A stretch of DNA of 64,000 nucleotides from Erinaceus europaeus (Eukaryota; Chordata; Mammalia; Eulipotyphla; Erinaceidae). The stretch is from the NCBI RefSeq assembly GCF_950295315.1, contig NC_080166.1:99081141-99145140 (forward strand). The letters are read 5' to 3'. The position numbers and the translations under genes are program-made. The notes under the pieces were generated by a model, which did no database searches, was not told the origin of the DNA, and saw nothing but the letters and a program-made list of their open reading frames with translations. Shown one piece after another: positions 1 through 64,000 of this stretch. Position 1 is the stretch's first letter, and each line of letters begins with the position of its first letter.

Positions 1-515
1 ATAGTACCAGAGAGGAACTATACATCAAGAGGAGCCTGGAGAATAAGGCTGAGCAAAAGCCCTACAAGAGCTTAAGTTGCTTAGCTGATAATGACAGAGA
101 TTACTTAAGAGTAATTATATTAGTCAGAAACAGTAATTAAACATGGGAGCTCATTAAATATTATTTAGATACAATAATTAAATATAGGCAGATACTGTAA
201 TTAAACATAAGCTTAGTACAGTGATTCCAGTAGTATTACACCAGAAAGGTCAATTTGGATGGATAATTGGCTCAAATTTTTCAACTTTAGAATCAATTAT
301 CTGATTTAGCTGACTGTATCAATTACCTCTTGGAAACACATCTTTGAGAATAGGTATTAGAAGCTTTTCAAAACATTTTTCTAAAAATATAAAACAAAAA
401 ATTGATAGGAAGATTTTAATATATAAGATTATCAGATCAATTCTATGTATAATTAAGCAATTATTTTTCAATATTGCTTAATCTGTAGAATATTGTAGAA
501 CATTTCACCTCTAGA
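1..515. other. Unique AT-rich sequence
   Basis: No gene or recognisable repeat. AT-rich, with no long frame and no exon-like signal. Confidence 0.5.
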
Positions 516-793
516 TTTTTTTTTAGCCTCCAGGATTATTGCTGGGGCTCAGTGCCAGCACTATGAATCCACTGCTCCTGGAGGTCATTTTTTCCATTTT
601 ATTAAATAGGACAGAGAGAAATTGAGAGAGAGAGAGAGAGTGAGAGAGAGAGAGAGAGGAAGATAGACACTTGCAGATCTGCTTCACTGCTTGTGCACTT
701 TAACCCCTGCCAGGGCTCGAATCCATACCCTTATGTGGGCCCTTGCTTATAGTATTATGTGCACTTAAACAGGTGTGCCATCACCTGACCCCC
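516..793 (-). mobile_element. SINE-A, full length, antisense
   Basis: Starts with a T run and 'gcctccagga', the complement of the 3' module, followed by a GA-rich stretch (about 620-660), then the complement of the 'cctgcagg' body, and ends in a degraded head near 793. The GA tract is an expansion of the normally short 'gagagaaat' segment. Diverged, so an older copy. Confidence 0.85.
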
Positions 794-821
794 ATTGGTA
801 ATAATTTTTTAAAAAGAATGA

Positions 822-1105
822 GGTGGGAGTCGGGCGGTAGCGCAGTAGGTTAAGCACATGTGGTGCAAAGCACAGAGACCGGCATTAAAGATCACGGTTC
901 AAGCCCAAGCCTCCCTACCTGCAGGGGAGTCACTGCACAAGTGGTGAATCAGGTCTGCAGGTGTCTCTCTTTCTCTTTCCTTCTCTGTCTTCCCCTCCTC
1001 TCTCCATTTCTCTCTGTCTTATCCAACAATGACAAGATCAATTACAATAACAATAAAACAGCCCGGACAACAAAAAGGAAATAAATAAATTAATTAATTA
1101 AAAAA
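822..1105 (+). mobile_element. SINE-A with 11-bp TSD
   Basis: The head 'gggagtcgggcggtagcgca' keeps an A-box-like 'tagcgcagtag'; the B-box region 'ggttcaagccc' is one base off the usual. It ends in a CAA/AAT-rich tail. The TSD 'aaaaagaatga' lies at 811-821 and 1106-1116, which fixes the insertion boundaries. The 74-codon frame across it is chance. Confidence 0.93.
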
Positions 1106-1116
1106 AAAAAGAATGA

Positions 1117-1577
1117 ATTATTAGAGTTTAACCTTTTCATATACAGGGACTGTTCTACTATAAAATCCAGTCTTTCTCTTCCTCTTTCAATCTGTTTTTC
1201 TATCCAAGCCTATCATCAATAAAATAGATAAACTATTTAAATACATTAAGTAATTTGTAGGGGGAAAACAATCTTGAAGGAAATAATAAATGTTTTTTTT
1301 AGTTTCATAAAACAGCTAAATGAATCATTTGAACACATCCAAAGTAGGCATAGTACATATTCCTCCTTATACAGACAACACTGTTTAAATTATACTGCTG
1401 TGTTCATCTTCAGTTTATGTTCAAAAGGAGCCATCATGTCTAACTTACATGCATAACTGAACCTTTCCCTGTCATTTATATATAATCCATGGTCTTTGAT
1501 TTGTGGCTAGGATCATTTTTTCTAAAACTACTCTAGCACTTGATTTTTTGACAAGTCATATAACATAAAAAGTATTG
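1117..1577. other. Unique sequence
   Basis: No gene or repeat recognised. A 60-codon frame at 1274-1456 shows no feature of a real protein. Confidence 0.45.
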
Positions 1578-1865
1578 CCCATGTCCAGCTGAGAAGCAAT
1601 TACAGAAGCCAGAACTCACACCTTTTGCACCCCCAAACAGAATGCTTCATATCCCCAGAGGAGGAGCAATGTTAGGAGAAGATGACCATAGGGCTCTTAA
1701 CTCCAATTTTATCAAGACCCCAAGACCTAGAAAGAGAAGAGGGAAAAGAAGGAAGGTCATTCAGAAGTAGCAATAGGTGTAGGTGTGACTTAGAAAGGAA
1801 GGAAAGGCAGGACCATAGGAAAAAAATGAGCAATATTGCCAACAACAAGCGCCAATGATAGCCCT
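1578..1865 (+). mobile_element. Old L1 3'-UTR fragment
   Basis: Contains the L1 3'-UTR landmarks 'gaagcaattacagaagccag' (about 1591) and 'ggaccataggaaaaaa' near the end. The second half closely parallels 7690-7838, so both belong to an older L1 type whose UTR continues past the point where younger copies carry 'ggtggtgggaattgtg'. No TSD resolved. Confidence 0.75.
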
Positions 1866-1888
1866 GGTGGCAATAAAAAAGCAATGAA

Positions 1889-2190
1889 TGGGGTCTGGCA
1901 GTAGCACAGCAGGTTAAGCACAGGTGGCACGAAGCACAAGGACCTGCTTAAGAATCCAGCTTCCAACCCCTGGCTACCCTCCAGCAGGGGAGTCACTTCA
2001 CAGGCAGTGTAGCAGGTCTGCAGGTATATACCTTTCTCTCCCCCTCTCTGTCTCCCCTCCTCTCTCTCCATTTCTCTCTGTCCTATCTAACAACAATGAC
2101 ATCAGTAACAACAACAATAACTACAACAATAAAAAAGGCAATGAAAGAGAAAATAAATATTAAAAACATTAAAAAAGAAATTAATTAAAT
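1889..2190 (+). mobile_element. SINE-A, full length
   Basis: Head 'ggggtctggcagtagcacag', body with 'ccagcaggggagtcacttc', pyrimidine-rich middle, and a CAA/AAT-rich tail. The B-box region is degraded. No clean TSD in the A-rich flanks. Confidence 0.88.
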
Positions 2191-2451
2191 AAAGAGTACA
2201 TGTAGAGAAAATATTTATGTGGAAACTAGGGATTTATTAATAGTATTTTCCAAGTTAAAATAGTAAAAATACTCCACTGATTTTAATCCCACATGTTTTA
2301 AGATGGTTAGCAATTAATTAGGTTATCAGAATATGAACAGAATAGAAACTAAGCCAATTTGATACAGATTGAGTATATAATCAAGCTATTGATTTTTTTC
2401 AGAGTTTAAGTATTGTTGTAGTAGAAGTATACACAGAATTGTGAGCACTTC

Positions 2452-2585
2452 TTTATTTTTATTTAATTGTTTAATAAGTGATTTACAAGATTATAAAGTA
2501 ATAGGGATGTAGTTCCACTTCACTTCCTCCACCAAACCTCTAAGTTCCCACTCCACCAATGATAACTACCCCTGGGGCCCTCTTG
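2452..2585 (-). mobile_element. Antisense L1 3' terminus (old)
   Basis: 'aagtgatttacaagattata' followed by 'gtagttccacttca' is the complement of an L1 3' end of the type seen in sense at about 7960-8040. It abuts a sense-oriented L1 3' UTR. Because the antisense piece is the extreme 3' end, it is not a 5' inversion of its neighbour and is read as a separate insertion. Confidence 0.6.
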
Positions 2586-3335
2586 GGGGAGTCCTGAGAT
2601 TCCCAAACATACATGATGGGCCTAGACCTCGAATAAATCCCTGTCTCCATTGTTACCAGTCATCTCTATCAGGAACAACAAAACAGACCACTTTTCGGAC
2701 CCCCATAGGACCTTGCCATCAACTCACATCTTCCCTGGTCCAGCTTTCTGGTCCTTTTTCCATCCATGAAATCATCTCCCCAGACAATAACTTGGATCCA
2801 GATTTTCAGGCTCAGTATAGCCATAGGCCCTTTGGAATAAAAATAAAATATGCCTACTGGCTATCTACAAAATGGAGACCCCCCCAACTCTTCATCTGCA
2901 CTATTCCAGTCTTTAGGTCCATGATTAGTCAACAATTTGTTTGACTTTATATGTTAACTTTCTTTTCAGCCACCAGGTTCCAGATGCTAGCATGATGCCA
3001 ACCAGACTTCCCTGAAAAGACAACCCCACCAATGTGTCCTGGAGCTTCGATTCCCCAGAGCCCCGTCCCACTAGGGAAAGAAAGACACAGGCTGGGAGTA
3101 TGGATAGACCTGTCAATGCCTATGTTCAGCGGGGAAGCAATTAGAGAAGCCAGACCTTCCATCTTCTGCATCCCACAATGATCTTGGGTCCATACTCCCA
3201 GAGGATTAAAAAATAAGAAAGCTATCAGGGGAGGGGATGGGATACGGAGTTCTGGTGGTGGGAATTGTGTGGAATTGTACCCATCTTATCTTATGGTTTT
3301 GTCAGTGTTTTCTTTTTATAAATAAAAGAAAAGAG
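2586..3335 (+). mobile_element. L1 3'-UTR fragment, long-UTR type
   Basis: Has the block order of the copy at 30518-31611 ('gagtcctgagattcccaaac', 'tatctacaaaatggaga', 'caccaggttccagatgctag', 'gcaattagagaagccagacc', 'ttctggtggtgggaattgtg') and ends in 'ttttataaataaaagaaaag'. About 250 bp present in the 30.5-kb copy between 'aggaccttgcc' and 'tccagctttctgg' is missing. No TSD resolved. Confidence 0.88.
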
Positions 3336-3944
3336 AAAGACTTTCTGGACCTTGAAAACTGGAGAAGGAGGGGGATGACTATCGCATGTGCTAGTAAATA
3401 CCTTATAGGATAGACTGTGCTAATGCACATATTATGTACATTTAGCAGAATCTATGATTTCTTCTTAATGGAGGTAACAGAATTCCCGACCCACTTCAGA
3501 CTGTGACAACCCCAAATAACTACAGATTATTGCCAAATATGCCATGGGAGGTAATATCATCCCCAGTTAAGACTGGCTGCCTAATCTTGCCTTTCAGATT
3601 AAGAGCAGCAGCATCCATCCAGTTTCACAAGAAAAGCCAAATATCCTTCTGCATTCATCCTCTCTTTACTCCTCATGTTTCTCCACTTAGAACAGATAAC
3701 CCTTCACTCCAGCTGGATTTTCTATATATGTCTTTACCATCTCTTACCAATTATAGCTATCAACTAAGTAATTTCACTCCTTTCTTTTACATTATTTCTC
3801 CCACCAGTGTGAATCATCAAAAAATACAGTTCTAATACTATCATGTACTTGTAATGCTTATAACTCTAAAGCATATGCAGTCAAGACAATTACAGGAGTA
3901 TTACATGCATGGTATTTTTATGTAAGCAGATACATAGTTATTTA
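3336..3944. other. Unique sequence with an unexplained 110-codon frame
   Basis: No repeat recognised. A + strand frame at 3503-3835 is fairly long for this AT-rich DNA, but its product has no domain, signal peptide or resemblance to a protein I know, and nothing suggests splice sites. Probably chance. Confidence 0.45.
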
Positions 3945-4095
3945 TAATGTCTCATTTTAAATTAACTAATTTATTGGATAGAGACAGCCAGAAATCGAGA
4001 GGGAAGGGGGAGACAGAGAAGAAAAGCAACAGAGATACTCGCAGCACTGCTTCACCACTTTTAAAGCTTCCCCCCTGCAGGTGGGGATATAATGT
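3945..4095 (-). mobile_element. SINE-B, head missing, antisense
   Basis: 'ttattggatagagacagcca' and 'gcagcactgcttcaccac' are the complement of the SINE-B tail and body. It stops after 'cccctgcaggtgggga' without the tRNA-like head, so it is 5' truncated. Confidence 0.8.
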
Positions 4096-4154
4096 CTATA
4101 TGTGCTACAAACACACATATATATTAATGAAAACTGCATATATACTGTATATAT

Positions 4155-4255
4155 AAATATATTATTTTATTTACTCCTCACACTAGCCTGTGAAGCAAAT
4201 AATTCTGTTCCCCCCATTTTTCATACAGATGCTGCAAAACACAAACACAATCAAC
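4155..4255 (-). repeat. MIR-like ancient SINE fragment
   Basis: 'tttactcctcacactagcct' followed by 'ccatttttcatacagatg' resembles the MIR 3' part read on the opposite strand (the 'cctcac...ccattttacagatg' block). Very diverged, as expected for an element older than placental mammals. Confidence 0.45.
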
Positions 4256-4554
4256 AGGCAATAAGAAATGGAATCTGTATTTGTTCCCAGGTCTCTCCAC
4301 CAATAACCTCTGGGCTATATTTGTCAGCCCTTCTTGTTTAACTTATATCACTAGCACTTACTACTATTCATAAAATATTCAGATACTCAATAATTATTTA
4401 CTAAAAAAAAGTAGATGTGTATGGTAAGAAAGCTAAAGACTAATACTATTTAATTCATTTATTATAAAAATAAATTTTTACAAAGGATCAAGAGCTACAT
4501 TTTTCTTTGGAACAGACCTGAATCAGTCATGTGTGGGAGAATCAGGGAAACTTT

Positions 4555-4847
4555 TTTAACTTTAATTTTATTTTTATTTATTTTATTTATTTATTCCCTT
4601 TTGTTGCCCTTATTTTTATTGTTGTAGTTATTATTGTTATTGTCATTGTTGGATAGGACAAAGAGAAATGGAGAGAGGAGGGGAAGACAGAGGGGGAAGA
4701 GAAAGATAGACACGTGCAGACCTGCTTCACCACCTGTAAAGCAACTCCCCTGCAGGTGAGAAGCCAGGGCTCGAACCGGGATCTTTATGTGGGTTCTTGT
4801 GCTTTGCACCACCTGCGCTTAGCCCACTGTGCTACAGCCTTACTCCC
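4555..4847 (-). mobile_element. SINE-A with 16-bp TSD, antisense
   Basis: T-rich start with 'ttgttgcccttatttttatt', complementary body 'gcaactcccctgcaggt', B-box complement 'gggctcgaacc', head complement ending 'actccc'. TSD 'gaatcagggaaacttt' (4539-4554) versus 'gaatcaaggaaacttt' (4848-4863), one mismatch. Confidence 0.93.
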
Positions 4848-5010
4848 GAATCAAGGAAACTTTAACTGAGCCTTTGAGACTTGATTTGTGTCTTTATCAA
4901 ACAACTGTTATGATTTCATACTATAGGGGTTTTTGTTATGGGTTTATCATTACTTTAAAATATTTTCTCTAAAACTCAGCATGTATGTGCATATAGTAAT
5001 GTCTTGATAA

Positions 5011-5013
<3 letters not shown>

Positions 5014-5059
<46 letters not shown>
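5014..5059. repeat. (TA)n microsatellite
   Basis: An uninterrupted AT dinucleotide run of about 46 bp. Confidence 0.97.
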
Positions 5060-5062
<3 letters not shown>

Positions 5063-5569
5063 ATTCCCCATCCAACACTTTGTTCTCCTATTCTGGAATG
5101 TTTTGTGACAGTTGAGTACCTGTTATACCATGATATCTTTTATATACCTACCTCTACTTGCACCTCTATACATCACAAAGCACTGTCTCAACTCCTATGA
5201 ATGGTTATATTCTTAATCTGATTTTTTTTTTTGCTATATTGCTGCTTACCATTTAATTTAGGGTGCAACCATGTTTTATATCAATAAAACTACTACAAGA
5301 AATGACATTACAATGGAATATAGCACATGTAGCTAAAATTAGACCCAACTGTTAATCAAAATGTTATAATTACTCCACAGTGCCTCTGTTATTGTTCTTT
5401 TGTGATACATTACTGGGTGTGAACATCAAAAATGTATTTGGAAACATTTCTACTGGCAAGGGAAACAAGAGAGAACAAAAAAAAAGACTATAAAAACCTC
5501 TTACGTAATGAAATAAACTATTACAGAATCAAAACGTTTGACAGAATATATTTGCATAATGCATGTTCA
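5060..5569. other. Unique sequence
   Basis: Nothing recognised up to the start of the L1 remnant. The part after about 5470 may be more of that L1, too decayed to align by eye. Confidence 0.4.
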
Positions 5570-6107
5570 ATGAAAAGTTGATATTAAAAATGGACAAAAG
5601 AACTCTCAGGCTTAACAATAAGAAAAATAAATCAAGCAGTTCAATAAAGCAGGGTCAAGAGTCCTGAATAGGCACCTCTTCAAAGAAGACATACAATGAC
5701 AATAGACACATGAAAAAAGAATGCCAAGCATTAAGTATTATCAAGGAAATACAAATAAAAACCTGATGACCTATGATCTCACACTGGAGAAATGGTATTC
5801 ACTAAAAGGCAAATAACAAATGTAAGCAAAGATGAGGAGGAAAAGGAACTCATACTCTTGGTGTAAATGTATAAAGTGGTGTAGAGAAACTTTAAAAATT
5901 AAAAGTGAAAATTCTATATGATCCTGCATTATCCTCACCCCTGCATTTTTATCCATTATGGGTATTCAGACACTAAAACACCAATTTGAAATGATATATG
6001 CTTTTCACAATAGTAAGAAACATGAACTCAACAAAAATGTCCATCAACAGACACATGCACAAAGAAGTTTTGTTATATGTAATTAACAGGGTACTACTCT
6101 GCAGTTT
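5570..6107 (+). pseudogene. Old L1 ORF2 C-terminal remnant
   Basis: Decayed L1 ORF2 in sense orientation: 'caaagaagacatacaatgac' and 'caatagacacatgaaaaaag' match the stretch that in L1 encodes the region after the reverse transcriptase, and 'aaatgtccatcaacagacac' plus 'gtactactctgcagtttaag' match the segments near the ORF end. Stops and indels in all frames. The two SINEs at 6120-6647 interrupt it and the L1 resumes after 6647. Older than the 9.9-kb copy, judging by divergence. Confidence 0.8.
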
Positions 6108-6119
6108 AAGACAAAGTCT

Positions 6120-6343
6120 GGGGGCTGGGTGGTGGTGCACCTGGTTGAGTACATGTGTTACAATGCGTAAGGACCTAGGTTCAAGAACCCAGTTCTCACT
6201 TGCAGGGGGGAAAGCTACATGAGTGGTGAGTCAGGTCTGCAAGTATTTCTCTGTCTCTCTTCCTCTGTATTTCCCCCTTCTCCCTTGATATCTGTCTGTC
6301 TCTATAAAATAAATAAAGATAATAAAACATATATTAGAAAAAA
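6120..6343 (+). mobile_element. SINE-B inside old L1
   Basis: Head 'gggctgggtggtggtgcacc', body 'ctcacttgcaggggggaaag', TC-rich middle, AATAAA-rich tail. TSD 'aagacaaagtct' (6108-6119) versus 'aagacaaagcct' (6344-6355). The target is the L1 ORF2 remnant. Confidence 0.9.
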
Positions 6344-6355
6344 AAGACAAAGCCT

Positions 6356-6647
6356 GGGGGCCAGCTGGTGCTACACCCAGTTGAGCACTTTGCCGTGTGC
6401 AAAGATCCAGGTTCCAATCCTGCCCTCTGCCTGCAAGGGAGACTCTTCAGAGTGTGAAGCAGGTCTGTATCTACTTTTCTCGCTCTCTATCTTCTCCTTC
6501 CCTCTCTATTTTTCTCTGTCTTATCATCAAATAAAGTAGAAAGAGATGGGGTGGGTGGTGGGAAATAAGGCCACTGGTAGCAGTGGATTCACTGTGGAGG
6601 CACCAAGTCCCAGTGACAATCCTGGTGGCAAAAAAAAAAAAAAAAAC
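6356..6647 (+). mobile_element. Second SINE, B-like head with A-type 3' module
   Basis: Begins 'gggggccagctggtgctaca' directly after the TSD of the previous SINE. The first part resembles B ('cccagttgagcac'), but it ends with the A-type 3' module ('agcagtggattcactgtgga', 'caatcctggtggcaaaa') and an A run. The mixed structure shows that A and B share a common design. Confidence 0.85.
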
Positions 6648-6955
6648 TTTGGTGATAAAAATGGATAGAATGTAGATGACTAAGCTAATTGAAATAAGTA
6701 CAAACATGAAAGACAACTATCAGCTGGTTTCATTCATGTGTGAAACACAAATAAACAAGGAAATAAACTGGGGAAAATGAAATCAAACTGGGGGTTATTG
6801 AATGGGAAGGGAAATAGAGATGGGAGAAATGATTAGAGAAATCATACTAAAACTTTGGCAGTGCATATGGTATGATTATACATATAGAAGAATAAAGTAT
6901 ACCCCCTGAAATTCTATATTATAGGAAACCAGTGTTAAATCAATAAACAAGAGTA
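6648..6955 (+). mobile_element. Old L1, end of ORF2 and 3' UTR, continued
   Basis: Resumes the L1 broken by the two SINEs: 'gatagaatgtagatgactaa' through 'ttcattcatgtgtgaaacac' corresponds to the last codons of ORF2 ('...atgacctcactcat...' in better copies) and the UTR start. Confidence 0.6.
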
Positions 6956-7021
6956 ATGTCAAATAGAAAAGGTATTAGATATATTGAATCTGGTTAGTAA
7001 AAATATTAAAAGGTTATAAGC

Positions 7022-7158
7022 ATGGCAAAAATTTTGCCTCCAGGGTTATTGCTGGGGCTGGATGCCCGCTCTATGAATCCACTACTCCCAGAGGCCATTT
7101 TACCCATTTTGTTGCCCTTGTTGTTGTTTTTATTGCCATTGCTGTTGTTATTGGATAG
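7022..7158 (-). mobile_element. SINE-A 3' part, antisense
   Basis: 'ttttgcctccagggttattg' to 'gttgttattggatagaa' is the complement of the SINE-A 3' module and tail. It stops where the 'ggacagagagaaatgg' body should follow and joins an inverted L1 scrap instead, so the head was either never copied or later lost. Confidence 0.85.
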
Positions 7159-8048
7159 AAGTCTGGATTCTGTAATTGCTTCTCCACTGGACATGGGCTA
7201 TGACAGGTCTATCCATACTTTGGGAGCTATTATTTGCCCTTATTCAGATTCCTAGCTATATTTTCATCTCTGATACCATCATCCCAGAAAATACTTTTAA
7301 TCCACCTACATCTTAGCTATAAATCTTAGGCAAACATTACCTAGGAGCATACCTAAAATAGACTTCCTAGCTTCTTCCTACCCCATGATCCCTAATCTCA
7401 TTTGATCTATTCCTACTTTTAAATTTCTGTTTATCAAACATTTTGCCCTGCTTTATATCTTGTTGCCTTTCAGCCACCAAGTTTCAAATGCTACCATGAT
7501 GCCAACCTGGCTTTCCTGGGCAGACAACTTGACCAATGTGTCCTGGAACCTCATCTCTTCCAAGGGAAAAGATAGAAATAGACTGGGAATATGGATTGAC
7601 CTACCAACACCCATGTCCAGTGGAGAAATAATTACAGAAGCCAGAACTTCCACTTTCTGAACCCCATAAATAACTCTGGTCCATACTCCTAGAGGGGACA
7701 ATAACCAGAGGGCACTGAACGCTAATTCCATCAGGACCTGGAGTGACAAGAGGAAGAAAGGAAGGACACTTGGAAGTAGTAATAGGTATAAGTGTGACTT
7801 AAAAGGGAAGAGAAGGTAGGACCATAGGAAAAAATAAAATAGCACATATATATATATATATATATATATGAATATCAGCAGATAGTCATAGAAATAATAG
7901 TAAGCCCATACCAGTGACCTTCAAAAAATTATTGCAGCTTCCAATGGAGAAACTGAGGACACAGTTCTCAGGTAGTGACAATGGTGTGGAATTATATCTG
8001 TGTTATCCCATAATTTTGTAAGTCAATACAAAAATCACTAATAAAAAA
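7159..8048 (+). mobile_element. L1 3'-UTR copy with short inverted start
   Basis: About 7159-7221 is antisense L1 ('tgtaattgcttctccactgg', 'gacaggtctatccatact'). From about 7222 the sequence runs in sense through 'caccaagtttcaaatgctac', 'gaaataattacagaagccag' and 'ggaccataggaaaaaataaa'. A (TA)n run (about 7846-7869) and a different 3' terminus follow. Reads as a small 5' inversion, but no TSD was found to prove it. Confidence 0.7.
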
Positions 8049-8149
8049 AAAATTTCGCCTTAATTGACAGGCCTCTTAAAAATGATTTTTCTTTTATTTT
8101 CTTTTTATTAAATAGTTTTGTAAATCCAGTTTTTTAGAATATTTTATTT

Positions 8150-8312
8150 ACTGTATTTTAATGAAAGAGAGATACAGAAAAAAAAAACCAGAAAGACAAG
8201 AGCATCACTCACCTCTGATTTATAGTGGTACTGGGGGCTGGACCTGAAATCTGAGAGCTTCAGGTATGAGGGAGTCTTTTGCACAACCATTATTCTATCT
8301 CCCCAGCCTAAA
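8150..8312 (-). mobile_element. SINE-C, antisense
   Basis: 'gagcatcactcacctctgat', 'cttcaggtatgagggagtct', 'tgcacaaccattattctatc' and 'tccccagcc' form the complement of SINE-C from tail to head. Confidence 0.8.
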
Positions 8313-8355
8313 ATAGATGTTTCTAAAATCAAGCATACTACAATACTAGTCTATG

Positions 8356-8615
8356 GGTTTTTTTTTTTTTTTTTTATTTATTTATTTATTTTGCCATCAT
8401 GATTATTACTGGGCCTCCTTGCTAGCACTAGGAATTCACCACTCATCATGACCACCCCCCCCCTTTCATTTTATTTGACAGGACAGAGAAAAACTGAGAG
8501 CAGAGAGAGAAAGACAGACCTTCAGACCTGCTTCACCACTCCTGAAGTATCCTCCTACATGTGGGGAATGGGGACTAGAACCTTTGGTCCTTTCCCTAGC
8601 CCCTTTATTGTTCTA
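8356..8615 (-). mobile_element. SINE-A, antisense, diverged
   Basis: T run and ATTT repeats, then 'gccatcatgattattactgg' (complement of the 3' module), a C run, 'gacaggacagagaaaaactg' and 'cagacctgcttcaccactcc'. The head is barely recognisable. Confidence 0.8.
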
Positions 8616-9555
8616 AAACACATGTATAGTGATACCCTTTTATTTTGTAGTCTACTTAGTGAAAATTATCAAAACCAACAAATACTTGCCCTCCTCTTAG
8701 CAAAATCCATCTTACAAAATCTACCTAGTACATTTTATTGGTTTTGAAGTTCACTAAAATTTAAATATATACTAAGAAATAGAACTTTTAATATGTAACT
8801 GACTCATTTTGTTATAAAACAGATATATTAAGTAGAAATAGGTTTTTCAATTACATATAAGTGATATTATACATATGGTTTCATGAACCATTATTTATAC
8901 ACAGTTCCACATATTTTCAGATTGTTCTAAATTGAAAGGTCAGGACAGTCCATAAATTGCCTAATTAGCTTATGTAGACTAAGAATTGGCCCCAGAAATA
9001 ACAGTTACTATAAAAATGATTTTTTTTGCAAATCCTCAAGATTATTTTCAAGTTAATTAATTTTGTGATGATTCTAAAATGAAAGGACAATGAATGCAGC
9101 CATCCAGATCATACCATCTGAAATAATCTATACTCAGTGATTGCATTCATAGCACCTGACAGATGAAGAAGGCAATTCAGCCTGCCAGCCTCTGGATAAA
9201 CATTTATTTGCTACTCTCATTAGCAAATGAAAATAAAGAATATATATTTAGTGTCATCAAATGAATTTGAGACTCACAGTAGGAGAGAAATGTGCCAATT
9301 GTCACAAAACTATATCATAGCTGCAACTATCAGTACTGTTCCAGATTATAAAGAGTGGTGCTTTTTTTTTTTTTTTTTACCTTTTGTCAATGAATGAGTA
9401 AAAAGATTGTCACAAACTGACTAATTATAATAGGTTTAAACCTATTTTATCATGTTAGGTCAAAAACCTAAAACCGCAATTAAAAAAAAAGTAACAATAA
9501 TCGCCCTGAAAATGTGAAGAGTTGGGAATTTTCTAAGTTCCCAATAAGAAATATA
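8616..9555. other. Unique sequence, possible conserved non-coding block
   Basis: No repeat. About 8930-9360 is more even in composition than its surroundings and carries clustered TAAT-type and E-box-like words ('cctaattagctt', 'cagatg'). A regulatory role is only a guess. Confidence 0.3.
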
Positions 9556-9569
9556 AGACTTGAAGTATT

Positions 9570-9840
9570 GGGAGTCAGGCTGTAGCGCAGCGGGTTAAGC
9601 GCAGGTGGCGCAAAGCACAAGGACAAGCATAAGGATCCCGGTTCGAACCCCGGCTCCCCACCTGCAGGGGAGTTGCTTCACAGGCAGTGAAGCAGGTCTG
9701 AAGGTGTCTATCTTTCTCTACTCCTCTCTCCATTTCTCTCTGTCCTATCCAACAACGACAACAACAATAATAACTACAACAATAAAACAATAAGGGCAAC
9801 AAAAGGGAATAAATAACTAAAATAAATATTTAAAAAAAAA
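9570..9840 (+). mobile_element. SINE-A, well preserved, imperfect TSD
   Basis: Intact-looking internal pol III promoter: A-box 'tagcgcagcgg' (9583-9593) and B-box 'ggttcgaaccc' (9640-9650). Body, TC-rich middle, CAA/TAA-rich tail and A run follow. Flanks 'agacttgaagtatt' (9556-9569) and 'agacgaagtatt' (9842-9853 approx.) are a TSD differing by a 2-base indel. A relatively young copy. Confidence 0.93.
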
Positions 9841-9875
9841 AGACGAAGTATTTTGCTTCCAAGATATTATTTCTC

Positions 9876-11136
9876 GAAAACACCTAGAATTGCCAAAACC
9901 ATCTTGAGGAAAAGAAACAAAAATGGAGGTATCACACTCCCAGACCTTAAACTATATTATAAAGCCATCATAATCAAAACAGCATGGTACTGGAACAAAA
10001 ATAGGCACACAGACCAGTGGAACAGAATTGAAAGCCCAGAAATAAATTCCCACACCTATGGAATCTAATCTTTGATAAGGGGGCCCAAAGGATTAAATGG
10101 AAAAAGGAGGCTCTCTTCAATAAATGGTGCTGGGAAAACTGGGTTGAAACATGCAGAAGAATGAAATTGAACCACTTTATCTCACCAGAAACAAAAATCA
10201 ACTCCAAATGGATCAAAGACCTAGAAACAATCAAATACTTAGAGGAAAACATTGGTAAAACACTTTCCCAACTACACCTCAAGGACATCTTTGATGAATC
10301 AAACCCAATTGCAAGGAAGACCAAAGCAGGAACAAACCAATGGGACTACATCAAATTGAAAAGCTTCTGCACATCCAAAGAAACTATTAAACAAACAGAG
10401 AGACCCCCTCACAGAATGGGAGAAGATCTTCACATGCCAGACATCAGACAAGAAACTAATCACCAAAATATATAAAGAGCTCAGCAAACTTAGCACCAAA
10501 AAAGCAAATGACCCCATCCAAAAATGGGCAGAGGATATGAACAAAACATTCACTACAGAGGAGATCCAAAAGGCTAACAAACATATGAAAAACTGCTCTA
10601 GGTCACTGATTGTCAGAGAAATGCAAATTAAGACAACACTAAGATACCACCTCACTCCTGTAAGAATGGCATACATCAAAAAGGACAGCAGCAACAAATG
10701 CTGGAGAGGATGTGGGGACAGAGGAAACCTTTTACATTGCTGGTGGGAATGTAAATTGGTACAGCCTCTTTGGAGAGCAGTCTGGAAAACTCTCAGAAGG
10801 CTAGACATGGACCTTCCATATGATCCAGTAATTCCTCTCCTGGGGATATACCCCAAGGACTCCATAACACCCAACCAAAAAGAGGTGTGTACTATGTTCA
10901 TAGCAGCACAATTCATAATAGCTAAAACCTGGAAGCAACCCAGGTGCCCAACAACAGATGAGTGGCTGAGAAAGCTGTGGTATATATACACAATGGAATA
11001 CTATGCAGCTATCAAGAACAATGAACCCACCTTCTCTGACCCATCTTGGACAGAGCTAGAAGGAATTATGTTAAGTGAGTTAAGTCAGAAAGATAAAGAT
11101 GAGTATGGGATGATCCCACTCATCAACAGAAGTTGA
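9876..11136 (+). pseudogene. L1 ORF2 C-terminal part, frameshifted
   Basis: ORF2 of L1 encodes an endonuclease/reverse transcriptase; only the region after the RT core is present. The frame opening (residues [14 protein letters not shown]) breaks near 10064, continues in another frame to about 10400, then returns to the first frame and runs to the stop at 11134-11136. The two indels cancel. The C-terminal zinc-knuckle pattern C-x3-C-x7-H-x4-C is intact at about 10699-10752, followed by LLGIYPKD and [14 protein letters not shown], both strong L1 signatures. With no endonuclease or RT core it cannot be active. The 230-codon antisense frame at 10299-10991 is a shadow. Confidence 0.95.
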
Positions 11137-12486
11137 CTAAGAAGATATGAAAGGGAAACTAAAAGCAGGACCTGATCAAATTGTAAGTAGGGCACCAAAG
11201 TAAAAACCCAGTGGTGAGGGGTAGACATGCAGCTTCCTGGGCCAGTGGGGGGTGGGAGTGGGTGGGAGGGATGGGTCACAGTCTTTTGGTGGTGGGAATG
11301 GTGTTTACGTACACTCCTAGCAAAATGTAGACATAAATCAGTAGTTAATTAATATGAGAGGGGAAAAATCAATTGTATGTCTCAAAGTTTTTCAAAACAC
11401 AAACTGAATCCTTTTAATATATAGGCTGTGTACTTGATATGCGGACTCTCTCAAAAGCCTAGACCAAGTAGATTAGAAGCATCCAATAACACAACTATAT
11501 ACAAGATACTGGGTACTGTACAGCAAACCATAATAAAAGGACTTTTCAAAGTTAACCCAATTAACAAATAATGTGATGATAACATTAACTATCAATTGTC
11601 TTTTTGAACCCTAAGACAGCAGGAACCTCACATCTCCACTATAGAGCCCCTACTTCCCCCAGTCCTGGAACCCTTGGATAGGGCCCACTTTCTCGTATGC
11701 GTCTCCCAATCCAAACCAAATAATATTGCATCCGCCAATCACAACCTAACCAACGCAACGATTGCCACCTCAACATGCTTCACCTCAGACTGTGTCCAGA
11801 GACTTCACATGTGGAATGACAACCCTTCAGCTTCATTACTCGGGTGAGACCTTTCCTTTTATAGTACACTCTAATTTCATCTCAGGTGGTTCACTTTCTA
11901 ACAAAGTCCCATAACCTAGATATACACCAGTTTCTGTGAGAGAGAGCTTATGTGCACACGTATCCATTAACTACTGCAAAATATATACCTGAAAGCAGAA
12001 GTACACTAGAGTTTGCAGTGAGTACCTCCCTAACACTTCCTCTCCACTATTCCAAGCTTTGGGTCCATGATTGCTCAACAATTTGTTTGGCTTCGTATGT
12101 TAACTCTCTTTTCAATCACCAGGTTCCAGATGCCACCAGGATGCTGGCCAGGCTTCCCTGGATTGAAAACCCCACCAATGTGTCCTGGAGCTCAGCTTCC
12201 CCAGAGACACACCCTACTAGGGAAAGAGAGAGGCAGACTGGGAGTATGGACTGACCAGTCAATGTCCATGTTCAGCGGGGAAGCAATTACAGAAGCCAGA
12301 CCTTCTACCTTCTGCAACCCTCAATGACCCTGGGTCCATGTTCCCAGAGAGATAGAGAATGGGAAAGCTATCATGGGAGGGGGTGGGTTATGGAGATTGG
12401 GTGGTGGGAATTGTGTGGAGTTGTACCCCTCCTACCCTATGGTTTTGTTAATTAATCCTTTCTTAAATAAAAAAAAAAATTTTTTT
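9876..12486 (+). mobile_element. 5'-truncated L1 (2.6 kb) with 15-bp TSD
   Basis: Perfect TSD 'aagatattatttctc' at 9861-9875 and 12487-12501 defines the insertion. Inside are the last third of ORF2 (to 11136), then about 1.35 kb of 3' UTR ending 'taatcctttcttaaataaa' plus an A run. The UTR contains two 'ggtggtgggaat' blocks, at about 11290 and 12400. It lacks about 0.8 kb that other copies carry between 'gtttgcagtgag' and 'cactattcc', so it is the short-UTR form also seen at 26318-26990. Landed just after a SINE. Confidence 0.97.
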
Positions 12487-12501
12487 AAGATATTATTTCT
12501 C

Positions 12502-13394
12502 TGTAGAAAAATGCAAAGAAATGAGGAAAGGCATTGAAATACTCAGAGTTCAAATAATCAGAAGCACTGTTGATATAAAATATATAATTCCATATGTTTG
12601 TATATCCTAACAGCTTATATTTATCATATCTAGTTAACTGAATTTTATGATTGATATATTACAATTCTTTTCATAAAATAAGAAACAATAAATAAAACAT
12701 ATTTATAGATATTTTTCCATCACATAGATGCTCTATTATTATATTATATATATTAATTTTTCATTTTTTAATTATAGGATTTGCCAATGAACATGTTCAT
12801 ACAAATATCTTTAAGCACTATTTGACTTTATTCATCAAGATAAAATGAGTCAAAGTGCAGACAATTTAACTAATATGGCTAGCTCCATATATCCATGTTT
12901 GTGGACAGAATTGTAGCAACATTCGGCTAAGAAAATGAATTGTTAACTAGGACACTGAAATCAAGAGCTCAACTATGTAAGTCAAAATTTCAGAGTGCCC
13001 TAAGAATCTCCTAAGCTGGTAATTCCTTCTTAAACCAATTCAGAGAGAAAGACACTTTCAACATATAAAGCAGAACATGGTTACCTGAAATAGGAGGATA
13101 AAAAAGAGTTGTAGTGAGGAATTACAAAGAAGAATCAAGAAAACTGGGGTTTGAATATTTCTAATGCATGTGTTCAGTATCTTGAAGTTGATAATACTTC
13201 AATTTACACACATATCAAGTATAACAGATTGTAGATTTACAATATGCATATTTATTGTGTCAGTTATAACTTTACAGCTTTTAAAAATACAACAACTGAC
13301 ATAAAAACTGTGGGTTTCTTTTTTTCTATATACCACTGGGATTTTACTACTACAGGCTGATTTCTTTAAGTTAAATGGAAGAAAAACAGAGAGA
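12502..13394. other. Unique AT-rich sequence
   Basis: No repeat or gene recognised. Confidence 0.45.
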
Positions 13395-13520
13395 CAGATG
13401 GCTGCAGGGAAAGCCACCACAGTACAAAGCTTCCTCTGTGCAGAGGAGGCCAGGGTCAAACTTGAGTCATTAGCATGACAAAGTAGGCACACTATCCAGG
13501 TGAGCTAACTTGCTGGTTCT
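13395..13520 (-). mobile_element. SINE-D, antisense
   Basis: 'caaagcttcctctgtgcaga', 'ggccagggtcaaacttgagt' and 'acactatccaggtgagctaa' give the complement of a tRNA-derived SINE from mid-body to head, with the same block order as 42178-42582. Confidence 0.7.
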
Positions 13521-13924
13521 GGTCTAATTTAATTAATTATTAACTTCCCATGATGTTTTAACCTAGGAAACTATGAGGACTACTAAAGATAGAGTGGGGA
13601 GAAGAGTAATGGTAAGAAAGACAAGTCTATTTAGTACCATTCTGGAAAAGGATGCTTTGACTAATATGAACAGTTCTATATAGAAATGTTTTGAGTTGAC
13701 CAGCAAAATGAGGGCCAAGCCACTAACAGCAATGTCAACTTGCCAGGATAGGGATGACCCAAATTTATATAATAACTTGAGGTCAGATCTATGAAAAAAG
13801 AAGAGAATGTTATATCTAACTCCCAAGTGCATTTAAAATATTTTGTTTTATTTCAATAATAGATACAGAAAAGATATATATTATATATTACACATATATG
13901 TATATATACATATTATATATGTCT
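13521..13924. other. Unique sequence
   Basis: An 89-codon antisense frame at 13563-13832 is hydrophobic but has no family resemblance. AT-rich simple sequence from about 13870. Confidence 0.4.
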
Positions 13925-13960
13925 ATATGATATATATATAGAGAGAGAACAGGACACTGC

Positions 13961-13993
<33 letters not shown>

Positions 13994-14155
13994 GACAGAA
14001 CACTGCTCAATATATATATATAGAGGGGGGGAGTGAAAGAGAGAACAGAACACTGCTCAGCTCTGACTTATGGTGGTGCTGCAGATTGAACTTGGGACCT
14101 AGGAGTCTCAGATATGGAAGTCTTTTGCATAATCATCATGCTGTCTACCCAGCCT
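13925..14155 (-). mobile_element. SINE-C, antisense, with triplicated tail junction
   Basis: 14050-14155 is the SINE proper ('cactgctcagctctgactta', 'gtcttttgcataatcatcat', 'ctgtctacccagcc'). Just before it, a unit made of (TA)n, (GA)n and 'gaacagaacactgct' occurs three times (about 13925-13962, 13963-14008, 14009-14055), so the SINE end plus its simple-repeat tail has been tandemly duplicated. Confidence 0.75.
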
Positions 14156-15262
14156 GTTCCAAGTGCTGAAGAAACAACCACAGCACTTTATTTGATTGCC
14201 TAACACTCCAGTCTTCCCCATAGCTTTGATCTCTGAGAAGACAGCTTCCCATCTGTCACTTGGAGAGGGTGTCATTTGAAAACATATGCTCAGAATTTCT
14301 TAGTTAATATAATTTCTATTGTATAAGTCAGTATCTTTTAAGTCTGATACCAAACTGATTGATTCTAGGGAGACTAATAAATGTACATGTTTAAACATGT
14401 AAATTTGAAGAATCAAATCTCTGACAGGTAGCAAATCAGGCAGGTTAAATTACCCTATGAGACTCTTTCCTGAACCACTGAATTAAATACTGTATTTGCT
14501 GATGTTTTTTTTAAGTTTTAAAACAGAGTTATGATTTTCAAAAGTTATATTGCCGAAGCACCTATATAGTTAAATTCAGGAGGTTGGTGGAGCCACCAGA
14601 GACAGAATAAGGAAAAAAGAGGCTAAAGAGACTATCTGATTCTAAGAATTATATAATTCTATCAGAAAAATCATCACCTATATCTTCATTTAGAATGCTA
14701 AAAGACAGCATAGTCCAGTTAATGATAAAGAGTGTCCATCATTTGAAAAACTATTTAAACATTTATGCAGAAATTTGAAAACCACATGATTTCTTCTGGG
14801 TATTTATATTTACCTGGTGTTATGCTAAAATCCATCACTGTTAGGTAGAATTCTTTTTACAACCTTTATATATTAAGGCAGTCAGCAAACTAATAATGCA
14901 CTCTCATAAACCTCTAGCCAGTGTAAATCACTGCTGAGAACTCAGCTTGACATTTGAATTACTTGAATTTATATCAATGACTTACTAAATATTCAGCAAT
15001 GTTAGAAATATACTCATTATTAATAACTACTTTAAAGAGAAGGTTTTTGATGAAAACTGCTAGATAGAAGGCACCAAGGAAAATGAAAGGTTTTCTTTGA
15101 ATTTCATCCTCAGACTTTGTAGTTTCATTAAAAGTAAGATAATTTTTCCAATGCATAGCAAATGTTTCTCAGTCTATGTTAAAAATCTTATGAGAAATTT
15201 CTGTTATAAACACTCAGTTATTTTTCTACTTGTTTCATGGGGTCTGATATAGAATAGCAGAG
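14156..15262. other. Unique sequence
   Basis: About 1.1 kb with no repeat, exon or RNA gene that I can recognise. Confidence 0.45.
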
Positions 15263-15722
15263 AGTATAGTAGTATACATTCTACTATACTGTACTATACT
15301 ATACTATACATTCTACTATACTATACTATACATTCTACTATTCTATACTATACATTCTACTATACTATACTATACATTCTACTATACTATATTATACATT
15401 CTACTATACTATACTATACATTCTACTATTCTATACTATACATTCTACTATACTATACTATACATTCTACTATACTATACTATACTATACATTCTACTAT
15501 ACTATACTATACATTCTACTATTCTATACTATACTATACATTCTACTATACTATACTATACTATACATTCTACTATACTATACATTCTACTATACTATAC
15601 TATACTATACATTCTACTATACTATACATTCTACTATACTATACTATACATTCTATTATACTATACTATACATTCTACTATACTATACTATACATTCTAC
15701 TATACTATAGTATAGTAGAATG
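15263..15722. repeat. CTATA/CATTC minisatellite with palindromic ends
   Basis: Tandem units of 17, 22 or 27 bp made of 'cattctacta' plus one to three 'ctata'-type pentamers, so length varies in 5-bp steps; some units have 'cattctactattctata'. The right end is a perfect 30-bp palindrome (15693-15722, centre 15707/15708). The left end has inverted arms 'agtatagtag' (15263-15272) and 'ctactatact' (15281-15290). Confidence 0.95.
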
Positions 15723-15984
15723 AACTACCCACTTCAGATTACATTGTTGGTATTGAGTGTAGAGTTGAAAATGAAATAGATTGTATTTTATATTTTTCAT
15801 TCAATTTTTTTATTTTGTATAGTGTTAGTTTAATTTTTGTTTTGCTACCAAAAGAAGATAGAAAAACAGAGAAATAAAGCTTAATGAGAAAATATTCATA
15901 GTATATAATCAAAATGAAAATATTACATATAATACCTATACCAAATACTATATGTACTATGCTATGCATTTAACATAGTACATG

Positions 15985-16070
15985 TTTTGGTTATTGGTGG
16001 TTCTAGGAATTGAACTTCAGACATCTCATATGCAAACCTTGTGCACTGCCACTGCTCTACCACCCCAGTG
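15985..16070 (-). mobile_element. SINE fragment, antisense
   Basis: 'ggttctaggaattgaacttc' (B-box complement) and 'cactgctctaccaccccag' (head complement) mark a diverged tRNA-derived SINE lacking its 3' half. Family between C and D. Confidence 0.6.
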
Positions 16071-16274
16071 AGAAAAGTCTATTTTTTTAAATTTTATTTT
16101 ATGAAAAATTCCTTTACTAAAGGTTACATATACATTGCATTTCACATTATTTAAAGGAAAAAAGACCTAAAGATGAAGGAACTAGTTTTGGGGGACACAG
16201 ATGAGAGGACATATGCAATCAGTTGTAAGTGACAGCAAGAAAGTATTCTTTGGGATGACAAGTGAAGTGAGTAC

Positions 16275-17075
16275 TGTATTCCTTCTTTTTTAATTTGGAG
16301 GTTAATGGTTTGCAATACAGTTGTTGGCACATGGGTACAATTTCCCATCTCATCATGATAGGTGTCTGCAAAATACCCTCACCCACACACAGTCTTTTCC
16401 ACCATCATGTATCAGGACCTGAAAGCTCCCACCACACACACCCTTCTCCCTGCCCTCCTCCCCAGAGTCCTTTGCCTTGGTAATACTCCCAACAAGTCCA
16501 AGTTTTACTTTGTGATTCCCCTTTCTGTTCTTGTTTCTTGAGTTCTACCCATGAATGAGATCAGCCCATATTCATCCTTCTTTTTCTGACTTATTTCTCT
16601 TAACATGATTCCTTTCAGGCTCTATCCAAGATGAGGTAAAGAAGGTGACAGACCTTTGGTGGTGGGAATGGTGTTATACAGTCCTATTAACATACAGCAT
16701 CACAAATATTTAAAATTAAACTAAAAAATTAAAATAAAAAGGTGAAGTCACCATATCTTGATATTCATATTATATATACATATTCGATATACATATTCAT
16801 ATATATCACAACTTTCTTAGCCACTCATCTGTTATTTGACACCTAGGTTGCTTCCAAATTTGGGCTATTACACATAGTGCTGCTATGTACATAGGTGTAC
16901 ACAGATCTTTTGGGATGGGTGTGTTTGGTTCTTTAATATATGTCCCCAGGAGAGGAATTATAGGGTCATAAGAGGTCCATTTCTAGCCTTTTGAGAGTTG
17001 TCCAGACTGCTTTCCACATGAGTTGGACTAATTTAAATTCCCACCTGCATTGTTAATGGGTACTGTCTTGTTAAT
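16275..17075 (-). mobile_element. Antisense L1: 3' UTR and end of ORF2
   Basis: From left: complement of the L1 3' terminus ('ggttaatggtttgcaataca'), 3' UTR, then complement of the ORF2 end ('catccttctttttctgactt', 'cacctaggttgcttccaaat', 'ccaggagaggaattataggg'). It has the older terminus '...cattaacctccaaa'. Interrupted by a sense L1 tip at 16649-16738. Confidence 0.9.
16649..16738 (+). mobile_element. 90-bp L1 3' tip nested in antisense L1
   Basis: 'ggtggtgggaatggtgttat' and an A/T-rich tail lie between two copies of 'aaggtga' (16642-16648 and 16739-16745); removing one TSD copy and the insert restores the L1 sequence around it. The block equals the first of the two 'ggtggtgggaat' blocks of the 9.9-kb L1, so here that block was the actual 3' terminus. 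Confidence 0.8.
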
Positions 17076-17159
17076 TCTGGTGGTGATTATACAAATTTGA
17101 AAATGCAGTTGAAGCGTATAGAAGCTTTGTCTCTCTGTCTCTCTCTCACTCATACACAC

Positions 17160-17195
<36 letters not shown>

Positions 17196-18201
17196 TACTT
17201 GTAAAATTTGAATATTGTCTGTGTCCCAGTCACAATATTGTTTCCATGTCAATCGTAGAGTTTTGTGACTATACTGCAATACCCAAGATATAACTTTGGA
17301 AAAATATGGGTAGAGGAAACTATATTATTGCTGCAACTCCCAGTAAGCGATGATTATTTTTTCACAGAAAATGTATTTAAGCTACACACTTAATAGACCT
17401 GATAATAGCAATTTGTAGCAATAAAATTAAGTCCCTGGTAATTTGCTGAGTATGGGAGGGGGAGTCACTAAACTCAGGTATGTTTGAGACAACCTGAATA
17501 AAAAAAGTCATGTGAAATACACCATGACTCACTTGGTTGCACTGAGGTGGAGAGGCAAATACAGAAGTTCTAGTCATTCCCCAAGATGTCACAATTCAAG
17601 AAAGCAAAAGTCTCTGTGGCTTCTGGCCCACAGAGACAGGCTCTACATACCACATACAGCAGAGAAGAAATTACTCAGTGGCTCCAATAGGAGGTCTGAT
17701 TACAGTCCCAGGGCAGTGTGCAGCTAATACAAAGAGATTAGCTTTGAAGGTTGATCAATTTCAAGGGAGTGCTCTTTAAGTCATATCAGAAAGGAACAAT
17801 GGATAGTGTCTCAATAACAATATCTCAGCACTTCCTATTAACAGGACATGGGACTGAATATGAATTTGTTGTGCAGTCACTAAACCCTATGTCTCATGCT
17901 ATCAATCTACCACATTGTAACAGCATCCAGTCAGTCTCAGGTTTATGACGTCACATGACCAAAGGTAAATGGTAGCAGAGACAGTTAGAGATGCTGCCTA
18001 AGTAATGTTATTCCACAATTATTATGCTATACTGAAACTCGAGCTCTGGGATAGTAGAATTTTGAACTATCAAATGAATAAATGCTTAATTATGGAAAAT
18101 TGGTATTCATGTATCTGAGTATGTGTACATGTTTTATTGTAAGCTATGAGGAATATCTGTAACATTAATTAGCAGTGATTATTTCTGGGTGCTCTAATTA
18201 T
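17076..18201. other. Unique sequence with a CA-rich tract
   Basis: Contains an interrupted (CA)n at about 17150-17193. A 71-codon frame at 17512-17727 has no family resemblance. Confidence 0.45.
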
Positions 18202-18216
18202 AGAGAATTTATTTTT

Positions 18217-18558
18217 CGAGGGCTAGGCAGTAGTGTGTCAGTTAAACACACACAGTAATAATCAAAAGGACCCAAGCAAGGATCCAAGTTTGATCCCTTG
18301 GCTCCCCATCTGAAAGGAAGAAGCTTCATGAGCAGTGAAGTCTGCAGGTCTCTGTCTCTCTCCCTGTTTGTCTCCCCTTACCCTCTCAATTTCCCTCTGT
18401 TCTATCCAATTCAAAAAAAAAGGAAAAAATAGCCACCAGGAGCAGTGGATTTGTAGGGCAGATTACAAGCCCCAGCAATAACATGAGGCAAAAAAAAAAA
18501 AAGAAGGAGGAGGAGGATGAAGAGGAGGAGGAGGAGGAGAAGGAGAAGAAGAAAAGAA
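18217..18558 (+). mobile_element. SINE-A with 3' module, purine tail and 15-bp TSD
   Basis: Diverged head 'gggctaggcagtagtgtgtc', body, 3' module ('ccaccaggagcagtggattt', 'cagcaataacatgaggcaaa'), A run, then an AAG/GAGGAG tail of about 70 bp. Perfect TSD 'agagaatttattttt' at 18202-18216 and 18559-18573. Confidence 0.93.
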
Positions 18559-18619
18559 AGAGAATTTATTTTTTGTTACCTTGTCTACATTTTATTCTTT
18601 GTCATAATGAACATATTTT

Positions 18620-18668
18620 GTACTATGTGCACTTAACTCGGTGCATCACGGCTCAGCCTTCCCCACCC
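18620..18668 (-). mobile_element. SINE head fragment, antisense
   Basis: 'tactatgtgcacttaactcg' and 'gcatcacggctcagcc' match the complement of a SINE tRNA-like head only. Confidence 0.5.
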
Positions 18669-18737
18669 CCACCAATAAACATATTTTATTTGTAAAATAA
18701 AATAACAAAAGTGACCTGAACCGTAGGAGGGCTTCTA

Positions 18738-18950
18738 GCAGGCATGGGGATGGCTAACAGGGTAGAGTTCACACCTTATCATGAGTACGGGCACAGGTTC
18801 AAAGCCTGGGCCACCAGCATCACCAAGCTTCACAAGTGGTGGAAACAGCAGTTTGGAGTCTCTCCTCTCTTCCACCCATACTTTCTCTCACTTCCCCTTT
18901 CCCCCACAATCACTCTCTCAGCTTCTAAAGAAAAGGAACAAAATGAGTTA
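18738..18950 (+). mobile_element. Diverged B-like SINE
   Basis: 'gggcacaggttcaaagcctg' (B-box region), 'aagcttcacaagtggtgg' and a TC-rich middle follow the SINE-B order, but the head is hard to read. An old copy. Confidence 0.6.
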
Positions 18951-18967
18951 TTCTAAACCACTTTTTA

Positions 18968-19175
18968 AAAAATATTTATTCCATTTTGTTGCCCTTGTTT
19001 TTTTAATGTTGTAATTATTATTGTTGTTGATGATGTCATTGTTGTTGGATAGGACAGATAGAAATGGAGAGAGGAGGGGAAGACAGAGAGGGGGAGAGAA
19101 AGAGAGAAACCTGCAGACCTGCTTCACCTCTAGTGAAGCAACTCCCCTGCAGGTGGGGAGCCGGGGCTCGAAATG
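18968..19175 (-). mobile_element. SINE-A, 5'-truncated at insertion, 14-bp TSD
   Basis: The complement of the tail, middle and body is well preserved, but the element stops at the B-box complement 'ggggctcgaaatg' with no A-box part. Perfect TSD 'taaaccacttttta' at 18954-18967 and 19176-19189 shows that the truncation happened during insertion. Without an A-box it should not be transcribed by pol III. Confidence 0.92.
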
Positions 19176-19189
19176 TAAACCACTTTTTA

Positions 19190-19825
19190 TATCAATCATG
19201 GCCACAGCATATAGAATACAAACCCAAGACGTTCTACTAAATAATACATAAAAAGAAAAATTCTAAATAAATTTATAATGACAATAAATATTAATTTTAA
19301 TAGGAATCTCAGATGCAGAAGATTGCACTCGATTGTCAATTACAGAACTACATACAAGGGGCAATAATTTTTTCATAGCACAATCAACATCTTCCATGGA
19401 TGATTTATGCAAAGGTCTATATTAATTATTGACATGTTTTCCAAATATATATCCTGCACCAGAACAAGATACGTGTTCATATATCATGAATGAACATCAT
19501 GGCAAATACACACACATATACACACATTACCTTCTGTTTCTTCTTATGCCATATCTCATACATATTTTCTTTTATTGCTTCATTTTAACACCCTTCTAAT
19601 TTTATCAGATCATAATTTTCTGAACAAGTTATAAAAGTTAAAACAAACAGTACCCCAGAACATATGGTTTTATTTCTAATCTGAGTTGCAAATCCATTCT
19701 AATTCCTCTCCACTTTTATGTCCATTCATTCATTTTCATCAATGATATGTACATGTTGTCACAAATTCTATATCTTCTCCTAAGAGGGATTCAAATTTTA
19801 TTTCTTTATTTTTTTAAAAAATAGA
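19190..19825. other. Unique sequence
   Basis: AT-rich, with nothing recognised. Confidence 0.45.
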
Positions 19826-20850
19826 GCTGTATCAGGGAAGACAGTAGTTCCCAAATATGGGAAAAGTATATAAATATTGTTAGCTGCAAACGCCACTGAT
19901 TTTATCTGGGGCCTATATTCTGTGCAGGAGCCTGTATAACCTCTGCATCCCTGTAGGTCTGAGTTCCTGTTCTGTGGCCATAGCAAGAAACATTGTAGGC
20001 TGCATCCATTGCCAGACTCATCTTCCTCGAGTGGTAGAGTATTTTGGTCCAACCCCCCTTCAGAGACTGGGGCAGTCCCTACCATTGTCAATCCACATTG
20101 ATGGCATGGTCCTATTGGGGCTAAAAAAGGGAACCCTTATTTTGTTCCTGATGGAGATGACTAGTGACAGTGGAGAGAGGGATCTTTTAGAAGTCTAGGC
20201 CCACAAATACTTATATACTTTTCCCATATTTGGGAGCTACTCTCTTCCCTGATACAGCTTTTCAGTCCTATTTCCAACTCTAACAAAATCTCCCCCAGAC
20301 AATACCTTTGTTCCACTTGTATGTTACCTGTTAGCAATAGGCAAAAATTAGTAAAGTCATGGGCTCCTTGGAATATACCAAAAATAAACCTAGTAACTTT
20401 TTCCAAAATGGAGACCACAAATATCATTTGTTATATTCTTGCCTTTAGGTTTCCTATTATTAAACAATTTGTTCTTTATATCTAAATTCTTTTTCAGACA
20501 CCAAGTTGCAGATGCTACCACAATGCCAACCTGACTTCCTGAGCAGATAACCTCACCAACATACTCTGGAGCCCCACCTCTTCAGAGCCCTAACCCACTA
20601 GGGAAAGATAGAAACAGGCTGGGAGTACAGACTGACCTGCCAAAGCGGAGAAGCGACTACAGAAGCCAGACCTTCCACATTCTACACCCCATAATGATCC
20701 TGGCTCCATGCTCCCAGAGAAACAAAGAATAGGAAAGCTTTCAAAGGAGGGGATAGGATATGCAGTTCTGGTGATGGGAATTGTGTGGAATTGTACCTGT
20801 CTTATCTTATGGCCTTGTTGATGATTTTTATTTTATAAATAAATTTTAAA
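19826..20850 (+). mobile_element. L1 3'-UTR copy with 5' inversion
   Basis: 19826-20202 is antisense L1 3' UTR ('tgtatcagggaagacagtag' to 'gatcttttagaagtctaggc'); from about 20203 the L1 runs in sense ('ttcccatatttgggagctac') to 'ttttataaataaatttt'. About 60 bp around 'ttcccatatttggga' is present in both parts, so the joint carries a small duplication as twin priming can leave. The A/T-rich flanks hide any TSD. Confidence 0.83.
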
Positions 20851-20861
20851 AAGAAAAATAA

Positions 20862-21172
20862 TACCCCATCAATATGTCCTGAAGCCCCACCTCCCCACAT
20901 CCCTACCCCACTAGGGAAAGAGAGAGACAGGTTGGAAGTATGGATCGACTTGTCAACATCCATGTTCAGCAGGAAGTAAATACAGAAGCCAGACTTCCCA
21001 CCTTCTGCATCCCATAGTGATTCTGGGTCCATACTCCCAGACAGATAAAGAATAGGGAAGCTATTAAGGGAAAGAGTTTAATACAGATTTCTGGTGGTGG
21101 GAATTATGTGGAACTGTACTACTCTTATCGTATGGTCTTGTCAATACTTCCATTTTATAAATAAATAAAATT
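20862..21172 (+). mobile_element. L1 3' end, truncated
   Basis: Begins 'accccatcaatatgtcctga' and runs to 'ccattttataaataaataaa', i.e. only the last 300 bp of the L1 3' UTR. 'aaaataat' on both sides may be its TSD. Same orientation as the L1 just before it, but a separate copy since the last 300 bp are repeated. Confidence 0.85.
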
Positions 21173-21177
21173 AAAAT

Positions 21178-21384
21178 AATTATTATAAATATTTAATTTA
21201 ATTAATTTATTTACTTTGGAGAGATACAGAGAAATCAAGAGGGAAGTGGGGAGAGAGAGAAAGACATCACCTGCAGCACTGGTCATGAAGCTTTTCCCTG
21301 CAGGTGAGGAGTGGGGGCTTAAATTCAGGTCCTTGAGCACCGTAATGTATGTGCAAAACCAGATGCACAACCACCTGGCCCTCA
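21178..21384 (-). mobile_element. SINE-B, antisense
   Basis: ATTT-rich start, 'gatacagagaaatcaagagg', 'cacctgcagcactggtcatg', 'aggtccttgagcaccgtaat' and 'cacaaccacctggccct' give the full complement from tail to head. Confidence 0.9.
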
Positions 21385-21611
21385 GATCTCATTTCTATCA
21401 TTTTCCAAACACTTAGTGTATACTGTCTTTTAAGTAGATTAGGGAGAAAAATATACATATTCATATATGTTAATTGGATATAGAATTGATGATTTCTATA
21501 CCTTTTGTATCTCAGACTGTTGTTGAGCTAATAATATGTACTTAAACACAGCACTAATTTTAAAAATGAATATATAAATTCATTTATGCAATATTAAATC
21601 AATGGTACAGG

Positions 21612-21765
21612 GAATGAGGCAGCTCAGAGGTGAACTGTGTACCTTACATGCATGAAACACTGAATCTGAACCCCAGAAGCATATGAGAGCAACAAAGACA
21701 AAACAAATGTTAACTCCACAGGTGGTGAAGCAGTTTTTTGGTCTCTCTTCTCTGTAAAAAATAAT
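21612..21765 (+). mobile_element. Diverged SINE, class F-like
   Basis: 'aggcagctcagaggtgaact', 'accttacatgcatgaaacac' and 'tctgaaccccag' look like a tRNA-type head, followed by a short TC-rich part. Old and hard to classify. Confidence 0.45.
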
Positions 21766-21851
21766 GTATCCAGAAGAGGTATGAAACTGTACAACTAAAG
21801 CATATAGTCTTATAAACCAGCATTACCTTGATAAAAACAGAAAAGTAGTAA

Positions 21852-21854
<3 letters not shown>

Positions 21855-21890
<36 letters not shown>
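21855..21890. repeat. (CA)n microsatellite
   Basis: Uninterrupted CA run of about 36 bp. Confidence 0.95.
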
Positions 21891-21891
<1 letters not shown>

Positions 21892-21929
21892 CCATCCATC
21901 AACCAACCAACCATACAAGGATTCCTTTT

Positions 21930-22420
21930 CCTTTTTATATATTTTAATTGGGGGACTAATGGTTTACAGTAAGTATAGTTGTTGGTACATGACTAAAATC
22001 TCTGTTTTCTGCAAAACACTGTTACCCTCCAGCTTAACACTCTGATCAACCATTACACTAGGACCTGAAAGTCAACCCTCTGACTCCACCCTAGTGTCTT
22101 TACTTTGGTGTCACACATCATACCAAGTCCAAATTCTACTTTGTGTTTCCCCTTCACATCTAATTTCTCAACTTCTGTACATGAGTGAGAACATCCCATA
22201 TTCATTCTTCTTTTTCTGGCTTATCTTACTTAACATCAAGCGCCATCCAAGATGAGGTAAAAAGGCAAATTCATTGTTCTTAATAGCTGAGTAGTATTCA
22301 ATTGTGCTTATATAGCAAAATTTCTTAGTCACTCATATGTAGTTGGATACCTAAGTTGCTTCCAGGTTTTGGCTATTAAAAACTGTGATGCTCATGTATC
22401 CATAAGTTATGAGAAAATAT
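21930..22420 (-). mobile_element. Antisense L1: 3' UTR and end of ORF2
   Basis: Parallels 16275-17075: 'gggggactaatggtttacag' (3' terminus complement), then 'cattcttctttttctggctt', 'gctgagtagtattcaattgt' and 'cctaagttgcttccaggttt' (ORF2 end complement). It is immediately followed by a sense L1 UTR. Confidence 0.88.
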
Positions 22421-22435
22421 ATATTTTAAAGTAAA

Positions 22436-23672
22436 AATGCACAATTGTTTGAAGTGACTCAGTAAGTGCAGCAAGCAAGTAGAAAGACCAAACAAAGACA
22501 TGATTAAGCACCTAACCAAATAGTTTCTACTTACCTAGATACCCTCCTCACCTACTTCCTATTTCATTTCCCTCAATCACTCTAAGGCTAACCTTGGTCA
22601 TATAAAAGTAAGGCCTACAAAAGTTGGATAAGGGCAAGAGATTGGCATACTTTAATGATGGCTCTTTTGGTCACTACCAGGCCACCCCATCACCTGGGGG
22701 TTAGTCAGGGAATTCTAGTATTCCCACATAGATATGTAGACCTCTATAACAGATCCCTCTCTCCATCATTGCTGGTCATCTCCATCAGAAACAGCATCAT
22801 GGACCCTCTTGTGGGTCCTCTATAGGACCTTGCCCTCAATGAGGAACAACAGCGATGGGTACTTCCCCACTCTCCAAAGGAAGGTTGGGTCAACATACTC
22901 TGCCACTTGAGGAAGATAAATCTGAAATGAGTGCAGCCTAACCTAGCTATGGCCATTGAATGCAAGCTCAGACCTTCAGGGATGCATAGATTACACAGGC
23001 TCTTGTGTTGAATATGGGCCAAAGATCAGATCGATGGGGTCTACAGTTGACATATATTTTTCCCATATTTGGGAGCTGCTTTCTTCCCTGGTCCAGCTTT
23101 GAGTTCTATTTCCAACTCAGACATTATCTCCACAGAAAATACCTTTAACCCACCTGCATAATATCTGTTGGGCTCAGGCAAAAACCAGTAAAATCATGGA
23201 CTCCTTCGAATGTACTTAAAATAGACTTCCTAGCTTTTTCCAAAATGGAGACTCCCAATCTCATTTGCTATATTCCTACCTTTAGGTTCCTGATTATTAA
23301 ACAATGTTTTCTGCTTTATATCTTTATACTTTTCAGCCAAGTTGCAGATACTACCATGATGCCAACCTGACTTCCCTGGGCAGATTACCTCACCAATATG
23401 TCCTGAAACCCCAACTTGACAGAGGGAAATAAAGAAACAGGCTGGGAGTATGGATCAACCTGCCAATGCCCATGTCCAGTGGGGAAGTAATTACAGAAGA
23501 TAGACCTTCCACCTTCTGCATCCAATAATGATCCTGAATCCATACTCCCAGAGGCATAAAGAATAGGAAAGCTTCCAATGGAGGGGATGGGATGGAGAAC
23601 TCTGATGGTGGGACTATATGGAATTGTATCCCACTTATTCTATGGTCTTGTCAAACATTATTAAATCCACAA
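22436..23672 (+). mobile_element. L1 3' UTR, long-UTR type
   Basis: Holds the complete segment missing from the short type: 'cctcctcacctacttcctat', 'ggccaccccatcacctgggg', 'tttcccatatttgggagctg', then the shared distal part ('gccaagttgcagatactacc', 'gaagtaattacagaagatag'). No ORF2, so 5' truncated within the UTR. TSD not found; the antisense L1 just upstream may have been its target. Confidence 0.9.
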
Positions 23673-23689
23673 AAAATAATTTAAGAGTT

Positions 23690-24215
23690 TTCTTTTTTTT
23701 TTCTAAGTTCCTATATATTAGATCTCTAGATTCAACACATGAATGAAACAATTTGGTAGTTGTTTTTCATCTTTTTGCTTATTTCACCTAGCATAATCAC
23801 TTCTGGTTCCATCCATTTTGCCTCAAAATATACAATATCATCTTTTTTGATCTCAGAGTAGTATTCCATGGATTATATATTTCATAATTTCTTTATAGCC
23901 AGACATTTGTTGATGGGCATTTAGGACACTTCCACTCTTTGGTTACATATCTCCAGGAGAGGATTTCAGGGTCATAGAGTAGGTCCATTTCTAGCCTTCT
24001 CAAAGTTCTGCAGACTGCTCACCACAGGGTTTGAACCAATTTACATTCCCTCCAGCAGTGCAGGAGGGTTCTCTTACCTGTACAATCTCCACGATTTAGC
24101 ATTTGTTGTTACTATCCTTTCTGCTGTGTAACATCCCCACAGGAACAAAGTAGTATTTCATTGTTGTCTTAATTTGAATGTTTCTTTAGCACATGAACAT
24201 TTAAAGTAATTTTAA
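23690..24215 (-). mobile_element. Antisense L1 ORF2 remnant
   Basis: 'agtagtattccatggattat', 'ccaggagaggatttcagggt', 'gcagactgctcaccacaggg' and 'ccaatttacattccctccag' are the complement of ORF2 downstream of the RT, including the zinc-knuckle stretch. Stops throughout. The UTR is absent, so the 3' part was lost or displaced. Confidence 0.87.
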
Positions 24216-24332
24216 ATCAGCACTAGAGTGAATATTTGGTGACAGTAGCTCAATAAATATTTTTTAAAAAGGTAATTTCAAAGTACTTAATTTCATATAA
24301 CCCAGGCCATCTTTTTCTAATGTAAAGTTTCT

Positions 24333-24637
24333 TTTTTTTTTAATTTTATTTATTTATTTATTTTCCCTTTTGTTGCCCTTGTTGTCTTTTTTTATTGTTG
24401 TTGTAGTTATTATTGTTGTTGTTATTGATGTGGTTGTTATTGGATAGGACAGAGAGAAATGGAGAGAGGAGGGGAAGACAGAGGGGGGAGAGAAAGATAG
24501 ACACCTGCAGACCTGCTTCACCGCCTGTGAAGCGACTCCCGTGCAGGTGGGGAGCCAGGGGCTGGAACCGGGTTCCTTACGCTGGTCCTTGCACTTTGCG
24601 CCACCTGCGCTTAACCCACTGCGCTACCGCCCGACTC
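24333..24637 (-). mobile_element. SINE-A, young, perfect 16-bp TSD
   Basis: Complete complement from tail to head; head complement 'gcgctaccgcccgactcc', A-box region intact, B-box complement 'gctggaacc' carries one change. TSD 'ctaatgtaaagtttct' at 24317-24332 and 24638-24653. One of the best-preserved copies here. Confidence 0.96.
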
Positions 24638-24653
24638 CTAATGTAAAGTTTCT

Positions 24654-25662
24654 AAGCTGTAACTTAGAAAAACCTTTTATGTGACCTTGAGTTCACAGCA
24701 TTTAGAAACCAAAGAATTATCAATTTTCTGATTTTACTTTAACTTTAGTAGAATGTGGTTGGAATATAACTAAGTGCTGGCACATTACCAAGTGTTTTGG
24801 GCCACTCAAATGATCCCAGTGGTGTGGTCTTTATAGGTAACTCACAGTGTGATCTTCATAAGGTCACTATCACATCCTCAAAGTCTTGCTAAAAGTGTGA
24901 TTTCAAGCATTCCACACAGATAAGGAGTCAGAATCTCTGGAGAGATCTCAACTATAGGAAACTCTCTAACTTATTATTGGGGATAGTGTCTTTAAAAAAT
25001 TAATAAATATTTGAAAATTTGATAATGTTTTAGAAGCACAGGCCTACATAATAACATGGGTGTTTCACAGGTAGAGAAACATAAATTTGGATGATTGAAT
25101 AGATTTCATTTTGCAAGTATAACTTAGAGCAATTGATAGAGAAAGATATCTTGACTCACAAAGGTCTCACAGGACCTTATACTTACACACTTATTACAGA
25201 GTGGAGCAGAGTCTGTATGTGGGGTTAATTGTGATGCTAACTATATTGAAGGGTCAAGTTCATGGAGTTGGGGTATGACATGCTCGCCAGGGAAAGCAAG
25301 ATAAAAGTCAAGTCCAAACTACTCTATGCAAGTGAAAAATTCAGAGGTTAAATCCAAAGGGCAATGCAAGAGCAGTAAAGGTAAAATAAGTATAGGTTTC
25401 AAAGTTAAAATAAAGAAAATCAAGATCAAAGATGTAGCTCTAGAGAAGACAGAAAAATGGGATGCTGCACTAATTTCAAAGGAAAGAATGTGAGTCCCTG
25501 AAGCATCATTTGAAAGTGTCTTCAAGCCTCCTACTAAATTTGTCTTGATTCCTTTTGTCTCACTGAAGGCAAGGTCGTGTTACAAGTGACAAAGCAAAAG
25601 AAAGCAAATTTCTCAAATCATCTATCTTTCAGCATATATATATAGAGAGAGTGTAAGAGAAT
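24654..25662. other. Unique sequence
   Basis: About 1 kb with no clear repeat. A weak MIR-like look around 24800-24880 is not strong enough to call. Confidence 0.4.
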
Positions 25663-25677
25663 AAAAGCTGTTATCTT

Positions 25678-25913
25678 TGCAAGGACTGGCATAAGGATCC
25701 CGGTTCGAGCCCCCGGCTCCCCACCTGCAGGGGAGTCGCTTCACAGGCAGTCTGCAAGTGTCTTTCTCTCCTCCTCTCTGTCTTCCCCTCCTCTCTCCAT
25801 TTCTCTCTGTCCTATCCAACACTGACGACATCAACAACAATAATAACTACAACAATAAAACAACAGAGGCAACAAAAGGGAATGAATAAATTAATTTTTT
25901 AAAATCTTTTTTT
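25678..25913 (+). mobile_element. SINE-A, 5'-truncated at insertion, 15-bp TSD
   Basis: Starts inside the SINE at 'tgcaaggactggcataagga', just before the B-box 'ggttcgagccc', and keeps the rest to the A-rich tail. Perfect TSD 'aaaagctgttatctt' at 25663-25677 and 25914-25928. The A-box half is missing from the insertion itself. Also lacks the 'gtgaagcagg' part of the body (small internal deletion near 25750). Confidence 0.94.
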
Positions 25914-25928
25914 AAAAGCTGTTATCTT

Positions 25929-26306
25929 GTTAAGTGTAGATTTAAATACATCACTGCCCACCAAATTTGTTTTAAAATGTCTTTCTCACTTTGAGTTAAA
26001 AGATTTTATTATTCCTTTAACAAACAAGTATATTTAGAAATTTTATCATGACTTATGCTGTTAGTTTATGTGATGACCTTTTCAAAGACTGTTATGTAGT
26101 CACAAATATAAAGGCTATATTAAAGTTCATGGTGTATTACTTTTCTTAAGAGAATTTCATAAATCAGAAGTTTTTTTTTAAGACAAGTTAAAATAGCAAA
26201 AAATATATAGTTCTGCCATGAAAAGTAACCTAGCATACAAATCACATAATAAAATACACATTGAGTAACAGAAAGAAAAAAACTTAGTAAAGGCTCTATA
26301 GTATAT
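25929..26306. other. Unique sequence
   Basis: Nothing recognised. Confidence 0.45.
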
Positions 26307-26317
26307 AAAAGACTATC

Positions 26318-26990
26318 CAGAGACTTCAGGTGTGGAATGACAACCCTTCAGCTTCATTACTCGGGTGAGACCTTTCCTTTCATAGTATACTCTAATTCCA
26401 TCCCAGGTGGATCACTTTCTAACAAAGTCCCAAAACCTAGATATACACCAGGTTCTGTGAAAGAGAGCATATGTTCACACGTATCCATAAACTACTGCAA
26501 AATATATACCTGAAAGCAGAAGTACACTAGAGTTTGCAGTGAGTAACCCCCTAACACGTCCTCTCCACTATTCCAAGCTTTGGGTCCATGATTGCTCAAC
26601 AATTTGTTTGGCTTTGTATGTTAACTCTCTTTTCAGCCACCAGGTTCCAGATGCCATCAGGATGACGGCCAGGCTTCCCTGGACTGAAGACCCCACCAGT
26701 GTGTCCTAGAGACCCACCCTACTAGGGAAAGAGAGAGGCAGACAGGGAGTATGGACCAACCAGTCAACGTCCATGTTCAGCGGGGGGAAGCAATTACAGA
26801 AGCCTGACCTTCCACCTTCTGCAACCCACCATGACCCTGGGTCCATGCTCCCAGAGGGATAGAGAATGGGAAAGCTATCAGGGGAGGAGATGGGATATGG
26901 AGATTGGGTGGTGGGAATTGTGTGGAGTTGTACCCCTCCTACCCTATGGATTTGTTAATTTATCCTTTCTTAAATAAAAAATAAATTAAA
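26318..26990 (+). mobile_element. Short L1 insertion, short-UTR type, 11-bp TSD
   Basis: Begins within the L1 3' UTR at 'cagagacttcaggtgtggaa' and ends 'tatcctttcttaaataaaaa'. TSD 'aaaagactatc' at 26307-26317 and 26991-27001. Nearly the same as 11795-12480 of the larger L1, including the missing 0.8-kb UTR segment. The junction 'tatat/aaaagac' resembles the L1 endonuclease preference (T-rich/AAAA). Confidence 0.95.
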
Positions 26991-27001
26991 AAAAGACTAT
27001 C

Positions 27002-27841
27002 AAGGAAAATTGAAGCAGACTATATAAAATGGAAATGAAAACACATTAGCAGAGATTTCCAATGCCAAGTAAGATGATGTAATGATGTAGCACTTCAGAC
27101 ATTGAAGGATGCCTTAATTTCTCCATAAAGAAGTAAAAATCTAGAGCAGGTCAAGGTGAAGATTCAGGATCCAGGGACTCTGCATTCACAGTCTAACTCA
27201 CTCTCTCTGTGGGCCAGAGGCTCAGATATTGATGTGCCAGCCAAGAGCTTATCTTCACTTAGAACCATGTTGTCAACCTTCTTCCTGTCTGCAAAATTTG
27301 AGATGCTCTTTTTGTCCCAAACTCATCAACCTCAAATATTTACATTTGCTCTCCTCCCACATCCCCGAGAATCCATGCTTCAGCAATCACCTCTCTGAAG
27401 CTTTACTCTCCAATCAATGATTCCCTTTCTAATGGTTCTATATTTTTGAAATAAAACATGCCCAAACCAACTGGTCCAGACTTTATGCTGTTACTCTCTA
27501 TTTGTGAGCATTAGTAAAGTAAATGTCACACTATATGCTAGACACATGATATAGCTATTATATAATAAGGTGATATTTCCTTTCAGCAGGCCATCTTTGA
27601 ACTAATTTAACATAAATTCAATACTATAGGAACACAATTCAAACTTAGGCACCTATCAGAGCCACTTTAAAAAGACAGAAAGCTATTGTATGGATACTGT
27701 TTATATCTCTTAACAAAAGACAATGGAAAAAATAATGTAAGAATTAATCTAAGTAAACAAAGTGATACCTTGACTTAGTAAATAAAGCACTATCTTTGGA
27801 ATCTAACAAGCCTATATTTAATCCCTGGCCTCAAATTTTAA
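27002..27841. other. Unique sequence
   Basis: No recognised repeat up to about 27760; 27760-27841 has a weak SINE look ('ttaatccctggcctcaaat'). Two overlapping short frames at 27156-27420 lack any family signature. Confidence 0.4.
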
Positions 27842-27955
27842 AGGGCTGAGGGAATATCGTAATGATTATTCAAAAACTTTCATGCCTGAGGTATCAAAAT
27901 TCCCAGTTTCAATCCCTAGCATCACCATAAAACAGAGCTAAGCAGTGCTGGGAGT
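27842..27955 (+). mobile_element. SINE-C
   Basis: 'actttcatgcctgaggtatc', 'cagtttcaatccctagcatc' and 'cagagctaagcagtgctggg' follow the SINE-C order from head to tail. Confidence 0.75.
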
Positions 27956-28202
27956 GTATGCGGGGAATGAGGAAGGGGGATCAACAGAAATCCTGCTTAG
28001 GGATAACTAGAAATTTTAATTTTTTTATTATAAGTTAATCTTAACAGCATTTCTGAGAAAGTATGTGACTATGAATGTGATCTATGAATGTATATATATA
28101 TATATCCTCAACTTTATATAGTTTTTAATGAAATATTTGAGGTAAAGCTGTGAAAATTTCTTGCCAATCCAAACTATTAATATATATATACTAACTATAC
28201 CA

Positions 28203-28553
28203 GGGGGTTGGGGGGTGGCGCAGTGGGTTAAGTGCACGTGGCGCAAAGGGCAGGGACAGGTGTAAGGATCCCGGTTCGAGCCCCCGGCTCCCCACCTGCA
28301 GTGGAGTCGCTTCACGGGCGGTGAAGCAGGTATGCAGGTGTCTATCTTTCTCTCCCCCTCTCTCTCTGTCTTCCCCTCCTCTCTCCATTTCTCTCTGTCC
28401 TATCCAACAACAAAGCAATGTCAACAATGGCAATAATAACCGCAACGAGGCTGCAACAACTAGGGCAACAAAAAGGGGAAAAAATGGCCTCCAGGAGCGG
28501 TGGATTCATGGTGCAGGCACCGAGCCCAGCAATAACCCTGGAGGGAAAAAAAA
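28203..28553 (+). mobile_element. SINE-A with full 3' module, 15-bp TSD
   Basis: Head 'gggggttggggggtggcgca', B-box 'ggttcgagccc', body, CAA-rich middle, then the complete 3' module 'ctccaggagcggtggattca' ... 'caataaccctggagggaaaa'. TSD 'atactaactatacca' (28188-28202) versus 'atactaagtatacca' (28554-28568), one mismatch. A good reference copy for the long A form. Confidence 0.95.
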
Positions 28554-28568
28554 ATACTAAGTATACCA

Positions 28569-28878
28569 ATTACTTCACCTGGTAAATTTTATAGCCCTCT
28601 ACTAATCCATGGTGTAAAGGAATTAAGCTAGAGAAGCTATAGGGAAAAAAAATCTATGCCTTCTTTTAAATCAGAATATTTCCTTTAAGTACAAAGTAAA
28701 GCTTACAGCAGATCTAATGTGCTTGCTTACTGAAAGCAAAAGAGAAAATGCTAACTGTACAGTTAACAGTGTTAACTATAATACAAGATAATCCAAAACA
28801 TTATCTCCTCAGATTCTGTTGCCTTCTTTAAGTACCATCTCCTGTTTTACAAGGAATTGCATTAAAGAATAAATAAGA
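28569..28878. other. Unique sequence
   Basis: Nothing recognised. Confidence 0.45.
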
Positions 28879-29085
28879 TTTGGGGACTGGGTGGTGGCAA
28901 ACCTTGTTGAGCACATGTGTTACAATGAACAAGGATCAGGGTTCAAGCCCCCAGTCTCCATCTGCATGGGGAAAGCTTTACAAGTGGTGAAGCAGTGTTG
29001 AAGGTGTCTCTCTATCACTCTCCCTTTCTGTCTCCTCCAATATCTGCTGTCTTTATCCGACAAATAAGTAAAGATAATAAGAAAC
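28879..29085 (+). mobile_element. SINE-B
   Basis: Head 'tggggactgggtggtggcaa', 'gttgagcacatgtgttacaa', B-box 'ggttcaagccc', 'catctgcatggggaaagctt', TC-rich middle, 'gacaaataagtaaag' tail. Confidence 0.9.
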
Positions 29086-29185
29086 TTTCCAAAATTAAGA
29101 TATGGAACCATTCCTTGTAAAATGATCTGAATGAAAGTTGCTAAAAATAGGGTAATGAGAAGAAACACACTGATTTAAAAGTTAG

Positions 29186-29318
29186 GGCTGGGGAAAGAGC
29201 ATGATAGTTATGCAAAAAGACTTTCATGACTGAGGTACCGAAAGTTCCAGGTTCATTCTCCAGCACCACAATTAGAGTTGAGCAAAGCTCTGGCAAAAAA
29301 AAAAAAAAAAAAAAAATG
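29186..29318 (+). mobile_element. SINE-C with A tail
   Basis: 'ggctggggaaagagcatgat', 'gttatgcaaaaagactttca', 'aggttcattctccagcacca', 'agagttgagcaaagctctgg', then a 22-bp A run. Confidence 0.88.
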
Positions 29319-29329
29319 AAGTTAAGAGA

Positions 29330-29497
29330 ATATAGGGACCTGAAAGGTAGCTCACAATGATAATGTTTTGTCATGTACACAATGTAGAATCAACCCCAAC
29401 ACTGGGCACACTGGAAGAGAATTCAATGCTACGGTAACTTTCCCTCTGTTTCTCTTTCTGTCTCTTGCTTGCTCTGTCTGAAAAAAAAAAAAAAAAT
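29330..29497 (+). mobile_element. SINE-F
   Basis: 'ggtagctcacaatgataatg', 'tgtcatgtacacaatgtaga', TC-rich middle 'ctctgtttctctttctgtct', A run. Same order as the clearer F copy at 50540-50740. Confidence 0.65.
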
Positions 29498-29872
29498 CAA
29501 GCCAGAATGATGCAGCCTTAAAGGAAAAAAAAAATCTTCACAGGTTGTGAGAGTATATACAAATACAGCTGACATTAACTACACTACACAATTGTTAGTC
29601 CTTAATTCATTGAATATACTTTTCAAGAGTGGAGATTTAATACCAGTCAGTCTGCAATCTGGCCCTAGATAAAAGTCCCTTTCCTGTACTTGCTTCCTTC
29701 ATCTCAGCTTTGCTTTTCATCTCCATATCTGAAAGAAAATGAAACATGTCTGTACATCCTCCTCTCGTCATGAGTTACTCCTTTCTCTGCTTGTTGAGTT
29801 CATTAGTGCACCATGTTCTCTCAAGGCAGACGATGACTCCCTCATAGAAGCCAGATATCACTAATCAGCACG

Positions 29873-30010
29873 AGGAGCCTGTGGTCCCCACCTGCAGGGG
29901 GATAGATAGCTTCACAGGCAGGAAGCAGCGCTGAAGGTATCTCTCTTCATCTCTCCCTCTTTACCTCACTCAACTTGTTCTCTGTGGTTATCCAAGAAGT
30001 AAACAAGTAT
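29873..30010 (+). mobile_element. SINE-B, head degraded
   Basis: 'tggtccccacctgcaggggg', 'gcttcacaggcaggaagcag', 'cgctgaaggtatctctcttc' and a TC-rich middle. The A-box part is missing. Confidence 0.75.
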
Positions 30011-30035
30011 TTTTCCTTCATACCTTTTAAATTTT

Positions 30036-30092
30036 AATTTATTTATAAAAAGGAAACAGTAACAAAACCATAGGATAAGTGGGTATTTTTTA
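30036..30092 (-). mobile_element. Tiny antisense L1 3' tip
   Basis: 'tttataaaaaggaaacagta' and 'aaaaccataggataagtggg' are the exact complement of the L1 end '...cttatcctatggttttgtca...tttataaa'. Only the last 55-60 bp are present. Confidence 0.75.
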
Positions 30093-30505
30093 AAAAACTA
30101 TTCTCAACCTCTGACATTCCCCGTTCTCATCTTCCTTCCAAAAAGGTAATAGGATTTTCTGTGTTATAACTGTCCCCTTAACCTTCCCACACAGAAATCA
30201 GCTTTTCCAACACATATTCAAGATGTGATTTTATACTTCAAACTTTAGTGTCAAAACTACTTTAAAAATTCACTCCATTAAATTTAATTGAGAGAGTCAT
30301 TGATAAAAAGCACATTAATTAAAAGGAGAATATCTCCAGTCAGAGTATTAGCAGCAAAAATGAGAGGCCAGATACTGATACATTGGGAGAGATCACCTCA
30401 TCACAAGTTACAAATCAACCCTATTTTTCCATGTCATGTCCATGATTATAAAACACTATTATAGATGCTGAACAACAATGATCATTTCTGATAAAATTGT
30501 TTTAG
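30093..30505. other. Unique sequence
   Basis: Nothing recognised before the L1 at 30518. Confidence 0.45.
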
Positions 30506-30517
30506 ATAAGCATGAAT

Positions 30518-31611
30518 TATTATAAGCATTACTTTAATGAAGACTCTTTAGTCACTGTCAGGCCACCCCATCAGCTGGGGTCCTAGTTGGGGAGTCCTGA
30601 GATTCCCAAACAGACATGGGCCTAGACCTCGAATAAATCCCTCTTTCCATTATTACCAGTCATCTCTATCAGGAACAACAAAACAGACCCCTTTGTGGGC
30701 CCCCAAAGGACCTTGCCTTCAACTTGGATCAACAATGGTAGAAAATATTCCATCCTCCAAAGGGAGGATGGGCAACATACTCTATGCTACACCTGAGGAA
30801 GATGGGTCCTGATATTGGGGCAGCTTGGCACATTCCTACACATGACCACAGAATGTGAGCTCAGATCTATAGGGATGCAGAGGTCACGTAGGTTCCAAAG
30901 CTGAATATGGGCCCCAGATCACATCAAATTGATGGGGTTTACAGTCAACAGTATCTATACAGTTTTCCCATATCTGGGAGCTACTCTCTTCCCTGATCCA
31001 GCTTTACAGCTTTCTGTTCTTTTTCCAGCCATGACGTTATCTCCACAAACAATAACTTGGATCCACCTGCATGTCAGATTTCAGGCTCAGGGAAAAAAAA
31101 AAAAAACTAGTATAGCCACAGGCCCTTTGGAATATAACTAAAATAAGCCTACTAGCTATCTACAAAATGGAGACTCCCCAAACTCTTCATCTGTACTGCT
31201 CTAGCCTTTAGGTTCATGATCAGTCAACAACTTGTTTGGCTTTATATGTTAACTCTCTTTTCAGTCACCAGGTTCCAGATGCTAAAATGATGCCAACCAG
31301 ACTTCCCTGAACCGACAACCCCACCAATGTGTCTGGAGCTCTGATTCCCCAGAACCCTGCCCCACTAGGAAAAGAGAGAGGCAGGCTGGGAGTATGATTG
31401 ACCAGTCAATGTCCATGTTCAGCAGGGAAGCAATTACAGAAGCCAGACCTTCAATCTTCTGCATCCCACAATGACCCTGGTTCCATACTCCCAGAGGGTT
31501 AACAAATAGGAAAACTATAAAGGGAGGGGATGGGATATAGAGTTCTTGTGGTTGTACCCCTCTTATCCTATGGTTTTGTCAGTGTCTCCTTTTTATAAAT
31601 GAAATAAAAAA
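30518..31611 (+). mobile_element. L1 3'-UTR insertion, long type, 12-bp TSD
   Basis: Best reference copy of the long-UTR distal part, from 'actttaatgaagactcttta' to 'ctccttttataaatgaaat'. TSD 'ataagcatgaat' at 30506-30517 and 31612-31623. It lost part of the terminal 'ggtggtgggaattgtg' block (about 31543-31556). No ORF2 remains. Confidence 0.94.
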
Positions 31612-31623
31612 ATAAGCATGAAT

Positions 31624-33977
31624 AATAAGCAGACATTCACATATATGCATGTTTATAGAAAATTCACAAGTATATATCCATAAACTAAATGTTATATATG
31701 TTTAGATGAAAGTAGAATTTCCATATAATAACAGCTATTTATCATATACTTAGTTGAGCATATGCTTGACATATTCATTGCATCATCTGAGAGAATAACA
31801 TTACCATTTCTATTACAATTAGAAAGATGATTTAAAAATAATGACATGAGACAGATATTTAACAGTGCTATCATTCCCATTATGTTCTACACAATGCTAT
31901 TTGTAAAAGAGAGAAAAACAGAAATATATTTTGATAATATTTTAAATGATTATTTGTAGATAAGCTGGTGTATAATTTGAAAATTCCAAACATCTGGAGT
32001 CCCTAAGATTCTTAACTATACATACAAATGAATTGTGTGGACCTAACAATAAAAACCCCAAAAGAAAATAAGTGATAGGAATGTGCATAAAATATAATAA
32101 AGAAAATTATAAAACTACTGAGGAGATAAAGAAGACTCATACAAAAGCAGAGATAATATCTTCTGAAATAGGAATACTCTGCATTGTAAAGATGTCAGTT
32201 CCCTCCCTAAATGAAATATATAAATTCAATTTAGTCCCAAGGGGGGTGGAAAATAGAAAATTGGCATGATAAATCTGAAGCTTATCGGCACATATAAGCC
32301 TCTGAATACAATACCGGGCCTTGATGCATCAAAGGGGGACTCGGCCTTGAGGGAAAAAAAAGGTTATTCAGTGAGCAACTTTGGAAGCAAGCTAAAATTA
32401 TACACCCAGTCTTTACCATAATACAATAAAAAATAAATTATCTAAGTACAATACATATATCTAATAAATGAACATCTGATGATATTTTAATAGCCAGAAA
32501 TTTAAAAAAAACAGCAAAGAATAACGATGGTGCAAACATGCCAACAAACAGGTAACAGATAGAAATTTTAATATAATGTATATCTGTAAAATGAATTAGT
32601 ATATTAACATAACATAGTGCTGCAGGGATACTTGCACTAACTTGGACAATTTGTTTGCATGATGGGCAAAGGGGAAATATCTAGAGAGCTATTCAGACCC
32701 TAGCAACAATGCAGGGTCTGAATTCCCGGGGTCAAAGTAATCTACATTTGCTCTCTGTTGCTGGAAATTTCTCTGCAGGGGTTCATAATAGGCTTATATG
32801 CAGAATCACAAAAAGACTTTTCTGCAAAGTACATGCCCAACAAATATCAAATAGAATATTAAGATAATATGAAAAAGAGTCTGGTTTCTGCAGCCCAGTT
32901 GGTGTTCTTCCATCTGTGGGTAGGCAACCCTAAGCAAGCCACTTCCCTATCAATAAATTCATTGCTCATTCTATTGCAACATTTCACTCAAAAAAAGATA
33001 ACTTCAGAGAGGAATGACATGTGTACTCAAAGAGCTAAAACATAAAAAAGGTACATGTGAAATGAGATAGAGTATATATTAGTAAGGAGTCTAAATTCTT
33101 GACGGTAGTGAGGAAATGTTGACCACACCAGAATGGGAAAAAGTGGCTAGATTGTCATTCTGATGAAATCACCTTGTCCCTCCAGCTTAATCCTGTGCAT
33201 TTATTAAATGGCATACCCGACTTAAAATGTAATCTACCCTATGCTACGCTTCAACATTAGTTATCCCCATAAGCGTCAGGATGCTCACATAATTGGTAAT
33301 ACTGGTATAGAAAACTATATTAATTTCAAGCTCCAGTAGAAGCATAGAAAGACATCAGTATTCATCAAGTGAAACAAAGAAGGTAGAGGAAAAATTATTG
33401 CACTCAACAGTATAAAGAGGTTGCCATAAACAACAAAAAGTGTATTTGATTGGAAGAGTGAGCTAAATTAGGTGATTTGTTTTAAAAAGAAGTTCCTAGA
33501 TTTATAGGACTTCAATAATCGTTTATTTTTATTCTAATTCAACCACAAGTATAAACTCAGCTCCTGTCAAGGTGACACAAGAAAATTGCTCTACCCAATT
33601 CAGCTATGTGATCTAAGCTAGTGTCTTAGCTTTCAGTCTTAGTTTCTTTAACCATTAAATAGGGATGGGAAACAGATGGCCATTAGAATCAAAGATCATT
33701 TAGCTGATTCTGTACGCTTCTGTGTATTTTTCAAAGCCCCCAAATTATGTTACATTGACTAAAATTTTATGTCTAAGGAATCCTAGAGGATTATGAAATA
33801 GACTATAGCTGAATAATAAGAATGTTACTCTAAACACATGAGACTAATCTGTGCTATTTGGTAAATGTCATGATGCTCAAAGGTGAGGTTTGTGTAGTAC
33901 AATAAAAGATGCCTTTGACAGACAGAGGAGTCAGATGGATAGAGAACCAACTCCTGTTTTATTACTAATCAAAAAGG
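31624..33977. other. Unique sequence, 2.35 kb
   Basis: The longest early stretch free of young repeats. No exon, RNA gene or conserved motif that I can name. The 65-codon frame at 32072-32269 is unremarkable. Confidence 0.45.
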
Positions 33978-34080
33978 AATGTTTGTTGTTTTTGACGGGT
34001 TAGGTTGTTTTCGCCGGGTTGGCTTCATGGGCAGGTAACAGACGACCAGGGACTCATAGTTGAGCTGTAGGCAGTATCTC

Positions 34081-34086
34081 TTTATT
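34081..34086 (-). promoter_or_regulatory. LTR copy 1 polyadenylation signal
   Basis: 'tttatt' on the plus strand reads AATAAA on the LTR sense strand and lies about 80 bp downstream of the TATA-like box. Confidence 0.7.
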
Positions 34087-34161
34087 CATGCAGGACGCAG
34101 CACAATCTAAGCCGAGCTGAGCTAAACTAAAGGTAAAGTACTCTAAAACTCACAATGCTGT

Positions 34162-34170
34162 CTTTATATA
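34162..34170 (-). promoter_or_regulatory. LTR copy 1 TATA-like box
   Basis: 'ctttatata' on the plus strand is 'tatataaag' in the LTR direction; conserved at 35463-35471 in the second copy. Confidence 0.65.
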
Positions 34171-34547
34171 TACTTGCCAAGTAGGGTGGAAACAGGGTGT
34201 GACATAGAGAGGGTGGAGAGAAAAGTGACTGGTGACAATCAGAGTGTGACAAGGAGAGGATCAGGGTGTGACAAAGAGGGGGGGTGGAGCAAAAACATAT
34301 CATGAAACAGTGGGGATTGAACCAATGCCCTGGAGGGAGGTGCTTGTTAACAGCGGTTATATAAATAGAATGAAGTGGTTATGTAAATAGAATAGTGTTA
34401 AGCAGGGGGGATTTAAACCAAATGAAACAGAAGGGGTCTCATGCATACCAACAAATGTTATTTAATATTGGTTCTCTGTTTCATGTAATGTTCAGAAACA
34501 AGTTACACCATTAGAATCAGGAGACAAAAATATGTAGTGATCAGGGA

Positions 34548-34650
34548 GGTGACTCAGTATGTCAGAACTGAGTACTTTTATGTCTGGCTGGGGGCTGGGG
34601 TTTGATCACTAGCACTACCATTTTCTGGTTAAATATATTTATTTAAAGGT
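34548..34650 (+). mobile_element. SINE-C-like, diverged
   Basis: 'gggaggtgactcagtatgtc' and 'ggggtttgatcactagcact' follow a tRNA-SINE head and B-box, then stop. Weak. Confidence 0.45.
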
Positions 34651-34653
34651 ATC

Positions 34654-35079
34654 CTTGGGGCTGGGAAGGCTCCCAGTTTAAGATCCTGTTTAAATTTCCA
34701 TTTTTAAACATACACTAAAGTGGTACCTCCCTCTGTCTCCCGCCCCCCCATTTAATATGAAATATTTTGAAAGCTATTTAAAAATATAACCTTTTGAAAA
34801 TAAATTTAGACTTGTGGTTTAAGCAGTGGATCCAACAAACAAAGCTGGAAAATGCTGTGGAAAAACACATCTTCTACTATTTGTTGAAGGCTACTCATCA
34901 AATTCTTAACCTATTTTTTCTCCTCCTCTCAATTCTCCCCTAAAGAAATGTAAATTTTTCATACTGGTAAATATTGAGGCAAATACTAGGATAACTCAAT
35001 TCTTCACCTCTCAACCCATTTTTGAGAGCCAGCTTGCCCACAGAAAGCGCTTGATTCCACTCTGTAATTTATAGAGGCA
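34654..35079. other. Unique sequence between the two LTRs
   Basis: No viral internal sequence here, which confirms that the two LTRs are not ends of one provirus. Confidence 0.6.
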
Positions 35080-35381
35080 CGCCCTCTTGTGGGCATATCT
35101 GATATTATTCAGATCATCCATAATCCATATCTGAGCCCATTCTGTTCCTTCTTCCAGCCATGACATCATCTCCCCAGACAATAATTAGGATCCACCTGTA
35201 TATCAGATTTCAGGCTCAGGGAAAAACAAACAAAGACTAACTAGTATAGCTACAGGTCCTTTGGAATATAACTAAAATATGCCTACTTGTTTTCGACGGG
35301 TTATGTTGTTTTCACCGGGCTAGCTTCACGGGCGGGTAACAGACGACCAGGGACTCATGTCTGGGTTGTACGCAGTATCTC

Positions 35382-35387
35382 TTTATT
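35382..35387 (-). promoter_or_regulatory. LTR copy 2 polyadenylation signal
   Basis: AATAAA on the LTR sense strand, same position in the LTR as in copy 1. Confidence 0.7.
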
Positions 35388-35462
35388 CATGCAGGACGCA
35401 GCACAATCTAAGACGAGCTAAGCTAAATTAAAGGTACAGTACTGTAAAACTCACAATGCTGT

Positions 35463-35471
35463 CTTTATATA
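35463..35471 (-). promoter_or_regulatory. LTR copy 2 TATA-like box
   Basis: 'tatataaag' in the LTR direction, identical to copy 1. Confidence 0.65.
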
Positions 35472-36274
35472 TACTTGCCAAGTAAGGTGGAAACAGGATG
35501 TGACATAGAGAGGGTGGAGAGAAAAGTGACTGGTGAAAATCAGGGTGTGACAAAGAAGGGATCAGGGTGTGACAAGGAGGGGGGTGGAGCAAAAACATAT
35601 CATGAAACAGTGGGGATTGAACCAATGCCCTGGAGGGAGGTGCTTGTTAACAGCGGTTATGTAAATAGAATGAAGTGGTTATGTAAATAGAATAGTGTTA
35701 AGCAGGGGGGATTTAAACCAAATGAAACAGGAGTCTCATGCATACCAACACCTACTAGCTATCTACAAAATGGAGATCCCCCCCCCCAACTCTTCATCTG
35801 CACTATTGCAGCCTTTAAGTTCATGATTGGTCAACAATTTGTTTGGCTTTGTATGTTAACTCTCTTTTCAACCACCAGGTTCCAGATGCTAGCATGATGC
35901 CGACCAGACCTCCCTGGACAGACAACCCCACCAATGTGTCCTGGAGCTCTGCTTCCCCACTAGGGAAAGAGAGATACAGGCTGGGAGTATGGATTGACCT
36001 GTCGATGCCCATATTCAGTGGGGAAGCAATTACAGAAGCCAGACCTTCCACTTTCTGTATCCCACAATGACCTTGGGTCTATACTCTCAGAGGGTTAAAG
36101 AATAGGAAAGCTAACAGGAGAGGGGATGGGATATGGAGTTCTGGTGGTGGGAGTTGTGTGGAGTTGTACCCCTCTTATCTTATGGCTTAGTCAATGTTTC
36201 CTTTTTATAAATAAAAAAAATTTTAAATAAAGTAAAGGTAAACTATTAGCAAACCCACTTGGCTGGCAGACTTT

Positions 36275-36400
36275 AGTTGAGCTGGGGAGGTAGCATAAAG
36301 GATATGCGAAAAAGACTTATACCTAAGGCTCCCAGAACCTAGGTTCAGTACTCAATACCACCATTTGCCAGAGCTGAGAAGTGCTCTGGTATATATGTTT
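36275..36400 (+). mobile_element. SINE-C
   Basis: 'gagctggggaggtagcataa', 'aggttcagtactcaatacca' and 'gccagagctgagaagtgctc', complete head to tail. Confidence 0.87.
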
Positions 36401-36712
36401 CTATTTAATATATTCATATATACATAGTCAACATAAGGTATCAAAAAAGATGAGTTCACTAGACTTACCTGTATTAAGAATAAGATGGCATGACAAATAA
36501 AACTTAATTTCTAAAGTGCTTCTGAATCTAGGTTTAAGGGAGAAGGAAAAGGCAGGTAGCATTCTTTATTGAGCACCTCAGCCCTGAATGCTTGTTTTCC
36601 AGTCACATCCAAATAAACCAGCAAGTAAATAGCTACTGTCCAAGGTCTAAGCATCCCATTAAGTCTTAGCTGAAAAATGATCCTTCATAGGCTTCCTTTT
36701 TTCTGTCATTAC
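36401..36712. other. Unique sequence
   Basis: Nothing recognised. Confidence 0.45.
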
Positions 36713-36729
36713 AAAATCTTGATGGAAGG

Positions 36730-36925
36730 GTGGGATAGCAGTAGTGGTGCACCTGGTTGAGCACATGTTGCAATGTGCACGGAACTAGGTTCAATCCCCT
36801 GGTCCCCACCTGCAGGGGGAAAACTTCTCTCTCCCTGTCTACCTCCCCCTACCATCTCAATTTCTGGCTGTCTCTATTCAATAAATAAAGTTAATTAAAA
36901 TATTAAATAATAATAAAATTAAAAC
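36730..36925 (+). mobile_element. SINE-B with 17-bp TSD
   Basis: 'agtggtgcacctggttgagc', B-box 'ggttcaatccc', 'cacctgcagggggaaaactt', AATAAA-rich tail. The 'cacgagtggtgaagca' part is missing. TSD 'aaaatcttgatggaagg' (36713-36729) versus 'aaaatcttgatagaagg' (36926-36942), one mismatch. Confidence 0.94.
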
Positions 36926-36942
36926 ATGTAACTTAAAAATCT

Positions 36943-37769
36943 TGATAGAAGGCAAAACAGGTAGAATTCCTATTATATTGGGGGAAAACTAAGAAGACAT
37001 TTTAAATAAATGGGACAGATCTAAATTTTAAAATATTTTTAATACAAATAGTATATAAAGGACCATGCACTGATTCCTACAGCTCAGAGAAGTGTATCTC
37101 TCTGATTAGTATCTCTCTAGAAAGAAAAAACAACTTAGTAGTCAAGAAAAAATTCTATGTACTGCAAAAGGTGTCAGAAGGGTTAACAATAAGGATCTGA
37201 AAATGTAGGTGTCAATCTTTAGACTATGCTTCACCTGATAGTCATAGCTTATCTTCCTCACCACATAAGAGTTTTCCTTTATTCCTATCATAGCTCTCAA
37301 GCTCATTTTCACATTAATCTCATTTTGCACCTTGAGGGTGAAAAAGTGACTCAAACCAGTGAACAGTTTCATACAAGAACTCCAGGTTCTCACTGACAAT
37401 GTTCAGTGTGGGATTTCTTCTTATATGTTTCAATGGCCAGATATCCTAATCCCTCTTGGAAAAAAGTAAATTCAGATATTTCCTTACTTCATCTTTCCTA
37501 TTTCAAATTTGATCCATTTGGGCACCAGGGTGGAATGGAAATCATGTTATATTCAGAGACCTTACAGTTATAAGGTCTCTGTTTAAGTCCTCTGAATATG
37601 TCCCTTCTAAAGTTTCATTTCTTCCTTCTTCTATAAACAAAAAGGGCTCAGGAATAAAATAATTCCTATAATATTCCCAGCACAGACCTACTTTTAGTGT
37701 GGAGCATAAGTGATTTATTTACATACACCACAATGGTGATGCTTCTTGGGCCCTACCATAGAGCAGAAG
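36943..37769. other. Unique sequence
   Basis: No repeat recognised. An 85-codon antisense frame at 37142-37399 has no family resemblance. Confidence 0.4.
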
Positions 37770-37870
37770 TCAGGGCAGGCACTTTACATATCTATTACCT
37801 TCAGTTTTTTTAAATACCTCTTCAAAGGGTTTGTAATTATTTCCATTTTAGATGTTGGAAAAGTACTTCC
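37770..37870 (-). repeat. MIR-like ancient SINE
   Basis: 'ggcaggcactttacatatct' followed by 'ttatttccattttagatg' matches the MIR block order on the opposite strand, at high divergence. Confidence 0.5.
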
Positions 37871-38071
37871 AAACGCAATCATACTTTCTGCATAACAGTA
37901 TACATGAGAACTCTGCTACTTAAACTATTCCCGGCAAGAAATCTGTTTACAACACATGCAGACTCTACTCCACTATTGACCTACTAAATTAGATTCTACT
38001 ATTGAACAAGATCCTTATGGCAAAAGATCTGACCTCCACAATGGTGCCTTCTGAAATGAAAAGGGATGAAC

Positions 38072-38270
38072 AAGGCCAAGAGGTGGCACATCTGGTTGAG
38101 TACACATGTTATAATAGCAAGGACCTGGGTTCAAGACCCTGGTCCCCACCTGCAAGGGGAAATCTTCAAACGCAGTGAAATGGTGCTGTACTTTTCTCTC
38201 TCTCTCTCTTCCATCTTTCCTCTTGGTATATCTCTGTCTATATCAGTAAATAATCAGTAAATAATTTTTA
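38072..38270 (+). mobile_element. SINE-B
   Basis: 'ggtggcacatctggttgagt', 'gggttcaagaccctggtccc', 'cacctgcaaggggaaatctt', TC-rich middle, 'cagtaaataatcagtaaata' tail (a duplicated unit). Confidence 0.9.
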
Positions 38271-38806
38271 TATAAGAGAGAAATGGATGTACCCATGATC
38301 TAACTTACTAATAAAGCAAGTGAGCCACATAAGCTTTAGCAGGTGAAATTTATTACAAAACTAATAAGTAGTAGAGCTGAAGTAACATCTTTTCTGATTT
38401 GAAAACTCAAGCAGCTTCCACCATTCCATATTATTTTCCAATTTAAATTATAAACCATGCTTTATTTCAAGTGACAGTAGAGAGATGACAGACAGACAGA
38501 TGTCAGGTAAATATAAGCAAACATAGCTACATATGTCCAACCTAAAAACCAAAAAATATAAATTATGATAGCCCAATCTCATCATTCATATGTGACTTGT
38601 TAATAATTATTTATTCTTATTAATGAAACAATAATTACTGTAATCTACTATAATGATTAACAGAAAGATTAAGTCTACAATTAGAACTTAGAAGTTAAAT
38701 AGACTACAGTCATTTTCACAATTTATATAGTAATAAGATTATGTTACAGCAAAGTCCCGAATGCTGAAATATGGCATTGAAGGAACTGGGGGAGGAAGTA
38801 ATGTTA

Positions 38807-38807
<1 letters not shown>
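38271..38807. other. Unique sequence
   Basis: Nothing recognised. Confidence 0.45.

Positions 38808-38861
<54 letters not shown>
38808..38861. repeat. (CA)n microsatellite
   Basis: Uninterrupted AC run of about 54 bp, the longest in the window; likely length-variable. Confidence 0.97.
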
Positions 38862-38863
<2 letters not shown>

Positions 38864-40653
38864 CCTAGCTTCTTTCATCAAGGAAAAAAATCACCCTGTT
38901 AAATTGATCTGTAGATGAAAGGGAAACTTTTAAAAACTGAATTATATTACTAGGATTTACTGAGTTCCTATATATGATACTATAAATGAGCTCAAAAATA
39001 TAATGTCCAAGTGTTGAGTACAAGTGATTTCCTTTATAACAAAAACAGAATTTCTGTAGTACTGGTAAACATCTACTGGTAGTAATTACTTAGAATTACA
39101 TAAGATATGGATGTTGAAGAATACTGTTTGGAGAAACATAATATTTTATTACACCTTTATATCATCTCTTCCAGAAGGCTACATGGCATCTGTTGCTACA
39201 TGAAAATTATGTCTTTATTCATTTTATGAAATTGAATTTTATAGAATTTAGATGATTCCAAGTAGACTAACATCAGGTTCTTATTTCAGCAACCTATTTC
39301 AAGATTAAACTCAATTGTAGATCTCCCTAATGGGTAGTACTTTTTCATATCAAGAATATTAATAAAATACTATTTTATAACTATACAAATATCACCTTTG
39401 GGAATGCATAGCTTTTACCCATGATAGAGTTCTCTCTAAATGGTATCTCAAGAATGATAGGTAAAGTCTAAGGTCTAACATAAAAGATGACAAAAGAAAA
39501 GATATAGTCACTCAACCACACTGCTTAAAAGTATTACATTAGGATGTAATCTCAGACAGAGATGACAATCAGTCCAACTGGGCAGAACAGAAGGCAAAGC
39601 TCCACAAAAACATGGGATCATGAGCCATCAGCCTAATGACAGGAAGTACTTGTGTAGCGACTATAACACTAGGCATGCATGAAAGAATTACTGCTTACAT
39701 AGTCTAAAGCCATTTTAGGTAGTCATTTGATCTTCAAAACAAGTCCTTTTGCTAAGTAGAGCAGAATCACTCTGTTGTGTAAGAGCAACTCAGAGAAACT
39801 CAGTTGCATGATGAGCCAGGCCCTAGTCAGATTTTTATGATTATCCTTATACCAGTGCCTCTATTTTAAATATGTGCTACTAGTTTTATACCTCAAACTG
39901 ACATATGATATTTATTTGTGTTTGCTAACACATGTCATTCCATACTTGGAACTCTGACGTGCAGAATTTGAAAGGACACGATTCCACAAAGACAGGTCAA
40001 GGTTTCATCTATCCTAAGATTTTAGCTAATAAATGAAAACAGTTAACACCAACACCTTCCCTTAGGAAACCAGGTGTTAGTTTAGTTGTGGTTTCAAAGC
40101 AAAATCCATTCAGTTTAATGTTGATTAATGGCTCATAAGCATTAGCGGATGGATATAGAACTACTTCAACATTATGAGTAAAATTGAAAGATGGAATCTA
40201 CACTAAAAGTCAAATGAGAATTGTTTCATGAAAAGTAAAATTAGGATTTGAAAGGAAAGAAAACTCTATTTAAGTCCATATGCTAGACAAGGCACTTTTT
40301 TGTGGACTGATCTATTTATTACTAGTTTCAATGGCAACTTCATTACATATACATTTTATAAATGACTGTTATAAGTGGGCTTCAATTTAATTCTCTAAAC
40401 CAAGTAGTTAAAGGCAAAAGTTATAGATGACTTACAAGTCTCTTTCACACTTCTTACATGGTTTGTGTTATGATGAGATACTTGTTTCTAAATTTTACCT
40501 GCAGTCTGTAGCTATTAAGTCACTTTACTTCTTTTGACTCTACCAACCAATTGTCCCACTTTTCCTCTCAATCTATCCCCAGTATTATGTAACTAACAAT
40601 TATAATCTAACACATATACATATGTTAGACCGAACAGTCTAATATATATGTAT
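38862..40653. other. Unique sequence, 1.8 kb
   Basis: No young repeat. A weak MIR-like part around 39720-39840 is not callable by eye. Confidence 0.45.
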
Positions 40654-40667
40654 TTCCATAATTTCTT

Positions 40668-41040
40668 TTTTTACTAAATGGAAATCTCTTTTTTAAATTT
40701 ATGTATCATTTTTATTATTTTTAACCTATTATTTATCGAATAGAAACAGAGAAACTGAGTGATAGAAAGGGAGAGAGGAAAAAAGAGGGGCCGGGCAGTG
40801 GTGCACCTGGTTAAGCACATACAATACTAAGCAAAAGGATCAGGGTTCCACCCCCCACTCCCAACCTGCAATGGGGACAATTCATGAGTGGTGAAACAGG
40901 TCTGCAGTTGTCTTTTTCTCTCCCTCTCTATTTTTCTCTGTCCTATCAAATAAATAAAATTAAAATTAAATATAGTAAGGAAAAAACAGATGTCAGGAGT
41001 GGCAGATTCATAGTGCCAGCACCAAGCCCCAGCCACTGAA

Positions 41041-41090
<50 letters not shown>

Positions 41091-41239
41091 AAGGAGAGGG
41101 AGAGAGAGAGATGGAGAGAGACTTCTATAGCCTTGTTTCACCACTTGTGAATCTTTCCTCTTGCAGGTGAAGAACCTGGATTCTTCCTTGTGCATTGCAG
41201 CAATGTACATTCAACCAGGTGCACCACCACTCAGCCCTC
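40668..41239 (-). mobile_element. SINE-B, antisense, split by another SINE
   Basis: Tail half 40668-40787 (T-rich, 'tatcgaatagaaacagagaa') and head half from about 41039 (GA-rich, 'ttcaccacttgtgaatcttt', 'cattcaaccaggtgcaccac'). Perfect 14-bp TSD 'ttccataatttctt' at 40654-40667 and 41240-41253 brackets both halves and the nested SINE. Confidence 0.87.
40788..41038 (+). mobile_element. A/B-type SINE nested in SINE-B
   Basis: 'ggggccgggcagtggtgcac', 'cctggttaagcacatacaat', body, then the A-type 3' module 'caggagtggcagattcatag' ... 'caccaagccccagcc'. It sits in the GA-rich middle of the antisense SINE-B, so its TSD is masked by low complexity. A (GA)n run at 41039-41120 follows. Confidence 0.88.
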
Positions 41240-41291
41240 TTCCATAATTTCTTATGCTCAAAAAGAAAACAGTTATAAACATGCAATTTTT

Positions 41292-41516
41292 AAAAATATT
41301 TTTAATTTTTTTATTATCTTTATTTATTTATTAGATAGAGACAGCCAGAAATTGAAAGGAGGAGGGAGATAGAGAGGGAGAGAGACAGAGAGACACCTAC
41401 AGCTCTGCTTCACCACTCATGAAGCTTTCCTCCTGCAGGTGAGGACTGGGGGCTTGAACTCGGGTCCTTGAGCACTGTAACATGTGCGCTCAACGAAGTG
41501 CACCATCAATATGCCC
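41292..41516 (-). mobile_element. SINE-B, antisense
   Basis: T-rich start, 'ttattagatagagacagcca', 'cacctacagctctgcttcac', 'gaagctttcctcctgcaggt', 'gggcttgaactcgggtcctt' and head complement 'caacgaagtgcaccatc'. Approximate TSD 'taaacatgcaatttt'/'taaacatgtaagtttt'. Confidence 0.92.
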
Positions 41517-41533
41517 CTAAACATGTAAGTTTT

Positions 41534-42177
41534 CTTTTGACTTTATTTATAGTAATTTGATTAATATTTTTAAAATTCTTTTATATCAAAATGTACCTTT
41601 CTTTTACTTCTTTTATGTGTCCTGTCCTGAGAGAGAGGAGCTGGAGATAGAAATACAAAGTGTTATAATAGAAAATGTATTACTGCCATTTCTATCTATT
41701 AGACTCTGTAACTTTGGGCTGTTTTATTTGGCTTCTCTTTGCTTTAGAGTCTTTTTTTTTATTGATTGATGTTTCTTTTGTCAACCTTAACCATGGACCT
41801 CGGGATTGTTAACAGTAGCCATACCTGGAGGGGGATGAGCCAGAGCTCTCTGTCCACCTTGAGTTTTGTTTGTTTGCCATTTGCTAAATCAATACCCTGT
41901 CCAGGTGTCTCAGGAACAGTCTTTTCTGTTGGGATTCTAAGTTGTAAAAACTGACCAAGAGTTGTAAAAGCCGACAGAAACTTGAGAAGTGTTAAGTAAT
42001 TTCATAAAAATCTCTCAAAGTAATACAGCAGCTCTGATGAGAACCAGATGTTTACTTTCCATTTATTTTAGCAGTGCTACTGTTCTTTCCTCTAGTATAA
42101 CATACTCTTTTGCAATAAGAAGTTGTAGATTACAAGCATTACATTTTCTGTCCTTAAATTTTATTCTACTTTATTAC
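41534..42177. other. Unique sequence
   Basis: No named repeat. 41770-41985 ('ttaaccatggacctcgggat', 'gttgtaaaaactgaccaaga') is fairly GC-balanced, but I cannot assign it. Confidence 0.35.
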
Positions 42178-42582
42178 TTTTTTTTTTTGTCATTGCTGGG
42201 GCTTCACTGCTTTAGGCTTAGTTTTCCAGACAGAAAGAGAGTGACAGTGGGAGAGAGAGAGAGAGAGAGAGAGGAAGGTGCCATAGCACTACAGTTTGCT
42301 CCAGTGTGACAGAGGCTGGGCTTGAACCTGGGTTGTTCTATAATGCATAACCCATGAAACAGAATCCAGTATATGTCAGTATTAAATATGACAAACCTCA
42401 ATAGCTATTTAAGGGCCCAAACCACTGAGTTCCTCCAGAGAGTTTTCTAACCTAGAGAGATTCTGTACCCTCCTGTGTGATATCATCTGGATATATAATT
42501 CTTTCTGGGTAGTGCCCTATACTATTGTCAATATTGATGTTGACAAAGCAGACTCCCTATCCACTAAGCTATCTTTCCAGCC
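42178..42582 (-). mobile_element. SINE-D, antisense, interrupted
   Basis: 42178-42345 is the complement of the D tail and body (T run, (GA)n, 'catagcactacagtttgctc', 'gggcttgaacctgggttgtt'). The head complement 'gacaaagcagactccctatc' ... 'gctatctttccagcc' appears only at 42540-42582. About 190 bp of unidentified DNA lies between, either an insertion or a coincidence of two copies. Confidence 0.55.
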
Positions 42583-43121
42583 TTGTACTTAAAATTTTAA
42601 AAAGTGATGCTACCTGGTTCAGCAGGGGAGCATGTCAGGATGTGAGTAGGTGGAAGGAAAGGATACTTCAGAGAGAAAAAGCTGCGAGCTTTGGAGAGTA
42701 GTAGACAGGTTCTGAAGTAGAAAGCAAAAAGTAGCAGGAAGGGAGTCAGGGACTTGAGAACTGGGTAAACACACCAACATGTTAGTGAAACTCATGGGTG
42801 CAAAAGGGAAAGCCAACTCATTGCATGAGGGGTATTAGAGAGAGGAATGATTAGGGGAGGCTTGAGTAACACTGCCAGTCCTTCTCCACTCTTAGGGGGG
42901 TTAGGGCAACCAAAGCAGAGAGACGACAAGCCAAGATATCTCCCCTCATCCCATCTCAGAGGTACAGACTTCATATCTGAACCACGTATGCTCAGAGTTT
43001 CCCACAGTAGACAGAAGCTTCAAGACGTCACTCAGCAGTGCAATACAACAGTTTTCTTAACTTATTTTAGTGCCATGATAGCAATGAGTTCTGCTTACTA
43101 CATTTCTGAAAAGTATTTCAG
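42583..43121. other. Unique, relatively GC-rich sequence
   Basis: No repeat. A + frame enters here from 42847 and runs into the next SINE, so it is not a gene. Confidence 0.45.
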
Positions 43122-43490
43122 AAGGTTGGGCAGTGGCACGCTGGGTTACCGGCACATAGTACGAAGCTCAAGGACCCATACAAGGATCCCAGTTCGAACC
43201 CCAGACTCCCCACCTGGGGGGGGGGGGCAGGTTGCTTCACAAGCAGTGAAGCAAGTCTGCAGATCTCTTTCTCCCCCTCTATCTTACCATCCCCTCTCAA
43301 TTTCTCTCTGTCCTATCCAATTAAATAGGAAAAAATTACCACCAGGAGCAGCAAATTAGTACAGGCATCAAGCCCAGCAATAATCCTGGAGGCAAAGAAA
43401 AGAAAAGAAGAGAAAGGAAAAGAAGAGGGAAAAAAAGGAAAGGAAATAAAAGGAAAGAAAAGAAAAAAGAAAATTAAAAAAGAAAATCAT
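43122..43490 (+). mobile_element. SINE-A with 3' module and GAAA tail
   Basis: Head 'ggttgggcagtggcacgctg', B-box 'gttcgaacccc', a run of 12 G at about 43216-43227 in the body, 3' module 'caccaggagcagcaaattag' ... 'caataatcctggaggcaaag', then about 100 bp of AAAGG/AAAAG simple sequence. Confidence 0.9.
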
Positions 43491-43491
43491 G

Positions 43492-43680
43492 TGGGACCAG
43501 GCAGTGGTGTACTTGGTTGAGCGCATATATTAGCAAGCATAAGAATCCAGGTTCCAGCCCCTACTCCCCACCTGCAGCAGGGATGATTTACCTGCAGTGA
43601 ATCAGGTCTGCAGGAGTCTATCTTTCCCTCTATTTCCTCTTCCTCTTTCAATTTTTTTCTGTTCAATCTAATTAAAAATT
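43492..43680 (+). mobile_element. SINE-A/B intermediate
   Basis: 'gggaccaggcagtggtgtac', 'ttggttgagcgcatatatta', 'ccccacctgcagcagggatg', TC-rich middle and short A/T tail. Directly follows the previous SINE tail. Confidence 0.87.
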
Positions 43681-43787
43681 CATTCAGTCTATAGTTTAAC
43701 TTATTCACAATAGTTTGTGAAAACTTAAAACAGAGTAAATATGTCCAAAATCTTAAGCCTGAATGCCCTAGATAAAAAACAATACAT

Positions 43788-43905
43788 TGGGACCAGGAGA
43801 TAGTTCATGTAATGAGCACACCATTAAGCCAGTTCAAAAACCCAGGTTCAAGTTCCCCCAGCCACCACATGGCAGCTGATGCACAGGGGAAAATAATAAT
43901 AATAA
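43788..43905 (+). mobile_element. SINE-C-like
   Basis: 'gggaccaggagatagttcat', 'cccaggttcaagttccccca' and 'agctgatgcacaggggaaaa', diverged. Confidence 0.6.
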
Positions 43906-44700
43906 ATGATACACATCTGACAAATGATCAAATAACAACATATTACAGCAAATACTCAAAGTGAAGGTTAAACAGAACACATAATTAGAGGGGAGAATAC
44001 CAAGCCTGAGAGAAGGAAGATTCACACATTCAGATATGCCCTTCTCTGCTGACTTCTTTCTCAGATAGGGTCTCTCCTACTGATAGCTACCACAGACAGA
44101 GCTGCATTCTACTATGTCTATTCAGACACAACCATGGAAAGAGTTGTGAGAACTCTGTTATAACGATTATTAAAGATAACCCTTTAGTCACTCTCCTTAA
44201 CTCTGGTATACCTCCTTGTTACTAAATCAGCAGAACAAGAGTTTGGCCAGGTTTCATGACATAACCCCACCTACTGTCAACATTGTTATCTGAACCTAAT
44301 GTATAGAGACAAATGTGCTGTTACTGATGAAAAAGACATAAAGTTGCAGGATCAGACGGCCATCTGATACTTGTTGATTTGATAGCACCAGAGATTCACT
44401 GTTCTGAGCCCACTTTTACAGGTAAAGAAACAGAGACCTCTTTCATTTGATACTTGTATAGCAGGTAATGCACCAACATAACCACCTTATCATCCATTGG
44501 GCTATGTATGTGATTTGAAAGTAAGGACTTTGTTAGAATTCTGTAATTTTGTAAAACAAACCAAAAGTTCTACCTTTTAAGTGATTTGGAACAAGACAAC
44601 ATGTTAGTGGATTAGGCATTTCCTTGGAAATGTCAAAAAACAGCTGTGTGAAAGTTGGATTCAAGAAATGGAGAAATAAATAAAAGATGTTGAAATCAAA
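43906..44700. other. Unique sequence
   Basis: No repeat or gene recognised; ends in an A run at about 44698-44715. Confidence 0.45.
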
Positions 44701-44715
44701 AAAAAAAAAAAAAAA

Positions 44716-44812
44716 GAAACAGAGACCAAGATATAATGGAGATACTATTGTGTCAAAGCTTCCTCCAATGTGGTAGGGGCCAGGCTTGAATCTGGGTCAT
44801 GTAATTTTAAAG
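44716..44812 (-). mobile_element. SINE-D fragment, antisense
   Basis: 'gtgtcaaagcttcctccaat', 'ggggccaggcttgaatctgg' and 'gtcatgtaatttt' are the D body and B-box complement; the tip of the head is missing. Confidence 0.65.
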
Positions 44813-44820
44813 CACGTTCA

Positions 44821-45163
44821 CTTTTTTTTTTTTTTTTTGCCTCCAGGGTTACTGCTGGGGCTTGGTGTGTGCACTATGAATTGCTCCTGGAGGCCATTTT
44901 TCCCATTTTGTTACCCTTATTGCTCCCCTTGTTGTTATTGTTGTCATTGCTACTGTTGTTGCATAGGACAGAAATGCAGAGAGGAGGGGAAGACAGAGAG
45001 CAGAGAGGGGGAGAGAAAGACAGACACCTGCAGACCTACTTTACTGCTTGTGAAGTGACTCCCCTGCAGGTGGGGAGCTGGGGGCTCAAACCAGGATTCT
45101 TACGCTGGTCCTTGTGCTTCATGTCAGGTGCACTTAACCCACTACACAATCACCCGGCCCCGC
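44821..45163 (-). mobile_element. SINE-A, full, antisense
   Basis: T run, 'gcctccagggttactgctgg' (3' module complement), 'cacctgcagacctactttac', 'cccctgcaggtggggagctg' and head complement 'cacaatcacccggcccc'. The 150-codon frame across it is a by-product of SINE text. Confidence 0.94.
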
Positions 45164-45298
45164 CTATTTATTTATTTATTTTTAACCAGAGCACTGCTCA
45201 GTTCTGGCTTATAATGGTTTAGGGCATTGAACTTGGTACCTCAGAGCCTCAGGCATAAGAGTCTCTTTGCATAACCATTATGCTATCTCCTCCACCTG
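45164..45298 (-). mobile_element. SINE-C, antisense
   Basis: 'ccagagcactgctcagttct', 'cctcagagcctcaggcataa' and 'ttgcataaccattatgctat', complete tail to head. It abuts the preceding SINE head to tail. Confidence 0.9.
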
Positions 45299-45374
45299 CT
45301 AGTTCACTGTCCAAGTGAATTTTGCTAGTTTTGATTTTTTTGGTTTTAAGGAACTGCTTTTAAATTAACTATGC

Positions 45375-45450
45375 CTTTTTTGCATTCCCACCAACAGTGT
45401 ACAGGGTACTATTTTCTCCATATCCTTGCAAACACTTGTTGCCATTTTTA
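45375..45450 (-). mobile_element. Antisense L1 ORF2 scrap
   Basis: 'gcattcccaccaacagtgta', 'cagggtactattttctccat' and 'atccttgcaaacacttgttg' are typical complementary ORF2 text of the zinc-knuckle region. Only about 75 bp align. Confidence 0.8.
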
Positions 45451-45632
45451 GAATAATAATTCATTTCAATGTTATTCTCACCTACTCTGATATTTCTTAC
45501 TATGTTATTTGTAGCAGTCGAGATATGAAAAAGCCTTAAATGTCTCTTAAGTTGTGAATGCATAAAGAAAATGAAGGATATAAATAGTACAGATATTATT
45601 CAGACTTCAAAATCAAAAACCTGTCATTTTCT

Positions 45633-45785
45633 TCTCTTTTCTTTTGTCAGCAGAGTTATTGTGGGCTGGGTGCCAGCACTACAAATCTAACACTCCTGTA
45701 GACCTTCTTTTTTCTTCTTTTTTTTTTTGTTATATTTTATTTGGTAGGACAGAGACAAATTAAGAAGGGAGAGGGATGAAGATCA
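45633..45785 (-). mobile_element. SINE-A 3' part, antisense
   Basis: 'ttttgtcagcagagttattg', 'gggtgccagcactacaaatc', T run, 'ggtaggacagagacaaatta'. Head and body missing. Confidence 0.78.
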
Positions 45786-45900
45786 TTGTGTTTGTAGCTA
45801 ATAAATACTGTCTTGATATCTAAACTTTATCTATTAAGATGGTAGACTATATCTTGGTGTTCTTAGTATAAAATAAAATTACAATTAAAGAGAAAGATAA

Positions 45901-46207
45901 GTGGTGACACACCAGCTTAAATGCACACAGTACGAAACACAAGGACCCACACAAGGATCCCAATATGAGCCCCCAGCTTCCCACCTGCAGGGGGGAGTAG
46001 CTTTACAAGTGGTAAAGCAAATATGCAGGTGTCTATATTTCCCTCTTCATCTCTATCATCCCCTCCCCTTTCAATTTCTCTCTGTCATATCCAAAATAAA
46101 TAAACAAACAAATAAATAAATAAATAATGACCACCAGAAGCAGTGGATTCATAGTGCAGGCAAGGAGCCCCAGTGATAAGCCTGGAGGCAAAAAGAAAAA
46201 AAGGGAA
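45901..46207 (+). mobile_element. SINE-A with 3' module, 10-bp TSD
   Basis: 'gtggtgacacaccagcttaa', 'cacctgcaggggggagtagc', AAT-rich middle, 3' module 'accagaagcagtggattcat' ... 'gataagcctggaggcaaaaa'. TSD 'agaaagataa' at 45891-45900 and 46208-46217. It ends 17 bp before the TSD of the composite L1. Confidence 0.9.
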
Positions 46208-46891
46208 AGAAAGATAATTAAACTAAAATTACAACTAAAGGGGAACTTCTGGAGGCAAGGCTACAGAGTAGCAGCAGCTGCATCTCTCTCCTCTCCTGGT
46301 TAACCAAGAATAACAACTTGAGAACACAAGACAACAGTCAGATTCCTTTGGGAACCCACCAAGTCATGGGTGAGTGCAAACACGTGTGGCTCATAGACAA
46401 AGAGTGGCCTAAGGAGAGATCCCTGGAGCTGAAAGTCCATACCTACTCAGGAGCGACTGGTAACAGTCCCACATCTTGCCAGTTAAGGCACCACCTCTGT
46501 TCTTAGTTTTATTAACAAATAAACTGCTGAGGGGAGGAGAGGATCCCCTATCCCCTAAAGTTCACAAAATGCAACTGTGAGTCTCCAGTTGCTACTGTCT
46601 TTGGAGGCTGGAGCAGCTTCCGGGAGGCCCTGTGCTGACATAAGGGGAAGAGAACTGATCAGGCAACTTAGGAGAAGAAATATACTCCCAGTGGTCTGGA
46701 AGTGGGGCTGTATAGTGGCAGCTTTTCCATATTGTTCTCCTAATGAATTTGGGGACACGTTGAATAATTGCCTCAGAACCCACGAAGTACAAATGGATTT
46801 GTTTAGAAACTCATAGGGCCAAGGACTGCAGCCCTTCTTGGCTCTGACTGTTGTCAGAGAAGCTGAATTGGGCCCAGGGCTTTGGACCCTT

Positions 46892-46937
46892 GGGGCATGA
46901 GACTCTCTTTGCATAACCACTGTGCTATCTCTCCACC
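46892..46937 (-). repeat. SINE-C scrap inside composite L1
   Basis: 'ggggcatgagactctctttg' and 'cataaccactgtgctatctc' are the complement of the SINE-C head region, lying between the 5'-UTR-like part and ORF2. Confidence 0.8.
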
Positions 46938-47232
46938 ACCTTCTTTTATCTCTACCAAGTTAGGAGTAATTAAACTCAATCAAGAGGACTTAACAATTGT
47001 CAACATCTATACACCCATGGAAAGGCCACTGAAATACATCAAACATCTACTGAAAGAGATAATATATACAGCAATATATTAACAGCAACACAATTAATAG
47101 TAGGGGATTTCAACACCCCTTGGATGTTAGACCAGAAACCATCAAATACTTAGAGGAAAATACTGGCAGAACTCTTTTACATCTAAATTTTAAAGGCATC
47201 ATCAGTGAAACAAATTTAATTACAAAAAAAAA
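46938..47232 (+). pseudogene. L1 ORF2 with large internal deletion
   Basis: 46938-47125 encodes the end of the endonuclease domain (residues LTIVNIYTP, and GDFNTP at about 47103-47120, a conserved endonuclease motif whose D and N are catalytic in the family). At about 47125-47130 the text jumps to the late ORF2 segment ETIKYLEEN, which in the 9.9-kb L1 lies at about 10227. More than 2 kb of RT-coding sequence is skipped. 'agacc' or similar occurs on both sides of the joint, so a few bases of microhomology are possible. Frameshifts and stops are present. Confidence 0.85.
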
Positions 47233-47396
47233 AAAGTTGAACAATAAACACAAAACAGCACTTGGACTGGGTCTGGTTTACTGCACCAAAGTAAACCAGT
47301 CTGGGGTGGGGGTGGGGGGTCATGTCCCAGAATATGATGGCAATGGAAGACCTAGAGGGGGGCTAAATTTTATGTGGAAAACTAAAAAGTGTGAAC

Positions 47397-47463
47397 AGGG
47401 GTAGATGGCATAGTGGTTATGCAAAGAGACTCTTATTCCTGAGGTTCCAAAGTATCAGGTTCA
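47397..47463 (+). repeat. Second SINE-C scrap inside composite L1
   Basis: 'ggcatagtggttatgcaaag' to 'agtatcaggttca' is the SINE-C head through its B-box, in the orientation opposite to the scrap at 46892-46937. It ends abruptly at the ORF2 end. Confidence 0.85.
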
Positions 47464-47827
47464 TGGGAAATTCACCTTCTTTACTCCATCTTGGATGGAG
47501 CTCAAAGATATCATGTTAAGTGAGATAAGTCAGAAACAAAAGGATGAATATGGGATGACCTCACTCATAGACAGAAGTTGAAAAACTAGATCAGAATGGA
47601 AACCTCTAAACAAAACTTGGACTGGAGTTGGTATTGCACCAAAGTAAAAGACTCTGGAAGGGGGTGGGATTCAGGTCCAGAAACATGATGGCAGAGGATG
47701 ACCTAGTGGGGGCTGTATTGTTATGTGAAAAACTGGGAAATGTTATGCATGTACAGACTATTGTATTTTACTGTTGACTTTAAACCATTAATCCCCAGTA
47801 CAGAAATTTTTAAAAATTACAACTAAA

Positions 47828-49214
47828 ATGTAAAACTAATAGAATATATATGAATTTATTATATATACACATATATGTGTGTATAGATATATAGATATGA
47901 ACATGGGGCAAGCAAACATAAAATATGTCTATTTTAAATATGTTGGTTAATTCTATTTTTAAGAGAGTCAAAAAGACCTTTTCGTCTACAGAAACATTTA
48001 ATTGGACAAACAATTCTGCTTATCTGTTTTTACTCACCCCTTAGTACTATAATAACAGATATGATGGAACAAAGCAGAAAGTTCTGGGCTACTTCCTCAG
48101 CTAGAAGATCTCTTCCAATGATTATGATAATGCTAGACACAGATCACTTTGGCTGCGGACATCTCTCTACACTAAACTTGCAGAGCCAAGCCTGGCGGTG
48201 ATCTAAGAAGATTCATCAGAAATTCCCAGTTATTAAAATTTATATGGCAAATGTTCAAATATATATATTCCCATCTTCTAAAAGCTCAGCAACCAGCTTT
48301 GGAATCTAATGGAGCAAAATATTTAAAGTAAATTCAAATCTTTCAGAAAATTAACCAATCTCTCCAGTTTTTACAATCTTGCAATGCATCACCTTTTTTT
48401 TCCCCTCTAGATCATTTTCATCAGCTATAAGTAATTCTAGGCATTAAGTGACAAGACAAGCTAAATAGAAAAAAAATGTATGGAAGACAAAGACAGCTTA
48501 TAGGGCTTAGAATCCAGGAGGCAGAGCAATATAAAGGTGCATATTTGGAAAGTGTAGAAACATGTTGGAAGACCTACTAGATCTACTAGCTCACATTAGG
48601 ATTAAAGGATTGTGACAGTTGACCAGAGAGGGTAGCAGAAGAGAAGGGTCTCCATATGATGGTGGTAAATATAAACTGAAGAGCATCTTTCCAGATGCAA
48701 AGGAGGAAATAATTTGAACTTATTTGTCATTTTATCAGAAACCTCTACCTATTATTAAACAGGATGGTCACACTATCAATTGCCATCACAAGCACAGTGA
48801 AAGGCTAGAGACTCATGTTCATTTCATAATTACATTACTCTGCACATGCTATGCCTATATTTAGAGTAAATCATATGCAACTGAAAAAATTCTCTGAAAC
48901 AGTAATATTACATTTACTGTATCTGATAGATTTTCTTAGAAGTAAGAATAAATTACATGATGATTTTAGAAATGAAAGATGAGATCCTATGGTAGTTAAA
49001 ATGAAGATAGGATCTGAAGGTAGAAGTTGAAGCATATTCAAGTTGAAAGGAAAGAAGACAAGAAGATACTGGTTACCTACTGACTATGGCACTAAACTAT
49101 CCATTTTATAGTCCTTTGATAATGCCTTTGAACATACATACATGTACACCTATGCATGTAAATATGAATGTGTAAAATAAAATAAATACCACACTCCTGT
49201 GAGTAAAGGAGACT
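47828..49214. other. Unique sequence, 1.4 kb
   Basis: TA/CA-rich around 47850-47890; otherwise nothing recognised. Confidence 0.45.
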
Positions 49215-49234
49215 AGAAAAGAAAATATACAGGG

Positions 49235-49523
49235 GAGAGTCGGGCGGTAACGAAGCGAGTTACACGCATGTGGTGCAAAGTGCAAGGACCTGCGTAAGGA
49301 CCCTAGTTCGAGCCCCTGGCTCCCCAAGTGCAGGGGAGTCGCTTTGCAGAAGGTGAAGCAGGTCTGCAGGTGTGTATCTTTCTCTCCCCCTCTCTGTCTT
49401 CCCCTCCTCTCTCCATTTCTCTCTGTCCTAACCAACAACAATGGCATCAATAACAACAACTATAGCAAAAATAAAAAGACAATAAGGGCAACAGAAGGGG
49501 AAATAAATAAATAAAAATTAAAA
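49235..49523 (+). mobile_element. SINE-A, young, with long TSD
   Basis: Head 'gagagtcgggcggtaacgaa', B-box 'agttcgagccc', full body and CAA/TAA tail. The sequence ending 'gaaaatatacaggg' is repeated over 20 bp at 49215-49234 and 49524-49543, the longest TSD seen here; part of it may be chance A-richness. Confidence 0.95.
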
Positions 49524-49543
49524 AGAAAAGAAAATATACAGGG

Positions 49544-50539
49544 ACCAACTGACTTCTTTTGGGGATAGAGAAACACTCCAAAGCACAAAAGGTACACAGA
49601 TGAATCAGCACTATTTTGCTAACTCTTAAGTCAGCACAACCTTCTCTCCATTGTGTAATTTGTGAATGTAACATTCGCATGTCAACATTTTATACAGTTT
49701 AATTATGACACAACTCCCACAGGTCTGAACCATTTGCTGAGAAATAAGGTGGCATTTGACTAAGAGCTGTGGAACCAATTAAAATCCTTCCCAGAAACAG
49801 AAAATAAAGGGGAAAATAACATTTTTATTGGTGTCAGCTCAACAAAGATCCTATATAGTGGAGAGAAATTTGAAAAGAACACTTTAATTTTAGTGGTTAA
49901 AGTCAACAATAACTGTAGTGAGTCTCTACATAAAACTCCTGTAGTAGTTGGCATTCATTAATTTAGGAACTGGTGGTGATACAGCACTAAATGATCAACT
50001 TAACAGGTTTTGGGCATGTTTTCAAAAAGAATCCTTCATTGAAAAAGTAGTTGACATAGTACAGGTAGTTAATCTTTCTCAAATTAAATTTTGAAATATT
50101 CAAAAGCTGATTGTGTTCTTTGAAATGATACAGTTAACATTTAATTTACCGAGGCATTAAGCTACCTATATTATTGTAAATAACTTTTAGAATTTTAAGT
50201 AATATTTTTTCTGAAGTAAGTTAATTTCCTCTTCTTATAAACAATAGTCAAAACTTTACTAGGAAGAGAGTTCAAGAATACCACTCTTATTTTCTATAAT
50301 CACAATAAATACAATGAGTTCATTTTATTTATTTGCTATAATTCTTGCCATATGCTTTACAATGTGCTTGTTAGAAATCATGAGGGCTATTTTATTTAAT
50401 ACAACTTATATAAGAGCATTTCCCATTAAATTAAAGAGCTTTTAAAATTGAAAGAAACTTCCACAACAATTAAAGCACAACCAAGAGACAGGGAAAAGAG
50501 ATTTGCACATCACATAACTGGAAAAGGATTTATATCAAA
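49544..50539. other. Unique sequence
   Basis: About 1 kb, nothing recognised. Confidence 0.45.
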
Positions 50540-50664
50540 TATAAAAAAAGAAGACCAACAAAATAGTTCACTTGATAGTGTGCTTGCTTTGCCATGCACA
50601 CAATCCAGGTTTCATCCTTGAACTCTCTGCACTAAATGGAAAAAACTCCAATGCTGTGGTCTGC

Positions 50665-50695
<31 letters not shown>

Positions 50696-50740
50696 AGAAA
50701 AATTAACTTGGAGTGTTGAAGCCCTGACAACAACAAATAA
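50540..50740 (+). mobile_element. SINE-F
   Basis: 'aatagttcacttgatagtgt', 'tgctttgccatgcacacaat', 'ccaggtttcatccttgaact', a (TC)n run with (TG)n, then 'ggagtgttgaagccctgaca' and a CAA/TAA tail. Confidence 0.75.
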
Positions 50741-50764
50741 ATAAATACTATAAAGAAATCATAC

Positions 50765-50901
50765 AGCTGGGGGCCAGGCGATGGCACACCTGATAGAGTG
50801 CACATATTACAGTGCACAAGGACCCAGTTTCAAGGCCCTGGTCCCCACCTATAGGGGAAAGCTTCATGAGTGGTGAAGCAGGGCTGCAGATGTCTCTGTC
50901 T
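50765..50901 (+). mobile_element. SINE-B cut by an assembly gap
   Basis: 'gctgggggccaggcgatggc', 'acacctgatagagtgcacat', 'ctggtccccacctatagggg' and 'cagatgtctctgtct', then Ns. The 3' half is unknown. Confidence 0.88.
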
Positions 50902-51101
50902 NNNNNNNNNNNNNNNNNNNNNNNNNNNNNNNNNNNNNNNNNNNNNNNNNNNNNNNNNNNNNNNNNNNNNNNNNNNNNNNNNNNNNNNNNNNNNNNNNNN
51001 NNNNNNNNNNNNNNNNNNNNNNNNNNNNNNNNNNNNNNNNNNNNNNNNNNNNNNNNNNNNNNNNNNNNNNNNNNNNNNNNNNNNNNNNNNNNNNNNNNNN
51101 N
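50902..51101. other. Assembly gap of exactly 200 N
   Basis: A round number suggests a placeholder of unknown true length. Left edge is mid-SINE-B, right edge mid-L1. Confidence 0.99.
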
Positions 51102-51296
51102 AAGCAATTACAGAAGCCAGACCTTCTACCTTCTGCAACCCACAATGACCCTGGGTCCATGCTCCTAGAGGGATGGAGAATGGGAAAGCTATCAGGGGAG
51201 AGGGTGGGATATGGAGATTGGGTGGTGGGAATTGTGTGGAGTTGTACCCCTCCTACCCTATGGTTTTGTTAATTAATCCTTTCTTAAATAAAAAAG
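51102..51296 (+). mobile_element. L1 3' end, short-UTR type
   Basis: 'gaagcaattacagaagccag'-type start, 'gattgggtggtgggaattgt', and end 'taatcctttcttaaataaa', diagnostic of the same subfamily as 9876-12486 and 26318-26990. The 5' part is in the gap. Confidence 0.93.
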
Positions 51297-51985
51297 AAAA
51301 AATTAATGCTCTGAATTTATATTACAAGAAAAAAATAATTACTAAAAATAATTAAAAAGAAAATAATTCATAATAATTAATAATTAAAAAGAAAAAGTAA
51401 TTACTAGCAATTAAATGTGAATGCTATGGTTTTCACTTCCAGAAGATTAGTTTTACATTTAGAGATTAACAAAATTATTGAGTTTATTAACTGCTTAAAA
51501 CACTAATATCAGGAAAACTGGCACAGGCAAACAACTAAATTCAAATGGGAAAAATTACAAGTTACAGCATTTTTAATGAATATAAAATGTCAAACAAGCC
51601 AGGTAAACTAGTGGGGGGGAAGAAATGTTCTATCTTTCTTAATAAGATAATCTACACTGAGTAGTGCTACAGCAAGTTCCAGACTTTCAGAGACATCTTG
51701 GTGAGAAATATTAGGACACCTACTATGTTTCTTTTTCGGGGGGAGTGGGTTGTGGAGCTAAGTCTTTACACATGCACAATTTCACCCCTTCTAGGCTGAC
51801 TTTTATGTACTTTTTACTTCAGATAGACAGAGATGTGAATCTCTAACCCAGCCTGGGAAATGGAAGGCATGAACATTAGCAAATAAATTAGCCCAACCCT
51901 ACTTTTGTGCCTAGAAGAATTTAGTTGCCTGATAATGTATTTTTAAATTTGTTGGTTTGTTTGTTTCAGAAAATCTATTACAAAA
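51297..51985. other. Unique AT-rich sequence
   Basis: 'aataattaaaaagaaaataa'-type simple sequence at 51330-51410, then unique. Confidence 0.45.
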
Positions 51986-52110
51986 ATTCACTTGGGGGCT
52001 ATGCAAAGAGACTCTCATGCCTGAGGTTCCAAAGTCCCAGGTTCAATCCCATAAGCTAGAAGTGAGCAGTGCTCTGGCAAAAAAACAAAAACAACAACAA
52101 CAACAAAAAC
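51986..52110 (+). mobile_element. SINE-C with CAA tail
   Basis: 'gggggctatgcaaagagact', 'ccaaagtcccaggttcaatc', 'gaagtgagcagtgctctggc', then an A run and (CAA)n. The first head bases are missing. Confidence 0.87.
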
Positions 52111-52176
52111 TACCTCAAGTAGCACATGCCAGAGATTAATACTTACAGTTTTTCTTACATGATGAATTTAAACCCA

Positions 52177-52417
52177 GGAGCCAGGTGGTGGTGAACCTGG
52201 TTGAGCAGACATATTAAAGTGCACAAGAGCCCAGGTTCAAGTCCTTGGTCCCCACCTGCAGGGGGAAAGCTTCAGGAGTGCTGAAGCTGGACTGCAGGTG
52301 TCTCTCTGTCTCTCTCCCTCTCTATCTCCCCATCCTCTCTCAATTTCTCTCTGTCTCTATCCAATAATAAATAAATAAGTAAAATTTGAAAAAAATGTTT
52401 AAAAGTAAATAAGATAA
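52177..52417 (+). mobile_element. SINE-B with 12-bp TSD
   Basis: 'ggagccaggtggtggtgaac', B-box 'ggttcaagtcc', 'cacctgcagggggaaagctt', TC-rich middle, AATAAA tail. TSD 'aatttaaaccca' at 52165-52176 and 52418-52429. Confidence 0.94.
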
Positions 52418-52511
52418 AATTTAAACCCACAGAAAGAGTAGTCAGATTTGTGATTACCAAAGTTGGGGATTGCTTAAAAGATTATGAACATTCAGTATAA
52501 GTTAAATAAAC

Positions 52512-52945
52512 AGGGAGCTGGGCAGTGGCACACCAGACTAAGTGCACACATTCCCATGTGTGAGAACCCAGCTGCTAGCCCCTGCTTCCCACTTGCAGGG
52601 GAAGAGCTTCACAAGTGGTGAAGCAGGTGTGTAGGTGTTTCTCATTTTCTCTTTGTGTCTATTTCCCCCTCCCATCTCAATTTCTATCTTTCTTATAGAA
52701 AACAAGGAAGGAAGGAAGGAAGGAAGGAAGGAAGGAAGGAAGGAAGGAAGGAAGGAAGGAAGGAAGGTAGGAAGGAAGGGAGAAAGAAGGAAAGAAAGAG
52801 GGAGGAAGGGAGGGAACAAATAAAAGCAGTACAAGAGGAGAAGGGAGTTGAAGGGAGAGAAGGAGGTGAGTCTGCCTGGAGTGGTGAATACATCATGCAG
52901 GCACCAAACCCCAGCAATACCCCTGCTAGCAATAATGAAAAGAAA
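52512..52945 (+). mobile_element. SINE-A expanded by a GGAA microsatellite
   Basis: Head 'agggagctgggcagtggcac', body, TC-rich middle to 52695, then the (GGAA)n tract, then the 3' module 'gtctgcctggagtggtgaat' ... 'caccaaaccccagcaatacc'. The microsatellite sits where other A copies have the A-rich middle. Confidence 0.87.
52704..52815. repeat. (GGAA)n microsatellite
   Basis: About 16 consecutive GGAA units (52704-52766), then a degenerate purine run to about 52815. The antisense proline/leucine/serine-rich frames here are artefacts of the repeat. Confidence 0.95.
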
Positions 52946-52957
52946 GAGAAAAGGCAA

Positions 52958-53060
52958 ATTAGTAGTAAAACTGTAATATATAAGATGATGATTACAGTTA
53001 ACAAAAGAAAGAAAAAAATAAGTAGTAAAAATGTAATATATAACATGATTACAGTTAACA
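52958..53060. repeat. Local tandem duplication
   Basis: 'gtagtaaaactgtaatatat' (about 52963) recurs as 'gtagtaaaaatgtaatatat' (about 53023), each followed by 'gattacagttaacaa', giving two units about 60 bp apart separated by an A/G-rich spacer. Confidence 0.8.
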
Positions 53061-53970
53061 ATGCTGTATGACTGATATGAGATGATGGCTAGTAATTGAA
53101 CTTACTATGTAAATAGTTCATATAAAGAAAGTTAAATCTTTATGCTACATATCTTAACCTTTCACTGTACCATAAATTAATTACATGTTAGTAATACTAG
53201 AGATGCGGGAAGAGTTACAGTTCTTTAAAATCAATCAAATGGAAGTATTCACTGAAATCAACTAATTCTTCACTGTTAGTGAGTCAGAAATAATTAATGG
53301 ACATAAAATGTTTTCCAGATATTCTCTAAACACTTCAAATAATATATCTCTTGCTATGTGATGATTATAATTACCAGGAAATTAGTGCAAAATCTTTTTT
53401 TTTACTAGCATATGTCAATATTATTACTACATTTTTTCAGTAATATTTTACTAAGTGTAGTGAACTCAAGACATATGGGAGAATTTGAATGTCAGACAAA
53501 ATTAGGATGGGTAGATCAGATCAGTAGATATATAAATAGATGAATGAATTCAGTGAGTTGATGGATAGACAGCAGAAATTTTAAAAGAAGAATTGACATG
53601 GATAAGAAAAAGAGATATGAGTAATGGTTTTAAAAAATCTGCCTCAGGATGCTCACCTGAAGAGATAGCCTACACTTTGCTTTGGTCTCATTCCTCTTCT
53701 CATCCTCTCAGTAAATTTCTGATTTCAAAAATTGCCCCAGGCCTTACAAGGCCCTACCAGTGTCTCTGAGCTCATGTAGCGATAACTTTAAGAAAAAGTC
53801 TTAAATATTCATAACAGACTGCTGTAGACATTGGTTAAAGCTTCATGGTCTGTAGCTACTGGGTCCTAGTCCAGCAGTTTTTCATATCTGTTGACAGCTT
53901 TCTTCTATTTTACTCTTACTCTCAGCAGTTGACCATACTATTTATTTCACATATAAATTAAAATATTTTG
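53061..53970. other. Unique sequence
   Basis: Nothing recognised. Confidence 0.45.
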
Positions 53971-53971
53971 T

Positions 53972-54118
53972 AACCCAGGAGGTGGCACAGTGCCTAAAAC
54001 AGAAAACACTGATTTGCATGCATGGGCTCCTGAGTTTGCTACCTAGGCAAAGTCATATGCCAAAGTGATGCTCTGGTGTATCCTTTACTTCCTCTCTTCT
54101 TTCTCTCTCTCTCTCTCT
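53972..54118 (+). mobile_element. SINE-F, diverged
   Basis: 'acccaggaggtggcacagtg', 'ggctcctgagtttgctacct', 'aagtgatgctctggtgtatc' and a (TC)n run. Confidence 0.6.
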
Positions 54119-54312
54119 CCTTTTTTTCTTTTTTAATTAATTAATTTATTTATTTTGGATAGACACAGAGAAATGAGAGGGAAAGGGGGAGAGAGAGGAC
54201 ACTGGAAAACTGTTTCACTACTTAAGAAGTCCCCATCCTCCCACAGATAGGAATCAGGGAATGGAACTAATTTATGCCCTCAACCATGTGTGCCACTACC
54301 TGCCCCTCCCCC
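54119..54312 (-). mobile_element. SINE-B, antisense
   Basis: T run, 'attaattaatttatttattt', 'ggatagacacagagaaatga', 'actgtttcactacttaagaa', head complement 'catgtgtgccactacctgcc'. Confidence 0.87.
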
Positions 54313-54970
54313 TCTGGCTTGAATACACAGATAAATAGTTTTTTTAAAGGAAATTAGAAACCTTAATACTAGCATTCTCAATAGTGTATCTGTTTCCAGT
54401 TTATCTTCTATGTAGTTTTGTTGGCATGTGATATTGGGGTCCACTCTTCTTTGAAGCATCATCATATATTGACGTGTGATGCCTGCATGGCCTCTTATCT
54501 CTGTTACTCCCTTTCCTTGTATCCCCAGACTGCTACTCATCCTGATTCCTATATATAAAATCGGGGAGATAGCACTTACTCCCTCAACTTCAGTGATCAT
54601 GAATATGTTGATGTTCTCTTAAATTTTTCCAGTTCTATACATACTTTTTGCCCCATGCCCATAAGACCAATGTCTACTGACTTTTCATCATAATGGCTCC
54701 AAAGTGCTACGGATTCAATTTGTCTAGTTTTTCTTCTTCTTCTTCTATGTCAACTTTTCTTCCTCCCCTTCTTTCTGTGAAATTTTGAAAAGAATTATTT
54801 TTTAAAATCTCCATTTTCTATATATTTTAGAGCTTTGCATAAAAAACTGTAATGTGTAATTCCTTTATCTTCATCCTAAGAGCTGGGCAAAAATGTAGGC
54901 ATCAGTATCTGTTAAGTAGGACATATTTGCTTTGGGTTTTGGCACCATAGACAACCATATGTCGAATACA
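54313..54970. other. Unique sequence
   Basis: Nothing recognised. A 106-codon antisense frame at 54280-54600 includes SINE text and has no domain. Confidence 0.45.
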
Positions 54971-55120
54971 GTTATCATTGCCATTTCATAGATGACCAAA
55001 CGGATTGATGGTAAATGATTTGCCCAAGTAACCCAGTTAGCATATGATGGAGCTGGGATTTTAATTTAAAATGGTCTGAGTCCAAAGTTGAGCACTTTCT
55101 CCTCTGCACTGTAATTGCCT
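54971..55120 (-). repeat. MIR element
   Basis: 'gccatttcatagatgaccaa', 'gatttgcccaagtaacccag', 'gatggagctgggattttaat' and 'ctgagtccaaagttgagcac' follow the MIR consensus order on the opposite strand, including the conserved core. Confidence 0.85.
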
Positions 55121-55257
55121 ATTTCATTTTCCAGACTATAGATTCCATGAGGATGAGGCCTTTATAAATGTTTCCATTATTTTTTCAATAGTCATTACTA
55201 ATTTTAAGGAAAACTGCCAGGACACATACACTCAAAATGCTTTCAAAAATAAATGAG

Positions 55258-55470
55258 GGCCGGTAAAACAGCATCACTTGGTTAGTGACCTTTCTTTGCC
55301 GTGTGCACAACCCAGATTCAAGCCTAGCCCCCATCAGACTGAGCAAAGCTTTGGTGCTATACCATATTTCTCTCTATTTATGTCTCTTTATCTGTATCAG
55401 AGAAAATAAATCACTCCAGAGACGTGAAACCCATAGCAATGGCCAAATTAATAATGACAAAAAGATATCT
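55258..55470 (+). mobile_element. SINE-F
   Basis: 'gggccggtaaaacagcatca', 'tttgccgtgtgcacaaccca', 'gattcaagcctagcccccat', 'aagctttggtgctataccat', TC-rich middle and the 'ccagagacgtgaaaccc' module. Confidence 0.78.
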
Positions 55471-57743
55471 TTATAAAGGGTTGCGTCTGTCTTTCATTTT
55501 TCTTCTCTAGCAGGAGAGATGTTTATGTTTACAACTCTCTAACATCCTTAGTCTCGTTTGTTTTTCTGTTTGTTGTAACCCACACTTACTGCTTGTTAGC
55601 ATCTTGGATTTGCTTTCATATCTGAGCATTTTACTTTCACCTTTGTAAAAGTTCAGTAGAGCTGTGTACATTTCCTTTCTTGTGTTTGTTCTGTGTGCAG
55701 AACCAGTGTAATTATGGCATTTGCTTTTGCTCTTGAAGCTGAATGTAAGGCTTGCTGAAAAGTGAGGTTGGGACTTACTAGACTGAAACAAAATTTAGTA
55801 ATATCTGTGGGACCTGATTGTCTACTGCATCCAAAAATAGACAATGTCAAGCCTCTGCTGATGGGAGGCCTTATAATTGACTATACACACTAAGACCTGA
55901 AGACTGCTTAGACAAGCATGTAAGTATAATTGATAGTTCCTAGTATCACAATCAACTGAGATAGTCCTAGCCACTTATGTGAGGAGAGAGTGTCCCTGCC
56001 AATCAAGACCACCATTCAAGTCTTATTTTTATTCCACCTTTGTAACCTTAGCATGACACAGCACATTTCCTAGCTTGAGAGGGGGGTAGACTGGAGAGTA
56101 GAAACACAAACAGTTAAAGCTAGAGGCAAAATGACTACATAATAGATCAACTGGCATTGTCAATGCAAGACCACTGCTATAACTTTAATAGGTGTGGCTA
56201 GAAGTCAGGGGCCATTTTGGCAGAGGAGGCAAGTACAGTGGGTCTACACCACAGACAGTACAGGAGGTGAGGGCCAGTAGTTTCCAATTGTATGAGTTCT
56301 CAGGAAGGAAAAACAGAACAGAGCAGAGCAGCTAATGGTAAGCAAAAAATCCTGGCCAGGATTAATAGGTGTTCATTTGTCAAGGAATTAGGTTAAGATT
56401 GTAGTCACACTGAACTTCAGGGACTCAGGTAACATGATCACAGTACTCTAGGGATTAGAACTGATAATGAAGCAAACTGTAATTTAGGTATATAAGAATA
56501 ATACAGATACCTATAAACAGAAATTGAAACCTAAATCAGAAACTAGTCCAAAGAAATGATAAAAAATATTGTCATTTAAAAAAATTAAAGAATCATAACT
56601 AGTGAGCTGACTTCTGGATGAAAAATTATCCAAGTGTCCCTCCCTCTATTCCCCCCCCCCCTCCTACACCCACAATCTCTTGAACTGGAAATAAGATTGG
56701 ATCTAGTATCTGAGGTATGGGTGAGTATGAAGTTGAGAAACTGAACCCTGCTCTAACAGCTAAAGGAACTTTCAAGACAAAGAAAAACAGTTTTCACATT
56801 TTATCTTCATCAATCTAAGCCATGATGTCAGGGGGAAAAAATGTATTGTCTTATATTCCTAATAGCCCTGACCACCCAGAGAGTTGTTATAAGAAATTCA
56901 TAAAATAAAGATGTTTTATAATTATTTACCCAAGAATTTTTATATTCTTTCACTTGTTTCACAGTTTTCATTTGTTGAATCTCCTAATATGCATATCTCT
57001 GAAAATCTTTAGGCTATCATTTAAAAACCCAACGTCATATGCCCTCATTAAGGAAGCAATTTAGCTAACTAATGTCATTATATTACCAAACATTCTAACT
57101 AATCTGACAAATTTTTCATAACCACGCAGTGGGATCCAGGCTCCCTGGTAAGTTCTAACAATACAGTGATAAGGGGAAAAAATCTTTTCAACACTATTAC
57201 TTAAAACAACTTGTTTTCTAGAAGCTAGAGTTAAAATGCTGGTTCCTCTACAAATCCCACCTTCAACATGCAAAAATCTTACTCAACATTTAGCGGGTTT
57301 CTTTAATCCCAAATGTATATCTCTCTTTGGGCAACTCACTTCTAATATAATATCCACTCCTCATTTTAAGGACTATTGGACAAATAGGCAAGATAACGAG
57401 AATGCCAATTATTCTTTTAATTTGGAAATTTAGCACTAGCCATAATTATCTCAGGCTTTTTTGTAAATTTACAAATGGATACATTTGCTAAAGATTTAAT
57501 GAAAGCAACAAAACAGTAAATATATACCTACAGTAAGATAATCTGGAAAACAAAAGCAACCAGGAGATGAAATTTTCAGTGTCAGAACTGCATTCACTAA
57601 CAAACCCCTTGAAAGAATGTTGACATAACTATAAAAGCACTGTCACTTTTAGAGATAATGTCTTTTTCTTAACAGCCTTTCTCTTTGTTTGACACTACTC
57701 AAAATAAAAGTTATAAAAAATCTGACACTTAATCAATGTAATT
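55471..57743. other. Unique sequence, 2.3 kb
   Basis: No repeat, exon or RNA gene recognised. A C run lies at about 56649-56661. A 94-codon antisense frame at 55507-55791 has no family match. Confidence 0.45.
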
Positions 57744-57755
57744 AAAATAAATTAC

Positions 57756-57860
57756 ATTATATGAAAAACTGGGATATGTTGTGCATGTACAAACTACTGT
57801 ATTTACTGTCAAATGTAAAACATTAATTCCCCAGTAAAGAAATTTTTAAAACAAATAAAT
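57756..57860 (+). mobile_element. 105-bp L1 3' tip with 12-bp TSD
   Basis: 'gaaaaactgggatatgttgt' to 'cattaattccccagtaaaga' equals the terminus of the composite L1 at about 47718-47805. TSD 'aaaataaattac' at 57744-57755 and 57861-57872. Severe 5' truncation. Confidence 0.87.
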
Positions 57861-57907
57861 AAAATAAATTACGGAAGAAAAAAGCAAAATAATTATTATT
57901 TTTTTCT

Positions 57908-58246
57908 TTTTTCGCCTCCAGGGTTATTGCTGGGACTCAGTGCCTGCACTATGAATCCACTGCTCCTTGAGGCTACTTTTTTCCCTTGTTGTTTTATCAT
58001 TGTTGTGGTTATTATTATTGTTGTTATTACTGTCATTGTTGGATAGGACATAGACAAATTGAGAAAGTAATGGAAGACAGAGAGGAGGATAGAAAGATAG
58101 ACACCTGCAGACCTGCTCCACTGTTTGTGAAGATGTGAAGAGACACCCCAACAGGTGAGGAGCCGGGGGCTACAACTACGATTCTTATGCCAGTCCTTGT
58201 ACTTTGCACCATGTGCAGTTAACCCGCTGTGCTACCACCTGGTCCC
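57908..58246 (-). mobile_element. SINE-A, full, antisense
   Basis: 'cgcctccagggttattgctg' (3' module complement), 'ttattgttgttattactgtc', 'cacctgcagacctgctccac' and head complement 'gctaccacctggtcccc'. Flanks look like an imperfect TSD around 'caaaattatt'. Confidence 0.92.
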
Positions 58247-58687
58247 CCAAAATTATTCTTAAGAGTGTACTGGTTTCCAGAATGACATACATTTTATAAA
58301 AATTTATATTTTTGAGATATAAAAATCAATTTTGGATACAGCAGTTAGATGGGCAAAGATATTACAAACAATTTTCAATGTCTTCCTATTGTTGTGACAT
58401 AATAATTATACACTGTCATTAGTACTGAATAAAGCCTAAAGCCTTGGTAATTACACTAAATTAAGTCTGTGTATAAGTATTAACTCATTTGTCAATAATT
58501 TTTCTCAGCTAACACATTACACATGGAAAATAATCAATAAATAGTCACTGAATGACTGAATTAATGAACTTCGTAACAGAATTTATAAAACAAACAGCAT
58601 TGAAAAAATTTAAAATGAATACATATTGTAAATGATCCAGTGTATCACATATAGTCAATAAGTGTTTTTTGTTTGTTTATTTGTTTT
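58247..58687. other. Unique sequence
   Basis: Nothing recognised. Confidence 0.45.
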
Positions 58688-58792
58688 TTACCAAAACACG
58701 TATCAGCTCAGGTTTATGATGGTGCAGGGGAGAGGGAGCAGAATTGAACTTGGGACTTCAGAGACTCAGGCAAGAGAGTATCTTTGCATAAC
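58688..58792 (-). mobile_element. SINE-C, antisense
   Basis: 'gtatcagctcaggtttatga', 'gcagaattgaacttgggact' and 'gagagtatctttgcataact'. The head tip is missing. Confidence 0.8.
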
Positions 58793-59026
58793 TTGATACA
58801 TTTTGAAGGAAATGGTGGAGCAGACTGTTTTGTATGAAAAATAAAGGTTTTGAAAAGTTCATTTTAGCTCATTTGAAACACATGGTTTGTGAAATATAAA
58901 AATGTTAATGAGTAAGATGCTGATATCCAGAATTCGGTCTGAAAACAGTAAAGTATAACATGTGGCAATAGTTATGTTTTTAGTTTAACCCAACATTGTT
59001 ACTTTCAACATATAACAGCAGTTGAA

Positions 59027-59306
59027 GGAGTCCAGCGGTAGCGCAGTGGATTATGCTCACATGGCGCAAAGTGCAAGGACCTGTGTAACCATCTCAGATG
59101 GAGCCCCTGGCTCCCCACCTGCAGAGGAATCGCTTCACAAGCAATGAGGTAGGTCAGCAGGTGTCTGTCTTTCTCTCCCCCTCTCTGTCTTCCCCTCCTC
59201 TTTCCATTTCTCTCTGTCCTATCCAACAACAATGTCATCAATAATAACTACAACAATAAAACAAACAAGGGCAACAAAAGGAAATAAATAAAAAAATAAT
59301 TAAAAA
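59027..59306 (+). mobile_element. SINE-A with 15-bp TSD
   Basis: Head 'ggagtccagcggtagcgcag' with intact A-box core; B-box region degraded ('agatggagccc'). Full body and tail. TSD 'ataacagcagttgaa' (59012-59026) versus 'ataatagcagttgaa' (59307-59321), one mismatch. Confidence 0.94.
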
Positions 59307-59357
59307 ATAATAGCAGTTGAAATATTTATGTTTTCACAAATAGCATTAAAAATAACA

Positions 59358-59462
59358 GGCCTGGGAGACAGCGTAACAATTACGTCAAAGATTTTTCACG
59401 TCTGAAGCAATCCTTGACACCTAATAAACCAGAGCTAAAGAATGCTGAGGTCTCTGAATCTT
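59358..59462 (+). mobile_element. SINE-C, diverged
   Basis: 'ggcctgggagacagcgtaac', 'aaagatttttcacgtctgaa' and 'aaaccagagctaaagaatgc'. Confidence 0.7.
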
Positions 59463-60460
59463 TCTTTTTGTATAACCTTCATTAAAATAAAATAAATAAA
59501 ATGTTTTTTAAACAATATTAATAGTGTTGTAGGGATATGTGGTATTTTTGCCTGATTAGTACCCAGGGCTGGCCAATTCAGACTTTCATTACATTGATGC
59601 CATAAATTATTCCAGTAGTTAACAAGTTCTTCACAGTGTGTTACGATACAGATATAATCACCATATCTCACCAGTTTAATAAATGTAGTATTCACTTTTC
59701 TTCCAAGTGGTTTGCCTGGAAGAAAATGATTGTGGCAGCCATCTTTCGAAACATTTTAACAGATATTGAATCTACTGGCATAAAGCCAAATAAGCACAAG
59801 CATGAGGAAGGGAAATCAGAATGATGAGAGGAAGGAGGAATGGAGGTGGAAAGTGATAAAGAGAGTCAGAGAGGTGAAATGAAAAAGAAAATTGATGAAT
59901 ATATTTGTGGGGGTGAGTCAAGTCGTAGTTCTGCTTCTTAAGCCTCAGCTCCTCTGCTTTTGACTCCTCTGTTAATTCCCTCTTATGTCTCTATGATCCA
60001 GAGCACCTGATTTGGGGCTAAGCTGGAATTGAGTTTCTGAAAAAAAAAAAAAAGTAAAAGTAAACAAGTGGTGCTGGCTTGCTTCATTTATTAATTATTG
60101 GCTTTCCATATTTTTACATATTTCCCTTTTCTCCTCTACAGAACCCATTTTGCCTATAGAACCCATTTTCTATAATAAATTTCCTCTCTCTGAAATGCAA
60201 AGCATAGTTTCAGTCTCCTGGCTATAATCCAAGTGACAGAATAGCCAAAAGTGAAGCTTGGGAAAAAATGTCTTAAAACACACATTTTTAGAAACATAAG
60301 CACATAGTTGGCAAATGAAACTAATCAGAATGGTGGAATTTCATGGGAAAAGTGTGGAGATAAGATTCAGCAGGAGAGAGAATAAAATATCAAAACTAAT
60401 GTGTGCTTACTGGTGACATGCAGACCAACTGAATTTTGATTTCAAGTTAACTTTGGCCTA
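59463..60460. other. Unique sequence
   Basis: Nothing recognised. Confidence 0.45.
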
Positions 60461-60475
60461 AAGAATATCCAAAAT

Positions 60476-62260
60476 GACTATACTAGTTTTTTTGTTGTTG
60501 TTTTTTCCTGAGCCTGACATCTGATATGCAGGTGGATCCAAGTTATTGTCTGGGAAGATGATGTCATGGCTGGAAAAAGACCAGAAAGCTGGATCAGGGA
60601 AGAGAGTAGCTCCCTAATATGGGAAAGGAGTATAAATATTGTTGACTGTAAACCCCATCGATTTGATGTGATCTGGGGTCCATATTCAGCTTAGCTTCCC
60701 TGTAGATCTGAGCTCACATTCTGTGTTCATGAGTAGGAATGTGACAAACTGCCTCAATTTCAGGACCCATATTCCTCAGGTGGAACATAGAGTATGTTGT
60801 CCAGCTTCCCTTCAGAGGATGGAACACTCTCTGCTGTTGTTGATGCATGTTGAAAGCAAGATCCTATGGGGGCCACAAAAAGGTCTATTGTGTTGTTCCT
60901 GATAGAGATGACCAGTAACAATGGAGAGAGAGATTTATTCAAGGTCTAGGACCATCATATCTGTTTAGGAATCTCAGGACTCCCAGATGATGGGGTGGCC
61001 TGATAGTGGCTAAAGAATCATCATTAAAGTATGTCAGTCTCTTGCCCTTATTCAGCTTTTGCAGTCCTTGATTTGATAAGGTTAGCTTTGGAGTGAGTGA
61101 GGGAAGTATAATAGGAAGTAGGTGAGGAGGGCATCTAAGTCTAAATAGACACTATTTCATTAGGAACTTTATGGTGTTTTTTTTTAGGTCTTTCTACTTG
61201 TTTGCTGCATGTACTGACTCACTGCAGACTGTTGTGTACTTTTGCTTTCAGGTATATATTTTGTCCTAATTTATGGATACATGTGAACATATGCTCTATC
61301 TCATGGGACCTGGTCTATATCTAGGTTTTGGGACTTTGTTAGGAAGTGAACCACGTGAAATGGAATTAGAGAATCCTATGAAAGGAAAGGTCTCACCCAA
61401 GTAATAAGGCTGAAGGGTTGACATTCCACGTCTGACATCTCTGGACACAGTTTGAAGTAAAGCAAGCTGAGGTGGTACTTGTGGTGTTGATTAGGTTGGA
61501 ATCAGGAGATACAACATCATTTGGTATGAATTGAGAGAAGCATACAGGAAAGTGAACCCCATTCTAGAGGCTCCATGACTGGGGGATGTCAGGCTCGGGG
61601 AAAAAAAACAAAAACTAGTGGGTGGGGAGATAGACTAATAATTATGCAAACTGACTCTCATGTCTGAGGCTTTCAGGTCCCAAGTTGAATGCCCTACACC
61701 ACCATAAACCAGAGCTGAACAGTGCTCTAGCAAAAAAAAAAAAAAAAAACTAGTAAACTAGTAATAGTCATGGGCTCTTTGAAATATAACTAAAATAGGA
61801 CTAATAACTATCTACAAAATGAAGAGCCCCCAACTCTGAACTATTTCAGCCTTCAGGTTCATGATTAGTCAACAATTTGTTTGGCTCTATATATTAACTC
61901 TTTTTTCAGCCACCAGGTTCCAGATGCTACCATGATGCCAACAAGACTTTCCTGGTCAGATGACCCCACCAATTTGTCCTGGAGCTCAGCTTCCCCAGAA
62001 CCCTACCCCACTAGGTAAAGAGAGAGGCAGGCTGGGAGTATGGATCGACCAGTCAAAGCCCATGTTCAGCAGGGAAGCAATTACAGAAGCCAGACCTTCC
62101 ACCTTTTGCATCCCATAAGGACCCTCAGTCCATACTCCCAAAGGAGTCAGGGGAAGGTATGGGATACAGAGTTCCGGTGGTGGGAATTATGTGGAGTTGT
62201 ACACCTCTTATCCTGTGGTTTTTGTCAATGTTTCCTTTCTATAAATGAAAATTAAAAAAA
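60476..62260 (+). mobile_element. L1 3' UTR with 5' inversion and 15-bp TSD
   Basis: Perfect TSD 'aagaatatccaaaat' at 60461-60475 and 62261-62275. 60476 to about 61583 is antisense (from 'ctatactagttttttt' through 'ttcctgagcctgacatctga', matching the upstream half of the 3' UTR up to near the ORF2 end). About 61584-62260 is sense (from 'atgtcaggctcgggg' to 'ttctataaatgaaaatt'). About 40 bp at the break is present in both halves. Together they form one continuous long-type L1 3' UTR, split and flipped. A SINE-C later landed in the sense half. Confidence 0.95.
61620..61744 (+). mobile_element. SINE-C nested in inverted L1
   Basis: 'gggtggggagatagactaat', 'ttatgcaaactgactctcat', 'aaaccagagctgaacagtgc', then an A run. 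TSD 'aaaaactagt' at 61610-61619 and 61745-61754. The cleanest complete C copy here. Confidence 0.92.
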
Positions 62261-62434
62261 AAGAATATCCAAAATTATGGGTAAAACTCTTCAACTAAGG
62301 ATCACTAGATGTGGCCACATTCTGTACTAAGGTTTTCCATGGCACCATCTAGTAAGAGGAGAAGCTAATACTCAGATTAGACTAAATAAGTTCTTTTGGA
62401 TATAAAGTTGACCATGTACCACCTGCCACACTTC

Positions 62435-62590
62435 TCTGGGTCTGATTGCTCATCTGTAAAAGGTCTAAATAATAAGGCAATCATAAACAGTTTTGAATAA
62501 TGCATGTGACATGATATATGAAAAATGCCAGACTCATGATAAATGATCAGCATAAAGCAGCTGCTGCTGTTGATGATGTTGTAATGTGGA
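62435..62590 (+). repeat. MIR element
   Basis: 'tctgattgctcatctgtaaa', 'aataataaggcaatcataaa', 'atgatatatgaaaaatgcca' and 'cataaagcagctgctgctgt' follow the 3' half of the MIR consensus in sense. Confidence 0.7.
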
Positions 62591-64000
62591 TAACACCAGA
62601 CAATCTATTCAAAAGCATTTCCGATGTATACATAAAACATATGTATATAAGATTTTTTTGGCTGTTAAGTTAGTTTCTCATTAAGACTAAGGTTTGCAGA
62701 ATGATAAAATGAAAGCTTACACTAGTAAAACCCCATACTCTGTGTGTACACTAGTTTCTTGCCAAATGAGTTGCTTTTGATCTCTGCCTCTCGTGTTTCG
62801 GGCTATTTTATAGTTCTGTCTTGTTTGTTCACCATTTCAATTTATTCCAGGGTGATGTCAGAAAGAAGCTAATTGATCATGTAAACATCCTCTGTTACTC
62901 CTGGCTTCCAGAGTTTCTGCCACTGTGGTCTAATACGCTACAGTATTTTGGAACTCATCAGATACAGAATGACACAGCCCGATAATTTCAGAGACCTGGC
63001 TCTGATAACTGGCATCACAGTGGTGGAATCTCTTCAACAAAATACTTACTTCACTTAATATGCTTGAAATATTGATCTTCTTTCCTTGATGAGGACACAG
63101 TTGAGATTAGATATTGCCAGTCAAAGCTAAATTTTATATCTGATGACACACATCTGCGAAGTTGTCACACTGAATTTACTTTCTTATTAAGAGCCTGATT
63201 AAATCATTCTAAACAAAAATCTTTCCTCAAATACAGATGCTAAATAAACCAATTTAACTGTCTGCTCTCATACCTGTGATTCAGCGAAGAAACGCAAACA
63301 CACAGATTGATGTTCAATCATTAACAACAAATGCCACTGAAACCAGCTCAGTCCATTCCAATTTGGAAGTATCTTAATCTTATTAAGCAAAACTAAATGT
63401 GGTTCAAATTAACAAATATTGGCTTCCTTTCACCCACATCTGCTCAACTATGATCTCCTCTCTAGGCTCATCACTCCAATTCCTTGAACAGCCCCAGGTA
63501 CATGGGCATTTAATAGCAGATACTGCTTCACACATAAGCATATTCCAAACCAGTGAATTAGATATAGCCCCTACATAACAAGTTGAGCTGTTGAAGCTAC
63601 AGTAATGAAACACCTCCAGAGAACCAAGAGTATGAGTGAACACTATATACCAAATAGAGTCTAAGTATAATCCATATCCACACAGTCTACATATGTATAC
63701 CATATATTCCTATATACTTTATGCAAAAATATGTCAAATTCTGTAAAGATTTATACAGTACTGTAAAAACTTCTTCCCTAAGAAAATGAGACAGTCTTTT
63801 TTTTCCTGTTCAATGATAGCAGGGAACAGTTCTTTTCTTGTTCCCCACTACAGTTTTAGTTCCAGCACTTGTAAGACACAAGAAACTGCATAAATGGTTG
63901 TTGAAGAAGCAATACATTTCCTGGAAGTTATCACAATTTATCAACATAGTCTCATTTATTCCACATAATTCACTTGAGAGACACTCTTTTATAATGATTT
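62591..64000. other. Unique sequence, possible conserved non-coding block
   Basis: 1.4 kb free of recognised repeats. About 62690-63400 is compositionally balanced and contains words such as 'aagctaattgatcatgtaaa'. The 99-codon antisense frame at 63404-63703 shows no domain. Nothing proves function. Confidence 0.35.

What the first reader, a model, noticed from the sequence alone, without database searches (positions are those of the whole stretch)
46225..47827. Mosaic L1 derivative inserted as a single unit
Seen: one perfect 15-bp TSD encloses an L1 5'-UTR-like start, an endonuclease piece, a late-ORF2 piece, a 3'-UTR module, the very end of ORF2 and a second 3'-UTR module, with ORF1 and the RT core gone. 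Known: ordinary L1s are truncated from the 5' end, so keeping the 5' end while losing the middle is unusual and points to a spliced or recombined RNA, or to a non-autonomous L1-derived family (HAL1 is a precedent for such partial L1 families). Inference: this may be one copy of an undescribed hedgehog non-autonomous family, or a one-off template-switch product. The TSD means the mosaic most likely predates insertion.
Basis: partly seen in the sequence, partly recalled or inferred. Interest (0 to 1): 0.75.

Follow-up and report, generated by a model that had tools for sequence, protein, structure and literature searches.

The report
Half-L1 repeat family with borrowed tail
The patchwork element is one copy of a repeated family of jumping DNA, built from pieces of an L1 element plus a scrap of a short repeat, while the gap that removes its first gene appears to belong to this copy alone.

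Summary
In detail: a 1,573-bp L1 mosaic (46240-47812) lies between perfect 15-bp duplications. It is mostly a family, not a one-off. In the window's own genome 39 other scored loci align in one block across the joints from 47120 to 47463 at 81-86% identity. An exact word over the first joint occurs 109 times, over the family form of the last joint 165 times; reversed controls 0. A simpler form with an ordinary tail also exists (19 other loci reach its end), suggesting two-step assembly. The loss of ORF1 is separate: its joint at 46975/46976 was found only here. The joints tested (47119/47120 and 46975/46976) show no GT-AG splice sites. Best reading: a HAL1-like element copied in trans by L1, whose 3' end was replaced by a SINE/L1 chimera. 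No published description was found in seven searches; Repbase and Dfam could not be searched.

The parts
46225..46239 (.). 5' target-site duplication, AAAATTACAACTAAA
46240..46975 (+). L1 5'UTR with its 5' end
   Evidence: alignment with L038, L040-L042 and full-length family copies
46975..46976 (+). joint found only in this copy (5'UTR to endonuclease, about 1.57 kb absent)
46976..47119 (+). part of the ORF2 endonuclease region
   Evidence: 85% to L042
47119..47120 (+). family joint J2 (endonuclease to late ORF2), 1-bp overlap, no GT-AG
47120..47229 (+). late ORF2 piece
   Evidence: 84% to L042
47230..47392 (+). A-rich join J3 and first 3'UTR copy, lacking its end
47393..47397 (+). GAACA at joint J4, not matched in the L1s compared
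47398..47462 (+). head of a tRNA-type SINE
47462..47463 (+). family joint J5 (SINE head to ORF2 end)
47463..47581 (+). end of ORF2
   Evidence: translation; alignment
47582..47812 (+). second 3'UTR copy and A-rich end
47813..47827 (.). 3' target-site duplication

Best explanation
This is a copy, with an internal deletion of its own, of a non-autonomous L1-derived retrotransposon family of about 3.1 kb. Step 1 (inferred from a surviving simpler form): an L1 lost most of ORF2 in two jumps, leaving 5'UTR + ORF1 region + endonuclease start + 111 bp of late ORF2 + 3'UTR. Step 2 (inferred): the end of that 3'UTR was replaced by a chimera of a SINE head joined to an L1 3' end, either by template switching during target-primed reverse transcription or by a SINE/L1 chimera landing in the 3'UTR and supplying the new poly(A) end. 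The composite kept an L1 5'UTR (presumed promoter) and an L1 3' end (presumed recognition by the L1 machinery), so L1 proteins could copy it in trans. The window copy lacks a further 1.57 kb, through a template jump at its insertion or a later deletion; these cannot be told apart here. Shown: shared joints, several independent flanking repeats, the simple form, the parental L1 arrangement. Inferred: the cause of each joint, the order of steps, and trans-mobilisation.
For: 39 other loci in one block across J2-J5. 109 and 165 exact joint words, controls 0. Different flanking repeats in the window copy, L009, L010 and L014. Five fetched copies nearly unbroken over about 3.1 kb. L1 parents L038, L040-L042 with the pieces in ordinary order. 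Simple form L035 and 19 other loci matching through its 3'UTR end, against 20 that stop at the J4 breakpoint, none between. ORF1 frameshift shared by 4 of 8 copies, endonuclease frameshift shared by 6 of 8 rows, and shared variants spread evenly over codon positions 26/25/30, as expected if the family did not need its own proteins.
Against: 20 of 24 copies gave no flanking repeat that stands out. The simple form's 3'UTR resembles present L1s more than the composite's first 3'UTR does, so a recombinant origin of L035 is possible. Only the best 40 candidates were scored in each DNA search. No Rfam tRNA match was reported in three other loci that carry SINE copies, and the window head is below the Rfam cut-off. 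Over 336 codons no stop is shared by 40% of eight copies, so an intact ORF1 in the founder is possible.
Confidence: 0.85

Rival explanations
1. A unique template-switch or recombination product of this locus.
For: The joint at 46975/46976 was found only here.
Against: Joints J2-J5 recur at many loci.
Confidence: 0.03
2. An ordinary L1 that was rearranged by deletions after insertion.
For: The window's own gap could be such a deletion; L025, L028, L027 and L015 also have gaps of their own.
Against: The other joints and the SINE head sit at the same positions in independent loci.
Confidence: 0.02
3. Retrocopy of spliced L1 RNA (SpIRE-like).
For: The 5' end is kept while the middle is missing, as in 5'UTR-spliced L1 copies (PMC5860796, abstract).
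Against: The skipped stretch at J2 begins ACTCTC and ends AAGGAC; at the window's own joint the donor side shows TAAAA, not GT. J3-J5 involve an A-run and a SINE and were not tested as introns.
Confidence: 0.04
4. The simple form is a recombinant of the composite with a younger L1, not its ancestor.
For: L035's 3'UTR is closer to L042-type L1s than the composite's first 3'UTR is.
Against: 19 other loci show the same complete end at 78-86% identity to L035, more diverse than the 82-84% of the composites in that list.
Confidence: 0.2

Closest known systems
HAL1 (half-L1) families
   Same: Non-autonomous L1 derivatives that keep the 5' part with ORF1 and lack most of ORF2; said to have arisen several times in mammals (PMC5753468 and PMC5322556, passages).
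   Different: Here half of the copies tested share an ORF1 frameshift, and the 3' end is a SINE-head/L1-tail chimera behind a second 3'UTR.
L1/small-RNA chimeric insertions (tRNA/L1, U6/L1)
   Same: An RNA fragment joined directly to an L1 3' part; tRNA/L1 chimeras are catalogued in human (PMC13174262, abstract and passages).
   Different: Those are reported as single insertions, the tRNA part mostly antisense and half-length; here a sense head lies inside a multiplying family.
SpIREs (spliced integrated L1 copies)
   Same: 5' end kept, internal part missing, TSDs (PMC5860796, abstract).
   Different: No GT-AG at the two joints checked; joints are in ORF2 and the 3'UTR as well.
SVA and LAVA composites
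   Same: Composite non-autonomous elements moved by L1 in trans (PMC7353768, abstract start in the listing).
   Different: Other parts (VNTR, Alu); here the 5'UTR and 3' end are L1.

Membership tests
HAL1 | Derived from L1, retains the ORF1 region, lacks the RT part of ORF2 | tested here: met
   Full-length copies against L038, L040-L042; Transposase_22 hit in L016. The window copy itself lacks ORF1.
HAL1 | Encodes ORF1p | tested here: inconclusive
   No stop shared by 40% of 8 copies over 336 codons, but a 4-nt deletion shared by 4 of 8 and no third-position excess.
HAL1 | Poly(A) tail and TSDs | tested here: met
   A-rich ends; clear flanking repeats in 4 of 24 copies.
HAL1 | Groups with named HAL1 families | not tested
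   Repbase and Dfam are not available here.
SpIRE | Joints at splice donor and acceptor sites | tested here: not met
   Joints 47119/47120 and 46975/46976.
L1/small-RNA chimera | Small-RNA part joined directly to an L1 3' part | tested here: met
   J5 alignment and SINE copies.
L1/small-RNA chimera | Chimera framed by its own TSD at both ends | not tested
   No free-standing SINE-head/ORF2-end copy was sought.
Autonomous L1 | Intact ORF1 and ORF2 with endonuclease and RT | tested here: not met
   The RT part of ORF2 is absent from the full-length family copies compared.

The most novel reading that the evidence does not exclude
An undescribed mammalian non-autonomous L1 lineage that replaced its own 3' end with a tRNA-SINE-head/L1-tail chimera and then multiplied to hundreds or more copies, in part without an intact ORF1, leaving the simple form beside it as a surviving intermediate.
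Probability: 0.4. Interest if true: 0.55.

Novelty: new variant of a known kind. Interest (0 to 1): 0.4.

Why it matters
L1 chimeras with small RNAs are mostly known as single insertions. Here such a chimera seems to have become the 3' end of a multiplying family, and a simpler form without it survives, so the order of events is open to test. It would show that an L1 5'UTR plus an L1 3' end can be enough to spread in trans, and lets one ask whether the new 3' end helped.

Tried and rejected
Splicing as the source of the joints: rejected at J2 and at the window's own joint; J3-J5 were not tested as introns. Antisense SINE insertion in the 5'UTR: rejected, since its core is in the L1s too. A family-specific 0.2-kb insert in the 5'UTR: rejected, L038 has it and L040-L042 lack it. 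The 46975/46976 joint as a subfamily marker: not supported (the other pattern hit, C94:58407869, was not examined).

Copy number: 6 of 29 and 10 of 29 sequences in hand hold the exact J2 and J5 words, which with 109 and 165 matches suggests about 500; a capture-recapture count on contigs C1-C88 (68 J2, 90 J5, 5 shared) gives about 1,050 there and about 1,700 scaled. Both are rough: the sample was picked by similarity, and some J2 loci may be the simple form. Three other loci with SINE copies gave no Rfam tRNA match. An L014 endonuclease fragment and an L042 ORF1 fragment gave no L1 family in Pfam. Bao and Jurka 2010 on HAL1 is not held; I know it only as cited in PMC5753468 and PMC5322556. Input errors.

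Full report
What is there. The mosaic at 46240-47812 lies between perfect 15-bp duplications at 46225-46239 and 47813-47827; 0 of 40 shuffled flanks did as well. The genome holding the window (G000, 2.72 Gb, unnamed) could be searched.

Family or one-off. The whole mosaic as query gave the window itself plus 39 loci matching its 3' unit, each in one block spanning at least query 885-1571 (window 47109-47795), which holds the joints J2 to J5, at 81-86% identity (40 of 23,531 candidates scored, so a lower bound). The exact 26-mer at 47114-47139 over J2 occurs 109 times, the window included. An exact 27-mer over the family form of J5 occurs 165 times; the window carries a variant of it. Reversed controls gave 0 for both. 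Flanking repeats differ: window 15/15, L010 14/14, L014 13/14, and L009 34/35 (35 nt outside the alignable start), each reached by 0 of 40 shuffles. Of the other 20 copies tested, eight gave a repeat that 2 to 12 of 40 shuffles reached, and twelve gave none.

Full-length structure. Five fetched copies (L011, L012, L014, L016, L018) run nearly unbroken over about 3.1 kb. Against L1s from the same genome (L038, L040, L041, L042), element 1-2435 of L016 corresponds to 5'UTR, ORF1 and the start of the endonuclease; 2435-2545 to late ORF2; 2545-2712 to the 3'UTR; about 2717-2783 to SINE copies and not to L1; 2783-3145 to the ORF2 end plus 3'UTR. Pfam supports ORF1 in an L016 fragment (Transposase_22, E 1e-9) and endonuclease and RT in L042; the L014 endonuclease fragment and the L042 ORF1 fragment gave no L1 family.

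Joints. J2 joins TTCAACACCCC to TTGGATGTTAG with a 1-bp overlap; the skipped L1 stretch begins ACTCTC and ends AAGGAC, so it is no GT-AG intron. J3 is an A-rich join into the 3'UTR. J4 joins AATGT to GAACAGGGGTAGAT; the SINE part starts near the 5' end of free SINE copies, but that end was judged by eye from upstream sequence, not from TSDs. J5 joins the SINE right after GGTTC to ATGGTGAATTCACC of ORF2. The window head scores 22.2 bits against the Rfam tRNA model from model position 1, below the gathering score of 29; three other loci with SINE copies gave no tRNA match.

A simpler relative. L035 has J2 and J3, then a complete ordinary 3'UTR and A-rich end, without SINE or second tail. A search with its 393-bp 3' end scored 39 other loci: 19 match to position 372-389 and 20 stop at 305-313, the J4 breakpoint, none between (40 of 8,036 candidates scored). 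The 19 are 78-86% identical to L035. The two loci in hand that came from the J2 word list (L050, L051) are composite. The simplest order is simple form first, composite later. L035's 3'UTR resembles present L1s more than the composite's first 3'UTR does, so recombination is not excluded.

Age and branches. Among 28 copies, mean pairwise differences over about 800 bp are 12-16%, 14% for the window copy. A 9-nt stretch of the second 3'UTR is missing from 25 of 28 and present in the window copy, L025 and L036, as in L1, so the window copy belongs to a minority branch that kept the L1 state.

Coding state. Over 336 codons no stop is shared by 40% or more of eight copies in the combined-majority frame. 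But a 4-nt ORF1 deletion is shared by four of eight, a 1-nt endonuclease deletion by six of eight rows (L027 keeps the base, L039 is gapped there), and variants shared by some copies fall evenly on codon positions (26/25/30); fixed differences from L1 were 9/7/12, 20 of 28 non-synonymous. In L011, L012 and L014 the endonuclease frame ends about ten codons past J2. The family most likely moved in trans on L1 proteins; that is an inference, and an intact ORF1 in the founder is not excluded.

The window's own joint. Full-length copies hold about 1.57 kb between 5'UTR and endonuclease that this copy lacks. Of 39 other loci scored with a query across this joint, none reaches more than 3 nt past it (40 of 3207 candidates scored). 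A degenerate pattern found the window and one other place, with one hit in the control. L025, L028, L027 and L015 have gaps of their own at other points. Whether the window's gap arose at insertion or later is open; the TSD does not decide it.

Place among known things. HAL1 families are non-autonomous L1 derivatives said to have arisen several times (PMC5753468 and PMC5322556, passages). Human L1 chimeras with small RNAs are catalogued in PMC13174262 (abstract and passages), whose text has no 'hedgehog' or 'HAL1'. A study of Atelerix albiventris sorts LINE-1 and tRNA-SINE consensus sequences into subfamilies; its main text has no 'HAL1' or 'non-autonomous' (PMC12026660, passages). The hedgehog row of a table in PMC3183009 names no HAL1, but lists only some families (passages). 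Paper searches listed no description; Repbase and Dfam were not available.

Verdict. A real, multicopy, HAL1-like composite with an unusual 3' end, of which the window copy is an internally deleted member: a new variant of a known kind, of moderate interest.

Noticed in passing
L033 3480-3720 (reverse complement of the fetched locus): A different L1 deletion: the endonuclease region runs past the J2 point and is then joined to the ORF2 end.
   Followed up: no
45875-45889: AAAATTACAATTAAA, 14 of 15 bases like the TSD, lies upstream of a SINE-like stretch (about 45890-46110) next to the element; it may be chance.
   Followed up: no
9876-11225, 16457-17053, 22086-22391, 23947-24185, 57757-57863: Other L1 pieces in the window, 74-84% to L042.
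   Followed up: no
L025, L028, L027, L015: Internal gaps of their own in other family copies, at different points.
   Followed up: partly
L040, L041, L042 5'UTR against L038: About 0.2 kb kept by L038 and the family is missing from these L1s, a hint at the source lineage.
   Followed up: no
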